DNA from: an uncultured bacterium
GTDB taxonomy: Bacteria > Cyanobacteriota > Vampirovibrionia > Gastranaerophilales > Gastranaerophilaceae
Direction of reading: 5' to 3'
Assembly: GCA_902797965.1 (NCBI GenBank)
Contig: CADBUY010000001.1
Location: forward strand, 124,001 to 188,000
DNA: 64,000 nt
In this document: positions 1 through 64,000 of the stretch, in pieces
Position numbering within the stretch: the stretch's first letter is position 1
Layout: every line of letters begins with the position of its first letter
Notes under the pieces: generated by a model
Databases searched by the model: none
What the model was told of the DNA's origin: nothing
Seen by the model: the letters and a program-made list of their open reading frames with translations, nothing else
Program-made: the position numbers and the translations under genes

Positions 1-928
1 TATCGTTTCTTGTATGAATACATGGTGCAACTTTATCCCAGTATTGACGTTTGTATTTATCTCCATTTTTGTTAACATTCTCAACTATTTCACCGTTTAC
101 CAATTGATGAGGTCTTTTGCTTTGGATTTTATTATCATACGCTGATTGTCCCTCCTTAATATCCGTAATCCATTCTCGCATATGGGAAGAATATTCTCTA
201 AAATAATGATAAATATCATTTTCTGAAATTTCACCCATATTTTTTAATCGTGGTAAATCGTAGATTATATCTTTTAAAGTTTTTTCTTCTTTAAAATCTG
301 GGAATAGTTCATAGGGTAAAATATTATCTGATAAATCATTTCTAACCCCTATTACAACAGTTCTTGTCCTACTTGAGTTTGCTCCATAATTTTTAAAATT
401 TAATATTTTATCAATATAAACATAACTACTTGATAAGTTATCATTAATTGATTCTGAAATAGTTTTTTGTATTCCATTATCAAAACATTTTGTTTTCATA
501 AATGCTTGAACATTTTCAAATATAAAGAATTTCGGTTTAACTTCATTTATAATATTGATAGCTTCTACCACCAACGAATTTCTATTAATTTCGTTTTCCG
601 CTTTTTTATGATTAGCAACAGACATTCCTTGGCATGGTGGTGTTGCAATAATAACATCTATATCCTTAATGTTGTTATATTTTTTATAATTTTTGATTTG
701 ATTAAATAGTCTTTCTTTGATTTCTGTATTTGTTATATCGCCACAAATATAACCTGAATCCATGCTGCACTTGTTATTATATTTCTGAATATTTAATCTT
801 CTTTCAATAAGCTCATTTGTTGCAACACAATCAAAACCATTTAGTTTAAAGCCAAAGCACCCAACTCCCGCACTGCTAAACAGACTTATATAAGTTTTTA
901 AACTTTTGTCCTTTTCCCTATTTATCAT
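1..928 (-). CDS. DNA (cytosine-5-)-methyltransferase, 3' end outside window
   Basis: This gene runs leftwards out of the window, so only about 309 codons are visible. Reading the minus strand from the ATG at 926-928 gives a SAM-binding start (SLFSSAGVGCFGFKLNGFD), then the motif IV loop IIATPPCQGMS near residues 93-103, whose Cys99 is the expected nucleophile. An ENV-like motif (FFIFENVQAF) and, near the window edge, a WDKVAPCIHTRND stretch typical of the C-terminal conserved motifs follow. The family methylates C5 of cytosine in duplex DNA. No ribosome-binding site is obvious at the chosen ATG, but it precedes the conserved core by a normal distance. No restriction endonuclease partner is visible upstream; one could lie beyond the left edge. 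Methyltransferase identity is secure, the target sequence unknown. Confidence 0.9.
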   Translation of the reverse strand, partial: MINREKDKSLKTYISLFSSAGVGCFGFKLNGFDCVATNELIERRLNIQKYNNKCSMDSGYICGDITNTEIKERLFNQIKNYKKYNNIKDIDVIIATPPCQGMSVANHKKAENEINRNSLVVEAINIINEVKPKFFIFENVQAFMKTKCFDNGIQKTISESINDNLSSSYVYIDKILNFKNYGANSSRTRTVVIGVRNDLSDNILPYELFPDFKEEKTLKDIIYDLPRLKNMGEISENDIYHYFREYSSHMREWITDIKEGQSAYDNKIQSKRPHQLVNGEIVENVNKNGDKYKRQYWDKVAPCIHTRND

Positions 929-1082
929 ATAAAGATATTATCATAAATAAGACAAATAGGTGAAATATTAAGTTAAAATGCAAAGTTTTAATAGCTATTA
1001 TTAAAATAGATACTATTATGTGAAAAAAATTTTTATGTTAGTATTTAAAAATCAACATGCAAAAAATGTAAGGAATTATTAT

Positions 1083-2273
1083 ATGGCTACATTAAAAACA
1101 TCAGTATTAGGAATCGAATTTGAAAATCCGTTTTTGTTAGCATCCGCTCCGCCCACAGCATCAATAGAGAGTATCGATAAAGCATTTGAAATGGGATGGG
1201 GAGGTGCTGTATTAAAAACTATAACCCCTGATGATTTAGAAATGATTGAGGCCAGTCCCAGATATGCAACAATAAAAGAAAAAGGTAAAGTAATTTGCTT
1301 GCAGAACATAGAATTATTGAGCCATGAAACAGTACAGCATTGGGTTGACGGTATTAAATATTTAAAAGAAAAACACCCTACAAAAGTTATAATTGCAAGT
1401 ATTATGGCACCTGTTGAACGTGATGAATGGCAAAACCTTGTTAAAACATTGAATGATACTCCAATAGATGCTTTTGAACTCAATTTTTCTTGTCCTCACG
1501 GAATGCCTGAAAGAAATATCGGTATGGCAATAGGAACAAGTGCGGAAGTTTCAATTCTCATAACTTCTTGGGTAAAGTCTGTTGCAACAAAACCTGTTTT
1601 TGTAAAATTAACACCTAATGTAACCAATATTAATTGGATTGCGAATGCTGTTGAAAGAGCAGGAGCAGATGGTTTTGCCGCAATTAATACAGTGCAAAGT
1701 TTTATGGGTATCAATCTTGATACATTAGAACCGGTTCTTAATATTGACGGTTATTCAACTTATGGAGGTTTATCCGGTGAAGCAGTTAAACCAATCGGGT
1801 TTAGATGTGTTGCGCAATTAAGACAAAATTCTGATTTGCCAATCTTAGGTATGGGTGGAATTTCTTCCTGGGAAGATGCAGCACAATATATAGCACTCGG
1901 GTCTGATGCTGTTCAGGTTTGTACAGAGGTTATGATAAACGGCTATGGAATAATTAGCGGTTTAAAATCCGGACTGTTAAATTATTTAGAAACCAAAGGA
2001 TTTAATAACATATCAGAATTAAAAAATATTGCTATTCAAAAAATTACATCACATAAAAATCTTAATAAAAAATCACACCTTTATCCATCTATAGATAAAG
2101 AAAAATGTGTGTCTTGCGGAAAGTGTGCAAAGATATGCTCAGAATCCGAGTATAACGCACTAAGCCTTGATAAAGATTGTTTGAGATTAAACAAAGAGTA
2201 TTGTGCCGGATGCTCGCTTTGCAGCCATGTCTGCCCGAAAGAAGCAATAAAAATGAGCTATACTATTAAATAA
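1083..2273 (+). CDS. preA: PreA-type NAD-dependent dihydropyrimidine dehydrogenase subunit
   Basis: The 396-residue protein has a dihydroorotate-dehydrogenase-like FMN barrel followed by a two-cluster ferredoxin tail. The active-site loop FSCPHGMPERNIGMAIG carries the catalytic cysteine expected in dihydropyrimidine dehydrogenases, and the C-terminus shows two 4Fe-4S motifs (CVSCGKCAKIC and CAGCSLCSHVCP). Known relatives reduce uracil or thymine with electrons from a partner flavoprotein, PreT; no preT gene is adjacent here, so the electron donor is unknown and it may work alone or with an unlinked partner. I chose the ATG at 1083 because an AAGGA stretch sits about 8 bases upstream and the protein then begins at the family's usual place (MATLKTSVLGIEFENPF). 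A GTG at 1020 would add 21 unsupported residues. Confidence 0.88.
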   Translation: MATLKTSVLGIEFENPFLLASAPPTASIESIDKAFEMGWGGAVLKTITPDDLEMIEASPRYATIKEKGKVICLQNIELLSHETVQHWVDGIKYLKEKHPTKVIIASIMAPVERDEWQNLVKTLNDTPIDAFELNFSCPHGMPERNIGMAIGTSAEVSILITSWVKSVATKPVFVKLTPNVTNINWIANAVERAGADGFAAINTVQSFMGINLDTLEPVLNIDGYSTYGGLSGEAVKPIGFRCVAQLRQNSDLPILGMGGISSWEDAAQYIALGSDAVQVCTEVMINGYGIISGLKSGLLNYLETKGFNNISELKNIAIQKITSHKNLNKKSHLYPSIDKEKCVSCGKCAKICSESEYNALSLDKDCLRLNKEYCAGCSLCSHVCPKEAIKMSYTIK

Positions 2274-2320
2274 CAATTTATTTTAGAAAAAAGAACAGAT
2301 ATTTTGAGAATATGAAAAAA

Positions 2321-2380
2321 GTAGGTTGGCATTACTATGTCAACAAAAATGTTATTGTCGGCTTTGTAAAGCCGACCTAC
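2321..2380. repeat. Intergenic palindromic repeat (GTAGGTTGGC family), copy 1
   Basis: GTAGGTTGGC at 2321-2330 can pair with GCCGACCTAC at 2371-2380 (one G-T wobble). Inside lies a perfect palindrome, GTCGGCTTT-GT-AAAGCCGAC, at 2357-2376. The block lies between the preA-like gene and a small hypothetical gene and has no coding potential. A related sequence follows at 2796-2820. It may also act as a transcription terminator for the upstream gene, although no T-run follows the stem. Confidence 0.6.
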
Positions 2381-2499
2381 AAACTGTTAGCTAATTAAAT
2401 AGGAGATAGCAAATTTTATTTTTACGGGTTTTATCATGATATGATAGGGGTAAATCTCAAACAACATTCCAACTCAAACGGAAAGGGATATGTAAATAT

Positions 2500-2784
2500 A
2501 TGAAACTTAATAAGACAACTCTTTTGGCACCTATTTTTGCAATATTACCGGCTACACAAAAGCAAAATCATAATTATTATCCACAAACTGTACAAAATAC
2601 CATAAGTTATGTTCAAAGTAATAAACAAAAAGATGTTTTTATACCAAAGAATAATTTGAAGATACAAAAGGCAGATAGTGGAAATGGCTTGTTAGCAATA
2701 CTTTTAATTGCATCAGTTTTAGGACCTATTATAAAAATACTTGATGTTGCTGAAAGAGACGATAAGCGAAATAACATGTATTAA
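2500..2784 (+). CDS. Small hypothetical protein with one C-terminal membrane segment
   Basis: I do not recognise this 94-residue protein. The N-terminus (MKLNKTTLLAPIFAILPA) is mildly hydrophobic, the middle is polar and rich in Asn, Gln and Lys, and residues around 66-82 form one convincing membrane helix (GLLAILLIASVLGPIIKIL) followed by a charged tail. A purine-rich GGAAAGGGA stretch lies upstream of the ATG, a little further than ideal. The gene is bracketed by two copies of an intergenic palindromic repeat. It is probably a lineage-specific small membrane protein; no function can be assigned. Confidence 0.55.
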   Translation: MKLNKTTLLAPIFAILPATQKQNHNYYPQTVQNTISYVQSNKQKDVFIPKNNLKIQKADSGNGLLAILLIASVLGPIIKILDVAERDDKRNNMY

Positions 2785-2795
2785 TATTATAGGGT

Positions 2796-2820
2796 GTAGG
2801 TTAGGCATACTTGCCCAACA
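2796..2820. repeat. Intergenic palindromic repeat (GTAGGTTGGC family), copy 2
   Basis: GTAGGTTAGGCATACTTGCC continues with CAACA and matches the first copy at 2321-2345 in order and length, with the ends able to form a short hairpin around GGC/GCC. The two copies flank the small gene at 2500-2784. This looks like a dispersed intergenic repeat rather than a gene-specific site. Confidence 0.5.
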
Positions 2821-2843
2821 ATTAATTTAAAGGAGTAAATAAA

Positions 2844-3263
2844 ATGCAAGTACAAAAAATTCAAAACAACAACAATTACAACACAGCATTTCAGTCAAAA
2901 TTTGCAAACACCCAACATATAAAGGATGCTTTTGCAGTTGCTAAATATGATGAAGGGTCAAAATTTATAAGAGCAGTTGAAAAATTGTTAGCTGACGGAA
3001 AAAGTGATGTTATTGATATAGCATCTAAACATAGAGGCGGCAGTCATACATATTATCAAATGGATTTGAATGTAAATAATGAAATCAAAGAAACAATTAA
3101 ACATGTTAATGGAATTACAGACGGTCAGAAAATTCAAAAATCCTTTGATGCAAAAGACCTTATAATTAAATATGCAGGACTTGAAGATTATGTTGCGGCA
3201 GAAAAACCTGCATCTGTCGTTAAGAAACAATTAGCCGCATTGGAAAAGAAAATTTTTAATTAG
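2844..3263 (+). CDS. Hypothetical protein with MQVQ...F..K N-terminal signature
   Basis: The 139-residue protein begins MQVQKIQNNNNYNTAFQSKF, an N-terminus shared in pattern with the products at 3318-3920, 4003-4596 and 46260-49124. The rest is soluble and mostly helical, without a motif I can name. A good AAGGAG lies 8 bases upstream of the ATG, and a textbook terminator follows at 3284-3315, so it is a single-gene transcript. The shared N-terminal peptide with otherwise unrelated bodies suggests a lineage-specific leader or docking element, but that is inference. No function can be assigned from the sequence. Confidence 0.65.
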   Translation: MQVQKIQNNNNYNTAFQSKFANTQHIKDAFAVAKYDEGSKFIRAVEKLLADGKSDVIDIASKHRGGSHTYYQMDLNVNNEIKETIKHVNGITDGQKIQKSFDAKDLIIKYAGLEDYVAAEKPASVVKKQLAALEKKIFN

Positions 3264-3283
3264 TAATTATATATTATAAAGAG

Positions 3284-3315
3284 CAGGAAGTTAAAATTGA
3301 ACTTCCTGTTTTTTT
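3284..3315 (+). terminator. Rho-independent terminator
   Basis: CAGGAAGTT (3284-3292) pairs perfectly with AACTTCCTG (3300-3308) across a seven-base AT-rich loop and is followed by seven T residues. It ends the transcript of the 2844-3263 gene. The minus-strand gene at 3318 converges on it, but the run of T exists only for the plus strand. Confidence 0.9.
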
Positions 3316-3317
3316 AA

Positions 3318-3920
3318 TTACCCATATATTTTATGGTGGAGTTCTATCCAAAAATTGCCTTCTTGATTGAAAAAATCTTCTGACTTCCCGCTTTCTCTGT
3401 TGAAATCAGCATTAAACTCTTTGTCATAATTTTTTTTGAAAAATGTTGTTTCTCTAAAATTCTTATTAATATCTTCCCAAATCGGTGCAATATTTTCTTT
3501 CCACCAACTTTCATAAATCGGTGTGTGTTCTTCCCCGACAAGCCTGTTAAATTGTTTTTTGTTTTCGGGATCTAATATTCTTCTGAAAATATTTTTAATA
3601 GGTGCAATACTATCACTTCTTGCAGGTTCGGTGTCAATAAATGCGGTTTTTGATGATGTTATTGTTCCTCTTGCATTAGTTAATGTATTTTTTAAATATG
3701 CAACATCAGGCACAATTTCTTCTTTTGAGGGGTGTTTTTCAAACGCATCAAAAATTTTATTTGTTAGTTCCAAATCTTTTGAGGAATTATAATATGGCTT
3801 TTCGGCTTTAGTGTATCTCGCTAAATAATCCATATAAGTTTGCATGTCTTTTGTTTTTATAACAATTTTTGCACCGAAACTTGGCTGATTATTTTGAGTA
3901 TTTATCGCTTGCACTTGCAT
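3318..3920 (-). CDS. Hypothetical protein with MQVQxIN...FGAK N-terminal signature
   Basis: This 200-residue protein begins MQVQAINTQNNQPSFGAKIV, the clearest example in the window of a recurring N-terminal peptide. The body is hydrophilic and helical, rich in Lys, Asp and aromatic residues, with no signal peptide, membrane helix or enzyme motif that I recognise. Reading the minus strand, AGAAAGGAAAAATT precedes the ATG and provides a ribosome-binding site. The next minus-strand gene (4003-4596) has the same opening peptide but an unrelated body, and a dispersed CCCTCACCC repeat lies between them. The pair may be modular paralogues that share only their leader. Function unknown. Confidence 0.65.
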   Translation of the reverse strand: MQVQAINTQNNQPSFGAKIVIKTKDMQTYMDYLARYTKAEKPYYNSSKDLELTNKIFDAFEKHPSKEEIVPDVAYLKNTLTNARGTITSSKTAFIDTEPARSDSIAPIKNIFRRILDPENKKQFNRLVGEEHTPIYESWWKENIAPIWEDINKNFRETTFFKKNYDKEFNADFNRESGKSEDFFNQEGNFWIELHHKIYG

Positions 3921-3937
3921 AATTTTTCCTTTCTATT

Positions 3938-3973
3938 AACCCCTCACCCTAACCCTCTCCCGATGGGCGAGGG
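3938..3973. repeat. CCCTCACCCTAACCCTCTCCC-type intergenic repeat, copy 1
   Basis: AACCCCTCACCCTAACCCTC continues into a hairpin in which CCCTCTCCC pairs with GGGCGAGGG around a three-base loop (3953-3973). It lies between two minus-strand hypothetical genes. A second, more diverged copy is at 50357-50391, also just upstream of a minus-strand coding start. Repeats of this wording occur in intergenic DNA of many bacteria; here its GC content contrasts sharply with the AT-rich surroundings. Confidence 0.7.
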
Positions 3974-4002
3974 AAACAAAATTTATATTTACCCCTTTAC
4001 AC

Positions 4003-4596
4003 CTATTTTTTAATAATCTTTTTACCTAATTTAAAACTATCTTCTAATATAGGTTTAATGCTATCTGTTTTTAAACTGTCTTTAACAACAACAGTTGTAT
4101 TGGGTTTTCTTTCAGCAGAAGTCAAATCTTTTTTTATACCATAACCAATGACCCCAACTAATCCTGAAAATAGTACTCCTAAAATTCCAATCCAAACACA
4201 GCCTTGTTTTTTTGCTGATTTTTCACTTTGTCTATATGTATTATTAAAATGTTGAATATTAAATTCTTCTGGCTTTGAATAAGTGCCGACATGTGTCCAA
4301 TCATATATGGGAACCCCGTTGTATGGAGCAGCTTTTTCTTCTAACAAAGTAGATACCACATCAACTCTAACAGAGTTCTTTTTTTCGCCTTTTGAAAATA
4401 AAATATCATATCCCCAAAATTTGGCTCTTTTAACATAACTGCGTTTTAATCTATCGCTTGGGTCAATTTCATTTAATCTATTTGCAATAAAATCAGAAAC
4501 CGCTTTGCGATTTTTATTATTTAATAATCCGTCTTGATACTTTATTGCTTTAAAACTTGGCTGATTATTATAAGTATTTATTGATTGTACTTGCAT
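4003..4596 (-). CDS. Hypothetical membrane-anchored protein with MQVQSIN leader
   Basis: The 197-residue protein opens with MQVQSINTYNNQPSFKAIKY, matching the leader peptide of its neighbour at 3318-3920. A polar region of about 130 residues follows, then one clear membrane helix near residues 134-153 (CVWIGILGVLFSGLVGVIGYG) and a charged C-terminal tail. A predicted single-pass topology with a soluble N-terminal domain fits. The minus strand shows AAGGAGTACAGGGGGAAAT upstream of the ATG, giving a usable Shine-Dalgarno sequence. No catalytic motif is visible and I do not recognise the family. Confidence 0.6.
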   Translation of the reverse strand: MQVQSINTYNNQPSFKAIKYQDGLLNNKNRKAVSDFIANRLNEIDPSDRLKRSYVKRAKFWGYDILFSKGEKKNSVRVDVVSTLLEEKAAPYNGVPIYDWTHVGTYSKPEEFNIQHFNNTYRQSEKSAKKQGCVWIGILGVLFSGLVGVIGYGIKKDLTSAERKPNTTVVVKDSLKTDSIKPILEDSFKLGKKIIKK

Positions 4597-5637
4597 AATT
4601 ATTTCCCCCTGTACTCCTTAATTTATCCTTTTTATTTACCCCAAGTATAGCATAAAATATTTAAAATTAATTACAAACATACATTACTTGCTCACACTTT
4701 CCTCTTCCAAAATAATCGTACTATCCGTAAATAATCAAACTTGCGTTATATTCAGTCTGGGAAAAGGTTTGAAACCAATAATCATACTATCCGTAAACGA
4801 GCAGAAAACGAGCAAATACGAGCAGTTTGATTATTGGCATATTAACATACTTCCAACCGCCGAAATTCAAACAGCAAGCCACTTTTCCAAAAATAATCGT
4901 ACAATCCGTTAATAATCAATCTGCTCGTTAGGATACATGGCCGCTTCCGACCTAAAAATCTAGTGTTTATAGGGGTTATAGCCATTAAACCAAATTATGC
5001 GTTCCGACCAAATTACTCGTCAGCTTACATCTAATTCTCTCTTTTTACGGAAACTCCACTACTGTCGGGAAAAATTGACATTAAAAAAAGGACCTTTTAA
5101 TAAAGTCCTTTTAAAATCTGGAGCTGGTAGTCCTCGTAGCAAAATTCTCCAAAAAAATCAATTTTATGGGAATTTTTATAAATAAATGGGAAATTTTTAT
5201 ATAAATTTTGCTTAAAAATACTCCTATATTCTGGAATATCGCCAAAAATTCCCATATTCTTAAAATGTTTTTTTTTTATTATTAAATGGGAATTTATTTA
5301 ATTCATAAACAGTGAATTAAATAAAAAATTGTAAAATACGATAATATCATTTATTTAATTTAAAATTTTATTATTTTTATATAATTTTCACTTTATCATT
5401 TTTATAACTATACAAAGCTTAAAATAAGATATATTCAGGCATATCTGTTTTCTATTAAAAATAGATAATTTTGCTATATTTTTATTAAGAAGTGTAAAAA
5501 TTTTCAAAAAAACACAAAGAAAGACCATTCAAAAGGTACATTTCCTGAAAAACGAGATAATACATAACGGCAAAATTTTATATTAAATTGGAAAAATTTA
5601 GAAAAATTTTGACCGTAGTTAAAAAAGGAGAAAAATC
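4597..5637. other. 1-kb non-coding region with direct repeats and AT-rich blocks
   Basis: No convincing gene is seen. Three copies of a 20-base repeat, AATAATCGTACTATCCGTAA and variants, start at 4711, 4777 and 4892, and the last two are associated with CGAGCA/TGCTCG words. Around 5086-5112 an AAAAGGAC...GTCCTTTT hairpin could act as a terminator. From about 5165 to 5295 the phrase ATGGGAATTTTT recurs in both orientations within extremely AT-rich DNA. The segment from 5584 to 5597 is a 14-bp repeat copied at 10110-10123 (described separately). This looks like a junction zone outside a mobile cassette. Confidence 0.6.
5584..5597. repeat. Left copy of 14-bp direct repeat flanking recombinase cassette
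   Basis: TAAATTGGAAAAAT occurs here, 41 bases before the methyltransferase start, and again exactly at 10110-10123, 72 bases after the recombinase stop. The two copies bracket the four-gene cassette, so they are candidates for the attachment-site core left by the large serine recombinase. In very AT-rich DNA a chance 14-mer cannot be excluded. Confidence 0.45.
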
Positions 5638-6942
5638 ATGGTAAAAAAAGTAAAAAACCACGAAAATCCGAATCTCGAAATTAAATATGTAGAGATTGAA
5701 AAATTAAAGAAGTATGATAAAAATGCAAAAATACATACTTCTAAACAAATTAGCAAACTTGTTTCAAGTATGAAAAAGTTTGGAGTAGTTACACCTATAT
5801 TAGTTGACAGAAATTTTACAATTATTGCAGGTCATGGCAGATTAGAGGCTCTAAAAAAGTTAAATTACAACAAAATTCCTGTGATAATGCTTGAAAACTT
5901 GTCAGATTCACAAGTTAGAGCTTATCGACTTGCAGATAATAGAATTGCAGAAGAGGCAAAATATAATAGTGATATTTTAAAAATTGAACTATCAGAACTT
6001 ACTATTAAAGATGAAATTGAAATTATCGATACTGGTTTTGATGTTGCAGAAGTAGATGCAATTATTTTAGATAATTATGAAACAAAGAAAGTAAAAACTG
6101 ATAAAGCAGATGAGCTTAAATCTTTTGAAATTGAAGAAAGAGTTCAAGTTGGTGATATTTGGCAACTTGGAAATCATTTGCTTTTGTGTGGAGATTCTAC
6201 AAATGAAATTTCATATAATGAATTATTAAAAGAAGAAAGAGCAAATTTAATTATTACAGATCCTCCTTATAACGTACCAATCAAAGGTCATGTTTGCAAA
6301 ACGGAACATGATGAATTTGCAATGGCTTCCGGAGAAATGTCAGAAGAAGAATTTGTAAAATTTAGTGAAAACTTTATGAAAAATCTAATAAAATTTTCTA
6401 AAAATGGTTCCTTGCACTATTTGTTTATCGATTGGCGAGGAGTAAATAACTTTTTAAATGCAGGAAACAAATTTTATTCTGAGCTAAAAAATATTTGTGT
6501 TTGGAACAAAATGCTAGGCGGAATGGGCAGTTTTTACAGAAGCCAACACGAATTTGTTTGTTTATTTAAAAATGGTACAAATTCACATATTAATAATATT
6601 GAACTTGGTAAAAACGGAAGATATCGTACTAATGTTTGGGATTGCAAAGGTATTAGTGCGACAAATCCTAAATCGTTAAAACTCCTAAAAATGCATCCAA
6701 CTGTGAAACCTGTAGGATTGTTGCACGAAATTATTTTAGATGCATCGTCAGCAGGTGATATTGTTCTTGATATTTTTGGAGGTTCAGGGTCAACATTACT
6801 TGCTTGCGAAAAAGCAAAGCGAAAAGCTCGCATTATAGAAATATCGCCAAAATACTGTGATTTAATTATTCATAGATATAAAGAAAATTGTAAAAAAACA
6901 GTCAAATATGTAGAAAATATTTTAAAAAAGGAGGAAAAATAA
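5638..6942 (+). CDS. ParB/Srx-like domain fused to beta-class N6-adenine DNA methyltransferase
   Basis: The 434-residue protein joins two domains. Residues about 10-110 form a ParB/sulfiredoxin-like domain (IIAGHGRLEALKKLN is the signature loop, followed by AYRLADNRIAEEA). Residues about 175-425 form a DNA methyltransferase with DPPY at 208-211 preceding the SAM-binding motif DIFGGSGST at 378-386, the motif order of the beta class that methylates adenine N6 (or cytosine N4). A KPVGL helix lies just before motif I. This fusion is common in prophages and mobile cassettes. The start has AAAAAGGAGAAAAATC upstream. It is the first gene of the cassette with the DUF5681 remnant, DUF2924 and a serine recombinase. 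It probably methylates element DNA or blocks host restriction; that role is inferred. Confidence 0.92.
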   Translation: MVKKVKNHENPNLEIKYVEIEKLKKYDKNAKIHTSKQISKLVSSMKKFGVVTPILVDRNFTIIAGHGRLEALKKLNYNKIPVIMLENLSDSQVRAYRLADNRIAEEAKYNSDILKIELSELTIKDEIEIIDTGFDVAEVDAIILDNYETKKVKTDKADELKSFEIEERVQVGDIWQLGNHLLLCGDSTNEISYNELLKEERANLIITDPPYNVPIKGHVCKTEHDEFAMASGEMSEEEFVKFSENFMKNLIKFSKNGSLHYLFIDWRGVNNFLNAGNKFYSELKNICVWNKMLGGMGSFYRSQHEFVCLFKNGTNSHINNIELGKNGRYRTNVWDCKGISATNPKSLKLLKMHPTVKPVGLLHEIILDASSAGDIVLDIFGGSGSTLLACEKAKRKARIIEISPKYCDLIIHRYKENCKKTVKYVENILKKEEK

Positions 6943-6943
6943 A

Positions 6944-7892
6944 ATGGAAGAATTCAAAAATGAACAACAATGGGAAGATGCAACAAAACAAGAACTTAAA
7001 GAAAAACAACTAAAAGAAATGTTCGGAGAGAACTACAAAAATTCCGAGTATGAGATTGGTTATAAGAAACCACCTAAGAACACTCGTTTTCAAAAAGGTA
7101 ACAAAGGGAATCCGAAAGGCAGAAAACCAAAAAAAACAATTACAACAAGAAGAAGTTGAAACTCCGGATGAATTATTTGAACGTATATATAATGAGTATA
7201 AAGAGGTTAATTATAACGGTAAATCTGTTAAAATGACAAATGCAGAAATTGCAATGCGAGGTATATTTCAAAAAATGTCACAAGGGAAGTCGGTACCTCC
7301 TGCTTTTTTAAAATTATGGAAAAATTATGAAAAAAGACAATGGGCTATTAAAAAGAAAAAATTATATCAAAAAAGAGATGAAGAAATACAAAGAATAAAA
7401 GATATTGAAGCTACAATAGCATATAAAAAAATTGGTGAAATTCAAGATTTATGTAATTTAGTATTTCATTATTCATGTGAGAGATGCCTTACTCCTGAAC
7501 AACTGGATAATAGATGGCGACCTAAAGAAAATACGGATTATGAAATTATAGCACTTGACCCATTTGCAGAAGATGATTACTGAATTGAAGAAAAAAAAGT
7601 TCATGATTTAATTCGAAGAAATTGGGATAGCTTAAAATATAACCATTCAAAAGAAGATATAGAAAATGTAACCCAAGTAGATATTGAAAAAATGAAAGCT
7701 TATACAAAAAAAATAGCAGAGGAGAATGTAAATCAAACGGAACAAGAATTAGATGAACTAATAGAAGTCATTAAACTTCATATAGCGTTTTTACAACATC
7801 AATTTGAAGGAATGTCTGATGAACAAATACAAAAATTGTTAGATTTTCATTTTAAGGTATTGGAACACTACGGAATAAAAGCTGATGAATAA
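6944..7892 (+). pseudogene. DUF5681-like gene broken by a frameshift and an in-frame TGA
   Basis: The first segment (6944-7159) encodes a helical start and the DUF5681 hallmark YEIGYKKPPKNTRFQKGNKG followed by NPKGRKP. At an eight-A tract (7129-7136) the frame must shift by +1 to continue into the second segment, where ETPDELFERI, VKMTNAEIAMRGIFQKM and further helical residues keep the family pattern. That frame then meets a TGA at 7581-7583, yet stays open in the same frame to 7892 through IEEKKVHDLIRRNWDSLKYN and a helical tail. The two lesions are best read as decay of one gene of about 315 codons. The 67-codon piece from 7692 may still be translated. DUF5681 proteins are small phage or mobile-element proteins of unknown function; the start has a strong AGGAGG. 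Confidence 0.7.
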
Positions 7893-7957
7893 TATACATA
7901 TAACTTGACAAAAAATCGACTTCGAGTGATTGATAGACCAAAGGTAAATTATAAATC

Positions 7958-8383
7958 ATGAAAACTCAAGAAAAAAAGTTTATCAAAAAGGAGCTGACTG
8001 AATTTTGGGAACAAAAATTTGGAAAAGCTCCTTTTCCTTATTTTAGTAAAGTATTTTTAGAAAAATACTTAAATTATTATAATCAGCAAGAAACCGATAC
8101 TATTTTTAATAAAAGCTGTCAAAAACAGCTCGACAAGCTAATTAAAGTATATGCGAATAGTGGAACAATTAAAAATAAGGATATTTCAAAAGCTAAAACT
8201 ATATTTTTACCAGTAGGAACAAGATTAGTAAGAGAATTTAAGGGCGAAAAATATGAAGTTTTTGTTGAAGAAAACGGATATAAATATAAAGGTGCATTAT
8301 ATGAAAGTCTTTCCTCTATTGCAAATACTATAACAGGTACAAAGTGGAATGGCAAAGTGTTTTTTGGAGTTAAGGAAAAATGA
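7958..8383 (+). CDS. DUF2924 family protein
   Basis: The 141-residue protein matches DUF2924, whose members almost always lie directly upstream of a large serine recombinase. The recognisable C-terminal part reads GTRLVREFKGEKYEVFVEEN, then YKGALYESLSSIANTITGTK and WNGKVFFGV, the family's conserved GTxLxREWxG / SLSxIAxxITGTxWxGxxFFG pattern. The N-terminal half is helical and lysine-rich. Its stop codon overlaps the ATG of the recombinase (ATGA at 8380-8383), showing translational coupling. A recombination-accessory or directionality role is plausible from this fixed association but has not been read from the sequence itself. Confidence 0.88.
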   Translation: MKTQEKKFIKKELTEFWEQKFGKAPFPYFSKVFLEKYLNYYNQQETDTIFNKSCQKQLDKLIKVYANSGTIKNKDISKAKTIFLPVGTRLVREFKGEKYEVFVEENGYKYKGALYESLSSIANTITGTKWNGKVFFGVKEK

Positions 8384-10038
8384 CGGATAAAAACTTAACT
8401 AATAAAAAATCAAAAATCAGATGTGCAATTTATACTCGAAAGTCTTGCGAAGAGGGATTAGAGCAGAATTTTAATTCACTTGATGCACAACGTGAAGCAT
8501 GCGAATCGTATATTAAATCACAACAACACGAAGGTTGGATTTTGATTGAAAAACAGTATAATGATGGTGGTTTTTCTGGAGGAAATCTTGAACGACCTGC
8601 ACTAAAAGAATTATTTAAAGATATCGCAGATGATAAAATTGATATAGTTGTGGTTTATAAAGTCGATAGACTTACTCGCTCATTGCTTGATTTTGCAAAA
8701 ATTGTAGAACTATTTGACTCGCATAAAGCAAGTTTTGTTTCAATTACACAAAATTTCAATACAACAACATCAATGGGGAGATTAACATTAAATATTTTGT
8801 TATCATTTGCTCAATTTGAAAGAGAAGTAACAGGAGAAAGGATTAGGGATAAAATTGCAGCCTCTAAGAAAAAAGGTATGTGGATGGGAGGCAGAGTTCC
8901 GATAGGTTATGTAAAAGAAAATAAAAAACTTTTAGTTAGTGAAACTGATGCAAAAACTGTACAACTAATATTTAGAAAATATCTTGATTTAAAAAGTGTA
9001 CCAAAATTAAAAGAATATTTATACGAACATAATATTAAATCAAAAACGGATAAACATTTTGAAAAAGGACAACTATATCATATTTTACAAAACCAAGTTT
9101 ATATAGGAAAAATAAAACATAAAAATAATTTTTATGACGGAGAACATCAAGCTATAATTAGTGAAGAAGTTTTTAATAATGCACAAAAATTATTATCAGA
9201 TAATATTAACAATAATAATAATCAAAAAATGACAACGAATTCTTTATTGGCAGGAAAACTTTTTGATGATAATGACAATCGAATGTCCCCAAGTCATAGT
9301 AATACTAGAAAGAAAAAATATAGATATTATGTTAGTTTAGCAATAACAAAATTTAATAAAGTTAATGCCGGTACGATTTCAAAACTCCCTGCAAACGAAA
9401 TAGAAAAATTTGTTACTGACGAAATAAAAAATTATTTTTTAGATATAAATTTACAATCATATATAAATGATTTTCCTATAAAATTGCAAAATGAAGTTAT
9501 AAATAAATTAAAAAATAATGAAATTTTTACTACTCATGTAATTAGAGATTTTATAGAAAAAATTATTGTTTCAAGAGAATACATTGAATTAGTGTTACGG
9601 CAGAATAAAATACAAGAATTTTTACATTCACTTTTCGGTAGAAAAGTTACAGAAGAAAAAATAAATAATGAATTTATAACTATAAGAAAAGATATCAGAA
9701 TTTCTACAGGAAGTTCAAAAGGATGTAATGTTTTAATTCTTAAAAACGGAGAAAATAAAGAATCTTATGTTAATAAAAATTTGATAAAAGCAATAGTTAG
9801 AAGTTTTTACTGGCATGAACTTCTTTTAAGCGGAAAAGTTAAAAATACAAAAGATATACAAAAATTAGAAAATTTAAAAGACAACAGTTATATAAAACAA
9901 GTTTTAAATTTACGATTTCTATCTCCCAAAATTGTAGAAAATATTATACAGGGTACTCAGCCAAAAGATTTAACTGTTTCAAAATTATTTAATATTAAAA
10001 CATATAATTGGAAAGAACAGGAAAAATATATTAATTAA
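8380..10038 (+). CDS. Large serine recombinase, cassette-encoded (DUF2924-associated type)
   Basis: The 552-residue protein has an N-terminal resolvase catalytic domain (AIYTRKSCEEGLEQNFNSLD with nucleophile Ser22, then VVVYKVDRLTRSLLDF and the E helix FAQFEREVTGERIRDKI). A Recombinase domain follows (about 170-270), then a LLAGKLFDDNDNRMSPSHSN segment where other members have a zinc ribbon. The C-terminal 200 residues are lysine-rich and helical. Such enzymes cut and rejoin attP/attB with a two-base overlap, inserting and excising the element. The DUF2924 neighbour and upstream methyltransferase match a mobile cassette architecture best known from Alphaproteobacteria, so transfer between phyla is likely. 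All catalytic motifs are intact. Confidence 0.93.
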   Translation: MTDKNLTNKKSKIRCAIYTRKSCEEGLEQNFNSLDAQREACESYIKSQQHEGWILIEKQYNDGGFSGGNLERPALKELFKDIADDKIDIVVVYKVDRLTRSLLDFAKIVELFDSHKASFVSITQNFNTTTSMGRLTLNILLSFAQFEREVTGERIRDKIAASKKKGMWMGGRVPIGYVKENKKLLVSETDAKTVQLIFRKYLDLKSVPKLKEYLYEHNIKSKTDKHFEKGQLYHILQNQVYIGKIKHKNNFYDGEHQAIISEEVFNNAQKLLSDNINNNNNQKMTTNSLLAGKLFDDNDNRMSPSHSNTRKKKYRYYVSLAITKFNKVNAGTISKLPANEIEKFVTDEIKNYFLDINLQSYINDFPIKLQNEVINKLKNNEIFTTHVIRDFIEKIIVSREYIELVLRQNKIQEFLHSLFGRKVTEEKINNEFITIRKDIRISTGSSKGCNVLILKNGENKESYVNKNLIKAIVRSFYWHELLLSGKVKNTKDIQKLENLKDNSYIKQVLNLRFLSPKIVENIIQGTQPKDLTVSKLFNIKTYNWKEQEKYIN

Positions 10039-10109
10039 CGATAATTAATTAAATTCTATATATTGTTTATGGCTATATTTTTTAATATCTAAAATTCAAA
10101 AAATTAACA

Positions 10110-10123
10110 TAAATTGGAAAAAT
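10110..10123. repeat. Right copy of 14-bp direct repeat flanking recombinase cassette
   Basis: TAAATTGGAAAAAT, identical to the copy at 5584-5597. It lies in a short AT-rich gap between the recombinase stop (10038) and the convergent GIY-YIG-like gene (end 10142), where the right end of the cassette is expected. Confidence 0.45.
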
Positions 10124-10141
10124 ATCATAAATTATCGTAAA

Positions 10142-10633
10142 TTATTTTACCCAGTTTGCAACCGGTAGGACTCCGCATTCTTTTTCGTATAAAACCAACA
10201 GTTCGTGCTCAATGGCTCTGCAATCTTCTGTCTCATAGTAATAAAAGTTTAATCCGATATCCTCCCAGTCTTTTATTTGCCATAAAGCTCTTCCGCCACG
10301 AGCTCTTATGTCTTTAATTTTTTCTTTTGAATAATTTGCTCTTGATTTTGTTCTCTTTCGAAGGTTTTCACTTGGCGTACTGCCAATATACAAAACTCTT
10401 TTATCGCCATTATTAAATTTATCTGTTAGTAATTCGGCAGAATAAAGCAAACTTTTACCTTTATATGTTTCTTTAGCGGTTGTTGTATTTAAAAATTCTA
10501 TACTGATATTATTATCCGGAACAGTATAAATATAAATCCCCTTTGTTTCAGGCAGAATTTCAGGATGGCTAAATACATTTTTGACTGTAGTTTTATTTTT
10601 TAAATATTTTTGGATTTCATCATTAAATGTCAT
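10142..10633 (-). CDS. GIY-YIG nuclease-like protein
   Basis: The 163-residue protein contains KGIYIYTV at residues 31-38 and VLYIGST at 80-86, the two strands that name the GIY-YIG nuclease fold, followed by a lysine/arginine-rich helix (LRKRTKSRANYSKEKI) and a late glutamate in AIEHELLVLYEKE. The separation between the GIY and YIG strands, about 45 residues, is larger than usual, so an insertion is present. The final VANWVK fits the family's closing Asn. Members act as homing or restriction nucleases or repair enzymes; which applies here cannot be told. The minus strand shows AAAGGAGTAAAAT before the ATG. It stands just outside the serine recombinase cassette. Confidence 0.6.
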   Translation of the reverse strand: MTFNDEIQKYLKNKTTVKNVFSHPEILPETKGIYIYTVPDNNISIEFLNTTTAKETYKGKSLLYSAELLTDKFNNGDKRVLYIGSTPSENLRKRTKSRANYSKEKIKDIRARGGRALWQIKDWEDIGLNFYYYETEDCRAIEHELLVLYEKECGVLPVANWVK

Positions 10634-10685
10634 ATTTTACTCCTTTAACCTATTTTATATTATACTTTTTTACTTAGCATAACAT

Positions 10686-10937
10686 TTAACCACCCCAAAG
10701 AGGAGTAATTAAAAAATTCCATACGTGAATTTTTATCAAAATAAAACGTATAAATAGAATGCAAATTAAAGCTATTATAAGTCCAACAACACTATTTAAT
10801 TCATCATCCCATTTCGATTCTAAAAATTTATACAATAATGCCGAAAACAAAATAATGTGCCAAAAATCTGCACTTATGCAATGGGTTATTCTTGAGATAA
10901 TTAAAAATATAAACGTAATAACAAGTATTGTTTCCAT
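10686..10937 (-). CDS. Small membrane protein, unknown
   Basis: This 83-residue protein has two to three hydrophobic helices (residues about 3-20, 27-40 and 49-70) separated by a short charged loop (ESKWDDELNS), so it is probably a small integral membrane protein. I do not recognise a family. It belongs to a run of small minus-strand genes (10686-11722) with similar membrane character and short gaps, which look like one transcript. No ribosome-binding site is strong, so the exact start is uncertain. Confidence 0.45.
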   Translation of the reverse strand: METILVITFIFLIISRITHCISADFWHIILFSALLYKFLESKWDDELNSVVGLIIALICILFIRFILIKIHVWNFLITPLWGG

Positions 10938-10985
10938 AACAGCTAATCCTCTATTAATCTTTATTGAAATTATTTATTTTATTTT

Positions 10986-11378
10986 TTATATCTTGTATAA
11001 TTGAGTTTTTCCTATTTTTAATTTTTTGAATATAAATATGAGAATTGGTATCCGCTTTTTTATAGCAACACTATTATTTATTTTTGTTTTTATAGCAATA
11101 GAAGTTTTACTCTTATTAACAGCATAGTCAACAGCATTATTACAAAAAACAAAAAATTTTAAGCCTAAAAAAACTATAATAACAGATAATATAAAACTGA
11201 TAAAACCAATTGCAAGATTTATCTTTCTCCCGATACCAACAAAATAATCGTCAAAAATTTTTAAACTTAAAATAGATAATATCCAACCTAATAAGCCATC
11301 TAAACCCAGTATACTTCTTATAATACCAAAAATAACAAAGGTCAAAATTATTGCTAATATAATTAACCAAATACTCAT
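10986..11378 (-). CDS. Hypothetical membrane protein with three hydrophobic segments
   Basis: About 130 residues from the ATG at 11376-11378 (MSIWLIILAIILTFVIFGII). Three hydrophobic stretches fill the first two thirds and a very basic tail follows (KTKINNSVAIKKRIPILIFIFKKLKIG), so the positive-inside rule puts the C-terminus in the cytoplasm. An upstream in-frame start at 11417 would overlap the preceding small gene and add non-hydrophobic residues, so I prefer 11378, only 8 bases after that gene's stop. The sequence resembles colicin-V-production-like or YkvA-associated membrane proteins only superficially; no family is assigned. Confidence 0.5.
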   Translation of the reverse strand: MSIWLIILAIILTFVIFGIIRSILGLDGLLGWILSILSLKIFDDYFVGIGRKINLAIGFISFILSVIIVFLGLKFFVFCNNAVDYAVNKSKTSIAIKTKINNSVAIKKRIPILIFIFKKLKIGKTQLYKI

Positions 11379-11386
11379 TACATTAC

Positions 11387-11545
11387 CTATTTTGCTAATT
11401 GCGGATGAACAAACCATTTTTTAATCTTGTATTTACTTTCTAATATTTTTATTGCTTGTTGACGAGTTGTTGCTTCTGTTTCAACAGCAATAGGAAAATT
11501 TGAACCATCAACATAAATTTTTGCCTTATATTTTTGCGTAAACAT
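11387..11545 (-). CDS. 52-residue hypothetical protein
   Basis: A short gene read on the minus strand: ATG at 11543-11545 with CAAGGAGTAATTT directly upstream, stop at 11387-11389. The product starts MFTQKYKAKIYVDGSNFPIA and continues with VETEATTRQQAIKILESKYKI, a beta-hairpin plus one helix typical of small single-domain proteins. It lies between the DUF1232 gene (stop at 11549) and the membrane protein (start at 11378) with gaps below 10 bases, which strongly suggests a shared transcript and supports its reality despite its size. Confidence 0.6.
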   Translation of the reverse strand: MFTQKYKAKIYVDGSNFPIAVETEATTRQQAIKILESKYKIKKWFVHPQLAK

Positions 11546-11548
11546 AAA

Positions 11549-11722
11549 TTACTCCTTGTTTTTTCTTGAAATATAAATAATGTACAAAATCGCAACTACA
11601 ATTACCAAAATATCATCTGCTTGTCCTGCAACAGGAACAAAATCCGGTACACAGTCCATTGGAGAAATAGTATAAATTCCAGCTATTAAGATTGTAGATA
11701 ATTTTTGTAAAAAGTTATTCAT
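11549..11722 (-). CDS. DUF1232 (YkvA-like) small membrane protein
   Basis: The 57-residue product, read from the ATG at 11720-11722, contains IAGIYTISPMDCVPDFVPVA followed by GQADDILVI, the DUF1232 hallmark (YxxSPxDxxPDxxPxxGxxDD) between two hydrophobic segments. The family is widespread, membrane-associated and of unknown biochemical role. TAACGAGGTAAAA lies just before the ATG. It is the first gene of the small minus-strand cluster extending to 10686. It is shorter than many DUF1232 proteins but holds the whole domain. Confidence 0.82.
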   Translation of the reverse strand: MNNFLQKLSTILIAGIYTISPMDCVPDFVPVAGQADDILVIVVAILYIIYISRKNKE

Positions 11723-11880
11723 TTTTACCTCGTTACTATTTTACCAAAGTAGCATGCCAGATTCGGCACAGATTATTTATTTGACTTTTGATAATAATAT
11801 AACACAAAAAGATTATAATATACATCTTTTGCATATAACAAGAACTGGTAAACACATTTAAACAAAAATAAAATTGTAAT

Positions 11881-12102
11881 ATGATAAACGAAAATACTAT
11901 TAAAAAACTCGGACATAAAGTTCGCATAATAAGAACAGATAGAGGTTTGTCGCAGGAAGCTCTTGCAGAAAAAGCTGACCTCAATCGTTCTTTTGTCGGG
12001 CTTTTAGAAAGAGGAAAAACTAACATAACTATTAAAAATCTTGAACAAATTGCTAACGCTCTTGATATTGATATTAAATATCTTTTTGATTTTGTTTTAT
12101 AG
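11881..12102 (+). CDS. Small Xre-family HTH regulator
   Basis: The 73-residue protein is a single Cro/CI-type helix-turn-helix domain: KVRIIRTDRGLSQEALAEKA, then DLNRSFVGLLERGKTNITIK and NLEQIANALDIDIKYLFDF. The pattern (GLSQEALAE / ERGKxNxTIxNLEQIA) is that of stand-alone Xre regulators that often control restriction-modification or other accessory operons. It lies just upstream of the WG/phosphatase/WYL operon on the same strand, separated by 149 bases that contain a terminator-less gap and an operator-like dyad. No clear Shine-Dalgarno sequence precedes the ATG. Confidence 0.85.
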   Translation: MINENTIKKLGHKVRIIRTDRGLSQEALAEKADLNRSFVGLLERGKTNITIKNLEQIANALDIDIKYLFDFVL

Positions 12103-12194
12103 GGTAAATATAAAAAATAACCTTTTATTAAATGCTTTATTGAAAACATTTAATAATTTGTAATTGATAAGTTTTTTGTCAATAGACTTGATGC

Positions 12195-12227
12195 GTGTCC
12201 GTTTCTGACACACAATTAAGTTATACT
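12195..12227 (+). promoter_or_regulatory. Operator-like dyad plus -10 box, copy 1 (upstream of WG/PPP/WYL operon)
   Basis: GTGTC (12195-12199) and GACAC (12207-12211) form an inverted repeat with a seven-base centre, covering the expected -35 position of a promoter whose -10 box TATACT is at 12222-12227. The same arrangement, TGTCC-N6-GACA with 15 bases from the GACA start to TATACTTAAA, recurs at 27758-27791 upstream of hsdM. The shared geometry and the nearby WYL-type regulator genes suggest a common repressor or activator site. The match is seen directly; the factor is inferred. Confidence 0.6.
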
Positions 12228-12251
12228 TAAAATATAAAAAAGGAATTTAAT

Positions 12252-12983
12252 ATGACAAAGACTTATAAAAAAACATTAAACATATCAAATAATTTTAAGT
12301 ATGACCACATTTTAAATTTTGAAGATAGAGAATATACCGTTGCTGTTTTAAACGGAAAATCCGGATTGATAGATATTAAAGGAAATCCTTTGACAGAATT
12401 TATATATGATGATTTATCAGAAGAATTTGAATATGATATGGGCTATGAATTTGGCTGGGTAAATTTTTGGAAAAATTATGATAAGTATTGCAGAATGCGT
12501 ATGAATGGGAAATGGGGACTGCTGGACAGAAATGGTAATGTTGTAGTTGATTTCAATTATTCTAATCCGGTACAGGAATGGGGAGAAAATTTTATTATTA
12601 TGATAAATAAAGATGATTTTTTAACTACCGGTTTTATTATGGATAAATATAAAAATATACACTTGGAATTAAATTTTGATGATATATACCCAAGAATCAA
12701 TTATGCAATTGTTGTAAAAGATTATAAGTTTGGAATTTTAAATAATGATTTACAATTAATAATAGACTGTAAATACGACTACTTAAATGGTGGAGATGGT
12801 TATCAATATTTAGAAGCGACATTAGAAAGCAAGTACGGTGTAATTGATTTAGAAGAAAATATTATTCTTGATTTTATCTACGATAGTGTAACAGTAGAAA
12901 AATTAAATAATAGATATATTTTTAAAGCAGAATTAAATAATAAATCAGCATTATTTAATGAAAAAGGTGAAAGGATTGCATAA
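12252..12983 (+). CDS. WG-repeat protein
   Basis: The 243-residue protein consists of about five degenerate WG repeats, each a strand-turn-strand unit such as NGKSGLIDIKGNPLTEFIYD, NGKWGLLDRNGNVVVDFNYS, DYKFGILNNDLQLIIDCKYD and ESKYGVIDLEENIILDFIYD. Such repeats make a beta-propeller-like scaffold and are common in Bacteroidetes and gut bacteria; no catalytic residues are evident. There is no signal peptide, so it acts in the cytoplasm. AAAAGGAATTTAAT lies before the ATG. Its stop abuts the GTG of the phosphatase gene, and the WYL regulator follows, so the three form one operon downstream of the operator-like dyad. A sensing or binding role is plausible but inferred. Confidence 0.8.
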   Translation: MTKTYKKTLNISNNFKYDHILNFEDREYTVAVLNGKSGLIDIKGNPLTEFIYDDLSEEFEYDMGYEFGWVNFWKNYDKYCRMRMNGKWGLLDRNGNVVVDFNYSNPVQEWGENFIIMINKDDFLTTGFIMDKYKNIHLELNFDDIYPRINYAIVVKDYKFGILNNDLQLIIDCKYDYLNGGDGYQYLEATLESKYGVIDLEENIILDFIYDSVTVEKLNNRYIFKAELNNKSALFNEKGERIA

Positions 12984-13628
12984 GTGAAAAAAGGTCGATT
13001 AATTGCAATAGGAGATATACATGGCGAATTTTATAAACTTGAAAATTTGCTAGAAAAATTAAATTTAAAAAGAAACGACACTTGTGTTTTTTTAGGTGAT
13101 TATATAGATAGAGGCAAATATTCAAAAGAAGTTATAGAAAAACTTATTGAACTTTCAAAACACATAAATTGCATATTTTTAAAAGGTAATCATGAGCAAA
13201 TGCTTTTAAAGATTCTCAAAACAAAAAGCGAAACAGACATTAATTTTTGGTTGATAAATGGCGGAAATGAAACAATAAATAGCTACGAGAATTTACTTGA
13301 TATGCTGATGTTACATGGGGATTTTTTCAAAAATCTTAAACCTTATTATTTAACTGATAAATATCTGTTTGTTCATGCAGGAATAAATCCGGATAAAACT
13401 ATAGATAAACAAACGGAAGATGATTTTCTTTGGATTCGAGATGAATTTATTGATAAAAAGCATAATTTAAAACAAAGAGTAATTTTTGGTCATACACCTT
13501 TTTGTGAACCATATATAGCAGATGATAAAATCGGAATTGATACAGGATGCGGAAAAGAAGAAAATGCAAAATTGACAGCTTTTATTTGTAATGAGGAAGT
13601 ATTCATACAAAGTGATTTGGTGTGGTAA
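12984..13628 (+). CDS. PPP-family metallophosphoesterase (serine/threonine phosphatase-like)
   Basis: The 214-residue protein shows all PPP signatures: AIGDIHGEF, FLGDYIDRGKYSKE, FLKGNHEQM, FVHAGINP and VIFGHTPFCEPYI, with the metal-binding Asp, His and Asn in place. Bacterial relatives dephosphorylate phosphoserine/threonine proteins or diadenosine tetraphosphate. I place the start at the GTG at 12984, immediately after the WG-repeat stop, with AAAGGATT in front. The gene lies in a three-gene operon between a WG-repeat protein and a WYL regulator; a phosphatase in that setting suggests control of a phosphorylated partner or a nucleotide signal, which is inference. Family call is firm. Confidence 0.92.
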   Translation: MKKGRLIAIGDIHGEFYKLENLLEKLNLKRNDTCVFLGDYIDRGKYSKEVIEKLIELSKHINCIFLKGNHEQMLLKILKTKSETDINFWLINGGNETINSYENLLDMLMLHGDFFKNLKPYYLTDKYLFVHAGINPDKTIDKQTEDDFLWIRDEFIDKKHNLKQRVIFGHTPFCEPYIADDKIGIDTGCGKEENAKLTAFICNEEVFIQSDLVW

Positions 13629-13631
13629 AAT

Positions 13632-14675
13632 ATGACTATGGCAGAACAAAATGACAGAATGAACAGATTAAAAGACATTATTGATTTAATAATGTTAATG
13701 CAATCAAAAACATACGGTGTTAGTTTAGCTGAAATCCAATCAGAATTTGGAGTTTCAAGAAGAACTGCACAAAGAATGAAAGATGTTGTTCTTGAACTTT
13801 TCCCACAAACCTCAGAACTTCAAACTAACAGTAAAATTAAAAGGTGGGGATTTAAAGGAAAACCAGTTAATCTATATAACTTTACTTCTGATGATATAGC
13901 TGATTTAGTTAGTATAAAGAATTTGTGTAAAATAAATAATTTATCAGATAAAACTTCTGTTATAGAAAAAGTAATTGAATGTATAAAAAGTGCAAATAAT
14001 CCGAATTTATCATCTTTAGAAAATGATGTTGAAGCTCTTATGGAAAGTGAGGGGTATGCTGTTAGACAGGGTGCAAATTTTCAAATTGATGAAAAGATTC
14101 TTTCAACAATACGCACTGCAATAAAATCTATGAAAAAACTGGAATTTTCGTATCAAGCTAAAGATTACTACGATATTAAAGAAAAAAATCTTGCAGGATT
14201 TAAAATACAAAAAGGGTTAAAACCTAAAAAGATAGTAATAGTCGAGCCTTATGGAATTTTATACGGAGAAAGACATTATCTTGTAGCAAAAAATGACGGA
14301 AAAATTAAACAATATCTTTTACATAGAATTTCAGAGATAAAAATAATTGATGAATATTTTACTCCAGATTCTGATTTTAATCTAAAAACTTGGGCAAATT
14401 CTTCTTTCGGAATTTTTCACGATAAACCTGTAAAAGTTAAATTGAAATTTAAAAAAGAAATTGCTGATGATGTTATGAAATATAATTTTCATCCGACACA
14501 GCAAATTAAACAACAAAAAAATGGAGCAGTTATTGTAACTTTTACATCCTCCGGAACAAAATCAATCCTGTGGAACATTTTTAAATGGGGAACAAATGTA
14601 GAAATTGTTGAGCCGGCATGGTTGAAAGAAGAGTATACTAGCTATCTTAAAGAAATATTATCGAATAAATATTAA
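13632..14675 (+). CDS. HTH-WYL domain transcriptional regulator
   Basis: The 347-residue protein has an N-terminal winged helix-turn-helix (GVSLAEIQSEFGVSRRTAQR, residues about 30-50) with the linker SKIKRWGF, a middle WYL domain (KKIVIVEPYGILYGERHYLV and YLLHRISEIKIIDEYF) and a C-terminal WCX-like domain ending near WLKEEYTSYLKEI. WYL regulators of the BrxR/CapW type bind inverted repeats and control phage-defence operons, sensing ligands through the WYL fold. It is the last gene of the WG/PPP operon and converges on the GmrSD-like gene. A truncated relative with the same RTAQRM...FPQ...SKIKRWGF core is at 27325-27675, and both operons carry the same operator-like dyad. Confidence 0.9.
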   Translation: MTMAEQNDRMNRLKDIIDLIMLMQSKTYGVSLAEIQSEFGVSRRTAQRMKDVVLELFPQTSELQTNSKIKRWGFKGKPVNLYNFTSDDIADLVSIKNLCKINNLSDKTSVIEKVIECIKSANNPNLSSLENDVEALMESEGYAVRQGANFQIDEKILSTIRTAIKSMKKLEFSYQAKDYYDIKEKNLAGFKIQKGLKPKKIVIVEPYGILYGERHYLVAKNDGKIKQYLLHRISEIKIIDEYFTPDSDFNLKTWANSSFGIFHDKPVKVKLKFKKEIADDVMKYNFHPTQQIKQQKNGAVIVTFTSSGTKSILWNIFKWGTNVEIVEPAWLKEEYTSYLKEILSNKY

Positions 14676-16552
14676 TTCCATATTAATTGAGTTAACTTGA
14701 ATAAAATTTTTGTTCTGTCATTTAATGCTTTTTCATCAAAGTCATCAATTTTTGTTAGCTTTAATCCATTTTCTAAATTTGAGTTAATAAATTCAACAAA
14801 ATCCTTATTTTCTTGCTTACAGTGATAAAAGCTTTCCGTTAATGTTTGATTCCAGTACAAAGAAGATGCATACGTTTTCAATTTTTCTGAATAAAGTTCA
14901 TTTTGCGATGCACTATTATCACGTCCTTTAAGTAGTAATAACCCTCCAAGCATATTTCTTTTCTCGTTAAAATCTTCTTCTGTATCAAATTTACCTAAGC
15001 TTTCATCATTTCTACTTAAAATATGTTCTATTTCATAACCATCTTTTTTCCTAGAACTTATATAATCCCATAAATCATCTTGCAAATTATGCCCAGTTTT
15101 AGATGCAATATATTGTTCTATACGCATTAAGAAATATCTAATAAAAGTTCTATTTAATGAAGAATAACCTCTCTGTTTGAATACATTATAATTATATACG
15201 CTGCTAGTTTCTTCTTCTGAACGCTTTTCTTTTAATCTATCTATCAAGACTTCATTAAATATTTGTGCATATTCTTCTATTTTATTGTTTTTCTTAATTT
15301 TATCTATAATTGTATAAACATCTTCTTGAATTTGGTTACTATCATAAACTCCATTTAGTACCAATAATACATAATGCCTATCCCATAATCTAGATATTTC
15401 TTTTATTTTTTCTTCTTCCTTTCTATCATCTATATCACAGGCAGAAATTACTATTAATTTATATGCATCCATTTGTGTTAATGAATTGTAGTATACATAT
15501 GGCTGTGCATCATGTAAATTAAAACTATACTCATTCAATTTACAATATAATTTAGAATAATAATTTAAATTTTTTTCTATAAATTCCTTTATATTTTTTA
15601 TGTGGTCATTGCTTAGACTAATGTTAAAACCTAGAATCTTTTTATATTCATCCTTAAATATTGTTTTATGATAGTCTGTATCAAAATTTCTCCCTTCAGC
15701 TCTACTTGATGCCAATTTTGATTTAAAATATAACGTGAAAAAATCATCTGGACTTTTTTGACCATTAGAGAGCTCAAGTTTATTAATAGAATTTTCCCAA
15801 AAATTACAATATTTATCTACATCAATTTTGTTGATTTGTGATAATAATTTTCCCTTTAAAATTTCATGAGGATTAAGTTTCATTCCTCTATCATTAATAA
15901 CTTCGAATACCATAGGGACATCATTGCCTTCTGTTACTTTTAAATTAATTAATATGATTTTATTTAGGAAAAATTGGACAAAACTTTCAAATCTGTGTAA
16001 ATCATTTAGTTCATTATTCAGAATTTTGTTTATTACAACAGAATTTTCATACATATTTTTTACTGATATATTTTCTTGAAAATTATTTTTTTCAATATTA
16101 TCTATATTTTTATTATATAGTTCTTCCAAATAGTTTGTTCTATTTTTATCTCCCATATAAAAAACATCTTCTCCATCATCACCGACACTATAGATTAATC
16201 GTTCTATTAATTTTTTTAATTTTGAATCAAATGTTATCGATAAATGTTTCAATTGAATTAGTATTAATGTCAATGTAGTTAATCTTTGTTGTCCATCAAC
16301 AATATATTCTCTTCCTTCATTTTCATTTGTAATATATGTGTTTAAATAATACCATTTGTACTGACTTTTAATATTATCTGATTTTGGTTCGATATCCGGT
16401 TTATACAAAGAATTAAATCTGTCAAAAATATCTTTTAATAAAATTTTTACTGGGGTTTCATCCCATTTATATTCTCTTTGGTAGAAATCAATATAGTAAA
16501 ATTTTCTAAAAACTGTTGATATATTATTTTCACTTGGAGAGATGTCTGCCAT
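14672..16552 (-). CDS. GmrSD-type restriction protein (DUF262 + DUF1524)
   Basis: The 626-residue protein combines DUF262 (FYQREYKWDETPVKILLKDI, then IVDGQQRLTTLTLILIQL with DGQQR at 86-90) and a C-terminal DUF1524 HNH-type nuclease (YEIEHILSRNDESLGKF, then KRNMLGGLLLLKGRDNSASQ). This architecture is that of GmrSD type IV restriction enzymes and relatives such as BrxU and SspE, in which DUF262 hydrolyses nucleotide and the HNH domain cuts modified or otherwise marked phage DNA. I chose the ATG at 16550-16552, which has AAAGGAGGTTTT directly upstream; an upstream in-frame start would add 12 residues. It is divergent from the ABC-3C operon and convergent with the WYL regulator. Domain order and motifs look intact. 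Confidence 0.9.
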   Translation of the reverse strand: MADISPSENNISTVFRKFYYIDFYQREYKWDETPVKILLKDIFDRFNSLYKPDIEPKSDNIKSQYKWYYLNTYITNENEGREYIVDGQQRLTTLTLILIQLKHLSITFDSKLKKLIERLIYSVGDDGEDVFYMGDKNRTNYLEELYNKNIDNIEKNNFQENISVKNMYENSVVINKILNNELNDLHRFESFVQFFLNKIILINLKVTEGNDVPMVFEVINDRGMKLNPHEILKGKLLSQINKIDVDKYCNFWENSINKLELSNGQKSPDDFFTLYFKSKLASSRAEGRNFDTDYHKTIFKDEYKKILGFNISLSNDHIKNIKEFIEKNLNYYSKLYCKLNEYSFNLHDAQPYVYYNSLTQMDAYKLIVISACDIDDRKEEEKIKEISRLWDRHYVLLVLNGVYDSNQIQEDVYTIIDKIKKNNKIEEYAQIFNEVLIDRLKEKRSEEETSSVYNYNVFKQRGYSSLNRTFIRYFLMRIEQYIASKTGHNLQDDLWDYISSRKKDGYEIEHILSRNDESLGKFDTEEDFNEKRNMLGGLLLLKGRDNSASQNELYSEKLKTYASSLYWNQTLTESFYHCKQENKDFVEFINSNLENGLKLTKIDDFDEKALNDRTKILFKLTQLIWN

Positions 16553-16684
16553 AAAACCTCCTTTACAGATATGATTTTTATACCACAAAAATAGGAATTT
16601 GAAAAATTTTCAATAGTACACAAAGCTAGTATCTAATTAGCTATTTTTGTTGTATCATTGTTTAATAAGATAAGGGATAGGTAT

Positions 16685-17953
16685 ATGTTCGATTCCTCTG
16701 CACAATCATCAATGTTAGGATATTTTTATCAACCATTTTTTGCTTTGCAAATACTAATGAGCAAGGATATTGAAGAATGCGATAATGCACAAATATATAT
16801 AGAAAATATTGATGATATTGATTTTCAAATGGGGAATAATCATTTAACTTTATATCAAAATAAGCATCATATAAACAGACAAGGTTCCATATCTGATAAA
16901 AGTGAGGATTTATGGAAAACATTACGCATATGGTCAGAAAGAATTAAGAATAATGAAATTGATATAAACAATACAACTTTTATTTTAACAACAACAGTCG
17001 AAGCTAGTACAGATAGTATTGCTAGCAAACTATCTATTGATAAAAATCTACGAAACACTCAACAAGCATTAGAAGAACTTATAAAAATATCTGGAGAAGG
17101 AGTTGAAAACAAAAACAAAAGATTATTAGACGAAAATATAAGAAAACATGTAAATGAGGATTATTATGTGTCTTTTGATAGTTTAGATTTACAATTAAAA
17201 ACTAAGCTAGTTCAAAACATATATATTTTAGATAATCAACCGGAAATTGAAAATGTGCAAAACAATATTAAGCAGATTTTACGATTTTCTGTAAGAAGAG
17301 AACAAATTAACTATTTTTATGAAAAATTAGTTGGATGGTGGTTTAGCAAAGTTATAAATAATCTTAAAGAAAACAATAATATTCCCATTACATATAGTGA
17401 ACTTCATGAAAAAATATCTGATATAAGTGATGAATTCAAAAAAGATAGTTTACCAATAGATTATGAATTTGATTTTGGTGATGTAACCGTTGAATACTTA
17501 TCTCCGGAACAAAAGAATTTTATAAAGCAACTTCATTTAATATTAGTTAATGATAATGAAATAGCCAATGCCGTTTTAGATTATTATCGTGCTTATATGC
17601 AAAGAAGTAAATGGATAACAGAAGGCAAGTTATATATAAATGATTTAAGTCAATATGAGCAACGACTTATTCGAGAATGGGAACAAGTAAAATCGAAATT
17701 AGAAAATACTCGCACTATAAGTAGTGAAAGTGACAAAATCAACTTAGGTAAAGATATATATTTTCAAGTTGGCGATTTGAAATTACCAATATGCAGTAGT
17801 GGAATACATTCAAATAGAGGTTTCTATATTATGCGTGGTTCATATCACATATTATCAAATTCCCTAAGAATAGGTTGGCATCCAGAATATATTCAAAAAT
17901 TGAGTATAAATGAAAAACAAGAAGAAGGATTAGATATGGAGGTTGAAAGTTAA
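16685..17953 (+). CDS. ABC-3C system component with restriction-nuclease-like N-terminus
   Basis: The 422-residue protein is the first of three overlapping genes forming an ABC-three-component system. Residues 1-70 (GYFYQPFFALQILMSK, IENIDDIDFQMG, LTLYQNKHH) have the D...QxK pattern of PD-(D/E)xK-type nuclease domains used as effectors in such systems. The C-terminal part (EIANAVLDYYRAYMQRSKWI, LSQYEQRLIREWEQ, GFYIMRGSYHIL, IGWHPEYIQKL) is the conserved partner region typical of ABC-3C proteins. I prefer the ATG at 16685, with AAGGGATAGGTAT upstream, to a TTG at 16658. It shares a divergent promoter region with the GmrSD-like gene. The nuclease assignment is from residue pattern alone. Confidence 0.72.
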   Translation: MFDSSAQSSMLGYFYQPFFALQILMSKDIEECDNAQIYIENIDDIDFQMGNNHLTLYQNKHHINRQGSISDKSEDLWKTLRIWSERIKNNEIDINNTTFILTTTVEASTDSIASKLSIDKNLRNTQQALEELIKISGEGVENKNKRLLDENIRKHVNEDYYVSFDSLDLQLKTKLVQNIYILDNQPEIENVQNNIKQILRFSVRREQINYFYEKLVGWWFSKVINNLKENNNIPITYSELHEKISDISDEFKKDSLPIDYEFDFGDVTVEYLSPEQKNFIKQLHLILVNDNEIANAVLDYYRAYMQRSKWITEGKLYINDLSQYEQRLIREWEQVKSKLENTRTISSESDKINLGKDIYFQVGDLKLPICSSGIHSNRGFYIMRGSYHILSNSLRIGWHPEYIQKLSINEKQEEGLDMEVES

Positions 17954-18429
17954 TGTTGATGGAAGTATGGGAGAAAAGAGCTCCAGAAATTGCTTATTTA
18001 TATAACCCTGCTTTTTGTGGAAAAATCCTTCATTGTGCAATAAAAGGATATCAGAATAAAAAAACTGCAATGCCATATCCTTTAATATATTTTGTTTTGC
18101 CTCTTATATTCAAACCAGAAATATTTGATGATATTGCATATACCAGAAAAAGTTTTTCATCGTGGTTTCAAAACAAACCAGATTTATTAAATGATTTTGC
18201 TGAACGAATAATAGATTTTAAACAAATTACAAAAGAAGGCTTATTGTTTTTAGCAAAACTAGGGCTTATAAAAATAATAAATGGTGAATTATTAATTATT
18301 GAAGCTTCAAATAAAATATCAGAAGTTGAACTTAAAAAATATTTTGAAAAATCTGAAAAAATAGGGAATTTTTTAGCTCTTTGTGGAGATGCCTATAATG
18401 TATTTATAACAATGGGAGTAAACATATAA
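17953..18429 (+). CDS. ABC-3C middle component
   Basis: The 158-residue protein (WEKRAPEIAYLYNPAFCGKI, then MPYPLIYFVLPLIFKP and FLAKLGLIKI) matches the 'middle component' of ABC-three-component systems: a small helical, winged-helix-like protein conserved between the effector-bearing component and the ATPase. Its ATG overlaps the stop of the first gene (TAATG at 17951-17955) and its own stop overlaps the start of the ATPase gene, so all three are translationally coupled. A GGAGGTTGAAAGTTA sequence precedes the ATG. It probably bridges the SMC-like ATPase and the effector; this role is inferred from the family. Confidence 0.75.
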   Translation: MLMEVWEKRAPEIAYLYNPAFCGKILHCAIKGYQNKKTAMPYPLIYFVLPLIFKPEIFDDIAYTRKSFSSWFQNKPDLLNDFAERIIDFKQITKEGLLFLAKLGLIKIINGELLIIEASNKISEVELKKYFEKSEKIGNFLALCGDAYNVFITMGVNI

Positions 18430-20405
18430 TGCAAATTTTAGAAATTATATTGTACAGTAAAGATGGTTTAAATGTCAGAGAATTAAAATTTGAAACTGGA
18501 AAAATTAATATTATTTCAGGTAAATCATCTACCGGTAAATCTTCATTAATAGATATTGTTGACTACTGTCTTGGGAGTAAAAATTGTAAAGTTGCAAGAA
18601 ATATAAGAAAAGCTATATCTTGGTTTGCTATCAAAATACAAATAGAAAATGAAGAAATTTTTATAGCAAGAAAAAACCCTGAATTTCCGTCAAAAACAAC
18701 AAATGAAGCATATATCCTTGAAGGAGAAAATATAAATATACCAAAAGTTGCACCAAAAGACTCAAATTCTAATATAGATGATATTGAATTATTAATTGCA
18801 TCAAAATTAGGTATAAATCAAATCAAGTATGTACCAAATAGTAATCAGACCAGAAAACCTTTTCAGATAAGTTTAAGACATGCATTAAATTATGCATTTC
18901 AATTACAAGGAACTATTTCTCAAAAGGATACTTTATTTCCGGCAGTAAAAGACTACTGGGAAAAGCAAGATTTAAAAAATACTTTACCCTATTTTATAGG
19001 AGCAATGCGAGAAGATAAAATAGACTTATTAAACCAAAAAGAGCAACTTGAAAAAGAATTAAGAAAAAAATTAAGAGAAATTGAAGAGAATGAAAAAATT
19101 AAAGGAGAGGGACTTGCTCGTGGATTGAGCTTATTATTAGAATGCCAAAATATTGGTATATTAGATTCAGAATTAGAACCACCAAATGAAACGAATAAAA
19201 TATATGATTTATTATTACAAGCTCAAAATAATAAACCGGCTTTTGATGTAGATTTATCAAATAAAACAAAATTAGATGATTTATTCAAAGAAAATGAACA
19301 AATAAAAAACAGAATTGATAGTATTAACATAGAGCTATCTGCCATTAATTCTCGTTTAGATATAATAAATTCATATGAAACAGAAAAGAAATATCACGAA
19401 GTGAGACTTCGTTCTATAGAATTATATAAAGATTTGGAAGATAGTCATGTTTGTCCACTATGTTCTTCACCTATTAAAGAAAAAACTCCAAATATTGTTA
19501 GCATAGAAGATAAATATAAAGAAATTAAAAATTCTTTGGGTACTGCAATGGCTAGTTTTCCTAAGTTAAAAAAACAGGAACAATTACTAAACCAAGAACT
19601 AGTAACTTTAAAAAGCGAATATAGTAAAAATAAAGAGAATATTATAGCATTGCAAAAACAAGAAGAACAATATGAAAATAATAGAAAGTTAGAAAACAAA
19701 TATCTATTAACAATTGGTAGAATTTCTTTATGGTTAGATAGTGTCGAAAAATTAGAAAACAAAGATTACTTGGCAGAAGAAATAAAAAATATAGAAAAAC
19801 AGATTGAGAATATTGATAAATTATTAGATTACAAAAAAGAAGAAGCCAAATTTAATTCAATAATTTCAAATTTAAATTCAAATATGACAGAATTAAATAA
19901 TAATCTTAAAACCAATTTAGAGCACAAAAAAGACAAGATTGCATATGATCCTAAGAATGTTACAGTCAATATATATGATAGTGAAGAAAATGAATTTTTC
20001 TCATTAGAAGATACCGGAAGTGCTCAAACGTATTTATATTACAACTTAATAACTACAATGGCTTTTCACAATCATTTTATAAAACATAAACGCCCAGTCC
20101 CAAGATTTTTATTTTTAGACCAACCCTCTCAAGTATATTTTATGACTGAGACCGAAGAAAATATAGAAGCATACAAAGAAAAAGGAATTGTATCAGAAAG
20201 TGAAAGGGAGCATGTATTAAATTTGTTTGATTTTATTTTTGATTTTGTTAAGAAAGAAAATGGACAATTTCAAATAATTATTACGGAACATGCTAATTTA
20301 AAAAATGAAGATTTTCAGAATTCATTAATTGAAGAGTGGCGAAATGATAAAGCTTTAGTTCCATATGAATGGATGTCTAAAGATACAAACAGCAATATTG
20401 AATAA
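18429..20405 (+). CDS. ABC-3C SMC/Rad50-like ATPase (DUF3732 type)
   Basis: The 658-residue protein has an ABC ATPase head split by a long coiled coil. The Walker A motif is SGKSSTGKSSLIDIV (residues about 30-44), the coiled coil runs from about 195 to 500 and contains a zinc-hook-like CPLCSSPIKE, and a degenerate Walker B with D-loop is RFLFLDQPSQVYFM near residue 560. A terminal H-loop-like ITEHANLKNE follows. These features match DUF3732 ATPases that power ABC-three-component defence systems, where DNA sensing by the ATPase is thought to trigger the effector. The start overlaps the preceding stop by one base. A HigBA-like toxin-antitoxin pair follows 50 bases downstream. Confidence 0.85.
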   Translation: MQILEIILYSKDGLNVRELKFETGKINIISGKSSTGKSSLIDIVDYCLGSKNCKVARNIRKAISWFAIKIQIENEEIFIARKNPEFPSKTTNEAYILEGENINIPKVAPKDSNSNIDDIELLIASKLGINQIKYVPNSNQTRKPFQISLRHALNYAFQLQGTISQKDTLFPAVKDYWEKQDLKNTLPYFIGAMREDKIDLLNQKEQLEKELRKKLREIEENEKIKGEGLARGLSLLLECQNIGILDSELEPPNETNKIYDLLLQAQNNKPAFDVDLSNKTKLDDLFKENEQIKNRIDSINIELSAINSRLDIINSYETEKKYHEVRLRSIELYKDLEDSHVCPLCSSPIKEKTPNIVSIEDKYKEIKNSLGTAMASFPKLKKQEQLLNQELVTLKSEYSKNKENIIALQKQEEQYENNRKLENKYLLTIGRISLWLDSVEKLENKDYLAEEIKNIEKQIENIDKLLDYKKEEAKFNSIISNLNSNMTELNNNLKTNLEHKKDKIAYDPKNVTVNIYDSEENEFFSLEDTGSAQTYLYYNLITTMAFHNHFIKHKRPVPRFLFLDQPSQVYFMTETEENIEAYKEKGIVSESEREHVLNLFDFIFDFVKKENGQFQIIITEHANLKNEDFQNSLIEEWRNDKALVPYEWMSKDTNSNIE

Positions 20406-20420
20406 TATAAAGCTCTGCCC

Positions 20421-20449
20421 TTGACAAAATGTCTGCTATAGAGTACACT
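20421..20449 (+). promoter_or_regulatory. Near-consensus promoter for toxin-antitoxin operon
   Basis: TTGACA at 20421-20426 and TACACT at 20444-20449 are separated by 17 bases. Transcription would begin close to the ATG at 20456, giving a leaderless or nearly leaderless toxin message. This placement argues against the upstream ATG at 20429, which lies inside the promoter. Confidence 0.6.
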
Positions 20450-20455
20450 ACTAAT

Positions 20456-20779
20456 ATGGAACAAAGAATTGTCAAAATTGCTCAACTATCTAATGGTAAA
20501 AGTCCTTTTATTGATTGGATTGAGTCTTTGGATAAGGTTACGAAATCTCGTGTTCAATCAAGATTAACGAGATTGCTGGAAAATAACTTTGGAGACCATA
20601 AGAAAATTGATAATGAAATATCTGAACTTAGACTAAAATTTGGCTCTGGTTACAGGATTTATTACACAGAAATTGATAATATTGTTGTTCTGTTAATCAC
20701 AGGCGGAGATAAATCAACACAAAGCAAAGATATTCAAAAAGCAAAAGACATACTTCAAGAATGGAGAAATATACAATGA
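20456..20779 (+). CDS. RelE/HigB-like toxin (phage-derived addiction module type)
   Basis: The 107-residue protein (SPFIDWIESLDKVTKSRVQS, then ISELRLKFGSGYRIYYTEID and VVLLITGGDKSTQSKDIQKA) matches the RelE/HigB superfamily of mRNA-cleaving toxins of the 'addiction module killer' type. I start it at 20456 because the promoter TTGACA/TACACT covers the upstream ATG at 20429, which would add nine residues. The 3' end overlaps the start of the antitoxin gene, so toxin precedes antitoxin, the HigBA order. The pair sits immediately downstream of the ABC-3C operon, but the internal promoter suggests its own transcription. Confidence 0.85.
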   Translation: MEQRIVKIAQLSNGKSPFIDWIESLDKVTKSRVQSRLTRLLENNFGDHKKIDNEISELRLKFGSGYRIYYTEIDNIVVLLITGGDKSTQSKDIQKAKDILQEWRNIQ

Positions 20780-21081
20780 AAGAACTAAAAAATACAATCG
20801 ATTTAGAAAATTATATAGTTAACGACTTAAAATCTGATGAAGATATTAAGTTATACTTAAATTCGAGTTTAAAAGACTATTTAGAAGATGGTGATTTCAA
20901 TTCATTTTATCGTGCATTAGAGATTGTAATAAAAGCAAAAGATACTATTGCTGGTTTTGCAAAGAAAGTTGGTATGAGCAGAACACATCTATACAGTATC
21001 TTTAAGTCAGAAAAAGAACCTAAATTTTCTACAATTGCAAAAATATTTCAAGAGCTGGGATATGAATTAGAAGTTGCATAA
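20776..21081 (+). CDS. HigA-like antitoxin of addiction module
   Basis: The 101-residue protein has an N-terminal toxin-binding segment (LENYIVNDLKSDEDIKLYLN) and a C-terminal helix-turn-helix (GFAKKVGMSRTHLYSIFKSE, then PKFSTIAKIFQELGYELEV), the layout of the antidote proteins paired with HigB/RelE-like toxins. The ATG at 20776 is four bases before the toxin stop and is preceded by TGGAGAA; an in-frame ATG at 20761 is possible but would overlap more. The HTH is expected to autoregulate the operon at the promoter 20421-20449. Confidence 0.87.
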   Translation: MKELKNTIDLENYIVNDLKSDEDIKLYLNSSLKDYLEDGDFNSFYRALEIVIKAKDTIAGFAKKVGMSRTHLYSIFKSEKEPKFSTIAKIFQELGYELEVA

Positions 21082-21221
21082 TTTGTTATTAAGAGGGTAA
21101 TTTATTTTCAGACAGAGAATTTCATATAAAAATTTTTGTAATTTTTCGCAAATAATCTACAGAGAAATTCTCTATCAAAAGTTTATAGCTAAAACTCGCT
21201 GGCTGTTTGAAATTTTGCACT

Positions 21222-21248
21222 AAAAAAGAGGCTTGTTAAAAGCCTCTT
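21222..21248 (-). terminator. Rho-independent terminator, minus strand
   Basis: AAGAGGCTT (21226-21234) pairs perfectly with AAGCCTCTT (21240-21248), and on the minus strand the stem is followed by six T residues. No minus-strand gene is evident upstream of it (higher coordinates), so it may end an unrecognised transcript or be a leftover from a previous gene order. Confidence 0.6.
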
Positions 21249-21491
21249 AAATAAATGGTGGGAAGTAGGGGAAGAAATCCTAACTAATAACGCTTATGAC
21301 ATTTATGAAATGTCTCCGTATCTCATGGAAATGAAAACTTGGTTGACTGCTACTTTTTGATTAAAACCGTTGTAAAATATTTTTTATAAAATGAGTAATG
21401 GAAATATATAAACAATCACTTAAACAACCTGCTTAAATCTTCGCCTTTGTATTATTTTAGTTTACCAATCTGCGTATCTGATTAAAAAATA

Positions 21492-21520
21492 TAGCCGTTT
21501 GTCCTATATACAACTGGCTA
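21492..21520. promoter_or_regulatory. Dyad upstream of LuxR-type HTH gene
   Basis: TAGCC-N2-TTGT at the left and ACAA-N2-GGCTA at the right form a 29-base interrupted palindrome that ends 47 bases before the ATG at 21568. Size and symmetry suit a dimeric DNA-binding protein, most simply autoregulation by the downstream HTH protein. Confidence 0.4.
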
Positions 21521-21567
21521 ATTTTGGAGGTTATATATAAGCAGTATGGAATTAAGAAAGGCTTATT

Positions 21568-21783
21568 ATGAAGGATACGCTTACTCCAAGAGAGTTGGAA
21601 ATTTTAAATTTGCTTATTAAAGGTTATCACAATCCGAAAATATCTGAGATACTTTGTATATCAGAGCATACAACCAAAGCTCATTTAGCATCAATTTACG
21701 AAAAGCTACATGTAACAAATAAAATACAAGCTATTATCAGGTTTCTTAAAGATAATAAAGACCTAAAAATAATTACCGAATAA
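21568..21783 (+). CDS. LuxR/GerE-type HTH-only regulator
   Basis: The 71-residue protein is nothing more than a GerE/LuxR helix-turn-helix domain: LTPRELEILNLLIKGYHNPK, ISEILCISEHTTKAHLASIY and EKLHVTNKIQAIIRFLK. It has no receiver or ligand-binding domain, like GerE itself, so it is either constitutively active or controlled by its level. The ATG follows GAAAGGCTTATT. A dyad at 21492-21520 suggests autoregulation. It is the first gene of the element running to 46.1 kb, upstream of the AAA+ gene by more than 400 non-coding bases. Confidence 0.88.
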   Translation: MKDTLTPRELEILNLLIKGYHNPKISEILCISEHTTKAHLASIYEKLHVTNKIQAIIRFLKDNKDLKIITE

Positions 21784-22255
21784 AATAAATTTCCAAGTAA
21801 TCAGTGGAAATAAATAAGATTTTGATTAGAAAAATATAAAAATAGATATGATAAAATAAGTCTTACAGAAAAAATGCTAAAATAATATCTTTTGCTATAG
21901 TCATTAATACTGTTTTTAAGTAAGTAAAGGTCAGATTTTTTGTAAATAAATCTAAGTAAATGTATCGTCACTTCAAAAATATTATATTAAAGAAAATAAT
22001 GGTGTTTTAATGTGTTTATAGAGATATTCTATTTTAAACCTCTTTAGAGCTAGTTTGTCACGCTACTGTCACGAGAAAATGAAAAATCTGTATTGGACTC
22101 TATGTTTCAAAAAGGTCTTCGCCAGAGGGTTGTGGGTCGTCTTAAAATTAGCGCAACTTTTTTAAAGAAATTTTATTAATTTCTTTTATTCGAGACCTGT
22201 ATGGTCATATATCCCCGTTATACTTGAGTTGTAAGCAATCAATATAGGTTAAATA
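21784..22255. other. Intergenic region before AAA+ operon
   Basis: These 470 bases hold no recognisable gene. A 25-codon frame at 22102-22179 (SMFQKGLRQRVVGRLKISAT) looks protein-like and may be a remnant. A short direct repeat TGTCACG occurs twice around 22056-22076. The promoter element described at 22216-22239 lies at the right end. Confidence 0.4.
22216..22239 (+). promoter_or_regulatory. Shared promoter element, copy 1 (AAA+ operon)
   Basis: CGTTATACTTGAG, four variable bases, then AAGCAAT: the same 24-base arrangement occurs at 26647-26670 upstream of the resolvase gene. It contains a TATACT -10 box (22219-22224) 32 bases before the 57-residue gene. Conservation beyond the -10 box suggests binding of a common regulator of the element. 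Confidence 0.55.
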
Positions 22256-22429
22256 ATGGCTAAAACAGTTGAAACAACTCATAACACTTTAAAGATTTTC
22301 GGAATGAAGATATTTGATTATTATTCAGATTATATTTGCAATGAAACCATAGAAGATGTTGAAACCTTAAGAGACGACATTATCCTACATGAAAATAGTA
22401 TAAAAAATAGGGGTGGAAGAAATGAATAA
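22256..22429 (+). CDS. 57-residue protein coupled to AAA+ gene
   Basis: A short gene starting MAKTVETTHNTLKIFGMKIF and ending in a charged, helical tail. I do not recognise it. Its stop lies eight bases inside the AAA+ gene (ATGAATAA at 22422-22429), so translation of the two is coupled, which supports its reality. It is preceded by the conserved promoter element at 22216-22239. A regulatory subunit or substrate adaptor for the ATPase is one possibility; nothing in the sequence proves it. Confidence 0.5.
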   Translation: MAKTVETTHNTLKIFGMKIFDYYSDYICNETIEDVETLRDDIILHENSIKNRGGRNE

Positions 22430-24416
22430 CTTTGAAAAGCGTATGTATTTGGATTATTTAGAGAAACTTGCTCCTTACTGTAACATTAAGGGATACGAGT
22501 TTGACGAAGTTTTAGATACCTTTATTTTTCACTTTAATATAAACAGAAACTTATTCAAGTTTGATGAAGATGGTGTTGTCCTTACTGCAACAAGAACGCA
22601 GCAAAATGATCTAATAAGAAGTCTAAAATCAACAATAGCAAAAGCCAAGGCTAAAATTCCTGTCCATAAAACGAAGTTTGAAGAGAAACTTTTGCTTATT
22701 AAAGACATTTATAAGATGAATGATAAAGAGTATCAAGCTTTTACATATCTTGTGTTGCAGGAGGTTAATCATTTATTTTCAGACTTAAATAGTGCTATAA
22801 ATGGCGGAGGATTTGATAAGTTTGCGAAAGTTTACCTAAAGGTCCGCTGTGGTGAAAAAGATAGAATAGTAAACAACCTTTTTCTTAGTAAATTAATTTC
22901 AAGCAAATCATACAGTCCTTCAATTAATGATGATTTGATAAAAGTTTTTGATGATGAAAGCTGCAATACGCCGAAGAAAATGGTTGATACTCTTTTGGGT
23001 ACCCCTGAAAAATCTACGCTAACATTAAAAGATTATTCTCACATGGAAAAGGAAACAAATAAGGTAATTAGCATTCTTAAATCAGCAGTAGATAAGAAAG
23101 CAAGAGGGGTGAATATACTGCTTTACGGCAATTGTGGAACAGGTAAAAGTGAATTATCCAAGCTCATACCCAATATTTGCAAAATTCCTGTTTATACAGT
23201 CATTACCGAAAATAAAAACGGTAATGAAGCAAAAAGGGAAGAAAGATTAGCTGATTTAAACTCAAAGCAACAGATTCTCTCAAAAACAGGTAATGCATGT
23301 ATCCTTTTTGATGAAGCGGAAGACATATTGAACCGTGGTTGGTCTGATAATGGTACTGCGAGTAAAGGGTACTTAAATAAACTTTTGGAAAATGTTGGTT
23401 GTCCTGTAATATACACAACAAACAATATATCTCAGGTTGACCCTGCGTTCTTACGAAGAATGACTTATGCCGTTGAATTCTCTGAATTAGATGAATCTAC
23501 ACGTTTAAATATTTGGAACAAAGTTGTACGGAAAAATAAGCTTAAAGTATCTAAAACTAAGATTAAAGAACTTAGTGAAAATTATGACGTTTCACCAAGT
23601 ATCATTGCAAACGCAGTTGAGACAACAAAAATGATAGACGGAAACGAAAACGATTTTGAGGATTTCATAGAATCCGTTGCCAAAGTAGTTCACAAAAAAC
23701 GTGACATTAAAGAAGAAAAGAAAGAAGAAACTCCATTAGGAAATTATGATATACGTTTAGTAAATGCCAATATGGACATGGAAGATTTAACGGAAAAGAT
23801 TAAACAATCAGGAAAGATGAATTTTTCTCTGTGTTTACATGGAATTCCTGGCACAGGTAAAAGCAGATATGCCTTGCACCTTGCGGAAAAACTCGGCATT
23901 AAAGCTATAATCAAGAAAGCTAGTGATATTCAGTCGTGCTATGTAGGTGAGTGTGAGAAAAATATAGCCGCTATGTTCAAAGAAGCAGAAGAAGAAAATG
24001 CTATGCTTATATTAGACGAAGCGGATACTTTTCTTCAGGATAGAGCAAATGCGGTAAGGACGTGGGAAATCTCACAAGTGAATCAGCTGCTTTTGGAATT
24101 AGAAAATACAAAGATTCCATTTGTAGCTACAACAAATCTTATGGACATGTTAGACCAAGCAAGCTTGAGAAGGTTTACATTCAAAATCCGCATGGATTAC
24201 ATGACAAAAGAACAGGTAAAACTTGCATTTAAGCATTTCTTCAACATTGATACTGATTACTACATCAAAGGTCTATGCTGCGGTGATTGTGCTAATGTTG
24301 CTAAAAAGTGTGAATACTTAAACATTACGGATTTTAAAACTATTTCTAAAATGTTACAAGAAGAAATTGATTTGAAGAAAATCCCTGAACTGAAAAAGAA
24401 TACAATAGGGTTTTAA
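22422..24416 (+). CDS. Tandem AAA+ ATPase
   Basis: The 664-residue protein contains two AAA+ modules. The first has Walker A GNCGTGKS (236-243) and Walker B ACILFDEAEDIL with the sensor-1/arginine-finger region PVIYTTNNISQVDPAFLRRM. The second has Walker A GIPGTGKS (474-481), Walker B AMLILDEADTFL and FVATTNLMDMLDQASLRRF. The N-terminal 200 residues are helical and unrecognised. Two CDC48-like modules in one chain suggest a hexameric unfoldase or remodeller; no protease domain is attached. I chose the ATG at 22422, which follows GGGGTGGAAGA and overlaps the preceding small gene; a GTG at 22413 is an alternative. Such ATPases occur on plasmids and prophages with unknown targets. Confidence 0.85.
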   Translation: MNNFEKRMYLDYLEKLAPYCNIKGYEFDEVLDTFIFHFNINRNLFKFDEDGVVLTATRTQQNDLIRSLKSTIAKAKAKIPVHKTKFEEKLLLIKDIYKMNDKEYQAFTYLVLQEVNHLFSDLNSAINGGGFDKFAKVYLKVRCGEKDRIVNNLFLSKLISSKSYSPSINDDLIKVFDDESCNTPKKMVDTLLGTPEKSTLTLKDYSHMEKETNKVISILKSAVDKKARGVNILLYGNCGTGKSELSKLIPNICKIPVYTVITENKNGNEAKREERLADLNSKQQILSKTGNACILFDEAEDILNRGWSDNGTASKGYLNKLLENVGCPVIYTTNNISQVDPAFLRRMTYAVEFSELDESTRLNIWNKVVRKNKLKVSKTKIKELSENYDVSPSIIANAVETTKMIDGNENDFEDFIESVAKVVHKKRDIKEEKKEETPLGNYDIRLVNANMDMEDLTEKIKQSGKMNFSLCLHGIPGTGKSRYALHLAEKLGIKAIIKKASDIQSCYVGECEKNIAAMFKEAEEENAMLILDEADTFLQDRANAVRTWEISQVNQLLLELENTKIPFVATTNLMDMLDQASLRRFTFKIRMDYMTKEQVKLAFKHFFNIDTDYYIKGLCCGDCANVAKKCEYLNITDFKTISKMLQEEIDLKKIPELKKNTIGF

Positions 24417-24460
24417 GCCATTAAATAAAAATTAATTCCTTTAACTATTTACAATGGCCT

Positions 24461-24542
24461 TTCGTTAGAAAAAATGTAACTTAGTGATTGACTTTCGTTG
24501 GAAAAAATGTATAATGTACCATGTTATTCGTTAGAAAAAATG
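24461..24542 (+). promoter_or_regulatory. Three 33-bp-spaced repeats around a strong promoter
   Basis: TTCGTTAGAAAAAATG (or TTCGTTGG...) starts at 24461, 24494 and 24527, an exact 33-base period. The middle copy forms the spacer of a promoter, TTGACT at 24488-24493 and TATAAT at 24510-24515, 16 bases apart, which would transcribe the DUF4143 ATPase gene starting at 24556. The third copy lies in the untranslated leader. Spacing of three helical turns puts all copies on one face of the DNA, as expected for a cooperative repressor. Confidence 0.65.
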
Positions 24543-24555
24543 CGAAGGCTATAAA

Positions 24556-25866
24556 ATGAAAAGGGAAGCTATAAATCAACTTATCGAATGGAAAAATAGT
24601 AAACGCAGAAAACCGCTAATTTTACAAGGAGCAAGGCAGGTCGGTAAAACATGGTTGATGCAGGAATTTGGCAAAACACATTACAAAAAAACTGCTTATG
24701 TTACATTTGACCGTAATGAAAATTTACAGAAAGCTTTTACTGATTATACAAATGTTAAAGAACTCTTGACTAAAATTGAGATTGAAGCTCAAACTAAAGT
24801 TACGGCTGATGACACATTGATTATATTTGATGAGATTCAAGAATGTCCTGATGCAATAACTTCTCTTAAATATTTTCAAGAAAAAATGCCAGAATTACAT
24901 ATCATTGTTGCAGGAAGTCTTTTAGGATTATCACATCATAACGGAACAGGATTTCCAGTTGGTAAAGTTAATTTTATGACACTCTATCCAATGAGTTTTA
25001 AGGAATTTCTAAATGCTAATGGTGAAGAATTATTGGTAGAAGCGATAAATGAAAATAAATTTGATACAATAAGTACATTTTCGTCAAAACTCATTAATTA
25101 TCTAAGATACTACTATTTTGTTGGAGGAATGCCCGAGGTTGTTCAGGCATTTGTTGAAAACAGAGATTTTAATGAGGTCAGAAAAATACAAGAAGAAATA
25201 ATATCCTCATACAACAGTGATTTTTCAAAACACACTGATTCTAATACCGCAGAACGAATTAAAATGGTATGGGATTCTATATCATCTCAGCTTGCAAAAG
25301 AAAATAAAAAATTTATATACAATGCAATAAAAAATGGAGCGAGGGCAAAGGAATTTGAAATAGCACTTGCTTGGCTGAGAGATAGTGGTCTTGTTTATAA
25401 AGTTACAAGGATTTCTAAACCAAATTTGCCTATAAAATCATATGAAGATATTGATGTGTTTAAATTGTATGTTCTTGATGTAGGAATTTTATGTGCCCTG
25501 TCAAAACTACCTGCAAAAGCAATTTTGGAAGATAATAGAATTTTTACGGAGTTTAAAGGTTCTTTAACAGAACAATATGTATTACAGCAGCTAAAAATAA
25601 ATTTATCGGATATTCATTACTGGACAAGCAAATCTTATGTAGCAGAAGTTGATTTTGTTACACAAATTGAAGACTATGTAGTTCCTATTGAAGTCAAAGC
25701 AACAACTAATTTGAAAGCAAAAAGTTTACAACAATATATTAAAGATTATTCTCCGCAAAAAGCTATAAGAACATCATTATCAGACTACAAAATAAATGAA
25801 AACGGATTGTATGATATACCTCTATATGTAATTGAAAATATCAGTACTCATTTATTAGGGAATTAA
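24556..25866 (+). CDS. AAA ATPase with DUF4143 nuclease-like C-terminus
   Basis: The 436-residue protein belongs to the common AAA/DUF4143 family. Walker A is GARQVGKT (25-32), Walker B is TLIIFDEIQE, and the C-terminal region AEVDFVTQIEDYVVPIEVKA carries the D...ExK pattern of a PD-(D/E)xK fold. The family is abundant in gut bacteria, often with variable promoters, and its role is unknown; links to defence or toxin-like functions have been proposed. The gene has its own strong promoter with three 33-bp-spaced repeats immediately upstream, so it is separately regulated from the tandem AAA+ gene. No ribosome-binding site beyond GCGAAGGC is evident. Confidence 0.9.
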   Translation: MKREAINQLIEWKNSKRRKPLILQGARQVGKTWLMQEFGKTHYKKTAYVTFDRNENLQKAFTDYTNVKELLTKIEIEAQTKVTADDTLIIFDEIQECPDAITSLKYFQEKMPELHIIVAGSLLGLSHHNGTGFPVGKVNFMTLYPMSFKEFLNANGEELLVEAINENKFDTISTFSSKLINYLRYYYFVGGMPEVVQAFVENRDFNEVRKIQEEIISSYNSDFSKHTDSNTAERIKMVWDSISSQLAKENKKFIYNAIKNGARAKEFEIALAWLRDSGLVYKVTRISKPNLPIKSYEDIDVFKLYVLDVGILCALSKLPAKAILEDNRIFTEFKGSLTEQYVLQQLKINLSDIHYWTSKSYVAEVDFVTQIEDYVVPIEVKATTNLKAKSLQQYIKDYSPQKAIRTSLSDYKINENGLYDIPLYVIENISTHLLGN

Positions 25867-25874
25867 TATTCTAT

Positions 25875-26186
25875 TTAGTTATAAATATTATCAGTGAAAC
25901 TTGGTTCTTCATCGTAGAATTTTACATTAATCTTTAAATGCCTATCTCCTAAGTCCTCTCCCATAACTAAAGCCATTTTTGAATGAATATTTCCTGTTTC
26001 ATCCGTATCTAAAACATTCATTACGGATTTTATGTTAGTTATTCCGTAAGATAAGTCATAGAGGTCTGATACACACTCAATAACAACATATTTTGTCTGT
26101 TTTGCTAGACTTTTCGCTACCTCTAACAATTCTTGTTCTGATTCTTCTGTCAATCCGTCAATAATTACGTATTCTGCAAGTAACAT
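25875..26186 (-). CDS. 103-residue hypothetical protein
   Basis: A soluble, acidic protein (MLLAEYVIIDGLTEESEQEL...) alternating predicted strands and helices, with no motif I can name. The minus strand provides AAAAGGAGAAAAATT before the ATG, so expression is likely. It lies back to back with the 70-residue gene at 26268-26480 on the same strand, 81 bases apart, and the two may be cotranscribed from the region left of the resolvase promoter. Function unknown. Confidence 0.55.
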   Translation of the reverse strand: MLLAEYVIIDGLTEESEQELLEVAKSLAKQTKYVVIECVSDLYDLSYGITNIKSVMNVLDTDETGNIHSKMALVMGEDLGDRHLKINVKFYDEEPSFTDNIYN

Positions 26187-26267
26187 AATTTTTCTCCTTT
26201 TTATTTAATATAAAAATTGGGGTAAATATTTTGAGAAAAAATTTTAAAAGGAAATGCAGAACGAAAG

Positions 26268-26480
26268 TTAATATATTATCTCCGTTATTAATTTTTGTGG
26301 AATATAAGAACATTTTTTACTTTTGCTTTTTAGTAAATTTTCTTTTTGTTCCTTTAGTTCGGTAAGTTTTTTGAGGTGTTTTAATTCTTCTTCAACCTTA
26401 ATGCAGTCAATATGACGAAGTTCCATTAAATGACGTGCGTCTTCATAAGCCATTTCGCTGTATATTAATTCTAATTCCAT
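26268..26480 (-). CDS. 70-residue coiled-coil hypothetical protein
   Basis: A short protein of alternating Glu, Lys and Leu (YEDARHLMELRHIDCIKVEE, then LKHLKKLTELKEQKENLL) that is predicted to be one long helix or a coiled coil. An excellent AAAGGAGGGCTT lies directly before the ATG on the minus strand. It diverges from the resolvase gene, with the res-like region between them. No function can be assigned. Confidence 0.55.
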   Translation of the reverse strand: MELELIYSEMAYEDARHLMELRHIDCIKVEEELKHLKKLTELKEQKENLLKSKSKKCSYIPQKLITEIIY

Positions 26481-26532
26481 AAGCCCTCCTTTATTTTAAT
26501 TAAAAAATCTAAAGAAAATCCGCAAATCATTC

Positions 26533-26692
26533 TTCGTAAAAGCGTACCTTTATAAACATTAAATTTTTACCCCTAAAATTATTCGTAAAGTTTAAAAACG
26601 TAAGTTTACAAATATTCATAAAGAGACTTGAGATTTACGAATAGCGCGTTATACTTGAGACGCAAGCAATAAAAAGAGTAAAACTCAAGTAT
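26533..26692. promoter_or_regulatory. Candidate res/operator region of serine resolvase
   Basis: This 160-base gap upstream of the resolvase contains repeated ATTCGTAAA words: TTCGTAAA at 26533, ATTCGTAAA at 26581, ATTCATAAA at 26614 and the inverted TTTACGAAT at 26634. A second inverted repeat, ATACTTGAG (26651-26659) and CTCAAGTAT (26684-26692), spans the promoter and first codon. The promoter TTGAGA (26628)/TATACT (26650) lies in the middle. Multiple inverted subsites next to a resolvase gene are what a res site looks like. Confidence 0.5.
26647..26670 (+). promoter_or_regulatory. Shared promoter element, copy 2 (resolvase operon)
   Basis: CGTTATACTTGAG, four variable bases, then AAGCAAT, matching the element at 22216-22239. 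The TATACT box is at 26650-26655 with a TTGAGA -35 box 16 bases upstream. Confidence 0.55.
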
Positions 26693-26702
26693 GGAGACAA
26701 TC

Positions 26703-27317
26703 TTGGCTAATACAAACACAAAAACTTTTGGATATTGTAGAGTATCCACTACTGACCAAAACGAAGACAGACAGCTTGAAGCTATGTTGGATATGGGAAT
26801 TAACGAAAGAGATATTTTTGTTGATAAATGCAGCGGTAAAAACTTTGATAGACCGCAGTATCAAGCTCTAAAGGTTCAACTTAGAGAAGGAGATGTCCTT
26901 GTAATTAAGTCCATTGACCGTCTTGGCAGAAACTACAAACAAATATGTGAAGAATGGCGTGAAATAGTCAAAGATATTAAAGCTCATATTAGAGTAATTG
27001 ATATGCCGATACTTGATACAACAAAAACAGATGGGCTTATCGGCGAAGTAATTTCTGATATCGTCTTGCAACTTCTTAGCTATGTAGCGGAACAAGAAAG
27101 AACCTTTATTAAACAAAGACAAGCAGAAGGAATTAAGATTGCAAAAGAAAAAGGTAAACATCTTGGCAGACCAAAGATAAAATATCCTGAAAATTGGAAT
27201 GAAGTATATAAAATTTGGTCAGAAGGTTCTATTACGGCAAGAAAAGCTATGGCAGAACTAAAATTAAAGCCAACTTCTTTCTATAAATTAGTAAAAATGT
27301 ATAAAGAAAATTTATAG
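26703..27317 (+). CDS. Small serine resolvase/invertase
   Basis: About 204 residues with a complete resolvase catalytic domain (KTFGYCRVSTTDQNEDRQLE with the nucleophilic Ser in CRVST, then VLVIKSIDRLGRNYKQI and the E helix YVAEQERTFIKQRQAEGI) and a C-terminal helix-turn-helix (SITARKAMAELKLKPTSFYK). It matches the Tn3-resolvase/invertase branch. I prefer the TTG at 26703, which has GGAG seven bases upstream; the in-frame ATG at 26691 is buried in the inverted repeat and has no Shine-Dalgarno sequence. It may resolve element multimers or invert DNA at the res-like region 26533-26692. The truncated WYL regulator follows eight bases later. Confidence 0.88.
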   Translation: MANTNTKTFGYCRVSTTDQNEDRQLEAMLDMGINERDIFVDKCSGKNFDRPQYQALKVQLREGDVLVIKSIDRLGRNYKQICEEWREIVKDIKAHIRVIDMPILDTTKTDGLIGEVISDIVLQLLSYVAEQERTFIKQRQAEGIKIAKEKGKHLGRPKIKYPENWNEVYKIWSEGSITARKAMAELKLKPTSFYKLVKMYKENL

Positions 27318-27324
27318 GTGGAAA

Positions 27325-27675
27325 ATGAGTGATACAATCAGATATTCAAGAATGACCGATTTCATGCAATTGTTGCACATGTTACTTGCGGAACCGAGAG
27401 GTATCTGCATTAAAGATATTTATATTGAATTTAACGTGTGTGTCCGCACAGCCCAAAGAATGATATCCGCAATAAGAGATGCATTTCCGCAAGTTGATGT
27501 AGTAAACGAAGGCTCAAAAATCAAACGCTGGGGATTTATTAATTATTCTATGAAAGAGCTCGTTGAATTCACCGACTCCGAAATCTCCGCTATCCAAACC
27601 CTAAAATCAAACTCAACCCCTGAACTTGGTTCTATACTTTATAAGATGAAAATCCTAAGTCAGAAAAAATGCTAG
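27325..27675 (+). CDS. Truncated WYL-family regulator (HTH half only)
   Basis: The 116-residue protein keeps the winged HTH of WYL regulators (ICIKDIYIEFNVCVRTAQRM, then AIRDAFPQVDVVNEGSKIKR-WGF) and is clearly related to the N-terminus of the regulator at 13632-14675, but ends where that protein enters the linker to its WYL domain. No WYL sequence follows in any frame before hsdM. It could be a decayed gene or a functional DNA-binding-only version. It starts eight bases after the resolvase stop with GGTGGAAA in front. The next gene downstream, hsdM, has the same operator-like dyad that precedes the operon of the full-length regulator. Confidence 0.7.
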   Translation: MSDTIRYSRMTDFMQLLHMLLAEPRGICIKDIYIEFNVCVRTAQRMISAIRDAFPQVDVVNEGSKIKRWGFINYSMKELVEFTDSEISAIQTLKSNSTPELGSILYKMKILSQKKC

Positions 27676-27757
27676 CACCAAAATCCCCCAAGCCTAAACT
27701 GCTTATTTTACTATCTTTTAACGTTTTAATTTTGCAAAATTTATAAATCATTAGCTA

Positions 27758-27791
27758 TATGTCCACATGTGACATAGGGATTTTGTATACT
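27758..27791 (+). promoter_or_regulatory. Operator-like dyad plus -10 box, copy 2 (upstream of hsdM)
   Basis: TATGTC (27758-27763) and GACATA (27771-27776) form an inverted repeat around seven bases, with an internal CACATGTG palindrome, over the -35 position of a promoter with TATACT at 27786-27791. Layout and spacing equal those at 12195-12227: GACA begins exactly 15 bases before TATACTTAAA in both. The hsdM start follows 71 bases downstream of the -10 box. Confidence 0.6.
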
Positions 27792-27862
27792 TAAATCATA
27801 CAGCTTTACATGTAAGCAAAAATTAGGTGAACATGGTAAAATAAATCTATGCAGGAGGTTGT

Positions 27863-29590
27863 ATGAGCTTAACATCTAATATTAATGAAAAAGCCAATCT
27901 TATTTGGGCTATTGCTGATAAATTAACAGGGGTATATAAACCGCACGAATACGGAAAAGTAATTCTTCCTTTAACTGTTATAAGAAGGTTTGATTGTATC
28001 TTGGCTGATACAAAGCAGGCTGTTTTGGATAAACACAACTCTATGGCTGAAGATTTTCCTATGCGTGAACAGTTTTTGAAGAAAGCGTCAGGTTATGAAT
28101 TTTATAATACAAGCAAATACACTTTTGAAAGTTTATTAGATGATGCTAACAACATTGAGGCTAATTTTAAAAACTACTTAAACGGTTTTTCAGAAAATGT
28201 AAGACAGATTATTGAAAAGTTTGATTTTAATAACGAAATAACGCGTTTGGCTGATAAAAACCTTCTTTATATTGTTATTCAGGAATTTACAACTCCTAAA
28301 GCAGATTTACACCCTGATAAAATCTCTAATTTAGAGATGGGTTATATCTTTGAAGAGATTATCCGCAGATTTTCAGAAGCTCATAACGAAGATGCAGGAC
28401 AGCACTACACTCCAAGAGAAGTTATAGAACTTATGGTAAACATTTTGTTTACGAATGATAATGACATTTTAACAAGTAATGTTGCTAAGACTATTTATGA
28501 CCCTGCTTGTGGAACAGGGGGGATGCTATCGGTTGCAGAAGATTATTTGAAAAAGTTAAATAGTTCAGCAACATTGTTACCATTCGGACAGGAAATCAAT
28601 GACGAAACGTTTGCTATTTGTAAAGCGGATATGCTTATTAAAGGCAATGATGCTGATAAAATCCGCAATGGTAATACATTGTCTGATGACAACTTTAAGA
28701 ACGAAAAATTTGACTATATACTTTCAAATCCACCATTTGGCAGAGAATGGAAAAACGATAAAAAAGCTGTTGAAGATGAGGCAAAATTAGGTGAGGGCGG
28801 AAGATTTGGTGCAGGACTTCCTGCTGTTGGTGATGGTCAAATGCTTTTCTTGCAAACGGCTATTCATAAAATGAAAGATATTACACAGGGTGGAAGTAAA
28901 ATTGCCATTATTCATAACGGCTCACCACTATTTACTGGTGATGCTGATTCAGGCCCATCTAATATCAGAAAGTATATTTTGGAACATGATTTACTTGAAG
29001 CTATTATTGCTTTACCGAATGACATTTTTTACAATACAGGCATAGCAACGTATATTTGGGTACTTTCTAACAAGAAAGAAAATCGCAGAAAAGGTAAAGT
29101 TCAACTGATTAATGCAAACAATATGTTTGAAAAACGCCGTAAATCTTTGGGTAACAAGAGAAATGATATTCCAAAGCATTATATAGATGAGATTACAAGA
29201 ATCTATGCTGATTTTACTCAAAATGAAGTTAGTAAAATCTTTGATACGGAAGATTTTGGGTATTCAAAAATCGTTGTTGAACGACCTGAAAAAGATGAAA
29301 ACGGCAACCCTGTGTTAAAGAGCGGTAAGCCTGTCGCAGATACTTCTTTAAGAGATACAGAAAATGTACCTTTAAAAGAGGATATTCAAGAATACTTCAA
29401 ACGAGAAGTTCTTCCTTATGCTCCTGATGCATGGATAGATGAGAAGAAAACTAAGGTCGGTTATGAAATACCGTTTACAAGATATTTCTACAAATACGTT
29501 CCGCCAAAACCTTCTGAGGATATTATGGCAGAGATAAAAGAACTTGAAAAATCTCTTGACGGAGTGTTAGAGGGGATATTTAATGACTAA
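27863..29590 (+). CDS. hsdM: Type I restriction-modification system methyltransferase subunit
   Basis: The 575-residue protein has the HsdM N-terminal domain (residues about 1-150) and an N6-adenine methyltransferase domain with SAM-binding DPACGTGG at 213-220 and catalytic NPPF at 289-292 (ILSNPPFGREW). Late residues YFKREVLPYAPDAWIDEKKT and VGYEIPFTRYFYKYVPP are typical of this subfamily. In complex with HsdS it methylates a bipartite site. GCAGGAGGTTGT precedes the ATG. It is the first gene of a twelve-gene operon and is overlapped at its 3' end by the RhuM-Fic gene. A dyad-controlled promoter at 27758-27791 should drive the operon. Confidence 0.96.
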   Translation: MSLTSNINEKANLIWAIADKLTGVYKPHEYGKVILPLTVIRRFDCILADTKQAVLDKHNSMAEDFPMREQFLKKASGYEFYNTSKYTFESLLDDANNIEANFKNYLNGFSENVRQIIEKFDFNNEITRLADKNLLYIVIQEFTTPKADLHPDKISNLEMGYIFEEIIRRFSEAHNEDAGQHYTPREVIELMVNILFTNDNDILTSNVAKTIYDPACGTGGMLSVAEDYLKKLNSSATLLPFGQEINDETFAICKADMLIKGNDADKIRNGNTLSDDNFKNEKFDYILSNPPFGREWKNDKKAVEDEAKLGEGGRFGAGLPAVGDGQMLFLQTAIHKMKDITQGGSKIAIIHNGSPLFTGDADSGPSNIRKYILEHDLLEAIIALPNDIFYNTGIATYIWVLSNKKENRRKGKVQLINANNMFEKRRKSLGNKRNDIPKHYIDEITRIYADFTQNEVSKIFDTEDFGYSKIVVERPEKDENGNPVLKSGKPVADTSLRDTENVPLKEDIQEYFKREVLPYAPDAWIDEKKTKVGYEIPFTRYFYKYVPPKPSEDIMAEIKELEKSLDGVLEGIFND

Positions 29591-30590
29591 AACCGAAGAT
29601 TTATCAAAAGGCGAAATCATAATATATGAAAGCGACGGCAAAAGCAGTCTTGAAGTAATTCAGCAAGATAATACTTTGTGGCTTAGTGCTGAAAAAATTG
29701 GTAAATTGTTTGGAAAAGACAGATCTAATATTCAACGCCATATTGCTAAAATCTATCGTGAACAAGAATTGGATGAAAATTCAACTTGTGCATTTTTTGC
29801 ACAAGTTCAAAAAGAAGGTAAGAGAACTGTTTCAAGAAATATTCCTTACTATAACTTAGATGTTATTTTAGCTGTAGGGTATAGAGTAACTTCTAAAACA
29901 GCGACAGAATTTAGAAAATGGGCAACCAATGTATTACATAAATACGTTCTTGAGGGTTATGCAATCAATGAACATAAACTAAAACAGGAGCAAGACAAGG
30001 TTAAAACTCTGCAAGATACGATAAAACTTCTTTCAAGGAGTTTGGAATATCAGGTTCAATCGTTAGACGAAGCAAAAGATGTTGCAAAACTTATGGATAA
30101 TTTTGCAGGCGGACTTGATTTATTGGATAACTACGACCATAAAAAACTTGATTCTAAAGGTGTTACAACAAAGGAAGCCGTAAGAATTGAAGAACAGGAG
30201 TTTTTGACAGTCATTGATAAAATGAAGTCAGAGTTTGCGTCAGACGTTTTTGCAACTCCAAAGGATGAGAGTTTTTCAAGTTCGGTTAATCAGATTTATC
30301 AAACCTTTGACGGCAAAGAACTTTATCCGACACTAGAAGAAAAAGCGGCAACGCTTTTATATCTGATAGTAAAAAATCACAGTTTCGCAGACGGAAACAA
30401 ACGTATCGGTGCAAGTTGTTTTTTGTATTTCTTAAATAGAAATAATATTTTGTATCGAGGGGGCAAGCCGATAATAGATAATTCAGCCCTGTTTGCACTA
30501 ACGCTACTTATTGCAACATCAAAACCTGAAGAAATGGAAACAGTAAAACAGATTGTTTTGAGTATTCTAAATCGTGGAGGTGAGGGGTAA
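29583..30590 (+). CDS. RhuM-like protein with Fic/Doc domain
   Basis: The 335-residue protein starts with a RhuM-type region (SLEVIQQDNTLWLSAEKIGK, then IPYYNLDVILAVGYRVTSKT), continues through a coiled coil, and ends with a Fic/Doc domain whose signature HSFADGNKRIGASCFLYFL starts at about His266. The HxFxDGNKR core is complete, so AMPylation or another nucleotidyl/phosphate transfer to a protein target is possible. RhuM-Fic proteins are frequently embedded in type I restriction operons. Its ATG overlaps hsdM by eight bases, and the next gene begins directly after its stop, so it is translated as part of the RM operon. Whether it is a toxin or a regulator of restriction is unknown. Confidence 0.88.
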   Translation: MTKTEDLSKGEIIIYESDGKSSLEVIQQDNTLWLSAEKIGKLFGKDRSNIQRHIAKIYREQELDENSTCAFFAQVQKEGKRTVSRNIPYYNLDVILAVGYRVTSKTATEFRKWATNVLHKYVLEGYAINEHKLKQEQDKVKTLQDTIKLLSRSLEYQVQSLDEAKDVAKLMDNFAGGLDLLDNYDHKKLDSKGVTTKEAVRIEEQEFLTVIDKMKSEFASDVFATPKDESFSSSVNQIYQTFDGKELYPTLEEKAATLLYLIVKNHSFADGNKRIGASCFLYFLNRNNILYRGGKPIIDNSALFALTLLIATSKPEEMETVKQIVLSILNRGGEG

Positions 30591-31316
30591 ATGCCGAATA
30601 ATGAAAGGTTAAATACGTCTAAACATTTAATTGCTTATCTTGATATTTTAGGTGGAAAGAAGATGATTCTTGAAGATAATTTAGATAACAAATTAAATGA
30701 TGTAAATGAGATATATACTTGTACTAAAAATATTATTGAAACAGCCAAACAAGGTTTACCTTGTGTATTAGATTGGAAAATATTTTCTGATAACATTCTT
30801 TTGACGTTAAAACCTGAAATAAACGATAATGAAGTAAATGATAGAGCAATTTGTAATTTTATAGCGGTACTAGCCTTTATTCAAATGAAAGCATTAGAAA
30901 GGAACATCCTTTTACGAGGTGGGGTTACAGTAGGCGAAATTTATTCAAACGAAACATTTGCATGGGGTAAAGGTTTGTTAAAAGTAATAGATTTAGAAGA
31001 AAATAAAGCAGAATTCCCTCGTATAATAATTGATGATGAAGCCAAAATGGCTATAGATACTGTTATAAGTAGAAATACTGATAAAACATTCAATATTGGT
31101 ATAGATATGGATGGCTGGTTATTTGTTGATTATTTATTGCATTGGGGGTATGCTCATATTCCACAAATTCAAAAACACTTAAATTTCGTTAATGGTGAAT
31201 TATTAAAAAATCAAAGAAATACAAATGTAATGCAAAAACTCTTATGGCATAACAATTATTGTCTTACATATTTGAATAAAGTTGCCCAATTTCAATATGG
31301 AGGTGTAAATGGATAA
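30591..31316 (+). CDS. Class III nucleotide cyclase-like protein 1
   Basis: The 241-residue protein has the strand-loop signatures of a class III cyclase-like fold: HLIAYLDILGGKK with Asp18, WKIFSDNILL with Asp67, and LLRGGVTVGEI followed by WGKGLLKVIDLEENKAEFPR-III. The two aspartates occupy the places of the metal-binding residues of adenylate/guanylate cyclases, although the usual flanking residues differ, so activity and product are open. Its C-terminal region (LWHNNYCLTYLNKVAQF) is shared with its tandem paralogue. A GGAGGTGAGGGGTAA precedes the ATG. It lies between the RhuM-Fic gene and hsdS in the type I RM operon, an unusual position for a signalling enzyme. The fold call is by eye and needs structure prediction. 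Confidence 0.6.
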   Translation: MPNNERLNTSKHLIAYLDILGGKKMILEDNLDNKLNDVNEIYTCTKNIIETAKQGLPCVLDWKIFSDNILLTLKPEINDNEVNDRAICNFIAVLAFIQMKALERNILLRGGVTVGEIYSNETFAWGKGLLKVIDLEENKAEFPRIIIDDEAKMAIDTVISRNTDKTFNIGIDMDGWLFVDYLLHWGYAHIPQIQKHLNFVNGELLKNQRNTNVMQKLLWHNNYCLTYLNKVAQFQYGGVNG

Positions 31317-32028
31317 CAATAATGAGCTTAAAACCGAAAACTATTATTTAGCTTACCTTGATATTTTAGGTACAAAAGATATTGTTTCAAAAGATACGGA
31401 TGATAAGTATTTGCATAAATTAGATAAAATATATAAGAAAGCAATAAATGATAAAAAGTTTATAAATGAACATAACAATAAAGATATTTTTGCAAAAATT
31501 TTTTCTGACAATATTCTTTTAGGTATAAAACTGCACAAGGATGAAAAATTTAATAAACCAAAATTGGAAAAGTTAATCAATTTAGCAGGTTTAATACAAT
31601 TAAATACATTAAAAGAAGGATACTTATTACGAGGAGCAATTGTAAGAGGTGATTTTTGTGATACAGGAATTTTTGTACATGGAAAAGCATTAATTGAAGC
31701 AGTAAACTTGGAAGAACATGTTGCAATATATCCGAGAATAATAATTCAGAGAAAAAATGTTTTTTTGACGAATCCTGCATATATAACAAGAGATAGTGAT
31801 GATTATTATTATGTAAACAGTTATTTCTTTAGCTATGAGAAAAATTTTGGAATATTCAGAAATAAGTTACTTGCGAACTTAAAGAAAGAAAAAAACGAAA
31901 AAGTAAAACAAAAAATTATGTGGTTCATAAATTATCATAATGATTATTTTAAAAATAATCCTGTTGACAATATTCCAGATACAATACCCAAAATTACATT
32001 AGAGGATATATTAGATGCTACAAAGTGA
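31309..32028 (+). CDS. Class III nucleotide cyclase-like protein 2
   Basis: This 239-residue paralogue of the preceding protein keeps the same framework at the same positions: YLAYLDILGTKD with Asp18, AKIFSDNILLG with Asp67, LLRGAIVRGDF and HGKALIEAVNLEEHVAIYPR, ending with IMWFINYHNDYFK. Pairwise identity is moderate, so the duplication is old, and conservation of both aspartates in both copies argues for retained function, perhaps as a heterodimer (class III cyclases place the active site between two chains). Its ATG overlaps the first gene by eight bases with GGAGGTGTAA in front, and hsdS overlaps its 3' end by 14 bases. The pair is therefore tightly coupled. Confidence 0.6.
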   Translation: MDNNNELKTENYYLAYLDILGTKDIVSKDTDDKYLHKLDKIYKKAINDKKFINEHNNKDIFAKIFSDNILLGIKLHKDEKFNKPKLEKLINLAGLIQLNTLKEGYLLRGAIVRGDFCDTGIFVHGKALIEAVNLEEHVAIYPRIIIQRKNVFLTNPAYITRDSDDYYYVNSYFFSYEKNFGIFRNKLLANLKKEKNEKVKQKIMWFINYHNDYFKNNPVDNIPDTIPKITLEDILDATK

Positions 32029-33340
32029 AACTGTTAAAAAATACGATACATATAAAGATTCGGGGATTGAGTGGATTGGTGAAATTCCGCAGGAGTGGAC
32101 TGCCAGAAAATTATTTGGACTTTTAAAAAGTATAGGTAGTGGAACAACACCAAAAGGTAATGATAATTATTATGACGGTGATATTTCTTGGCTAAATACA
32201 GGGGATTTAACTGATTCTTATATAAATATTATCGGTAAAACAGTAACTAATATTGCAATGGCGGAATGTTCTGCTCTAAAATTGTTTGATAAAGATTCGG
32301 TTGTAATTGCAATGTATGGTGCAACAATAGGAAAATTAGGAATTCTTACTTTTCCTACAACAACTAATCAAGCATGTTGTGTTATGTCTTGCGGGAATAA
32401 ATTGAATAACAAATATTTATTTTATGTTTTATATTCAGCGAGAGATTACATTCTAACTTTATCGTATGGAGCAGGACAACCGAATATAAGCCAAGAAACA
32501 ATGAAAGCATTTAAACTATGCTGTCCAAATATTAATGAACAACAAATAATTGCGGAGTATTTAGATAAGAAGTGTGGGGAGATTGACAGGGTTATTGAAA
32601 CCGAAAAAGCGGTTATTGAAAAGTTAATAGAGTATAAGCAATCAATTATCACCGAAGCCGTAACAAAAGGTTTAGACAAATCCGCACCTCTAAAAGACAG
32701 CGGTATAGAATGGATAGGCAAAATCCCTCAACACTGGGAAGTAAAACGCACTAAATATACAGCAAATTCTTTTGACAAAGGTAATGGAATTACAAAAGAA
32801 GATGTTGTAGCAGACGGTGATATTCAATGTATTAGATATGGTGAAATTTATTCTAAATATGATAGACAATGTACTGAATGTGTATCTGCAACTAATTTAG
32901 ATAAAATAAGTTCTCCAAAACATATTTCAAAAGGGAACATTCTATTCGCAGGAACAGGTGAATTGATAGAAGAAATTGGTAAAAATATTGTTTATATGGG
33001 CGATAAACCTTGTTTAGCAGGTGGCGATATTATAATTTTGAATCATAATCAAAATCCAATATTCCTAAACTATGCTTTAAACAGTATTTATTCCCAATCA
33101 CAAAAAAGTTATGGAAAAGTTAAGTTAAAGGTCGTTCATATATCTGCAAGTGCTATCGGAGATATAAGAATTGCTATACCACCATTAGAAGAACAACAAC
33201 AAATTGCTGAATATCTCGATAAAAAATGTTCTGAAATAGATAAAGCAATATCAGACAAAGACCAGGTAATAGAAAAATTCACCGAATACAAAAAATCTCT
33301 GATTTACGAATGTGTAACAGGAAAAAGAAAGGTGGTATAG
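32015..33340 (+). CDS. hsdS: Type I restriction-modification specificity subunit
   Basis: The 441-residue protein has two target-recognition domains, each opened by the same phrase (KDSGIEWIGEIPQEWTARKL near residue 15 and KDSGIEWIGKIPQHWEVKRT near 230) and closed by a conserved helix (QQIIAEYLDKKCGEIDRVIE and QQIAEYLDKKCSEIDKAISD). The long repeated helices set the spacing between the two half sites. TRD sequences are unrelated to each other, giving an asymmetric bipartite target. The start overlaps the cyclase-like gene, and the stop overlaps the GTG of the DUF2971 gene by one base. No second hsdS or inverted TRD repeat was seen, so shuffling at this locus is not indicated. Confidence 0.95.
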   Translation: MLQSETVKKYDTYKDSGIEWIGEIPQEWTARKLFGLLKSIGSGTTPKGNDNYYDGDISWLNTGDLTDSYINIIGKTVTNIAMAECSALKLFDKDSVVIAMYGATIGKLGILTFPTTTNQACCVMSCGNKLNNKYLFYVLYSARDYILTLSYGAGQPNISQETMKAFKLCCPNINEQQIIAEYLDKKCGEIDRVIETEKAVIEKLIEYKQSIITEAVTKGLDKSAPLKDSGIEWIGKIPQHWEVKRTKYTANSFDKGNGITKEDVVADGDIQCIRYGEIYSKYDRQCTECVSATNLDKISSPKHISKGNILFAGTGELIEEIGKNIVYMGDKPCLAGGDIIILNHNQNPIFLNYALNSIYSQSQKSYGKVKLKVVHISASAIGDIRIAIPPLEEQQQIAEYLDKKCSEIDKAISDKDQVIEKFTEYKKSLIYECVTGKRKVV

Positions 33341-34236
33341 TGTTTAATAAATTAAAAACAATTGAATTTGAATTATTAAAAAAATTATCTGCCCGAAAGA
33401 CTCGACATGAGGGTGAGATATATCACTATACTTCTCCGAATGGTTTAAAAGGAATTGTAGAAGATGCTGCAATTTGGTTTTCTGACATGAGATTTCTAAA
33501 TGATTCTTCGGAACTAACATATATTTACAAACTTGCATTCAAGGTAGTAACTGAAAACCCAATATATACAGATTTACAAGATATAATCCGCAATATATGT
33601 AATTATATTTATACTTCAGGTTGTTACTCTGTTAATAATGAGGAAATAATACCACTTGATACTTTTTATCTTGCCTCATTTTCAAAAGACCCAGATAATT
33701 TGAATTTATGGAATTATTACACTAAAAGTCAGAATTCACTCGGATACAACATATGCATTGATACAAACAATTCTCTTATTTTAAATAGTAATCAAGAGAT
33801 TATATATGGTGAAGTTATATATAAAACTTCAGAACAAGAAGAATTGTTAAAGAAATGCTTTGAAAAATACATTTCATTTATAAATCAAAATCAAAATAAT
33901 TATACCAAGTATGAAGGTTTAATACAGGAAAGTATTGTCAGAACATTAGAAATTTATAACTTATTCTTTAAACCTGAAGCATACGAAGCAGAAAAAGAAT
34001 ATCGTTTTGTAATTTGGAACTATAATGGACAGGAAAATATAAAATATAGAATAAATAATGGTGTGTTCATTCCTTATATTCCAGTAAAGTTAAAAAAAGA
34101 TGCAATAAAAAGTATTTGTATATCTCCGTCAAAAGAACAGGATTTAGCAAAAACAGGATTGGAAAGTTTTATTTTACAAAGTAATAGGTTTATGACAGCA
34201 GATATTAAAAAATCGGCTATTCCAAAAAGATATTAA
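33340..34236 (+). CDS. DUF2971 family protein 1
   Basis: The 298-residue protein matches DUF2971: EIYHYTSPNGLKGIVEDAAI, WFSDMRFLNDSSELTYIY, FYLASFSKDPDNLNLWNYYT and YEAEKEYRFVIWN. These give the family pattern of an early H/RYxS, an NDxxE loop, a cFSxxxDnLxxWxxY strand and a late E-YR segment. The His/Arg...Tyr...Glu spacing recalls ADP-ribosyltransferase folds, a possibility that I raise as inference only. I start at the GTG at 33340, which overlaps the hsdS stop (TAGTG) and has AAAGGTGG upstream. DUF2971 genes often accompany restriction or abortive-infection genes. A second, more divergent DUF2971 protein ends the same operon at 39765-41192. Confidence 0.8.
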   Translation: MFNKLKTIEFELLKKLSARKTRHEGEIYHYTSPNGLKGIVEDAAIWFSDMRFLNDSSELTYIYKLAFKVVTENPIYTDLQDIIRNICNYIYTSGCYSVNNEEIIPLDTFYLASFSKDPDNLNLWNYYTKSQNSLGYNICIDTNNSLILNSNQEIIYGEVIYKTSEQEELLKKCFEKYISFINQNQNNYTKYEGLIQESIVRTLEIYNLFFKPEAYEAEKEYRFVIWNYNGQENIKYRINNGVFIPYIPVKLKKDAIKSICISPSKEQDLAKTGLESFILQSNRFMTADIKKSAIPKRY

Positions 34237-34260
34237 TAGAAAGGAAATTTAATCGTAAAT

Positions 34261-34707
34261 ATGTTAGAGTTCTTAAAGAATTTAGATGTAAAAATATTAT
34301 GTTCTTTTATCGCTATAATCGGTTCATTAGGTGGTGTAATAATAGGTGGTTTTTTAACTGCTATATTTGCCTTTATGAATAATCGCATAAATTATAATAT
34401 GGAAGAATCTCGCTATTTTAAAAGGAAAAAAGAAGAAACTTATATAGAAATGGAAGATTTAATAACAGACTATTGTGCTCATTTGCCAGAAATGACTAAA
34501 ACACATGCTATACCTGTTGAACTTAGAACAAGATACAACAACATAAGAAGTAAAGCCCTTATCTATGCAAAGAAAAAAATATCTGATAAATTTTATGAAA
34601 TATTAAATAAAATAATGCTTGATACAACAAGTATTTATAAAATAGACAAGGAAAAAATAGACGATTTAACATATGAAATAAAAAAAGATTTAGGTATAAA
34701 AGATTAA
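34261..34707 (+). CDS. Single-pass membrane protein, unknown
   Basis: The 148-residue protein has one long N-terminal membrane helix (residues about 13-38, LCSFIAIIGSLGGVIIGGFL and beyond) followed by a cytoplasmic, lysine/glutamate-rich helical domain (YFKRKKEETYIEMEDLITDY). No motif is recognised. It sits in the RM operon between two DUF/accessory genes. A membrane protein downstream of cyclase-like genes invites comparison with membrane effectors of cyclic-nucleotide defence systems, but no nucleotide-binding domain is visible, so this is speculation. AGAAAGGAAATTTAATC lies upstream of the ATG. Confidence 0.6.
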   Translation: MLEFLKNLDVKILCSFIAIIGSLGGVIIGGFLTAIFAFMNNRINYNMEESRYFKRKKEETYIEMEDLITDYCAHLPEMTKTHAIPVELRTRYNNIRSKALIYAKKKISDKFYEILNKIMLDTTSIYKIDKEKIDDLTYEIKKDLGIKD

Positions 34708-34724
34708 ATAGAAAGGAAGATAAT

Positions 34725-35084
34725 ATGTGTACTCCAAATGCTTTAGATGTAATAAAAACAACATACGGAATTGGTAAAAAGGCTTTAGATATTGCTAAAC
34801 AATTAAATAATGTTGAATTAAAAGAAGCCATTTTAGATTTAAAAGAAGAAATAATTGCTCTTAGAGAAGAAAATATTGCTTTAAAAGAGCAATTAAACCA
34901 AAAACAAAGATATAATATGGAGTTCATTGATAATTATTATTGGGATATAAAAGAAGATGGAACAAAAGTTGGTCCATTTTGTCCTGCCTGTTGGGACGGT
35001 GATGAAAAAGCAGTAAGAATGCAGGAAGGTGCTTTTGGAACATTATGTCCTGTATGCCACATAAAAACAACAAAGAAAGGATAA
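34725..35084 (+). CDS. Coiled-coil zinc-ribbon protein
   Basis: The 119-residue protein starts with a helical region, then a coiled coil (LDLKEEIIALREENIALKEQ), then a compact zinc-binding domain in which two cysteine pairs, CPAC (FCPACWDGDEKAVRM) and CPVCH (TLCPVCHIK), flank an aromatic segment (YYWDIKEDGTKVGPFCPACW). This YWDxxxDGxxxGPFCPxC module is a recurrent small zinc ribbon in bacterial accessory genes. GAAAGGAAGATAAT precedes the ATG. It is probably an adaptor that dimerises through its coiled coil. Role within the RM operon unknown. Confidence 0.7.
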   Translation: MCTPNALDVIKTTYGIGKKALDIAKQLNNVELKEAILDLKEEIIALREENIALKEQLNQKQRYNMEFIDNYYWDIKEDGTKVGPFCPACWDGDEKAVRMQEGAFGTLCPVCHIKTTKKG

Positions 35085-35086
35085 TA

Positions 35087-36124
35087 ATGCTGAATTGGCT
35101 AAAGAAAATATTTACTAAATTAAAAGGCACAAAGCCTATTGTTGGTGATGTAGGGTTGGTAAATGTGAAACCTGAATTCAATACTGATATAAAAGGAGAA
35201 TTAAAATTTGCTGACAAACAAGAAAATAAGTTAGTTGAAGTAAATAATGTCGATAATTCTAATCAAGTATTACAACAGAACTTTGCTATAACTATTCTTC
35301 CTGGAATAAATGTAGATGAATCTATAAAGCAAGCATTAACCCTTGGGAATGACAATGCAAGGATAATTGGTATTGATGTTCAAAAATTATTAAATGATAA
35401 TAATATTCCACAAGAACAGATAAATGAAAAATTATCTAATCCAGAAATGCTATATATATTGGCAAAAGCGAATGAAATTGCATACAAAACTTCTGATGCA
35501 GATAAAAGAAAAATATTATCAGATTTAATATTTAAAAAAATCACAGAAGATATTGATTCTGATGATTCCAATATTTTATCATTAGCAATACAAGAAATGG
35601 ATATTTTAAACATTAATCACATCAATGCTTTGGCTTTTTTACATATAATTAAATCAAATTTTTTACGAACTTATTCTACTGAAGCATTGAAAGAATTTAG
35701 TGATAGATTTTTAGTCAAATTACTTGATTTTAAAAATTCCAACACCAAAAATATTGGTAATTTTTTATCTTCAACAAGAACTATTTCTGCAGCTCATTTA
35801 GGTTGGGGTATAAGTAGTTATTTGCCGCAAATTCTTACAGGTAAAGGTTCTATGGTTATTCGGGAAGATTTTGTTTTTTTATCTAAAAATTGGAATGAAT
35901 TAGGATATACAGGAGCTTATATCACTCCTGTTGGGAAATATATTGCAAAAACGTATTTGTTTAATAAATTTGGTCTAATGATTAATGACATTGAAGTTAA
36001 TGAAAGTAATATAAAAGATTTATCTGAGGATGTTTCAAAAAAAGATATGGAAACTACTGTTAATGAAGCAACAAGAAACATGATAACGTTTAAAGAAATC
36101 AATGATGGGAAATACGTAATATAG
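35087..36124 (+). CDS. LPO_1073/Vpar_1526-like family protein
   Basis: The 345-residue protein has a central conserved region (EMLYILAKANEIAYKTSDAD followed by KRKILSDLIFKKITEDIDSD) and a later helical domain (INHINALAFLHIIKSNFLRT, then ISAAHLGWGISSYLP and YTGAYITPVGKYIAKTYLF). I associate it with the LPO_1073/Vpar_1526 family, proteins of unknown function that recur inside type I restriction operons. The ATG at 35087 follows AAAGAAAGGATAATA; an earlier in-frame ATG at 35045 lies within the zinc-ribbon gene and is less likely. It directly precedes hsdR. No catalytic motif is visible. Confidence 0.65.
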   Translation: MLNWLKKIFTKLKGTKPIVGDVGLVNVKPEFNTDIKGELKFADKQENKLVEVNNVDNSNQVLQQNFAITILPGINVDESIKQALTLGNDNARIIGIDVQKLLNDNNIPQEQINEKLSNPEMLYILAKANEIAYKTSDADKRKILSDLIFKKITEDIDSDDSNILSLAIQEMDILNINHINALAFLHIIKSNFLRTYSTEALKEFSDRFLVKLLDFKNSNTKNIGNFLSSTRTISAAHLGWGISSYLPQILTGKGSMVIREDFVFLSKNWNELGYTGAYITPVGKYIAKTYLFNKFGLMINDIEVNESNIKDLSEDVSKKDMETTVNEATRNMITFKEINDGKYVI

Positions 36125-36135
36125 AGGACAAATAA

Positions 36136-39089
36136 ATGCAAGATACTTTATTAAAAGAAAAGAATTTTGAAGAAGCGATTGAGAATTACCTTATAACCAA
36201 AGGTGGTTATGAAAAAGGTGTCCCTGAACATTTAAACAGGGCAAATGCTCTTGATGAGGATACTTTTTTAAAATTTATTCAAACAACCCAACCGAGAGAA
36301 TGGGAAAAGCATTGCAGGAATTATCCTACCAATCCTGAACAGGCTCTTTTAAGAAGGTTTCAAGATGAAGTATCTGCTACAAATATATTATGGGTATTAA
36401 GACACGGTTTTGTTGATAGAGGCGTAAAATTCTACCCTTGTTTTTTCAAGCCTGAAACAACATTAAACCCTGAAACAGTTGAAAGATATAACCAAAATAT
36501 TTTGCATTGCACTCGTCAGATGAAGTTTTCTCTGAAAGATGAAAGAAGTATTGATATAGTCCTTTTACTTAACGGTATTCCTGTTGTATCAATGGAGCTT
36601 AAAAACCAATTCACAGGTCAGGATGTTTCAAATGCCATAAATCAATACAAGTTTGACCGTGCTACAAGAGATAAGATGTTTGAGTTTAAACAAAGAGTAT
36701 TGGTGCATTTTGCCGTTGATTTATACAACGTATTTATGACAACAAGATTGCAAGGTCCAAGCACATATTTCTTGCCGTTCAACCAAGGTTCAAACGGTGC
36801 AGGAAATGTTGGCGGTAAAGGTAATCCAATTGTAGAAGATGATTATATGACGTCTTATTTGTGGAAAAGAGTTTTAACTAAAGATTCTTTAATGGAAATA
36901 CTCCACAAATATATGCACTTACAGGCAAAAGACGGAAAACAAACAATGATTTTCCCACGTTATCACCAATTAGATGTTGTAACAAAACTTCTTGCTGATG
37001 TAAAAGAAAACGGCAGCGGTAAAAACTATTTAATCCAGCATAGTGCAGGTAGTGGTAAATCAAATTCTATTGCTTGGCTTGCTCACAGATTACAAAGTTT
37101 GCACGACAAAAATGATGAAGTTATTTTTAATTCCGTAATCGTTGTAACAGACAGAAAAATTTTAGACAGTCAATTACAAGAAACTATCTACCAATTTGAC
37201 CACGTTGACGGAGTTGTAAGACGTGTTACTGATGGTTCCGCAGGGTTAAAGCAAGCACTCAATGACGGTGCAAAAATAATTATAACAACACTTCAAAAGT
37301 TCCCATACATTTATCAGGATGTTGAAGCAACAGGAAAAAGATATGCTGTAATAGTAGATGAAGCTCACTCATCTCAAACAGGTCAAGCTGCAAAGAAATT
37401 GAAAGCAGCTTTAGGTGATACAGAAGAAGTATTAGAACAATATGCAAGAGAAGAAGCCGAAGAAGAAAGCAGACAAGAAGATTACGAAGATAATTTAGTG
37501 CGTGAATTATCAACTCATGGTATGCATAAAAACATATCATTCTTTGCGTTCACTGCAACACCAAAGAACAAAACACTTCAGCTATTCGGAGAAAGACAAG
37601 AAAATGGGAATTACAGAGCATTTCATATTTATTCCATGAGGCAAGCAATAGAAGAAGGGTTTATTTTAGACGTTCTTCAAAATTACACAACTTATAAACA
37701 GTATTATCAAATAGCAAAAAAATTGAGGGTGATCCTGAATACGACAAAGCAAAAGGCGCAAGAGCTGTTTCAAGGTTTGAAAGTTTACACCCTCATAACA
37801 TTGCTCAAAAAACTGCTATCATAATTGAACACTTTAGAGAGATTACCAAAAATAAGATTGACGGCAGAGCAAAAGCAATGGTTGTTACAGCGTCAAGATT
37901 ACACGCAGTAAGATATTTGTTTGAATTTAGAAGATATATTCAAGAACACAACTACAATGATTTAGATGTGTTAGTAGCTTTCTCAGGAAATGTTTCTGAT
38001 AACGGACAAGAGTGGACAGAAGAAAAAATTAACGGTATAAAAGAAACTCAGCTAAAAAAAGAGTTCCACGAAAACTTTGATATGCTTATCGTTGCTGAAA
38101 AATATCAAACAGGATTTGATGAACCGTTATTACATACAATGTTTGTAGATAAAAAGTTAAACGGAGTAAAAGCCGTACAAACATTATCAAGGTTAAATAG
38201 AACAATGAAAGGCAAAGAAGATACATTCGTTCTTGATTTTGCCAACACTCAAGAAGAAATTAGAAAATCATTTCAACCATTTTACGAAGCAACAGTACTT
38301 GAAGAAGAAACTGATCCAAATTTAATTTATACAATAAAACGTCAATTAGAAGATTTTCACGTCTATCAGCAAAATGAAGTGGAAACTTTTGCTAAGAAGT
38401 TTTATCAGAAAACTATTCCAACTCTTAGCGGACTTTCTTCACTTCTTGAACCTGCAAAACAAAGATACGAAGTTTTAGAAGACAAAAAGAAAGATGAGTT
38501 TAAATCTCTAATTCATTCTTTTAACAGAATCTATTCATTCATTATACAGGTTTGCAGAATGTTTGATAAAGATATGCAAAAGTTATACATTTATACAAAA
38601 TATCTTGCAACAGTTCTTCCAAAAGATAATGATGAAAAAGTTAATCTGAATGATGAATTATTACTTGAATACTACAAACTTCAAAAAACAGCAGATGGAA
38701 AAATTACGTTAGAAAATGCAGAAGGTCTCATTCCTCCTGTTAGTGGTGCAGGTGGTGCTGGTTCTAATAAGGAAAAAGATGCTCTGTCAGAGATTATAGA
38801 GAAATTTAACAAAAAATTCGGAACAGAGTTTACAGAACAAGATAAAGTATTGGCACAACTAAGAGCTGACATGATGAAAGATACAAAAATCGTAAATTCA
38901 GCAAAAATTGGAGACAGAACAGCCTATGATACATTATCAGATAAAGGTTTTGATCAGGCATTAATGGAACGCTACGAAGAAAATGAAAACTTCTTTAAAG
39001 ATATATTGAGCGATAAAGACAAACTAAGATTTATCAAAAAATTGTTCTTGGAAGATTTGTATAATGAGTTAAGGCATATGGATAAATAG
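36136..39089 (+). pseudogene. hsdR: Type I restriction endonuclease subunit, one-base frameshift in an A tract
   Basis: The first frame (36136-37824) encodes the nuclease domain (SIDIVLLLNGIPVVSMELKN) and the motor Walker A (QHSAGSGKSNSIAW, near residue 300) and DEAH-like motif (IVDEAHSSQTG). At the A7 tract 37716-37722 translation leaves the family frame. Adding one A restores IAKKIEGDPEYDKAKGARAV and joins smoothly to the second frame, which is open from there to 39089 and carries the remaining helicase motifs (VAEKYQTGFDEPLLHTMFVD, LSRLNRTMKGKEDTFVLDFA) and the C-terminal domain. Everything else is intact, so this is a single slippage event: a true phase-off state, a null mutation or an assembly error. 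The second part has no obvious start of its own before 37878. Confidence 0.9.
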
Positions 39090-39100
39090 AGGATATATAG

Positions 39101-39760
39101 ATGTCGAATGACTGTGTGAGAATAACTAGTACGGATAAATTTACACAATTTTTAATTGATAGTGGAAAATTTGTCGTTGATGTATCAAGCCCATTAGGTG
39201 CGTGTAAGAGAGCTTTAGAGCAAGTAGAACAAAGAAATGAAGATAGATTCATTGAAAGTGTTCTAAATGATGTAAATGCAGCAGATATAGAAAGTTTAGA
39301 TGCAGTTAAATCATTAAAAAGATTGTATAAAGTTATTCAAGTAGTAAATAAAGCCATTACGCAAGATAAAATTAATAGATTCAAAACGTTAACAGTAAAT
39401 GGAATTATAAATCAAGAAAGTTTAAGTGATGATAACTTTGAATTATTTGTTAATATAATTGATGAGTTAACCGATACAGAATATTCTTTACTTGTAGAGA
39501 TATATAATATTGAGAAAAAAGAAGGCAAAAGTTTTAATATGAAAAGAGGTCCTGTCATAGACCAAATATTAGAAAAATTCCAATTTAGTATGGATTTTTT
39601 AGAAAGTTATATATATAGATTGAAAGCAATGGGTTTATTAACAAATGAACACGGGTTCTATAATAATGGAAACACTTTAGTTTATAAAGGTATTGTTGAC
39701 GGTAAACTGAGTGACATGGCAACAGGTTTAATCAAGTTTATAGAAGAAAAGGGAATATAA
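39101..39760 (+). CDS. Hypothetical protein with C-terminal winged-helix-like region
   Basis: The 219-residue protein is entirely helical in its first 140 residues (FIESVLNDVNAADIESLDAV and KSLKRLYKVIQVVNKAITQD), then has a segment that looks like a winged helix (MKRGPVIDQILEKFQFSMDF, then YRLKAMGLLTNEHGFYNNGN). I do not recognise a family. It starts 11 bases after hsdR with GAGGATATATAG in front of the ATG, so it belongs to the RM operon, and the DUF2971 gene follows five bases later. A regulatory or adaptor role is possible. Confidence 0.6.
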   Translation: MSNDCVRITSTDKFTQFLIDSGKFVVDVSSPLGACKRALEQVEQRNEDRFIESVLNDVNAADIESLDAVKSLKRLYKVIQVVNKAITQDKINRFKTLTVNGIINQESLSDDNFELFVNIIDELTDTEYSLLVEIYNIEKKEGKSFNMKRGPVIDQILEKFQFSMDFLESYIYRLKAMGLLTNEHGFYNNGNTLVYKGIVDGKLSDMATGLIKFIEEKGI

Positions 39761-39764
39761 GTTA

Positions 39765-41192
39765 ATGTCAGAACCTGTGGATAATCTATATCGTTATCGT
39801 TCTATAGAGAAGTTATTTCAATTTCATGAGTTAGAAAATCTTGAAATTTATTTTTCTAAACCATCAGATTTGAACGATAAGATGGAAGACTATATGAATA
39901 TTATATGGCAAGGTGACGAAATCGCATTTAAAAGTCTTTTTAAGCATTATTTGTATTCTCTATGTCTTTCTTATGCAATGGCATCCATAATGGATCCTAA
40001 CGAAAAGTTGGATAAAGATAAATTACCTATTTATTTATCGGTAGAATCATTATCTTGGCCAATAATGGATACATTATTTAAGGATGTATATTATGAATTT
40101 TTCAATAGTCCCGAAATAGCAAAACTTCCTGAGATAATGGCAAATGCTAATAGACCGTTCAATCAAGATGAAGTTTCGTTTATTTTAAAATCTATTCACC
40201 TATTTGCATATTTAGTTATAAATACACAATCAAAAAAGCAGATATATAGCGAAGATAGTTTACAAAATCAAGAGTACAATACAATATATAATCATCTTAA
40301 ATTTGGAATAAAATATTCTGACATAACTTCTTTAATGGTGCAGTCTAAAAATAAAGAAGAGATATTGTGTTGTATAGAAGCAGCAGAATATGAAAGAAGA
40401 GAAATAAAAAAAGTTTTAGAGGTGCTATATGCTGATAAAAATCGATTTAATATAGAATTATTAACGTTTGATTTTACAGATTTATATATGAATCAGTTGA
40501 AAAGACTTTTATATAACGAGCATTATATAGCTTGTTTTACTAAGTCTTATAATAATAAATTAATGTGGGGACATTATGCCGATGGTGGCAATGGAGTCTG
40601 TCTAAAATTTAAAATAAAAAACGAAAAAAATAAAAACTTTATCAACCTAAGAACTGTAAGTGGTATGAGTTCAGATTCAGTAGGGACAAAGTTAATAAAA
40701 GACTTTTCCTTACATGAGATATATAAAGTTAATTATTTAGATATATACCCCGAAATAGACTTTTTTAACTCTTTGGGATGTATATCCAGCAAGGTAATAA
40801 GAGATTTTTGGCTATGTAACTATGATAGAACTAAATTTAGTAAATGTTGCGAAAACTATAACGATATGAATATATGGAGAGAAAATTATCATAAAAAAGC
40901 AACAGAATATATTTGTACAAAATCTGAAGAATGGAAATATGAAGAAGAATACAGAGTATTTATTACGAATTTTTTAGGATTATACGAACAAGACGATGAT
41001 AGAAAAGCACAATATAGATTTGAAGATTTAGAAGCAATAATATTTGGAGAAAAAGTTTCTAAAGAGGACAAGGGCAAGATAACAAAAATAATTGCACAAC
41101 ATTGCAAAGAAAATAATAGAAATGATTTTAAATTTTACGATATTTACTATTCCACTATTACAAAACAACTTGAACTAAGACAATTTATATAG
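39765..41192 (+). CDS. DUF2971 family protein 2 (large)
   Basis: The 475-residue protein begins NLYRYRSIEKLFQFHELENL and EIYFSKPSDLNDKMEDYM, the DUF2971 opening. After a long helical insertion (about residues 60-240) it returns to the family pattern (YIACFTKSYNNKLMWGHYAD, GGNGVCLKFKI, EEWKYEEEYRVFITNF). The insertion makes it longer than typical members (about 250-350 residues). It is the last gene of the RM operon and the second DUF2971 protein there; the two are far apart in sequence and so were probably acquired separately. Biochemical function is unknown; an ADP-ribosyltransferase-like fold is a guess from the R...Y...E pattern. Confidence 0.8.
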   Translation: MSEPVDNLYRYRSIEKLFQFHELENLEIYFSKPSDLNDKMEDYMNIIWQGDEIAFKSLFKHYLYSLCLSYAMASIMDPNEKLDKDKLPIYLSVESLSWPIMDTLFKDVYYEFFNSPEIAKLPEIMANANRPFNQDEVSFILKSIHLFAYLVINTQSKKQIYSEDSLQNQEYNTIYNHLKFGIKYSDITSLMVQSKNKEEILCCIEAAEYERREIKKVLEVLYADKNRFNIELLTFDFTDLYMNQLKRLLYNEHYIACFTKSYNNKLMWGHYADGGNGVCLKFKIKNEKNKNFINLRTVSGMSSDSVGTKLIKDFSLHEIYKVNYLDIYPEIDFFNSLGCISSKVIRDFWLCNYDRTKFSKCCENYNDMNIWRENYHKKATEYICTKSEEWKYEEEYRVFITNFLGLYEQDDDRKAQYRFEDLEAIIFGEKVSKEDKGKITKIIAQHCKENNRNDFKFYDIYYSTITKQLELRQFI

Positions 41193-41303
41193 TTTGCCAT
41201 TAATATAAGAAAAGATTATGTCCCCATGTAAAGATTTAGGGTTGTAGAACTGACTTCTGTATATCTGCGCGGTAAGATGTCTCTTGAGTTATGGAGGCAT
41301 TGT

Positions 41304-41531
41304 ATGGAAGAAGTCGGATATAACATTACATCTAAAGAATTTAAAAAGTTAAGCAAATTAGCAGATGACATATATAATATAGCTGTTGTTGTGGATTACT
41401 TTTGCGAAACTCAGCCAGATAAAGAGGAATGTTATAATTTAGCACCTGTAATTAAATTGCTCAGGCGAAATGCTGACTTAATGAATTCATTCTTTATTGA
41501 TGCAGAGGGCAACGGAGAAGATTATAATTAA
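41304..41531 (+). CDS. 75-residue helical hypothetical protein
   Basis: The product (MEEVGYNITSKEFKKLSKLA, then DDIYNIAVVVDYFCETQPDK) is mostly helical and acidic. I begin it at the ATG at 41304 because GGAGG lies six bases upstream; an ATG at 41277 in the same frame has no ribosome-binding site. It stands alone between the RM operon and the replication module. A TGTCCCCATGT word at 41219-41229 resembles a half-preserved copy of the operator found before hsdM. Function unknown. Confidence 0.55.
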   Translation: MEEVGYNITSKEFKKLSKLADDIYNIAVVVDYFCETQPDKEECYNLAPVIKLLRRNADLMNSFFIDAEGNGEDYN

Positions 41532-42096
41532 CAAACTATAATAGATTGGTAAAATAATTTTTTATGATTTTATTTTCAGTAATTTTTTTTAATATCGAAG
41601 CCCAAAGTGCTTTTGTTTATACTTTACAAATATAATGTAATTTTTCAGAAGAGTATTTAATCCAATGGTCTAATTATAAATCTAAACTACGTCAATGTAA
41701 GTCGTAAAAACTTTTAGAATATTTTTCAAAAAGGTATCGATTAGCTTCAATGCCTTTTATTTTGCAAGATATTTCCTTAAAACAAAAAATATTTCAACAC
41801 TCTGCACCCCTCATAACCTTAAAGTATATAGGTATATACCGAGGCACTAAAAGGTTAATGTAAAAAGAGTAGATGCTCCGCTAACCTTTATAATATTGTC
41901 AATTTTATCATGTTTTTCATGATTAAAACAATCGAAACATGTTCCTCAATCTCATTATGGAACTTGAAATAATAAAACTAAAAATGAACTTAATAGAAAA
42001 GCGCAAGCATTTGCCTTAAATGGCAAATGCAAGGGGATAAATCCCCCATAAGAAGTGCTTAATAGTTCGGAAAAAACCTAAAAGGAGATTTCAAAT
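41532..42096. other. Origin-like non-coding region upstream of replication initiator
   Basis: No gene is seen. The region holds several inverted repeats: AAAGGTTA (41850-41857) with TAACCTTT (41882-41889), GGTATATACC at 41831-41840, ATCATG-TTTTT-CATGAT at 41907-41923, and two tandem perfect hairpins immediately before the rep gene, GCATTTGCC/GGCAAATGC (42007-42030) and GGGGAT/ATCCCC (42033-42046). Dense dyads next to a G2P-like initiator fit a rolling-circle double-strand origin or a structured rep leader. Confidence 0.5.
42007..42046 (+). promoter_or_regulatory. Two tandem hairpins in rep leader
   Basis: GCATTTGCC-TTAAAT-GGCAAATGC (perfect 9-bp stem) is followed two bases later by GGGGAT-AA-ATCCCC (perfect 6-bp stem). 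The pair ends 50 bases before the ATG at 42097. They could be the nick-site hairpins of a rolling-circle origin or an attenuator controlling the initiator. No T-run follows, so simple termination is unlikely. Confidence 0.55.
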
Positions 42097-42804
42097 ATGC
42101 AATCTACAAAAGATGAAAACTTTAATATTGAAGCGGATATGTTTAAAGTGGTAATTCCTCAAGGCAAGTATCGCTTGCCGAAAGATGTAAAACCTGCTAA
42201 GGATATAGTAGGGCTACATTATTATTTCAACAATGACAGAGGATTGGTTCTAAAACCGTCAGGAAAACTTTTTGGTCTTGAGGGAATAACTAAGTATAAC
42301 AAGACCTTAATCCTTCCTACTATTTACGAAAGAACAAACGGCTTAGAAGTTGATGAAGATTACTTTTTAAATAAAGCAGATGTATGTATCTCACATATAA
42401 AATACGATATCTTTGTTGACGGATATCCTAGTGATTATATTGGTGAGATAAGTGATAGAATAAAACTCAAATCAGATAAATATTCTATTAACAATTATGA
42501 TAAATTGTCATACAAAGAGTCAATTAGAATAACCCCAAAAGCTACTTCTTCACGCTTTGTTTTTACTATTTATAACAAAGGTAAGGAGTTGGAACGTTCA
42601 AAGAACAAAGCATTTAGGAAAACTCTTGATTATAAAACAATTCAGGATTCAAAACACATGATCCGCTTTGAATATCAAATGACTGATTTTGACCGAATGA
42701 GGAAAGAGTTTGGTATTCCACAAAAGGTAAAGCCAACCATATCAGCCATTCTTTATTGTGAGCGAAATGTAGTAGCAGATTTCTTTGATAAATTAGTCGA
42801 TTAG
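42097..42804 (+). CDS. Phage/plasmid replication initiator, gene II/X-like
   Basis: The 235-residue protein resembles the replication proteins of filamentous phages and related plasmids (gene II/X type): KADVCISHIKYDIFVDGYPS, a RITPKATSSRFVFTIYNKGK segment with the characteristic YxKxxEL, and HMIRFEYQMTDFDRMRKEFG. Typical G2P proteins are longer, and the following gene (42816-43076) may supply the missing C-terminal helices, so this could be a split or shortened initiator. AAAAGGAGATTTCAAAT precedes the ATG. The dyad-rich upstream region fits an origin. The presence of an initiator suggests that the element can replicate after excision. Confidence 0.6.
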   Translation: MQSTKDENFNIEADMFKVVIPQGKYRLPKDVKPAKDIVGLHYYFNNDRGLVLKPSGKLFGLEGITKYNKTLILPTIYERTNGLEVDEDYFLNKADVCISHIKYDIFVDGYPSDYIGEISDRIKLKSDKYSINNYDKLSYKESIRITPKATSSRFVFTIYNKGKELERSKNKAFRKTLDYKTIQDSKHMIRFEYQMTDFDRMRKEFGIPQKVKPTISAILYCERNVVADFFDKLVD

Positions 42805-42815
42805 GAGATATACCA

Positions 42816-43076
42816 ATGAAAATACGATACAGTAAATATTTTAAACTTTTAGGATTTCAGAAATTGCTCGAACTTTGCAATTTTGATTTAACGAATGTTC
42901 GCCTTCGTATTATCCGTGAAACTGGTGTTGATTATAAAGATAAAAAGGTTAAATCAAGAATTTGGGCGATTATAAAGGAAATTAAAGAATATCTTGCAGG
43001 GATTGTTCCCAATTCAAATGAAAGTAAACTTATTCAAGAAGTTAAAAAAAAATTAAGAGGTGACAATGGCAATTGA
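42816..43076 (+). CDS. Small basic protein following rep (possible Rep C-terminal part)
   Basis: The 86-residue protein (YFKLLGFQKLLELCNFDLTN, VRLRIIRETGVDYKDKKVKS, RIWAIIKEIKEYLAGIV) is basic and helical. It starts 11 bases after the initiator with AGGAGATATACCA in front, and its end overlaps the next gene. The sequence could be the separated C-terminal region of a gene II-like initiator, or an independent small replication protein. There is no frameshift relation that would simply fuse the two. Confidence 0.5.
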   Translation: MKIRYSKYFKLLGFQKLLELCNFDLTNVRLRIIRETGVDYKDKKVKSRIWAIIKEIKEYLAGIVPNSNESKLIQEVKKKLRGDNGN

Positions 43077-43749
43077 TTTATTTAAATATTTATACAAAAG
43101 AGGAAAATCAATGATTTCTTATTCATTGGCAAGAGCAATAGGAATTGAAGCAGCCAACGTAACAAGTGAATTTGCAGTTCAATATAATCGTGCATGTAGT
43201 TTAAATCTTAATTATGGTTGCACTTTTCTTTGTAATTTAGACAGAATGTCAGCAATATTAGGAATAGAAAGAGATTTTCTTGACGAAATAATAGAAGATT
43301 TAAAAGAATTAAAATTTATAGATACATGTACTTCCGATATAGAAGATATAACTTTTGTATTCTTTTATCAAAACAACATTATTTCATATCTACGGGATTA
43401 TGAATACAATGACCCATTTATTGACTGGGATGCTGGTCTTAAAGATAGTTTAAGTGCTAAGGGTAAAAAATTAAACTTCTGTGAATCTACTTTAAAGATT
43501 AGGCAATATCTTGATATGTGTTTAAATGACTCTAACTGTATTCCATTAGTTCATTATTCCTATTTTGATGCAGTAGTAAAAGAATATGAAAAAAGATTTG
43601 GCAATATATTAGAAACTACAGAAATTTTAAACGATTTTAAAATAAATATATTTCTAAACAATAACAACAAGCCAACTCCTGAACAAGTACGGTTAGGTTT
43701 TGAATCTGTTATGGAATGCTATAACAATAAATTAAGAAATCCTAATTAG
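43066..43749 (+). CDS. Putative winged-helix replication/partition-associated protein
   Basis: The 227-residue protein has an N-terminal region like the winged helix of DnaD/RepA-type proteins (ISYSLARAIGIEAANVTSEF, then CNLDRMSAILGIERDFLDEI and IIEDLKELKFIDTC) and a later helical part (EILNDFKINIFLNNNNKPTP). The ATG at 43066 follows AAGAGG and lies inside the previous gene, indicating coupled translation; a GTG at 43060 is the alternative. Its place after the initiator supports a role in plasmid-like maintenance or replication of the element. The family match is weak. Confidence 0.5.
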   Translation: MAIDLFKYLYKRGKSMISYSLARAIGIEAANVTSEFAVQYNRACSLNLNYGCTFLCNLDRMSAILGIERDFLDEIIEDLKELKFIDTCTSDIEDITFVFFYQNNIISYLRDYEYNDPFIDWDAGLKDSLSAKGKKLNFCESTLKIRQYLDMCLNDSNCIPLVHYSYFDAVVKEYEKRFGNILETTEILNDFKINIFLNNNNKPTPEQVRLGFESVMECYNNKLRNPN

Positions 43750-43774
43750 TAAATTAAAGAAAGGAATACAAAGT

Positions 43775-44251
43775 ATGAAAAAATATGTTTTTAATGAAAA
43801 ATGTATTGCAGTATTTTACAACAAATTATTGACAGAAGATGAAAATGAGCGTGAAGTTGATTATGCTTTATCGCCAATTCTTCTCTTTAGAGATTTTGAA
43901 AATGGAGTAATTAACGGGTATCTTTATAAATCAGGATTACTACTCTGCTACCATTATGATATAAGTAGTTTTCAAATTAAGGGATATCGAGATTATGACT
44001 TAAGTGACCCTGAACACAAAAAGAGATATGAATACAATACTGAGGGTTGCTGTGATTTTTTTGATTCTTTAAATTCAGGGGATGTAATTACATTCACGGT
44101 ACATGCCAACATAGATGAATTTCAACATTTTCATGATGATGACTATGATTATAGTTTTGATTTAGATGGTATGAAAATTACTAATCCTGAAATTTATCAT
44201 GATAAAACTGCTGCTGAAAAAATATGTTCATTAGCCAATACAAGTTTTTAA
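43775..44251 (+). CDS. Hypothetical acidic protein of the replication module
   Basis: The 158-residue protein (CIAVFYNKLLTEDENEREVD, DYALSPILLFRDFENGVING and a very acidic stretch FQHFHDDDYDYSFDLDGM) looks like a compact beta-rich domain. I recognise no family. A clear GAAAGGAATACAAAGT lies before the ATG, and small genes on the same strand follow up to the recombinase. Expression as part of the rep-to-recombinase gene run is likely; function unknown. Confidence 0.55.
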   Translation: MKKYVFNEKCIAVFYNKLLTEDENEREVDYALSPILLFRDFENGVINGYLYKSGLLLCYHYDISSFQIKGYRDYDLSDPEHKKRYEYNTEGCCDFFDSLNSGDVITFTVHANIDEFQHFHDDDYDYSFDLDGMKITNPEIYHDKTAAEKICSLANTSF

Positions 44252-44266
44252 AGAAAGGATGGAAAT

Positions 44267-44329
44267 ATGAAAAACAGTGTAAAAACAAAATTATCAGTAA
44301 TAGATACAACAACTCTTATGAGTTATTAA
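44267..44329 (+). CDS. 20-residue possible leader peptide
   Basis: ATG at 44267 follows AAAGAAAGGATGGAAAT, a strong ribosome-binding site, and encodes MKNSVKTKLSVIDTTTLMSY before a TAA at 44327-44329. The GTG-started gene at 44342 follows 12 bases later with AAGGAA overlapping the stop. Its size suggests a translated leader or a remnant; the good Shine-Dalgarno sequence is the only support. Confidence 0.35.
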   Translation: MKNSVKTKLSVIDTTTLMSY

Positions 44330-44341
44330 GGAAAGTTTCTT

Positions 44342-44482
44342 GTGATAAATAATCTCCCTGATAGCAATAATCTTTCTGATAAAGTTATACAAGAGTTTAG
44401 CGAAGATGTGCTAGAATTCCTTACTTTATTAGTTGATGCATACTTACAAGTTGGAAAATTAAATAAAGCTCCGCCAGAATAA
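44342..44482 (+). CDS. 46-residue hypothetical protein before recombinase
   Basis: A GTG at 44342, eight bases after AAGGAA, opens a frame encoding MINNLPDSNNLSDKVIQEFS and EDVLEFLTLLVDAYLQVGKL before TAA at 44480-44482. One amphipathic helix is predicted. Small helical proteins just upstream of large serine recombinases are common on integrative elements and can include directionality factors; that role is only a possibility here. Confidence 0.4.
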   Translation: MINNLPDSNNLSDKVIQEFSEDVLEFLTLLVDAYLQVGKLNKAPPE

Positions 44483-44557
44483 TTATCAGTAAATATGTTT
44501 GAAAATAGATTTACAGAATAAAATTTATTAGTTAATATTCATGGAAAGGAGTAAATT

Positions 44558-46096
44558 ATGTACGCACTAAACAGCAAACAAGAATTACAAGCTAAAGTTG
44601 CAGTAATACTAGGTAGAGTATCATCTAAACCGCAAGAAGATGGATATTCCATTGACGGACAAGTAAATAAGGGTAGAGATTATTGTGAACGCAAAGGTTT
44701 AAAAATTATTCAAGAGTACACATTTCATGAAAGCTCTACACGAGGCAATCGTCCGAAGTTCTTTGAAATGATTAATTTTATAAAAAAGCAAAAAGAACCA
44801 GTTGCTTTAATATGTGATAAAGTGGACAGGCTACAACGTGGATTTAAAGAAGCTCCTATTATTGAAGAATTGCGTAAGAGTGGTAAACTTGAGATACATT
44901 TAATTACCGAAAATCAAGTATTACATAAGAACTCTACTAGCCAAGACCTCATGGTATATAACATGTGGGTTATGATGGCACAAAATTATACAGACTGTTT
45001 GTCTGACAATATTAAGCGTTCTCATAATGAAATGATAAGCCAAGGTCGTGTTTTTACTAAGTTACGAGTAGGATATAAACGTAGTGGAGAGAAAAACAAG
45101 GATATTATAATTGATGAAAGCTGTGCATTTCTTATAAGAAAACTTTTTGTAGAATATTCAACAGGGTTGTATTCTATTGATGAAATACATACTAAAGCTA
45201 AAGAATGGGGATTAAAAAATCGTAAAACAGGGAAACCATTTGATAGAAGTAATATTGGTAAAATCCTTCAAGATGAATTTTATATCGGAATTGAAGTTAT
45301 CAACAAGGGAACAAAAAATGAAATCCAATATAAACACATTTATCCTCACCTAATATCAGATGAATTATTTGATAAGTGTAGGAGAGTAAGGGAAGGAAAA
45401 GGGAATAACCATTCCAACAAAATTAAAGATTATAGACATGCTTTATTTAAAGGTATGATAAAATGCAAGAATTGTGGTTGTACTGTTACTCCCGAACCAC
45501 CTAAAAAGGGTAAGTACATATACCTTAGACCGAAACCGAAGAATGGCTGTAATTGTAAGCAGATAAATGAAGAAGTAGCAAATAAACTTGTTGAAGAGGT
45601 ACTAAAATCCATGACAATACCAGAAGATGTATTGAGTATGTATCTGGACAGATTAAAACAACGATTTGATACACAGCAACAAGAAGAAACTATACAGCAA
45701 CAGTTGAAAGAAAAAGATTTAGAGAATGCCAGAAAGCGTCTGGATAGACTTGTTGACTTATATCTTGCAGAAGATATAGATAAAGAAACCTACGATAAGA
45801 AGAAGGCTGAACTTACTCGTGAAGTTAGTTTACTTGAAAGTCAGATAACCAATTTTAACAACAATTCCGAAGAAGTACATATTAGCATGAAACTCTTGTT
45901 GGAAGTGGTTTCTAGGATATATGAGCTCTATGCGAGTTCGGAAATTGATAGAAAACGTAAGATTTTAAAATTGGTATTTCCGAACTTTTGGTTGGATGGG
46001 CGAAACCTAAGCTATGACATAAAAAAGCCCTTTGATGAGTTCATCAAAAAGGCTTATTATCTCTTAAATTGGAGGTTAGGAGATTCGAACTCCTGA
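44558..46096 (+). CDS. Large serine recombinase at tRNA-Ala boundary
   Basis: The 512-residue protein has the serine recombinase catalytic domain (VAVILGRVSSKPQEDGYSID with Ser22, ICDKVDRLQRGFKEAPIIEE, NIKRSHNEMISQGRVFTKLR), a Recombinase domain, a zinc ribbon (MIKCKNCGCTVTPEPPKKGK with a later CNCK), and a coiled coil (residues about 380-440). Its last codons (NWRLGDSNS) are encoded by the 3' end of tRNA-Ala and its TGA lies at 46094-46096 inside the T-arm. The element therefore inserted at the 3' end of this tRNA and supplies the restored tRNA end. Serine recombinases use tRNA targets less often than tyrosine integrases. AAAGGAGTAAATT precedes the ATG. Confidence 0.93.
   Translation: MYALNSKQELQAKVAVILGRVSSKPQEDGYSIDGQVNKGRDYCERKGLKIIQEYTFHESSTRGNRPKFFEMINFIKKQKEPVALICDKVDRLQRGFKEAPIIEELRKSGKLEIHLITENQVLHKNSTSQDLMVYNMWVMMAQNYTDCLSDNIKRSHNEMISQGRVFTKLRVGYKRSGEKNKDIIIDESCAFLIRKLFVEYSTGLYSIDEIHTKAKEWGLKNRKTGKPFDRSNIGKILQDEFYIGIEVINKGTKNEIQYKHIYPHLISDELFDKCRRVREGKGNNHSNKIKDYRHALFKGMIKCKNCGCTVTPEPPKKGKYIYLRPKPKNGCNCKQINEEVANKLVEEVLKSMTIPEDVLSMYLDRLKQRFDTQQQEETIQQQLKEKDLENARKRLDRLVDLYLAEDIDKETYDKKKAELTREVSLLESQITNFNNNSEEVHISMKLLLEVVSRIYELYASSEIDRKRKILKLVFPNFWLDGRNLSYDIKKPFDEFIKKAYYLLNWRLGDSNS
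46021..46055 (-). terminator. Terminator of tRNA-Ala, antisense to recombinase 3' end
   Basis: On the minus strand, AAGCC and GGCTT arms enclose a perfect 8-bp TTTGATGA/TCATCAAA stem and are followed by six T residues. It lies 15 bases beyond the tRNA 3' end and inside the coding sequence of the recombinase, so one DNA stretch encodes both a protein tail and the tRNA terminator. Confidence 0.75.
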
Positions 46097-46142
46097 CCCT
46101 CTGCGTGCAAAGCAGATGCTCTACCAGCTGAGCTAAACCCCC
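46070..46142 (-). tRNA. tRNA-Ala (anticodon TGC)
   Basis: The 73-nt minus-strand sequence folds as a standard cloverleaf: acceptor GGGGGTT/AACCTCC containing the G3-U70 wobble that identifies alanine tRNAs, D-arm GCTC-AGCTGGTA-GAGC, anticodon arm with TGC, T-arm AGGAG-TTCGAAT-CTCCT and discriminator A73. CCA is not encoded. The first 27 bases at its low-coordinate side (the tRNA 3' end) overlap the recombinase gene, marking this as the attachment site of the adjacent element. Confidence 0.97.
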
Positions 46143-46192
46143 ACGAGGTTTATCAACATTATTAATAATACATGCTAATTTTTTTTTGTAAA

Positions 46193-46201
46193 GGGGGGGG
46201 G
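46193..46201 (+). repeat. Nine-G homopolymer upstream of HTH-array gene
   Basis: A run of nine G residues lies 58 bases before the ATG at 46260, directly left of ATTATATT, which could be a -10 region. Such a tract is very unlikely in this AT-rich DNA and is prone to length change, so it could tune promoter spacing. Confidence 0.55.
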
Positions 46202-46259
46202 ATTATATTTTGTCTTATTAAAAATATCAAAAAAAATTTTTTTGTGTTTTAAATACAAT

Positions 46260-49124
46260 ATGCGAGTAGATTCTATTAATAGCAAATATCATATTATTTT
46301 TAATGCAAAAAAAGTTCCGAATCGCATTACGCAAATTGCAGGAACAGAGCTTGTTAATAATCTTGTATCTTTAGACAACCAAATAAAAGATTATCTTTTG
46401 GAAATTATTCAAAAAGAGATTCCTTTAAGTCAGGTTAAAATGGCTGAAACAATTGGATTATCGCATTCTTCTTTAAGTAAAAGAATTAGAAGCAATGATG
46501 AATTAAAATCTCTTTGGGATAAAATCTATAAAACAAATCTTGCTGTATCACAGGATATAAATACCAAGATTAAAATAATTCTTGAAAATGCCATTATAAC
46601 AGGTGAAGTTATTGGAGGAAAAGATATTGCCCAAAGAGTCGGAATTAATACGGCTGCATGTTTTAGAAGAATAAGAGATGATAAAATTTTAAAAGTATTA
46701 TTTGCAGGAATTAATCACGTCCCAACAAGTCAAAAAACAGAAGAATCAAAACTAATAGATGAGAAAATAAAAGAGTTTTTAGAAAATGCTCTTTTAGAAA
46801 ATAAAAAAGTCTATTTGCGTGATGTGGCGAAGATTACAGGGCTTAGCGTACAGCAATCATCAGATAGAATTGCAAGAACTCCTGCTCTAAAAGCTATTTG
46901 GGAAAAATTTGCACACTTTTCTATTCCTAAGAAAAACAGTGAATCAAAAAGAAAAGACGTCATTGTAAAAACCGTAATCAAAGATGCAATAAAAGAAAAT
47001 AAACCTATATCTCTTTCATATCTTGCAGAGCAAACAGGGTTTACTGAATCTGATTGCCGTCATAGGATCGATAGAAACGCTGATATAAAAGAGCTTTGGC
47101 AAAGTGCAATACATCTTGGAAATACAAATTCAACACGCAATGTAATGTCAAAAGAAGAAAAAGCGAAATTGATTGAAGATATTGAATTAATTATAAAAAA
47201 AGCTTATGAAGAAGGGGAAAAGCTATCTTTTAAAGATATAGAAGTGAGTCTAAACGGAAGAGCAACAAAAAAACAAGTTCATCATACAATATACAAAACA
47301 CAAAAACTTAAAGAATTGTGGGATAGGATTGAACATTTTGGAGGTGCAAATGAAGTCAGAAAAAAATATACTGATAATCTATCTTTAAAAATAAAAAATA
47401 TACTAAATTCGTCTATTGAAACTCACACTCCTTTAATATTTGAAGATATTGCAAAAGAATTAGATATAACCATTTCTCAAATCAAGCATTTAATATATGA
47501 AAATACAGAATTAAAAGCATTGTGGAATAAAATTCCGCAAAGGAATACATATAAAGAACCACAAACCTCCATTCTTAAAACAAACAAGGTCAGGGATATT
47601 ATAGAAAACCTGATTGCTTCAAAGCGGCAAGTTAACTTAAAAGAAGTTGCAAAAGAAGTAGGAATGAAGTTAACAGCGCTTAGGGATAAAATTAAAAGAA
47701 CTCCCGAGCTTAAAGATCTTTGGAGTTTAGTTACCAAAAGAACCATTTCAAAAGAGTCTGAAGAGATAAATGATAAAATAATAAATGTTTTGGAAAACGC
47801 TATTAAAACTAAAACTTATATGAATGCCAATGATGTTGCAAAACAAGCAGGAATTACCTATCCAACTTGCGTTCAGCGGCTTCAAAAAAGTAAAGGTATA
47901 TTAAACGAATTATGGCAACAGGTTTTGGGCTTTAAAAAAGATGATGCAAAAGCTATAGACAGCAGCATAAAACAAATTCTTGAAAAGCATTTGAATACTA
48001 GAACTGCTATCAGTTTAGGAAAACTGTCAGAAGAATTAGGAATTTCTAAAAATACTATTTTATATAGATTTAAACTATCTGATGAGTTAAAAGCTCTTTG
48101 GAATAAAACAAGTAATATAAATTCAGAAACTCTCAAAGAGTTTACCGGTTTAAAAGAAAAAAAATACGATTATAAAGATATAATGAAAGAGCTTAATATC
48201 ACAGAAGAGCGATTTGACGAACTAAATGTTAAATACGACAAAATAAAATCAATTCTTAATTTATACAAAAATAAAGATATTTCTCAAGAAGAGATATTGG
48301 ATTGGTTAGTATTAAGCAAACGCGAACTGGAACTTGGGGTAAATGAAATATTTAACAAAATAGGGTATGATTCAAAAACTACAAGATACAAAGGAGATAA
48401 CGGTATTGATGTTATTGCAAAAAAAGACGGAAAAACGACAATAGTAGAATGTATGCATAATATTTCAAGACCGACTGAAATAGATGAACTCCTTGCTCTT
48501 CAAGGCAACAAACATTATTATAATGCTGATAGCGTAATTTATGTTGCTTCGTCGGGTTTATTTAGTAACGCAAATATATTTGCTGATGAATTTAGAGAAA
48601 AATTCAAAGTTCTTGATTTAGTTGACATTATTAAGCTTGCAAAAAAATACAAAATTGATATCAAGAATTTAAAAGAAGGAGAAAATATAAAATCCGTAAA
48701 AATTCCTGAATATATCGGGAATTGGTTCTTACCTTCAGCAATGAGCGAAGAAGAAACAAAAAAATGGCGAAGTCTTAAACCGAAAGCTTTTGAAAGGCTT
48801 GTCACCGACTTTTTTACTCGTCAGGGTTATGCAGTTAAAAAAACTGATGAACTAGATTTAGAGGGATATTATTTGATAAATAAAGGTGGAAACAAAAGCA
48901 TAATCAAATGTTATAATAAAACAAAAGCACCACATATAGATGATATTAAAGCCCTTTATGGCTTAAGAGATTTTTATAAAACAAATGATGTTATCTTGAT
49001 TGGACCAAGCAGTATATCATCACAAAGTAAAGATTTTATAGATACAGTTAATAAAAAAGAGAATCAAGACAGCTTTAAGTTAATGAGTTTGGATGAGGTA
49101 GTAAAAAAAATAAACCTCTTCTAA
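46260..49124 (+). CDS. Tandem HTH-repeat protein with two C-terminal Mrr-like domains
   Basis: The 954-residue protein starts MRVDSINSKYHIIFNAKKVP (the lineage leader pattern), then carries about nine repeats of 60-70 residues from residue 39 to about 620. Each repeat has a helix, a helix-turn-helix (for example IAQRVGINTAACFRRIRDD or VAKITGLSVQQSSDRIART) and a closing LK-x-LW motif. Two domains follow: the first has GDNGID at 712-717 and IVECMHN, matching Mrr-type nucleases except that the catalytic Lys after ExC is Met; the second (GYAVKKTDELDLEGYY, then SIIKCYNK) keeps the fold but has Lys in place of the catalytic Glu. It may bind long DNA stretches repeat by repeat. A TTG at 46242 is an alternative start; there is no Shine-Dalgarno sequence. 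It is divergent from tRNA-Ala. Confidence 0.8.
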   Translation: MRVDSINSKYHIIFNAKKVPNRITQIAGTELVNNLVSLDNQIKDYLLEIIQKEIPLSQVKMAETIGLSHSSLSKRIRSNDELKSLWDKIYKTNLAVSQDINTKIKIILENAIITGEVIGGKDIAQRVGINTAACFRRIRDDKILKVLFAGINHVPTSQKTEESKLIDEKIKEFLENALLENKKVYLRDVAKITGLSVQQSSDRIARTPALKAIWEKFAHFSIPKKNSESKRKDVIVKTVIKDAIKENKPISLSYLAEQTGFTESDCRHRIDRNADIKELWQSAIHLGNTNSTRNVMSKEEKAKLIEDIELIIKKAYEEGEKLSFKDIEVSLNGRATKKQVHHTIYKTQKLKELWDRIEHFGGANEVRKKYTDNLSLKIKNILNSSIETHTPLIFEDIAKELDITISQIKHLIYENTELKALWNKIPQRNTYKEPQTSILKTNKVRDIIENLIASKRQVNLKEVAKEVGMKLTALRDKIKRTPELKDLWSLVTKRTISKESEEINDKIINVLENAIKTKTYMNANDVAKQAGITYPTCVQRLQKSKGILNELWQQVLGFKKDDAKAIDSSIKQILEKHLNTRTAISLGKLSEELGISKNTILYRFKLSDELKALWNKTSNINSETLKEFTGLKEKKYDYKDIMKELNITEERFDELNVKYDKIKSILNLYKNKDISQEEILDWLVLSKRELELGVNEIFNKIGYDSKTTRYKGDNGIDVIAKKDGKTTIVECMHNISRPTEIDELLALQGNKHYYNADSVIYVASSGLFSNANIFADEFREKFKVLDLVDIIKLAKKYKIDIKNLKEGENIKSVKIPEYIGNWFLPSAMSEEETKKWRSLKPKAFERLVTDFFTRQGYAVKKTDELDLEGYYLINKGGNKSIIKCYNKTKAPHIDDIKALYGLRDFYKTNDVILIGPSSISSQSKDFIDTVNKKENQDSFKLMSLDEVVKKINLF

Positions 49125-49127
49125 AAA

Positions 49128-50351
49128 TTATAGTTTTTTAACCATCTCTTCCAGACAGATTTTAACATGTGCGTAATTCAATCCACCCTGCATATACGCA
49201 GCATAAGGTACTCTCATTGGTCCGTCTGCTGAAAGTTCAATTGTTGAACCCTCAATAAAAGTTCCTCCTGCCATAATTACCTTATCTTCATATCCGGGAA
49301 TATATTCCGGAATCGGTGTTACATACCCATTAACAGGTGATAATGACTGAATTGTTCTGCAAAATTCTTCCAACTTCTCTGCGTCACCAAATATAATATT
49401 TTGAATAATATCCGTCCTTTTTTCATCATGTCTTGGGATAGAATTAAATCCTATATCCTCAAAAACTTTTGCGGCTAAAACTGCTCCTTTTACTGCTTCT
49501 GATACAATAGAGGGTGCCATAAATAATCCTTGAAAAATCAGTCTGTGCTGATTAAACATAGCACCGCCCTCTGAACCAATCCCAGGGGCAGTTAATCTTG
49601 TAGCAGCACGTTCAACCAATTTACATTTACCCCCTATATAACCTCCGGCTTCAACTATTCCTCCTCCAGGGTTTTTAATCAAAGAACCGCCGATAAGGTC
49701 TGCACCAACTTCCAATGGTTCTCTTTTATCGACAAATTCTCCGTAACAGTTATCCACAAAACAAATACATTCAGGATTTTTAGATTTAACTATTTTGCAA
49801 ATTCTTTCAATATCATCAATTGAAAGAGACTTTCTTGTTGAATACCCTTTAGAACGTTGAATAAGAACCATTGTAACAGTTTTGTCAATCATTTTTTCTA
49901 AGGATTCATAATCGACATCTGAACCGTTCAAAAGCGGGACTTCGTCATATAAAATGCCTTGTCCTATAAGTGATGAGCGTTTTGTTTCTTCATCACCCGC
50001 TGTACCTATAACTTCTTGCATTGTATCATAAGGCGCTCCGGCTACAGAAACTAATTTATCACCATGTCTTAAATTCCCAAACAATGCACAGGCAAGAGTG
50101 TGTGTTCCTGATGCAAAATGTATTCTCACAAGTGCCTTTTCTGCCTTAAAAACTTGCGCAAAAGTCTTATCTAAGACTTCTCTTCCCAAATCATCATGAC
50201 CGTATCCTGAAACAGTATAAAAGTGTTCAGGTGCAACTCTGTTGTCATAGAATGCCTCTAAAACTTTTCTCTGGTTATAATCTCTAATCTCGTTTATATA
50301 ATCAAATTCTTTTTCTAATTCTTTTTCTGCTTTTTTAAAATCGTAAAACAT
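49128..50351 (-). CDS. Aluminium-resistance/methionine gamma-lyase family PLP enzyme
   Basis: The 407-residue protein belongs to the PLP-dependent family annotated as aluminium resistance or methionine gamma-lyase-like. Recognisable blocks are FYTVSGYGHDDLGREVLDKT, VRIHFASGTHTLACALFGNL, the ECICFVDNCYGEFVDKREPL segment with PLP-binding Asp, and the lysine motif GGSLIKNPGGGIVEAGGYIG. The family is common in Firmicutes and cyanobacterial relatives, and the true substrate is not settled. The gene converges on the HTH-array gene with a three-base gap. The start at 50351 has no strong ribosome-binding site, and a copy of the CCCTCACCC repeat lies just upstream of it. Confidence 0.9.
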   Translation of the reverse strand: MFYDFKKAEKELEKEFDYINEIRDYNQRKVLEAFYDNRVAPEHFYTVSGYGHDDLGREVLDKTFAQVFKAEKALVRIHFASGTHTLACALFGNLRHGDKLVSVAGAPYDTMQEVIGTAGDEETKRSSLIGQGILYDEVPLLNGSDVDYESLEKMIDKTVTMVLIQRSKGYSTRKSLSIDDIERICKIVKSKNPECICFVDNCYGEFVDKREPLEVGADLIGGSLIKNPGGGIVEAGGYIGGKCKLVERAATRLTAPGIGSEGGAMFNQHRLIFQGLFMAPSIVSEAVKGAVLAAKVFEDIGFNSIPRHDEKRTDIIQNIIFGDAEKLEEFCRTIQSLSPVNGYVTPIPEYIPGYEDKVIMAGGTFIEGSTIELSADGPMRVPYAAYMQGGLNYAHVKICLEEMVKKL

Positions 50352-50356
50352 TGGCT

Positions 50357-50391
50357 ACCCCATCACCCTAACCCTCTCCAGATTGGCGAGG
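50357..50391. repeat. CCCTCACCCTAACCCTCTCCC-type intergenic repeat, copy 2
   Basis: ACCCCATCACCCTAACCCTC continues TCCAGATTGGCGAGGA, clearly related to the copy at 3938-3973 but with substitutions that weaken the hairpin. It starts five bases upstream of the PLP-enzyme start codon, so it probably lies within the leader of that gene. Confidence 0.65.
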
Positions 50392-50448
50392 AAAATAATT
50401 TTCATCTATTCAAATCATATTAAAACCAAAGAACATAGTCAAATTTGA

Positions 50449-51651
50449 TTACTCAAAATAGTTAAGCAATTCTTGTTCTTCTTTGTTTAATGAACGTAAT
50501 ATCGATTTTGTTTTTAATTCAACATCAAGCTCTCCTCTTGCTGATGACGCGTATATGCCAACTTTTTGTGCTGTATTGCTATACTTTGCAGGAATTGGTT
50601 TAACTTTCATTGGCAAAAGCAAATCCATAAAATATTTATTATGACAAAATTCGTGTAAATAGCATTGAAGCTCATCATCAGTAGAACTCCATCTTGCATC
50701 CTGCTCTTTTGTATATTGTTTTATTACCCTTGACTGCGGAAGAAAAGAGAAAGCCTGGTACGCTTTTTTCTTAGCCTCTGCTATATCTTTTTGCGGTTGC
50801 AGGATAATTGTACGCTCAGAAAAGTTGTGTGCTACATTTGCGCCATTTGCCTGTAACATGGTAAATGGAGAAATAATTATCTGTCGGGGCAGCGGAATAT
50901 TGTTTTTAACTGCAATGTCGATAGTTTTTAGTACCCTTTTTGCTTCTTCAAGACTTTCTAAATGAACAAAATCCATATTATACGTTCTTTTTATATAATC
51001 TTCAATTTTTATGACACGAGAGTCTTTTGATGGTTCGGTAACCGCTTTAACAAGTTCAACATAAGTGTTGCAAACATTTACTTCTTCTTGAAATATTTTT
51101 TGTTGAGCTTCTAAAGAAATTTTTTGTTTTTTTATCATATCAATAATAACATCGCGATATTTAAAATCCAAAGTCGTATTTGCAATCGTTGTATAAGAAC
51201 GAATTATTAAAGACAAATCCTCAGGAGTTTTAATTGTTTTGACTTTCCGAATAAACTCTTTTGGTAAGTCCTTAGAATTTGCCAAAATAAGTTCTGTGAC
51301 TTTTTCTTTTTTTTGTTCAAAGTTATGCTGAAGTCCTGCAAGTGCTTCTTTTGAAACATCTATATAACGAATTCGATTATAAGCATCACATTCTTTTTGA
51401 ACAATTTTATCAATAGCAGATTCTTTCTTCTGTTTATAAACTTTAGGTTTTTCTTTTTGAATGGGCGTTTTAAGATGCCTTTCATATCGTTTATAATACG
51501 CTTCTATTTGTTTTGAAGTTACTTTTGCAGGTGTTTCTATAGCTTGTTCTACCGTTTCTGCGGCAACTGGCTCTACCTTTTTTGCAGAACTATAAAATAA
51601 GTTTTTAATATATGATTTCCCAATGGAATATATTGAAGAAATTTTGTTCAT
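50449..51651 (-). CDS. Putative zinc metallopeptidase-like protein (HEFCH motif)
   Basis: The 400-residue protein has a long helical, lysine-rich N-terminal half without a signal peptide and a C-terminal region with LQCYLHEFCHNKYFMDLL. HEFCH at about residues 333-337 fits the zincin HExxH motif, and a Glu in ARGELDVELKTKS about 40 residues later could be the third ligand. The intervening segment HNFSERTIILQPQKDIAEAK is beta-like, as in small peptidase domains. I do not recognise a named family. The gene is a single transcription unit between the PLP enzyme and a divergent secreted-protein gene. Protease activity is inferred from the motif only. Confidence 0.55.
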   Translation of the reverse strand: MNKISSIYSIGKSYIKNLFYSSAKKVEPVAAETVEQAIETPAKVTSKQIEAYYKRYERHLKTPIQKEKPKVYKQKKESAIDKIVQKECDAYNRIRYIDVSKEALAGLQHNFEQKKEKVTELILANSKDLPKEFIRKVKTIKTPEDLSLIIRSYTTIANTTLDFKYRDVIIDMIKKQKISLEAQQKIFQEEVNVCNTYVELVKAVTEPSKDSRVIKIEDYIKRTYNMDFVHLESLEEAKRVLKTIDIAVKNNIPLPRQIIISPFTMLQANGANVAHNFSERTIILQPQKDIAEAKKKAYQAFSFLPQSRVIKQYTKEQDARWSSTDDELQCYLHEFCHNKYFMDLLLPMKVKPIPAKYSNTAQKVGIYASSARGELDVELKTKSILRSLNKEEQELLNYFE

Positions 51652-51797
51652 TTTTAACCTACAGCTTTACTTATATATAAAGTATTCGACAAAATAAAAA
51701 TTGCCATTGGAGAATAAAATTATATAAAAATATAACCCGACAAAGCAATTTATAAATTTAAAAATTGATTTTTAATAAACATGAAAGAGAGGATTTT

Positions 51798-52355
51798 ATG
51801 TATCGTTTTTTTATTTTATTGCTTTTTGCATTAATTTCCATGCCTGCATTTTCTGCTACAAGAACAGTAGTTACCCAAACTCCTGTATACAATCCGTATT
51901 ATGGAGCATATTATGGCGGAGACTATATGCCTCAGAGAAGGTATCGCTACGGCAGGCAGACAGCTTCTATGTTTCCTGATATAAATGATTTAGAAAGATA
52001 TGCCATGAATAAAAATTTTTTAAGAGAAAACGACAGAAGCAGATTAGAGCGACTGGAAACACTTGCATTCGGGAGTATACAAGAGGGAGATTACAGAACT
52101 CGCTACAACAACGTAAGGAATGCAATCCTTTCAAGACCAAAACAAAATAGCAAAACATCTATTTTACGCAGCATAGGTAATTATTTTGGAGGACAATTAA
52201 CGGGATTTACGCCTCCAATAACATCATATCCTGATGACTATTCTTCAGATTATGGTAAAAGGTCATCTACCGAATACATAACTCCTTGGGGAAAAGGCTA
52301 TGAAACCACCAATTACGGAATTGGTTCCGGTATGGGGGTTCATCTCTTGGATTAA
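51798..52355 (+). CDS. Secreted hypothetical protein with signal peptide
   Basis: From the ATG at 51798 (AGAGAGGATTTT upstream) the product begins MYRFFILLLFALISMPAFSA, a standard Sec signal peptide cleaved near Ala20. The mature part is rich in Tyr, Gly and Arg (YNPYYGAYYGGDYMPQRRYR) and then has one RLERLETLAFGSIQEGDYRT unit, the LExxxFG module that recurs in envelope proteins of cyanobacteria and their relatives. A glycine-rich tail follows. It is probably periplasmic or outer-membrane associated. The upstream in-frame ATG at 51765 would bury the signal peptide, so I rejected it. Confidence 0.75.
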   Translation: MYRFFILLLFALISMPAFSATRTVVTQTPVYNPYYGAYYGGDYMPQRRYRYGRQTASMFPDINDLERYAMNKNFLRENDRSRLERLETLAFGSIQEGDYRTRYNNVRNAILSRPKQNSKTSILRSIGNYFGGQLTGFTPPITSYPDDYSSDYGKRSSTEYITPWGKGYETTNYGIGSGMGVHLLD

Positions 52356-52524
52356 ATGAACTTGAAAGAAGTCCACACTCTTCAATTGTAAAGATTTCTT
52401 AACATTCCTTTTAAAAATAGCAATTTCTTCAGAAAAATTGTTTTCATGTAGATAAGGGAAAGATGGTAACATAAGATCATATAAGATCGCAGATAGAATA
52501 AGATAAGAAAGATGGAGAATTAAG

Positions 52525-52761
52525 ATGGCTGTTGGCGCAAGAGATTATATCGACAAGTTATTGGTTAAGAAATACGCAGATGAAAAAGTGGACAATCACG
52601 ATGGCGGTATCGAAAAAATGGTTGACCCACAGAAAATGCTTGAAGCAATGAATGACGTTGCTAATATTCAAAGAAATATGTTTGTATTATCACAAAGATT
52701 GCAAGCAACTTGTTATGCAATAAATGCAAAAGCAAGATACAAAACAAAAGAATCCGCTTAG
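52525..52761 (+). CDS. 78-residue helical hypothetical protein
   Basis: The protein (ARDYIDKLLVKKYADEKVDN, then VDPQKMLEAMNDVANIQRNM and FVLSQRLQATCYAINAKARY) is soluble and helical, without a motif I can name. AGAAAGATGGAGAATTAAG lies upstream, and a short run of ATAAGAT words precedes it. A terminator follows at 52841-52864. It stands alone between a secreted protein gene and the convergent SIS gene. Codon use and length suggest a real conserved small protein of the lineage. Confidence 0.6.
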   Translation: MAVGARDYIDKLLVKKYADEKVDNHDGGIEKMVDPQKMLEAMNDVANIQRNMFVLSQRLQATCYAINAKARYKTKESA

Positions 52762-52840
52762 GGGTTGATTCGGAAAATCACATTGGGGGATGGGGTTTAT
52801 CCGCTAAGGTCAAAATTAATAGGTACAAGCAGGATTTAGT

Positions 52841-52864
52841 AAGCCGATAGAAATATCGGCTTTT
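52841..52864 (+). terminator. Rho-independent terminator
   Basis: AAGCCGATA pairs with TATCGGCTT around a GAAA-type loop and is followed by a short T-run. It ends the 52525-52761 transcript and lies between convergent genes, so it may also slow transcription from the SIS gene on the other strand. Confidence 0.8.
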
Positions 52865-52879
52865 CGGTTGTTTAAAGCT

Positions 52880-53953
52880 CTATACATTATCTTTTACAAC
52901 TTTATGAAGACCTCTTGGATGGTCTACATTGCGTCTTAATTTGAGTGCTATCTCTAGGGCTAACTGTTGACAAACAAGAACATCTGCAAACATTTGCTGA
53001 ATTTCATTTTCGCATTCAATATTGATGTTATAATCCGGTGTAATATTTCCTCCGGTCGGACCGATAATAACAAGTTTAGGATTATAATCAACCTTTATTC
53101 TGTTCAGGTTAAATATTGAACGTTCTGATATTTTGTCAACCGTAATATAGATTAGCGTAGATTTAACATTTAATACCGCAACGTGACCATGCATAAACTC
53201 GCCCAAAATTGAGGCACTGATATTTTTATATGAAGTTTCTTTAGTCTTTAGTGCAGCTTCTTTTGCTAACGAATAAGAAATACCATCTGCCGTAATAATT
53301 ATATTATTTTCTTTAGCCAAAACTTTTGCAAGTTTTTTTATTTCGTCACGTCTTGCAAGAGCTTTCTCTAAAATTACAGGCAAATGAATAAGAGATTCTT
53401 TGTAATGTTTAGTTGCTTCTGTCCCATGAACATTTTCTACAAGTTTTAATGATATAAGGATAAGACAAAGCATTTGAGAAGTAAAAGATTTTGTTGCCGC
53501 AATACCATTTTCAATACCTGCAAAGCATGCTACTTTATAATCGCACAAATTCCAAATAGTTGATTTTTCATTGTTAGTTATACAAAGAGTTGCAAGAGAA
53601 GTAGAATTTTTAACCTTTTCAACCGCTTTAATAGTATCACTTGTTTCACCTGATTGTGTTATAAAAATATAGAGAGTATTTTCATCATGCGGAATAACAT
53701 TTTTAAGTAAAAACTCACTTGAATAAATTGCTCTTGATTCAATACCTGAAAATTTTTCCAACAAATCTACCGCAAACCTTGCACAATGGTAAGAAGAACC
53801 GCTTGCAACAAGTACGATTTTTCTGACGTTCTGAGGTAAATCAATCTTAATTTCCCCATTCTCAGGATTAATATACTTCATTAAAATATACGGAATTATT
53901 CGCTTTTGTTCAATAATTTCCAATTCCATGTTAGTTTGCTTTTTGTTAAACAT
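52880..53953 (-). CDS. SIS-domain protein, GlmS isomerase-half-like
   Basis: The 357-residue protein has two sugar-isomerase domains (IVLVASGSSYHCARFAVDLL, IFITQSGETSDTIKAVEKVK and the second IIITADGISYSLAKEAALKT, SASILGEFMHGHVAVL) and ends NVDHPRGLHKVVKDN, close to the C-terminus of glucosamine-6-phosphate synthase. The glutaminase domain of GlmS is absent, so it resembles AgaS/FrlB-type isomerases or deaminases acting on amino-sugar phosphates. It starts 30 bases after dtd in the same direction. A second GlmS may exist elsewhere in the genome; the substrate cannot be told from sequence. Confidence 0.85.
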   Translation of the reverse strand: MFNKKQTNMELEIIEQKRIIPYILMKYINPENGEIKIDLPQNVRKIVLVASGSSYHCARFAVDLLEKFSGIESRAIYSSEFLLKNVIPHDENTLYIFITQSGETSDTIKAVEKVKNSTSLATLCITNNEKSTIWNLCDYKVACFAGIENGIAATKSFTSQMLCLILISLKLVENVHGTEATKHYKESLIHLPVILEKALARRDEIKKLAKVLAKENNIIITADGISYSLAKEAALKTKETSYKNISASILGEFMHGHVAVLNVKSTLIYITVDKISERSIFNLNRIKVDYNPKLVIIGPTGGNITPDYNINIECENEIQQMFADVLVCQQLALEIALKLRRNVDHPRGLHKVVKDNV

Positions 53954-53983
53954 AATCTCTCTCTTATCTATAATTTTATTTTA

Positions 53984-54430
53984 TCACACATTTTGCGCTT
54001 CAAGCATAAAAGTAACAGGTCCGTCATTTACAAGTGAAACATCCATCATTGCGCCAAACTGTCCAGTACCTGTTTTGATTCCGTAACCCTTAACCTGAGA
54101 TATAAAATATTCATACAGTTCATTTGCAATATCAGGAGGTGCTGATTTATCAAAACTTGGTCTTGTTCCTTTTTTGCAGTCACCACACAGAGTAAACTGG
54201 GAAACGATAAGTATTTCACCCTGAATATCAAGCAAAGATAAATTCATTTTGTCATTTTCATCAGGAAAAATTCTCAGATTTACAACTTTTTTAGCAAGTT
54301 TTTCAACCTGTTCTTTTGTATCACCTTTTTCAATCCCAACTAAAGCCATTATACCGTTTCCTATTCTTGAAAAAGATTTACCGTCAATATCTACCCCTGC
54401 ATTTTTTACCCTTTGTATTAAAACTTTCAT
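53984..54430 (-). CDS. dtd: D-aminoacyl-tRNA deacylase
   Basis: The 148-residue protein is a complete Dtd: MKVLIQRVKNAGVDIDGKSF, the catalytic SQFTLCGDCKKGTRPSFDKS and the cross-subunit NDGPVTF motif near the C-terminus. It hydrolyses D-amino acids (and glycine) mischarged on tRNA, acting in the cytoplasm as a dimer. Its start codon overlaps the stop of the DUF115 gene (around 54430), showing translational coupling in a minus-strand operon that runs from the YkgJ-like gene to the SIS gene. Confidence 0.95.
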   Translation of the reverse strand: MKVLIQRVKNAGVDIDGKSFSRIGNGIMALVGIEKGDTKEQVEKLAKKVVNLRIFPDENDKMNLSLLDIQGEILIVSQFTLCGDCKKGTRPSFDKSAPPDIANELYEYFISQVKGYGIKTGTGQFGAMMDVSLVNDGPVTFMLEAQNV

Positions 54431-56385
54431 TATATTTCACCCGATATCCTGTCGATTTCTGATAATATTGTATTTGTTCTTTCTTCTGCAACATTCGCAT
54501 ACTTTGCAATTTTATCCGCAATATTTGTAACAGATTCTACTGTAAATTCTTGTGTCATTTTCATCTCATAATCCAAATCAATTTTTTCAGATAAAGTTAT
54601 ATAATCAAACAATGGATTTTTTGATGCAAAATCGTATCCTAAAGCCATATATCCCGTAGAAAGCCGTTTTAAACTTTTTAAAATTTCCTGTGTTACATTT
54701 TTGTATCTGTTAATATCATTTTTTAAATTTTTACTAATTTTTTTTATCTCTTCAATAATTAATAGAGATGGTTTCAGGCTTTCTTTTGCCTTAAACAAAT
54801 TTTCTTTTATGCTTTGAACATCATACTTAAAATCAGTATTCAATTCTCTGTTTTCAATAATTTCTGTATCTTTTAACGCTTCTTCAAGCGGTATATTTTT
54901 AAACCCGTCAATCTGCGCACCAACTAAAGAAGTATTAATATATTCTCTGTCAGGATATCTTTCCGTAAATTCACTAAGCGGTCTGATAAAAGCAGCATAA
55001 ACAGATTCTGTCGGTATCATATCGCCATTAATGCCTTTTACATAGTATAAGGCGCTGTTTAGACTTTGTATTCTCTCTATTGCTTTATTTTTACGAATTT
55101 CAGGGTCATCATAATTCCCTAATGACATACAGAAATTTTCAAAATCCTTTGCGGTAATTTCCCATTTCTTTGTTTCCTCATTGTACGAACAAACCAAATC
55201 TTTATATGCAGAATCTTTGCTGTAACATTGACCTTCTATGTAAGCTAAATCTTGTCCTACAAGTACAATTTTTGAACAGCCTAAAATTCTTGCAACATTC
55301 AACGCTGTATAAGAAACAGTCCCTTTTGACTCGTATTCGTTATTTTTAACACCTGATAAATCACACCAAAATGAGTTTACCGGCAAATTTGACGATATAT
55401 GAGAGTACGTTTTTTTAAATTCAAATTTTCTCAAATTCGGGTTTGCGTAAGGCTCCGTTACGAAATTAATATTAGTTAAATCCAATCCGGCAATTTGTTT
55501 CGAGCAGTCATTTGCTTCAATAATACATAAAAAGTCTGGCGTAATTCCGTTTTTATCAAGCGCTTTCATAGCAGTTCCGACTGTTATCAAAACTATATTA
55601 TCTCTGTATTTTTTTATTGTTTCAATGTTCTTGTCCAATGTTGGACCTGCTGAAACTACAACAGCTGTCTTTCCCTTGTATTTATCTTTAAGCTCTGCAA
55701 TCGGAATTTCATTAATTATTTTTGGAATATTGTTAATTATATGCAGTAAAAGAGGATAGAATTTTTCCTGAGTATATTTTAAATCAAGACTAAATCTGCC
55801 TACAACCTCCTGAAGCTCTCTAACCATATCATTAAATCCATCTTGATTCATTTCTCTGTATTCAGTCGTTGAAAGCAAAAGCGGTGTATTTTTCATATTG
55901 GATTTCTGATAAATATACTCACACACTTCAGAAAAATTGTCTGTCAAAAATACATTATTTTTCAAAATATAACTTGTAAAATCAACTAACGCAAAAGCAG
56001 TTCTTAAAATGTTCAAATCCGGTTCATACAAAATAACCGTTCCGGCTGATTTTGCGGCTGTTACCTGAAAAAGATACCCTAACCCCATACCGTAAACTAA
56101 ATGTATAGCAACAGGAGTATTTTCTGCCATAGAAAAAATCTCAATTGCTTCTCCTAACGGACTTTTAGGATTATGCAATAACTTTCCCTTATACAAAAAA
56201 TTATATGCATTATTTTCCGTAACAAGCTGAGGAACTTCCGTTAAAACATACTTTAAGAGCTTGTCTGCAAGAGCTGAATTTTTATGTTTTAGTGCCTCAA
56301 TATTTTTATTAAAAACATTATCCATAAATTTGATGTATTTCCTCTCCCACAAATCTATTTTAGCAAATTGTTTAAAATCAGGCAA
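54430..56385 (-). CDS. DUF115 / MptE-like 6-hydroxymethylpterin-kinase-fold protein
   Basis: The 651-residue protein has the DUF115 domain near residues 230-420 (KTAVVVSAGPTLDKNIETIK, IVLITVGTAMKALDKNGITP, DFLCIIEANDCSKQIAGL, and later KIVLVGQDLAYIEGQCY). In bacteria this Rossmann-like domain occurs in motility-accessory (Maf-type) glycosyltransferases that modify surface proteins and in pterin enzymes. N- and C-terminal regions are long and helical. It lies 65 bases after rlmN and overlaps dtd, so it is part of the same operon. A role in nonulosonic-acid-type glycosylation would fit the family but no flagellin gene is nearby. Confidence 0.82.
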   Translation of the reverse strand: MPDFKQFAKIDLWERKYIKFMDNVFNKNIEALKHKNSALADKLLKYVLTEVPQLVTENNAYNFLYKGKLLHNPKSPLGEAIEIFSMAENTPVAIHLVYGMGLGYLFQVTAAKSAGTVILYEPDLNILRTAFALVDFTSYILKNNVFLTDNFSEVCEYIYQKSNMKNTPLLLSTTEYREMNQDGFNDMVRELQEVVGRFSLDLKYTQEKFYPLLLHIINNIPKIINEIPIAELKDKYKGKTAVVVSAGPTLDKNIETIKKYRDNIVLITVGTAMKALDKNGITPDFLCIIEANDCSKQIAGLDLTNINFVTEPYANPNLRKFEFKKTYSHISSNLPVNSFWCDLSGVKNNEYESKGTVSYTALNVARILGCSKIVLVGQDLAYIEGQCYSKDSAYKDLVCSYNEETKKWEITAKDFENFCMSLGNYDDPEIRKNKAIERIQSLNSALYYVKGINGDMIPTESVYAAFIRPLSEFTERYPDREYINTSLVGAQIDGFKNIPLEEALKDTEIIENRELNTDFKYDVQSIKENLFKAKESLKPSLLIIEEIKKISKNLKNDINRYKNVTQEILKSLKRLSTGYMALGYDFASKNPLFDYITLSEKIDLDYEMKMTQEFTVESVTNIADKIAKYANVAEERTNTILSEIDRISGEI

Positions 56386-56450
56386 TTTTATGAAGAAATC
56401 ATTTAACCATAATATTCTGAGGGAATTAGCCTTAATTATTAATTACACCG

Positions 56451-57467
56451 TTATCCCTGTTTTCCTCTGAGTTGTCCGCAAGCAGCATCAATATCAGCTC
56501 CTCGTTCAAGACGCACTGTAACTTTTTTGCCGGAGTGTTCAAGCAGGTATTTAAACTTCATAATATCATTGCCTGACGGTTTCTTATAATCATTTTCAAT
56601 TACAGAGTTATAAGGAATTAAATTGACATTACATTTCAAATCTTTGAGGAAATATGCAAGCTCTTTTGCAACAAGTGGCGTATCATTGAAGCCATGGATT
56701 AAAATATATTCAACCGTAACTCTGTTACCTGTTTTATCCACATAATTTTTTAATGCTTTTTTGACATTGTTAATAGTATACTTTTCTTCTATAGGCATAA
56801 TCTGTTTTCTAAGTTCATGATTTGGAGCGTGAAGTGAAATTGCAAGAGTTGACTGTAAATTCAGTTCTGCCAGTCTTTCAATACCAGGAATAATGCCACT
56901 TGTAGAAATAGTTATTCTTCTTGCACCGATTTGAAAATCTTTATTAAAGATATCAAGTGCCTTTAATACATTATCAAGATTAAGCAGAGGCTCACCTTGT
57001 CCCATAAATACAATATTAGTAACCTTTAATCCTGTATCACGCTGAATAGTTAAAACCTGTTCAATAATTTCTTTGTAGGTTAAATTACGTCTAAAACCGC
57101 CTTTACCTGTTGCACAGAATGAACAATTAACAGCACAGCCTGCCTGAGAACTTACGCAAGCCGTAAGATTTGCACGATTATCAAAACGCATCAGCACAGT
57201 TTCAACACATTCACCATCAGGATACTCTACCAAATACTTTATTGTTCCGTCTTTGCTTACCTGTTTAACTTTTATTTTTGTGTCAGTAACCTGTGCAAAA
57301 GATTTTAATTCTTCTCTGAAGTCTTTGGATAAATTTGTCATTTCATCAACGGAAGAAACAGACTTTGCATAAACCCAGTTATGAATTTGCTTGGCACGAA
57401 ACTTTGTGGCTTTGAGTTCTGCCATCAGATTTTCAAGTTCTTCTAATGTCATTCCGGCAAGTATCAT
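56451..57467 (-). CDS. rlmN: 23S rRNA/tRNA adenine C2-methyltransferase RlmN
   Basis: The 338-residue protein is a radical-SAM RlmN: CVSSQAGCAVNCSFCATGKG contains the CxxxCxxC cluster motif, followed by GEPLLNLDNVLKALDIFN and a C-terminal VTVRLERGADIDAACGQLRG with the second catalytic cysteine. It methylates C2 of A2503 in 23S rRNA and A37 of some tRNAs. N-terminal FRAKQIHNWVYAKSV is also typical. It starts ten bases after the YkgJ-like gene ends. An internal ATG five codons downstream of the chosen start is a possible alternative. Confidence 0.96.
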   Translation of the reverse strand: MILAGMTLEELENLMAELKATKFRAKQIHNWVYAKSVSSVDEMTNLSKDFREELKSFAQVTDTKIKVKQVSKDGTIKYLVEYPDGECVETVLMRFDNRANLTACVSSQAGCAVNCSFCATGKGGFRRNLTYKEIIEQVLTIQRDTGLKVTNIVFMGQGEPLLNLDNVLKALDIFNKDFQIGARRITISTSGIIPGIERLAELNLQSTLAISLHAPNHELRKQIMPIEEKYTINNVKKALKNYVDKTGNRVTVEYILIHGFNDTPLVAKELAYFLKDLKCNVNLIPYNSVIENDYKKPSGNDIMKFKYLLEHSGKKVTVRLERGADIDAACGQLRGKQG

Positions 57468-57476
57468 TCAACACCC

Positions 57477-58334
57477 CTAACCCAGTTTCTCTTTATAGAA
57501 ATTAATAATATCCGTTTTAGCTTTCAAAAGCATTGCCTGATGAGATACTTCATTCTTCCAAGCATTAAACGAACACTCAGACGGCAAAAGTTTAAGCGGA
57601 TTATGCGGAAAATCTTTGCAAATATTTGGTCTGTTCTCGTAAATCGTACATAAATTATCACTTCCGACTTTAGGACAATGATAATAATAAATTTTATCAT
57701 CTTCCACAAGTGTATTCAAAAGTTCAAAATACTCAGGATTAACAGCTTTTGCTTCTTCTACAGTTTCATAAGGAACAAATACCGATACAAAATCCTCAGA
57801 GAACTTGTCCCCTCTCATTGCTCTTTGTTTAAGCTGTTGATATGAATATTCGCTAACTGCAAGTTTACAGCACGCACCGCACTTATTACATTCATAATCT
57901 GCCTTTTTACCCATTATGGATTTGTATGCAGCTTTAAGTTTTGTCCTGTAATCGCCTGTCAAATAAGTTATTGCCTGCATTTGCCATTCTCTTAACTTAC
58001 ATCCTGAGGGCGGATACGGTGCAAAAATATCTTTCTTCTGAATTTTACAATCTTTTACCAAACACCCGTCACAAGCATCTTTTGGTTTTATTGTATCAAG
58101 TTCTTTTCTGATGCTTTCAGCAGCTTCTATAAAAATTTGCTCATAATTTGTCTGAAGATTTTTGTATTGACCTTTCAAAGAATTGTCTTTTGTTTTTTCT
58201 TCCTCTTTTTTTAATTCCCCAATATTTGAAAAATCAATATTCAACAAATCGTCTTTCTGTTCATTACCTGCAAGAAAATTGGTTTTGAACAAATTGTTAG
58301 TTTCGTTATTATTACCTGAAAAAAAATTACTCAT
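57477..58334 (-). CDS. YkgJ-family cysteine-cluster protein
   Basis: From the ATG at 58332-58334 the 285-residue protein begins MSNFFSGNNNETNNLFKTNF. Its core is the YkgJ cluster CNKCGACCKLAVSEY, then CPKVGSDNLCTIYENRPNIC-KDFP, eight cysteines that probably bind a zinc or iron-sulfur centre. An N-terminal CDGCLVKDCKIQKKD pair adds more cysteines. The family is widespread and biochemically undefined. A longer frame upstream lacks a ribosome-binding site and would add a hydrophobic stretch, so I did not use it. It heads the operon with rlmN and is divergent from the superoxide reductase gene. Confidence 0.85.
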   Translation of the reverse strand: MSNFFSGNNNETNNLFKTNFLAGNEQKDDLLNIDFSNIGELKKEEEKTKDNSLKGQYKNLQTNYEQIFIEAAESIRKELDTIKPKDACDGCLVKDCKIQKKDIFAPYPPSGCKLREWQMQAITYLTGDYRTKLKAAYKSIMGKKADYECNKCGACCKLAVSEYSYQQLKQRAMRGDKFSEDFVSVFVPYETVEEAKAVNPEYFELLNTLVEDDKIYYYHCPKVGSDNLCTIYENRPNICKDFPHNPLKLLPSECSFNAWKNEVSHQAMLLKAKTDIINFYKEKLG

Positions 58335-58416
58335 ACATAGGATAATATCATAAATTACCTGCCTCGGCAATGTGAATAAAAACAGAAAAAGTAAATATAT
58401 AGTAGGAGGGTAATTT

Positions 58417-58836
58417 ATGACAATAAAATTACAAATATACAAATGCTCAGTTTGCGGAAATATTGTTCAGGTTTTGCAGTCAGGTGACGGGAATCTTGTC
58501 TGCTGCGGACAGGAAATGGAACATCTGCCAATTCAATATGATACAAATGAGCTTGGCGAAAAACATACTCCAAAAATGGAAATTCAAGATGGGAAAAAAT
58601 ATGTAAATGTTATCGGTCATCCAATGACCAAAGAACACTTTATTCAGTTTATCGAAACCATATCAAACAACAATAATGAACTTCACCTAAAGTTTTTCAA
58701 GCCTGATGAAATTCCTGAAATGGAAACAAAAATTGATGATAAAGATGGTTTTTATTCAATTGAATACTGTAACATCCACAATCTCTGGGGCGATAACGTA
58801 ATGCTAGAAAACGAAAACGGAAATTATTCAATATAG
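58417..58836 (+). CDS. Desulfoferrodoxin-type superoxide reductase
   Basis: The 139-residue protein has an N-terminal desulforedoxin-like centre (YKCSVCGNIVQVLQSGDGNL, CCGQEM with four Cys) and the superoxide reductase iron site with ligands in GEKHTPKMEIQDGKKYVNVI, HPMTKEHF and CNIHNLWG. It reduces superoxide to hydrogen peroxide without producing oxygen, a hallmark of anaerobes. GTAGGAGGGTAATTT precedes the ATG. The ferritin gene begins 10 bases after its stop, so the two form an oxidative-stress/iron operon. Confidence 0.95.
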   Translation: MTIKLQIYKCSVCGNIVQVLQSGDGNLVCCGQEMEHLPIQYDTNELGEKHTPKMEIQDGKKYVNVIGHPMTKEHFIQFIETISNNNNELHLKFFKPDEIPEMETKIDDKDGFYSIEYCNIHNLWGDNVMLENENGNYSI

Positions 58837-58845
58837 GAGTCAAAA

Positions 58846-59337
58846 ATGATTAGCGAAAAAATTAATCAAATAATAAACGAACAAATCAATAAAGAATTTT
58901 ATTCAGGATATCTGTATTTATCAATGTCTGCAAATCTGCATGAAATCGGACTTTTTGGGTTTGCATCCTGGCTTAAAATTCAGGCAAAAGAAGAAGTCGA
59001 ACATGGTTTAAGATTATTAGACTATTTACTTGAAAGAAATAGCTATGTTACATTGCAGCAAATCAGAACACCTGAATTTGAATTTAATGGTGTAATCTCG
59101 GTATTCAATACACTATATGAACATGAAAAATGTATAACAAATGCTGTAATGCAAATTGCAAAACTTGCAGAAGAAGAATGTGACAGGCAAACCCTTTCTT
59201 TTATTGACTGGTTTATAGAAGAACAAACAGAAGAAGAACAACAGGTTAAAAGTATAATTAAGCGTCTGGAAATATTTGGCGAAGATAAAGTAGCTCTTTA
59301 TCTTATGGACAAAGAACTTGCAGGGCGTGAAGCATAG
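58846..59337 (+). CDS. ftnA: Bacterial non-heme ferritin
   Basis: The 163-residue protein is a four-helix ferritin: IINEQINKEFYSGYLYLSMS, GLFGFASWLKIQAKEEVEHG with the ferroxidase EExxH, and FIDWFIEEQTEEEQQVKSII. It oxidises and stores iron as a 24-mer in the cytoplasm. It is cotranscribed with the superoxide reductase and followed by a strong terminator at 59352-59374. Confidence 0.95.
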   Translation: MISEKINQIINEQINKEFYSGYLYLSMSANLHEIGLFGFASWLKIQAKEEVEHGLRLLDYLLERNSYVTLQQIRTPEFEFNGVISVFNTLYEHEKCITNAVMQIAKLAEEECDRQTLSFIDWFIEEQTEEEQQVKSIIKRLEIFGEDKVALYLMDKELAGREA

Positions 59338-59351
59338 GGAAAATGGTTTTG

Positions 59352-59374
59352 GGTGCGTTATTTAACGCACCTTT
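59352..59374 (+). terminator. Rho-independent terminator after ferritin
   Basis: GGTGCGTTA and TAACGCACC form a perfect 9-bp stem followed by TTT. It separates the ferritin gene from the convergent dgkA gene and may serve both directions. Confidence 0.75.
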
Positions 59375-59386
59375 ATAACTATAACT

Positions 59387-59767
59387 TTATCCAAGCAATA
59401 ACGGTAAAATTTTGCTGCCATACAAAATTACACCAATAAATACGCTTATAATGGTTGCAAACATTACAGCACCGGCTGAGATATCCTTTGCCATTCCTAC
59501 CATTCTTGAATATTTGTTATGATAGATTGAATCCAATGCAAACTCTATTGCCGTATTAAGCATCTCGCAGCAGATAACAAGAGCTATTGCAAATAAAACT
59601 ATGCAAAATTCTATTGCAGAAAATCTTAAATATGCTGCCAGCAGTAATACAATAGTCGCAACAACGACATGAACTCTTATATTTATTTCACTTTTTAATG
59701 CAAGATTAAACCCTTTTCTTGCATTCTTAAAAGTGTTATTGAATCCTTGTTGCTTATATCTTGACAT
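59387..59767 (-). CDS. dgkA: Diacylglycerol/undecaprenol kinase
   Basis: The 126-residue membrane protein has three hydrophobic helices and the kinase motif CEMLNTAIEFALDSIYHNKY, the NxxxE-type metal and ATP site of the DgkA family. In cyanobacteria and Gram-positive bacteria the enzyme phosphorylates undecaprenol rather than diacylglycerol. Its start overlaps the end of ybeY by 14 bases, and the operon continues upstream through the HD phosphodiesterase gene, the conserved pgpH-ybeY-dgkA order. Confidence 0.93.
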   Translation of the reverse strand: MSRYKQQGFNNTFKNARKGFNLALKSEINIRVHVVVATIVLLLAAYLRFSAIEFCIVLFAIALVICCEMLNTAIEFALDSIYHNKYSRMVGMAKDISAGAVMFATIISVFIGVILYGSKILPLLLG

Positions 59768-60275
59768 ATTCTATACTCTCCAGAGCTTTTTTTTGCTCAG
59801 CTATAACAAAATTGTACTCTTCTTCGCTTTGGTGGTCAAACCCCAAAAGATGCATCAAACCATGGCTGATTAAGAAAAACATCTCCTGTCTCCAGTTGTT
59901 TGAGCCGCTTATGTCCTGATTTACCAAATCGTGAACTTTATCCATTGCAATTACAATCTCACCTAAATTAATATCACCATCAAAGATAAAACTGTTCTCG
60001 TCATCTGCAAAAATAGCAAAAGTAATGATATCGGCAGGATAATCTTTATCTCTGTAATCGCGATTTAATTCATGTGTTTTTTCCGAATCACAAAACACGA
60101 TATCTAATGTTATAGACTCATACTCCTTTCCCTCGAGGCAAGACTTTGAACCTACATCAGAGATATAAAATTCCAATAGTTTGCGGGTTTTTTCGATTAC
60201 ATCTTTTTCATCTATATCAGCATACCGCTCTTTATCAATTATTTCAGTAAATACGTTAATCTGAGTCATCTGCAA
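59754..60275 (-). CDS. ybeY: Endoribonuclease YbeY
   Basis: The 173-residue protein ends its catalytic region with HGLMHLLGFDHQSEEEYNF, the HxxxHxxxxxH zinc motif of YbeY, after DYPADIITFAIFADDENS and LGEIVIAMDKV. It is a single-strand-specific metallo-RNase involved in rRNA maturation and ribosome quality control. It lies seven bases after the HD phosphodiesterase gene and overlaps dgkA. Confidence 0.95.
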   Translation of the reverse strand: MQMTQINVFTEIIDKERYADIDEKDVIEKTRKLLEFYISDVGSKSCLEGKEYESITLDIVFCDSEKTHELNRDYRDKDYPADIITFAIFADDENSFIFDGDINLGEIVIAMDKVHDLVNQDISGSNNWRQEMFFLISHGLMHLLGFDHQSEEEYNFVIAEQKKALESIEYVKI

Positions 60276-60282
60276 TCCCTAT

Positions 60283-62499
60283 TTATGTATCTGCAGAAGG
60301 ATTTTCTTTAGACAAAGTTTCCATCTTTTTAGTTTCAAGTTCTTTTACTTTTGCATCCAAATCAGCATCAAGAGTCGGTTTGGCAATTATTGGTTTTGGA
60401 ATTAAATCCTGAGTCTGCTGTGAATTTTTGCCAAATTCCTGAACCAAATCATCATGATATTTAATTCTCTTATGGTGCATGCCCCTTAGCATTCTTGAGA
60501 AAGTTTCACCCACAATTTTTATATCACGCAAAGTTAGAGGAGAGTCAGATAACTGTCCGTCACTTAGTCTTTCTTTTATGATTTTATTTATAATTGCATC
60601 AATCTCTTCATTAGACGGGTTTTTAGCCGCTCTTACTGCTGATTCTACGGCATCTGCAATCATTAAAATTGCAGTTTCTTTCATGTTAGGTTTTGGACCA
60701 GGATAACGGAATTGTTCTTCTTTAACGTTTTCCGCACCTTCTTCTTTAAGAGCTTCATTATAGAAATAACTTACAAGGCTTGTTCCATGGTGCTGAAGAA
60801 TAAAGTTATGTATAACCTGAGGCAGATGAGCATCTTTAGCTAATTCCAAACCATCTTTCGGGTGAGCCGTAATAAGCATTTTTGAAAATCTTGGCGTGCA
60901 AGAATTATGTGGATTTTCAATACCGTAAAATGATTGATTTTCTACAAAGAACATTGGTCTAAGAAGTTTACCGATATCGTGATACATAGCACCGACTCTT
61001 GCAAGAACAGGGTTAGCACCAATTGCTTCTGCCGCATTTTCGCACATGTGAGAAACCGTCAAGCTGTGATTAAATGTTCCGGGAGCTTCCTGCATCAGAC
61101 GTTTCAACAGTTCCTGATTATGATCAGCCAATTCTGCTAATCCGTATGGAGTCATTATTTTAAACATATTCTCAATAATAGGTAGTGCGCCAAGAGTAAG
61201 AATACCGCTTATTACAAAACAGTTAATCAGCAAATAACCCAAGTCTTGCATTATTAATATATTATCAATATCCATCATAAACTTTTCCAAGAAATATATT
61301 CCGCCCGATATCAGAACAGATACAAAGGAAATCTTTGCACTTACCAATAACAAATCTGAGCGTTTTGAGAATTTAAGTTTTGACATAGCAGTCATTACAA
61401 CCGTATTCAACAGCATAAATACTGCAATAACTTCAGGATTCCAGTGCATACCTATTGCAATAATCGCAAGAACTATCGTGGAAGCAAAGAACGCATTTCT
61501 CGGGGTTGTAAATATTGACAAAAGAATTGTATATGCAGGAATTGGCATTATATATGGAGAGAATCCTGTCGGTAAAAGAGCCGATATCATTCCCAGCGCA
61601 AATGTAAATGAACCCATTATTGTCATATATTTAGCATTATAATAAGGTTTTTCATAGTTTTTCTCATATTGCAAAAATACGAAAGTAAAAAACGAAATCA
61701 ACAGGAACATTCCCAATATTCCGCCCCAGTTAACCTCAAGGACATTGTATCCTGCTGCACGCAAAGCATCACGTTTCAATTTGGTTACTGGTTCTCCTTC
61801 AAATACTATTTTTTGTCCTTTTTTGAAAACTACTTCATAAGGTTTTACAGAGTTTTGAGCATTCTTCTTTGCAATCTCTGTGGCAAATTCATCAACTACA
61901 AGGTTTGGAACAATTACCTGATTTAAAACTCCTGTAATTAAAGTTGCCTGATATCTTGGAACATTGCTCGGAATATTTTTTCTGATAATTGCTTCAACCC
62001 TATTATTTTCAAAATCTTTTGAAGAAATACCCAAATTTAGAACTGAAGCTAAAGTGACTTGAGCTTTCTCAAAAACAATATGCAAATCGTTATCACTCGA
62101 TTTGAGCAAGAAATCAACAAGTCCCTGTTTCCCTGATTCATCAAAAAGAACTTTTAGTTCATCACGTTTGGTATCTTCAGAGATATCTTTTTCTCTGATT
62201 TTCAGAACTGAGTTTCTTAGCGTTTGAAGATTTGTTGTAATAAATTCATCTTCTGCCTGAGTAATAATCGGTTCTACATTCTGAATAACTTCTTTTTTAT
62301 GCTGCTCCGTTTTCTTTGTGTCAATAACTTTGATATCTCTCTGAGCAACAATATCCTTTTTGCTTATACCGTTTTCAATAACTTTTTGAAAAAAGTAATT
62401 CTGAGAAGATATTGCAAGGGTCATTAATGCTGTAAAAAGCACAAAGAAAAATCCATTTCTGAAGTTTTTTGATGATATAAAATCAAGAATTTTTTCCAT
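60283..62499 (-). CDS. PgpH/YqfF-type 7TM-HD phosphodiesterase
   Basis: The 738-residue protein has an N-terminal membrane helix, a large extracytoplasmic domain (about 35-260), a seven-helix membrane region (about 265-455) and a cytoplasmic HD domain with MYHDIGKLLRPMFFVENQSF and later ILQHHGTSLVSYFYNEALKE and MIADAVESAVRAAKNPSN. This 7TMR-HDED/HD architecture is that of PgpH, which hydrolyses cyclic di-AMP. A GAPGTFNHSLTVSHMCENAA-like stretch (PGTFNHSL) is the family's conserved entry to the HD domain. Context (ybeY, dgkA, cdd) is the standard one. Confidence 0.93.
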   Translation of the reverse strand: MEKILDFISSKNFRNGFFFVLFTALMTLAISSQNYFFQKVIENGISKKDIVAQRDIKVIDTKKTEQHKKEVIQNVEPIITQAEDEFITTNLQTLRNSVLKIREKDISEDTKRDELKVLFDESGKQGLVDFLLKSSDNDLHIVFEKAQVTLASVLNLGISSKDFENNRVEAIIRKNIPSNVPRYQATLITGVLNQVIVPNLVVDEFATEIAKKNAQNSVKPYEVVFKKGQKIVFEGEPVTKLKRDALRAAGYNVLEVNWGGILGMFLLISFFTFVFLQYEKNYEKPYYNAKYMTIMGSFTFALGMISALLPTGFSPYIMPIPAYTILLSIFTTPRNAFFASTIVLAIIAIGMHWNPEVIAVFMLLNTVVMTAMSKLKFSKRSDLLLVSAKISFVSVLISGGIYFLEKFMMDIDNILIMQDLGYLLINCFVISGILTLGALPIIENMFKIMTPYGLAELADHNQELLKRLMQEAPGTFNHSLTVSHMCENAAEAIGANPVLARVGAMYHDIGKLLRPMFFVENQSFYGIENPHNSCTPRFSKMLITAHPKDGLELAKDAHLPQVIHNFILQHHGTSLVSYFYNEALKEEGAENVKEEQFRYPGPKPNMKETAILMIADAVESAVRAAKNPSNEEIDAIINKIIKERLSDGQLSDSPLTLRDIKIVGETFSRMLRGMHHKRIKYHDDLVQEFGKNSQQTQDLIPKPIIAKPTLDADLDAKVKELETKKMETLSKENPSADT

Positions 62500-62522
62500 A
62501 TATTAATTATCCTTTTTAGTTA

Positions 62523-62759
62523 TTATCTATGTTTTATAACAAACCCGCATTTTGTACAAGCCAGAACTTGTCCGGTACTATCCACAGGCATAAAGTTATG
62601 TTTGCAGGTCAAAGCCTCATCCTCAATTGGTTCATTTATAATCTCTCCATCCTGATTGATATTTACACCCTCTTTAAGATTATTTTCAGGATTTGCACCT
62701 GTTCCTCGCTTATTTTTATTAAGCCATTTTATAAAAATTTCAAATATATACATATTCAT
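62523..62759 (-). CDS. Small zinc-ribbon-like hypothetical protein
   Basis: The 78-residue protein has a polar N-terminal half and a C-terminal cysteine pattern (CKHNFMPVDSTGQVLACTKC-GFV) that could bind zinc through CxH...CxxC. It sits between cdd and the HD phosphodiesterase gene on the same strand with short gaps, so it is probably cotranscribed. The motif is compact and likely conserved in the lineage; function unknown. Confidence 0.6.
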   Translation of the reverse strand: MNMYIFEIFIKWLNKNKRGTGANPENNLKEGVNINQDGEIINEPIEDEALTCKHNFMPVDSTGQVLACTKCGFVIKHR

Positions 62760-62802
62760 AAAGTGATTTGGTATTTATTACCTTATCACATCCTTTAGCT
62801 TC

Positions 62803-63192
62803 CTATATTTTAAAACCATACGGCAAGTATTCGCTCAGCTTTCTTACAATAAGCTCTCCCATATTTTCCGTAATGATTTCGACTACATTATCATCACCCT
62901 GAAACTCATACATTACTTGTCTGCATGCTCCGCAAGGATTGCAATCATCAGCATTTGGCGAATAAATTGCAACAGCTAAAATCTCTCTTTCACCCTCTGA
63001 AACTGCTTTAAATATTGCACACCTTTCAGCACAAATTGTCATTCCAAAAGACGAATTTTCAACATTACACCCTGTATAAATTTTTCCGCTTCTAGCAAGT
63101 ACACTTGCACCTACCGCAAAACGTGAAAAAGGTGAATAAGAAGTTTTTGAAGCCTCTTTTGCCATATCCATAAGTAATTTGTAGTCGTACAT
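62803..63192 (-). CDS. cdd: Cytidine deaminase
   Basis: The 129-residue protein is a homotetrameric-type cytidine deaminase: YSPFSRFAVGASVLARSGKI, NVENSSFGMTICAERCAIFK with the catalytic CAE, and DCNPCGACRQVMYEF with the PCxxC zinc ligands. It converts cytidine and deoxycytidine to uridine forms in pyrimidine salvage. It is first in the operon leading to pgpH, ybeY and dgkA. It is divergent from the vWA gene at 63308. Confidence 0.96.
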   Translation of the reverse strand: MYDYKLLMDMAKEASKTSYSPFSRFAVGASVLARSGKIYTGCNVENSSFGMTICAERCAIFKAVSEGEREILAVAIYSPNADDCNPCGACRQVMYEFQGDDNVVEIITENMGELIVRKLSEYLPYGFKI

Positions 63193-63307
63193 AATTTTCC
63201 TTACTTAACTTTCTATATTTTAGCATACTTTATATAGTTTGTTAATTCCCATAAACTCATCAATAAGGTAATACAAAAACATTTAAATTGAGTTTACTAT
63301 TTTATGT

Positions 63308-64000
63308 ATGAAAAAATTTTTATTATCTCTGGTAATTATTGCTATACCTGTTTTTGCATACGAAGTCTTTTCTCCTGATAATTATTCATATACTTCTATC
63401 TCCAATAAACTTCTTTTTGTAGTGGATTTTTCTAACAGCATGAGCGAATACCTCGAAAGTCAGACAAAAGTTAATCAAATAAAAGATTTGATGAACAGAA
63501 TTTTACCACAAATCTCAAGTGATACAGAAATTGGTTTGAGAGTATACGGACATACTTGCAATCCTATTGCATTTAATGCATGTAGAAGCTCTGAATTAAT
63601 CGTTCCGCTTGGATTTAACAATTCAAACAAAATAGCATCCGAGCTCAAACACTTGCGCCCTAGAGGAATGACACCGATTACATATTCATTAAAGCAAGCT
63701 GTAAACAAAGATCTTAGCAAATTTGACGGAATAAAACACATTATACTTCTGACGGACGGAGGAGAGAATTGTGACGAAAGTCCATGCAATTATGCAATTG
63801 ATTTAATGAAAAAACGCAGAGACATAAAAATTGATGTCATAGCCTTTGATGTATCTGACGATGACGATTTGGCACAACTAAAATGTACAGCTGATGTAAC
63901 CGGAGGTGTTTTTAATGAAGCACACACAAAAGCACAACTCTTTCACTCTATGGAAGACATGATAACTCCCCATAAAAATGTTGAAGCTGTAATTTATAAA
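63308..64000 (+). CDS. Secreted von Willebrand factor A domain protein, 3' end outside window
   Basis: The first 231 codons are visible. The product starts MKKFLLSLVIIAIPVFAYEV, a Sec signal peptide, and continues with a vWA domain: KLLFVVDFSNSMSEYLES (the DxSxS metal site), PRGMTPITYSLKQAV (the MIDAS threonine) and HIILLTDGGENCDESPCN (the MIDAS aspartate). Relatives include periplasmic adhesion or TerY-like proteins. Cysteines in GHTCNPIAFNACRS and ENCDESPCN suggest disulfides. The ATG at 63308 has no clear Shine-Dalgarno sequence. The C-terminal part is outside the window. Confidence 0.85.
   Translation, partial: MKKFLLSLVIIAIPVFAYEVFSPDNYSYTSISNKLLFVVDFSNSMSEYLESQTKVNQIKDLMNRILPQISSDTEIGLRVYGHTCNPIAFNACRSSELIVPLGFNNSNKIASELKHLRPRGMTPITYSLKQAVNKDLSKFDGIKHIILLTDGGENCDESPCNYAIDLMKKRRDIKIDVIAFDVSDDDDLAQLKCTADVTGGVFNEAHTKAQLFHSMEDMITPHKNVEAVIYK

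Follow-up and report, generated by a model that had tools for sequence, protein, structure and literature searches.

The locus at positions 46260-49124 (+) of the window, by which we mean the whole stretch of 64,000 nucleotides analysed, raises the question of what a protein may do which joins a long row of helix-turn-helix (HTH) repeats to two restriction-endonuclease-like (REase) domains with altered catalytic residues. The original prediction saw here a DNA reader working repeat by repeat, with a nuclease-derived and perhaps non-cleaving C-terminus. The open reading frame is confirmed at this place and encodes 954 aa, an HTH array followed by two Mrr-like domains, as also seen in homologues. 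ATG 46260 is taken as the start in preference to TTG 46242 because the homologues start at the ATG position. The parts of the gene and its two neighbours are:

46260..49124 (+), HTH-array/double Mrr-like protein, 954 aa (open reading frame, homologues)
46260..46349 (+), N-terminal 30 residues with an F-x-A-K motif (FNAK) (pLDDT <50)
46365..46532 (+), HTH repeat 1, residues 36-91 (this and the following repeats: profile, AlphaFold)
46542..46718 (+), HTH repeat 2, residues 95-153
46734..46919 (+), HTH repeat 3, residues 159-220
46932..47114 (+), HTH repeat 4, residues 225-285
47151..47339 (+), HTH repeat 5, residues 298-360, the weakest, with a 2-residue insertion in the turn
47361..47540 (+), HTH repeat 6, residues 368-427
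47559..47738 (+), HTH repeat 7, residues 434-493, the most basic, net charge +7
47751..47933 (+), HTH repeat 8, residues 498-558
47934..48113 (+), HTH repeat 9, residues 559-618
48120..48311 (+), helical linker, in which a tenth, degenerate HTH is marginal (profile; helices of the model)
48312..48650 (+), domain 1, Mrr_cat PD-(D/E)XK fold, D717 and E730 kept, K replaced by M732 (Pfam, fold match, motif comparison)
48453..48455 (+), codon of M732, the catalytic-lysine position (K in 38/39 related domains, 0/5 in the family)
48744..49121 (+), domain 2, a homologue of domain 1 with a fully degenerate REase fold (PF22722, hhalign, fold matches)
46069..46143 (-), tRNA-Ala(TGC), left neighbour of the insertion (adjoins the lyase gene in relatives)
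49128..50351 (-), methionine gamma-lyase, flanking the insertion on the right (Pfam 6.7e-178)

About nine repeats had been predicted and nine are found, in residues 36-618, each with an E value between 3.9e-9 and 1.1e-20. The profile behind this count was built only from two more distant homologues, the 954-aa protein and its closest homologue being left out. The repeats are about 62 aa long in this protein, and their columns show a conserved core and an L-x-x-L-W ending; in the LKxLW motif proposed to close each repeat the L and the W are at least 90% conserved across the repeat columns. Column 45, which lies in the recognition helix, is R or K in 40 of the 47 repeats. With the same profile the tenth, degenerate HTH at about residues 638-665 is marginal (E 0.013). 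By sequence the repeats are of the Lrp/AsnC type: the AsnC-type HTH PF13404 reaches 59.6 bits, summed over the repeats, against a cut-off of 27, the HTH profile matches LrpA (E 5.7e-4), and many overlapping HTH families of Pfam are found across the array. Lrp/AsnC regulators carry a C-terminal ligand-binding (RAM) domain; here the AsnC-type HTH is present without the RAM domain, and the C-terminus consists of two REase folds.

The AlphaFold model, made with five sequences, has a mean pLDDT of 75.8 for the whole chain and a pTM of 0.42, which is low, and therefore the model does not fix the path of the array. The structure-prediction check bore out the HTH folds: in each repeat the model has a long helix, then a helix-turn-helix, then a short helix. 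Confidence is low for the first 31 residues. The array has a net charge of +25 and a pI of 9.5, and it probably binds DNA. Some matches were put aside. Among PDB sequences the repeats score best with 8vd6, but this repeat protein was designed by computation, the score adds up five weak hits, and it was rejected as a relative; the hits to PADLOC mad1 and PHROG Ren were ascribed to the similarity which HTH motifs share in general.

The proposal that the array reads DNA repeat by repeat through variable recognition residues found no support for this protein. Between the two closest homologues the exposed recognition-helix positions are identical in 14/54 cases (26%), which tracks the rest of the surface (about 59/189, or about 31%); in the core 82/117 positions (70%) are identical. 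The order of the repeats is conserved, each repeat being nearest to its positional counterpart in 9/9 cases in the closest homologue and in 8/9 in the third member, and from this we conclude that the array is old and that its order has been kept. It is the least conserved large part of the protein (6% invariant across five members), with a dN/dS of 0.35 for the closest pair (dS 0.9-1.5). The recognition-helix data thus speak neither for a target that is conserved nor for a code that varies; they are compatible with DNA binding.

The C-terminal third modelled alone gives a pLDDT of 86.5 and a pTM of 0.82, and consists of a helical part and two REase folds, in agreement with the two restriction-endonuclease-like domains that had been predicted. 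No solved structure was matched by sequence in the C-terminus, and Foldseek matches of this part to carboxylases were discarded (rmsd about 18-20). Domain 1 is Mrr_cat at residues 685-793 (E 5.1e-24, 85.1 bits against a Pfam cut-off of 21), and its fold matches AspBHI, MspJI and AF1548 (VIA Z 12.6-13.3). Mrr-type domains need D...ExK for cutting. The motifs of domain 1 are those originally reported, D717 (in GID), E730 and M732 (in VECM), so that in the pattern D...(Q/E)xK the D and the E are kept and the K is replaced. In 39 related Mrr domains the catalytic positions are D in 38, Q in 37 and K in 38; in the family they are D in 5/5, E in 5/5, and then M, M, M, V and I in the place of lysine. 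Six residues (L692, R709, Y710, E730, N734 and L745) are invariant in the family and rare or absent in related domains. Conservation is highest in domain 1, where 35% of the positions are invariant across the five members and the dN/dS is 0.22 for the closest pair (dS 0.9-1.5). Because D and E are invariant, new invariants have appeared and the domain is under purifying selection, we conclude that its pocket has been remodelled and kept, and has not simply decayed.

In domain 2 the replaced Glu (IKCY) was correctly seen, and the aspartate position is lost as well, so that all three catalytic positions (D, E and K) are gone. The domain matches NA-iREase1 (PF22722) at residues 844-946 (E 1e-10, 42 bits against a cut-off of 27) and is homologous to domain 1 (hhalign probability 99.2). 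Its fold matches the Can2 nucleases and the RPB5 jaw with Z around 8, a level which can also reflect a common arrangement. It is 13% invariant across the five members, and its dS in the closest pair is too saturated for a dN/dS. The suggestion of a nuclease-derived and perhaps non-cleaving C-terminus thus stands: the catalytic lysine is gone in 5/5, and judged from the residues kept and lost the protein probably does not cleave.

Five full-length members were found, in 4/65 genomes of one rumen Gastranaerophilales genus; one genome has two divergent copies. The other four share 50, 42, 31 and 27% identity with the 954-aa protein and have 9, 11, 9 and 9 repeats, which gives repeat numbers of 9, 9, 11, 9 and 9 for the five. 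In the 1090-aa homologue positions 4 and 5 are separated by two additional repeats. Homologues with a single repeat, which would have made the array a false impression, were not found, every homologue having at least nine; of the relatives with different repeat numbers that had been looked for there is one, with 11, and three have nine as here. Scans of GTDB genomes and IMG/VR with the single protein gave no relative. A scan of 84,980 species genomes with the five-row alignment gave the four other members (one from a Candidatus Gastranaerophilales rumen co-assembly, three loci from RUG assemblies) and one further match, to the Mrr domain only; viral contigs scanned with this alignment gave Mrr-domain matches and no full-length relative, and phage and plasmid collections gave no match. 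In a class-wide sample of 382 genomes the matches outside the genus are to the C-terminal domains, to sibling families and to a few isolated HTHs.

The homologues sit at other chromosomal sites, where the gene names were assigned by eye. At the present locus tRNA-Ala and the methionine gamma-lyase gene are direct neighbours in relatives, i.e., the site is empty there. In one relative (L148) the homology reaches the equivalent of window position 46196 and sets in again after 51 bases at the equivalent of 49124, and in another (L152) it is similar. Because of these empty sites the gene is regarded as a lone insertion of about 2.93 kb. The insertion (46196-49124) is clean, lies in a conserved intergenic region and has no recognisable mobility gene of its own. 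It had been placed beside a tRNA attachment site; tRNA-Ala is indeed adjacent, but the attachment site belongs to a neighbouring element and the gene is a separate insertion. A serine recombinase gene (44558-46096) overlaps the 3' end of tRNA-Ala from the other side, and the homology to relatives ends at this tRNA.

The stretch from about 22400 to 46096 is a probable mobile element, with the serine recombinase at the tRNA-Ala 3' end. It carries HsdM (27863), a RhuM/Fic protein (29583), HsdS (32015) and an HsdR-like protein (36136). Its left end was not found, nor was a second copy of the tRNA-Ala 3' end (an att duplicate) when this was looked for within the 64-kb window.

In the literature searched, which covered few subscription journals or preprints, we found no description of REase domains attached to a long HTH array; the claim that no system of this architecture has been described agrees with this, with the reservation that single-HTH and winged-helix relatives are known. 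Mrr-type (type IV) endonucleases (PF04471) are clear relatives of domain 1 in sequence and fold, but here the lysine is lost in 5/5, nine HTH repeats stand in front and a dead second domain behind. PF22722, the NACHT-associated inactive restriction endonuclease NA-iREase1, shares with domain 2 the inactive REase fold, above the curated cut-off; unlike the proteins for which it is named, the 954-aa protein has no NACHT/NTPase domain among its best 25 Pfam matches. The RPB5 jaw is a degenerate REase-like fold too, with Z about 8-9 to domains 1 and 2, but it belongs to an RNA polymerase subunit, and the likeness is one of fold, with no sequence relationship shown. TALE repeats are two-helix units of about 34 residues. 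TAL effectors and TALE-like proteins are similar in being long tandem arrays of helical units, whereas the HTH repeats compared here are of 62-74 aa and no variable code positions were detected. A TALE-inspired screen covered repeats of 30-43 residues only (PMC5472282) and would therefore have missed HTH arrays. Two other combinations have been described: COG1395 (PAB2104) has a predicted active and an inactive PD-(D/E)XK domain with one HTH, and COG4127 (STM4490) has an Mrr domain and a putative inactivated nuclease domain (PMC1189080). Compared by described architecture, both differ in having at most one HTH each, one nuclease domain predicted to be active, and no array. Fusions of PD-(D/E)XK and winged-helix domains are modification-dependent endonucleases which cleave modified DNA (PMC11037411); they share the nuclease fold and a winged-helix reader, but the described fusions are without a long reader array. 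Cbp1 has tandem HTH domains which bind DNA; it works on CRISPR arrays and builds chromatin-like structures (PMC10883916), but its array is short and it has no nuclease fold; the NCBIfam model of Cbp1 (NF040595) does not match the 954-aa protein.

Sibling proteins are found in the same bacterial family. In another genus (genome G280) the protein L099 (5241-7406, -) combines an Mrr domain that is intact and 38% identical to domain 1 with seven HTH repeats of another type and an REase-like end which is degenerate. These repeats are near-identical except in and around the recognition helix, with the highest entropy at columns 24, 26-30, 33 and 34 and a pN of 0.455 in the recognition helix against 0.111 in the scaffold. 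The data do not show positive selection on the recognition helices of L099 (dN/dS 0.46, dS close to saturation). The pattern of a conserved scaffold with variable recognition-helix positions is present in L099 and absent in the 954-aa protein, so that a TALE-like code has no support in the latter, while L099 keeps the idea alive. The gene next to L099 encodes 722 aa with a kinase-like glycine-rich loop recognised by eye and no Pfam match. G280 also has L100 (5731-8964, -; 1078 aa), an intact Mrr domain with seven tandem degenerate REase-like repeats, and L222 (5283-6842, -), in which degenerate REase-like repeats in tandem come after an intact Mrr domain; such pseudo-nuclease arrays are unusual. 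In a tree of Mrr domains L099, L100 and one divergent sequence form a group with the nine-HTH family (support 0.865). Arrays of HTH only (L224, L225 and L226; 340-390 aa, about seven repeats, nothing else recognisable) occur in three genomes of one other genus, and L099 and L225 show sub-threshold similarity to the NCBIfam Cbp1 model. The host genome itself encodes a protein of 3759 aa (L016, contig C2, 5412-16688) with about 13 HTH repeats of the same type spread among other unknown regions; it has a partial relative in G014 (at least 2667 aa, at a contig end) and shorter relatives with a different C-terminus in G030, in G406 and on contig C17 of its own genome.

The reading that we prefer, with rather less than even confidence, is that of a non-cleaving accessory DNA-binding protein derived from an Mrr-type (type IV-like) restriction enzyme and likely directed against foreign DNA. 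The nine Lrp/AsnC-type HTH units would form a long, basic and flexible arm which grips a long piece of DNA with moderate or low specificity. Domain 1 keeps the metal-binding Asp, with Glu where active relatives have Gln, and since the lysine has been lost and own invariants gained its contact with DNA, perhaps with a metal ion, would be one of binding and not of cutting. The dead domain 2 may be a structural or DNA-clamping partner, and the whole would likely serve to recognise foreign DNA inside the bacterium and to silence or block it. Weak PADLOC matches are to PDC-S02 and, for one homologue, also to a model of a type IV methyl-directed enzyme. It should be said that no methyltransferase partner was found, which counts against this reading, that no conserved defence genes neighbour the homologues, and that the type I restriction-modification system at 27.9-37.8 kb lies in the element across the tRNA, which both count against a defence role.

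A still active nuclease with a rebuilt site, in which D717 and E730 hold the metal and the part of the lysine is played by K722 or K725, both invariant here, by R709 or by a partner subunit, would also account for D and E being kept in 5/5, for the change of Gln to Glu in all members, for the new invariants R709 and Y710 and for an invariant K725, which in sequence lies close to the motif; moreover, the superfamily has documented cases in which the lysine has migrated or been replaced (PMC1189080). The documented replacements are, however, Asn, Gln or acidic residues, whereas M, V and I are hydrophobic and not fixed, K722 is also common in active relatives and K725 lies in the same turn, and we find this reading unlikely. 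Retention of function in the dead REase domains, with the repeats as a protein-interaction or spacer scaffold which does not touch DNA, agrees with the low invariance of the array and with recognition helices no more conserved than other surface, since the lack of a selection signal separate from the rest of the surface is expected for protein-binding or spacer repeats too; the basic array, the canonical HTH core and the conserved R/K in the recognition helix make it very improbable.

The nuclease-free HTH arrays of the same bacterial family, and the sub-threshold resemblance of L225 to Cbp1 with its chromatin-like structures (PMC10883916), speak for a chromosomal regulator or nucleoid-type protein whose array would attach to AT-rich or repeated DNA and set transcription, as in the tandem-HTH protein Cbp1. 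We consider this doubtful, as the very patchy presence and the lone insertions at different sites are unlike a core regulator and the strongest conservation is in the nuclease-derived domain and not in the array. A secreted effector which, like the TAL effectors in function, would pass into another cell and bind the DNA in it is highly unlikely. Each of the five members starts with a short segment, probably disordered, with F-x-A/G, and a similar pattern, M-x-I-x-P-I...[S/T/N]-F-x-[A/G]-K, recurs on unrelated, unusual proteins of the clade (window 3318-3920 (-) and 46260; L125 4280, L128 1302, L134 14625, L137 8787 and L177 11248); a predator, Vampirovibrio chlorellavorus, belongs to the class as well, and secretion systems have been discussed for it (PMC4451040). 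But the excess of the motif, counted in parts of the genome, is 13 proteins against 4 expected in the discovery set and 9 against 3.7 in a fresh set, the latter within the shuffled range, so that an export-type motif, exceeding the shuffles only in its discovery set, was rejected, and the candidate effector has no known recipient.

Coming back to the non-cleaving DNA-binding protein, the family is real, unusual and conserved, and judged from sequence and models its members are most likely DNA-binding proteins which evolved from an Mrr-type enzyme and no longer cut. A wider idea, to which we give a rather small chance, is that the clade evolves modular HTH-array readers with Mrr-type domains, those of the L099 kind being live, programmable cutters guided by their arrays and the 954-aa protein a switched-off version which binds without cutting, with specificity set by recognition-helix residues that differ between repeats. 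If the array binds DNA, it would be among the longest natural HTH arrays known to us. The pair of intact and inactivated proteins, the L099 family and the nine-HTH family, would show how nuclease-guided and binding-only versions arise, and the near-identical repeats of L099, different mainly in the recognition helix, make the question of a readable DNA code in HTH arrays directly testable.
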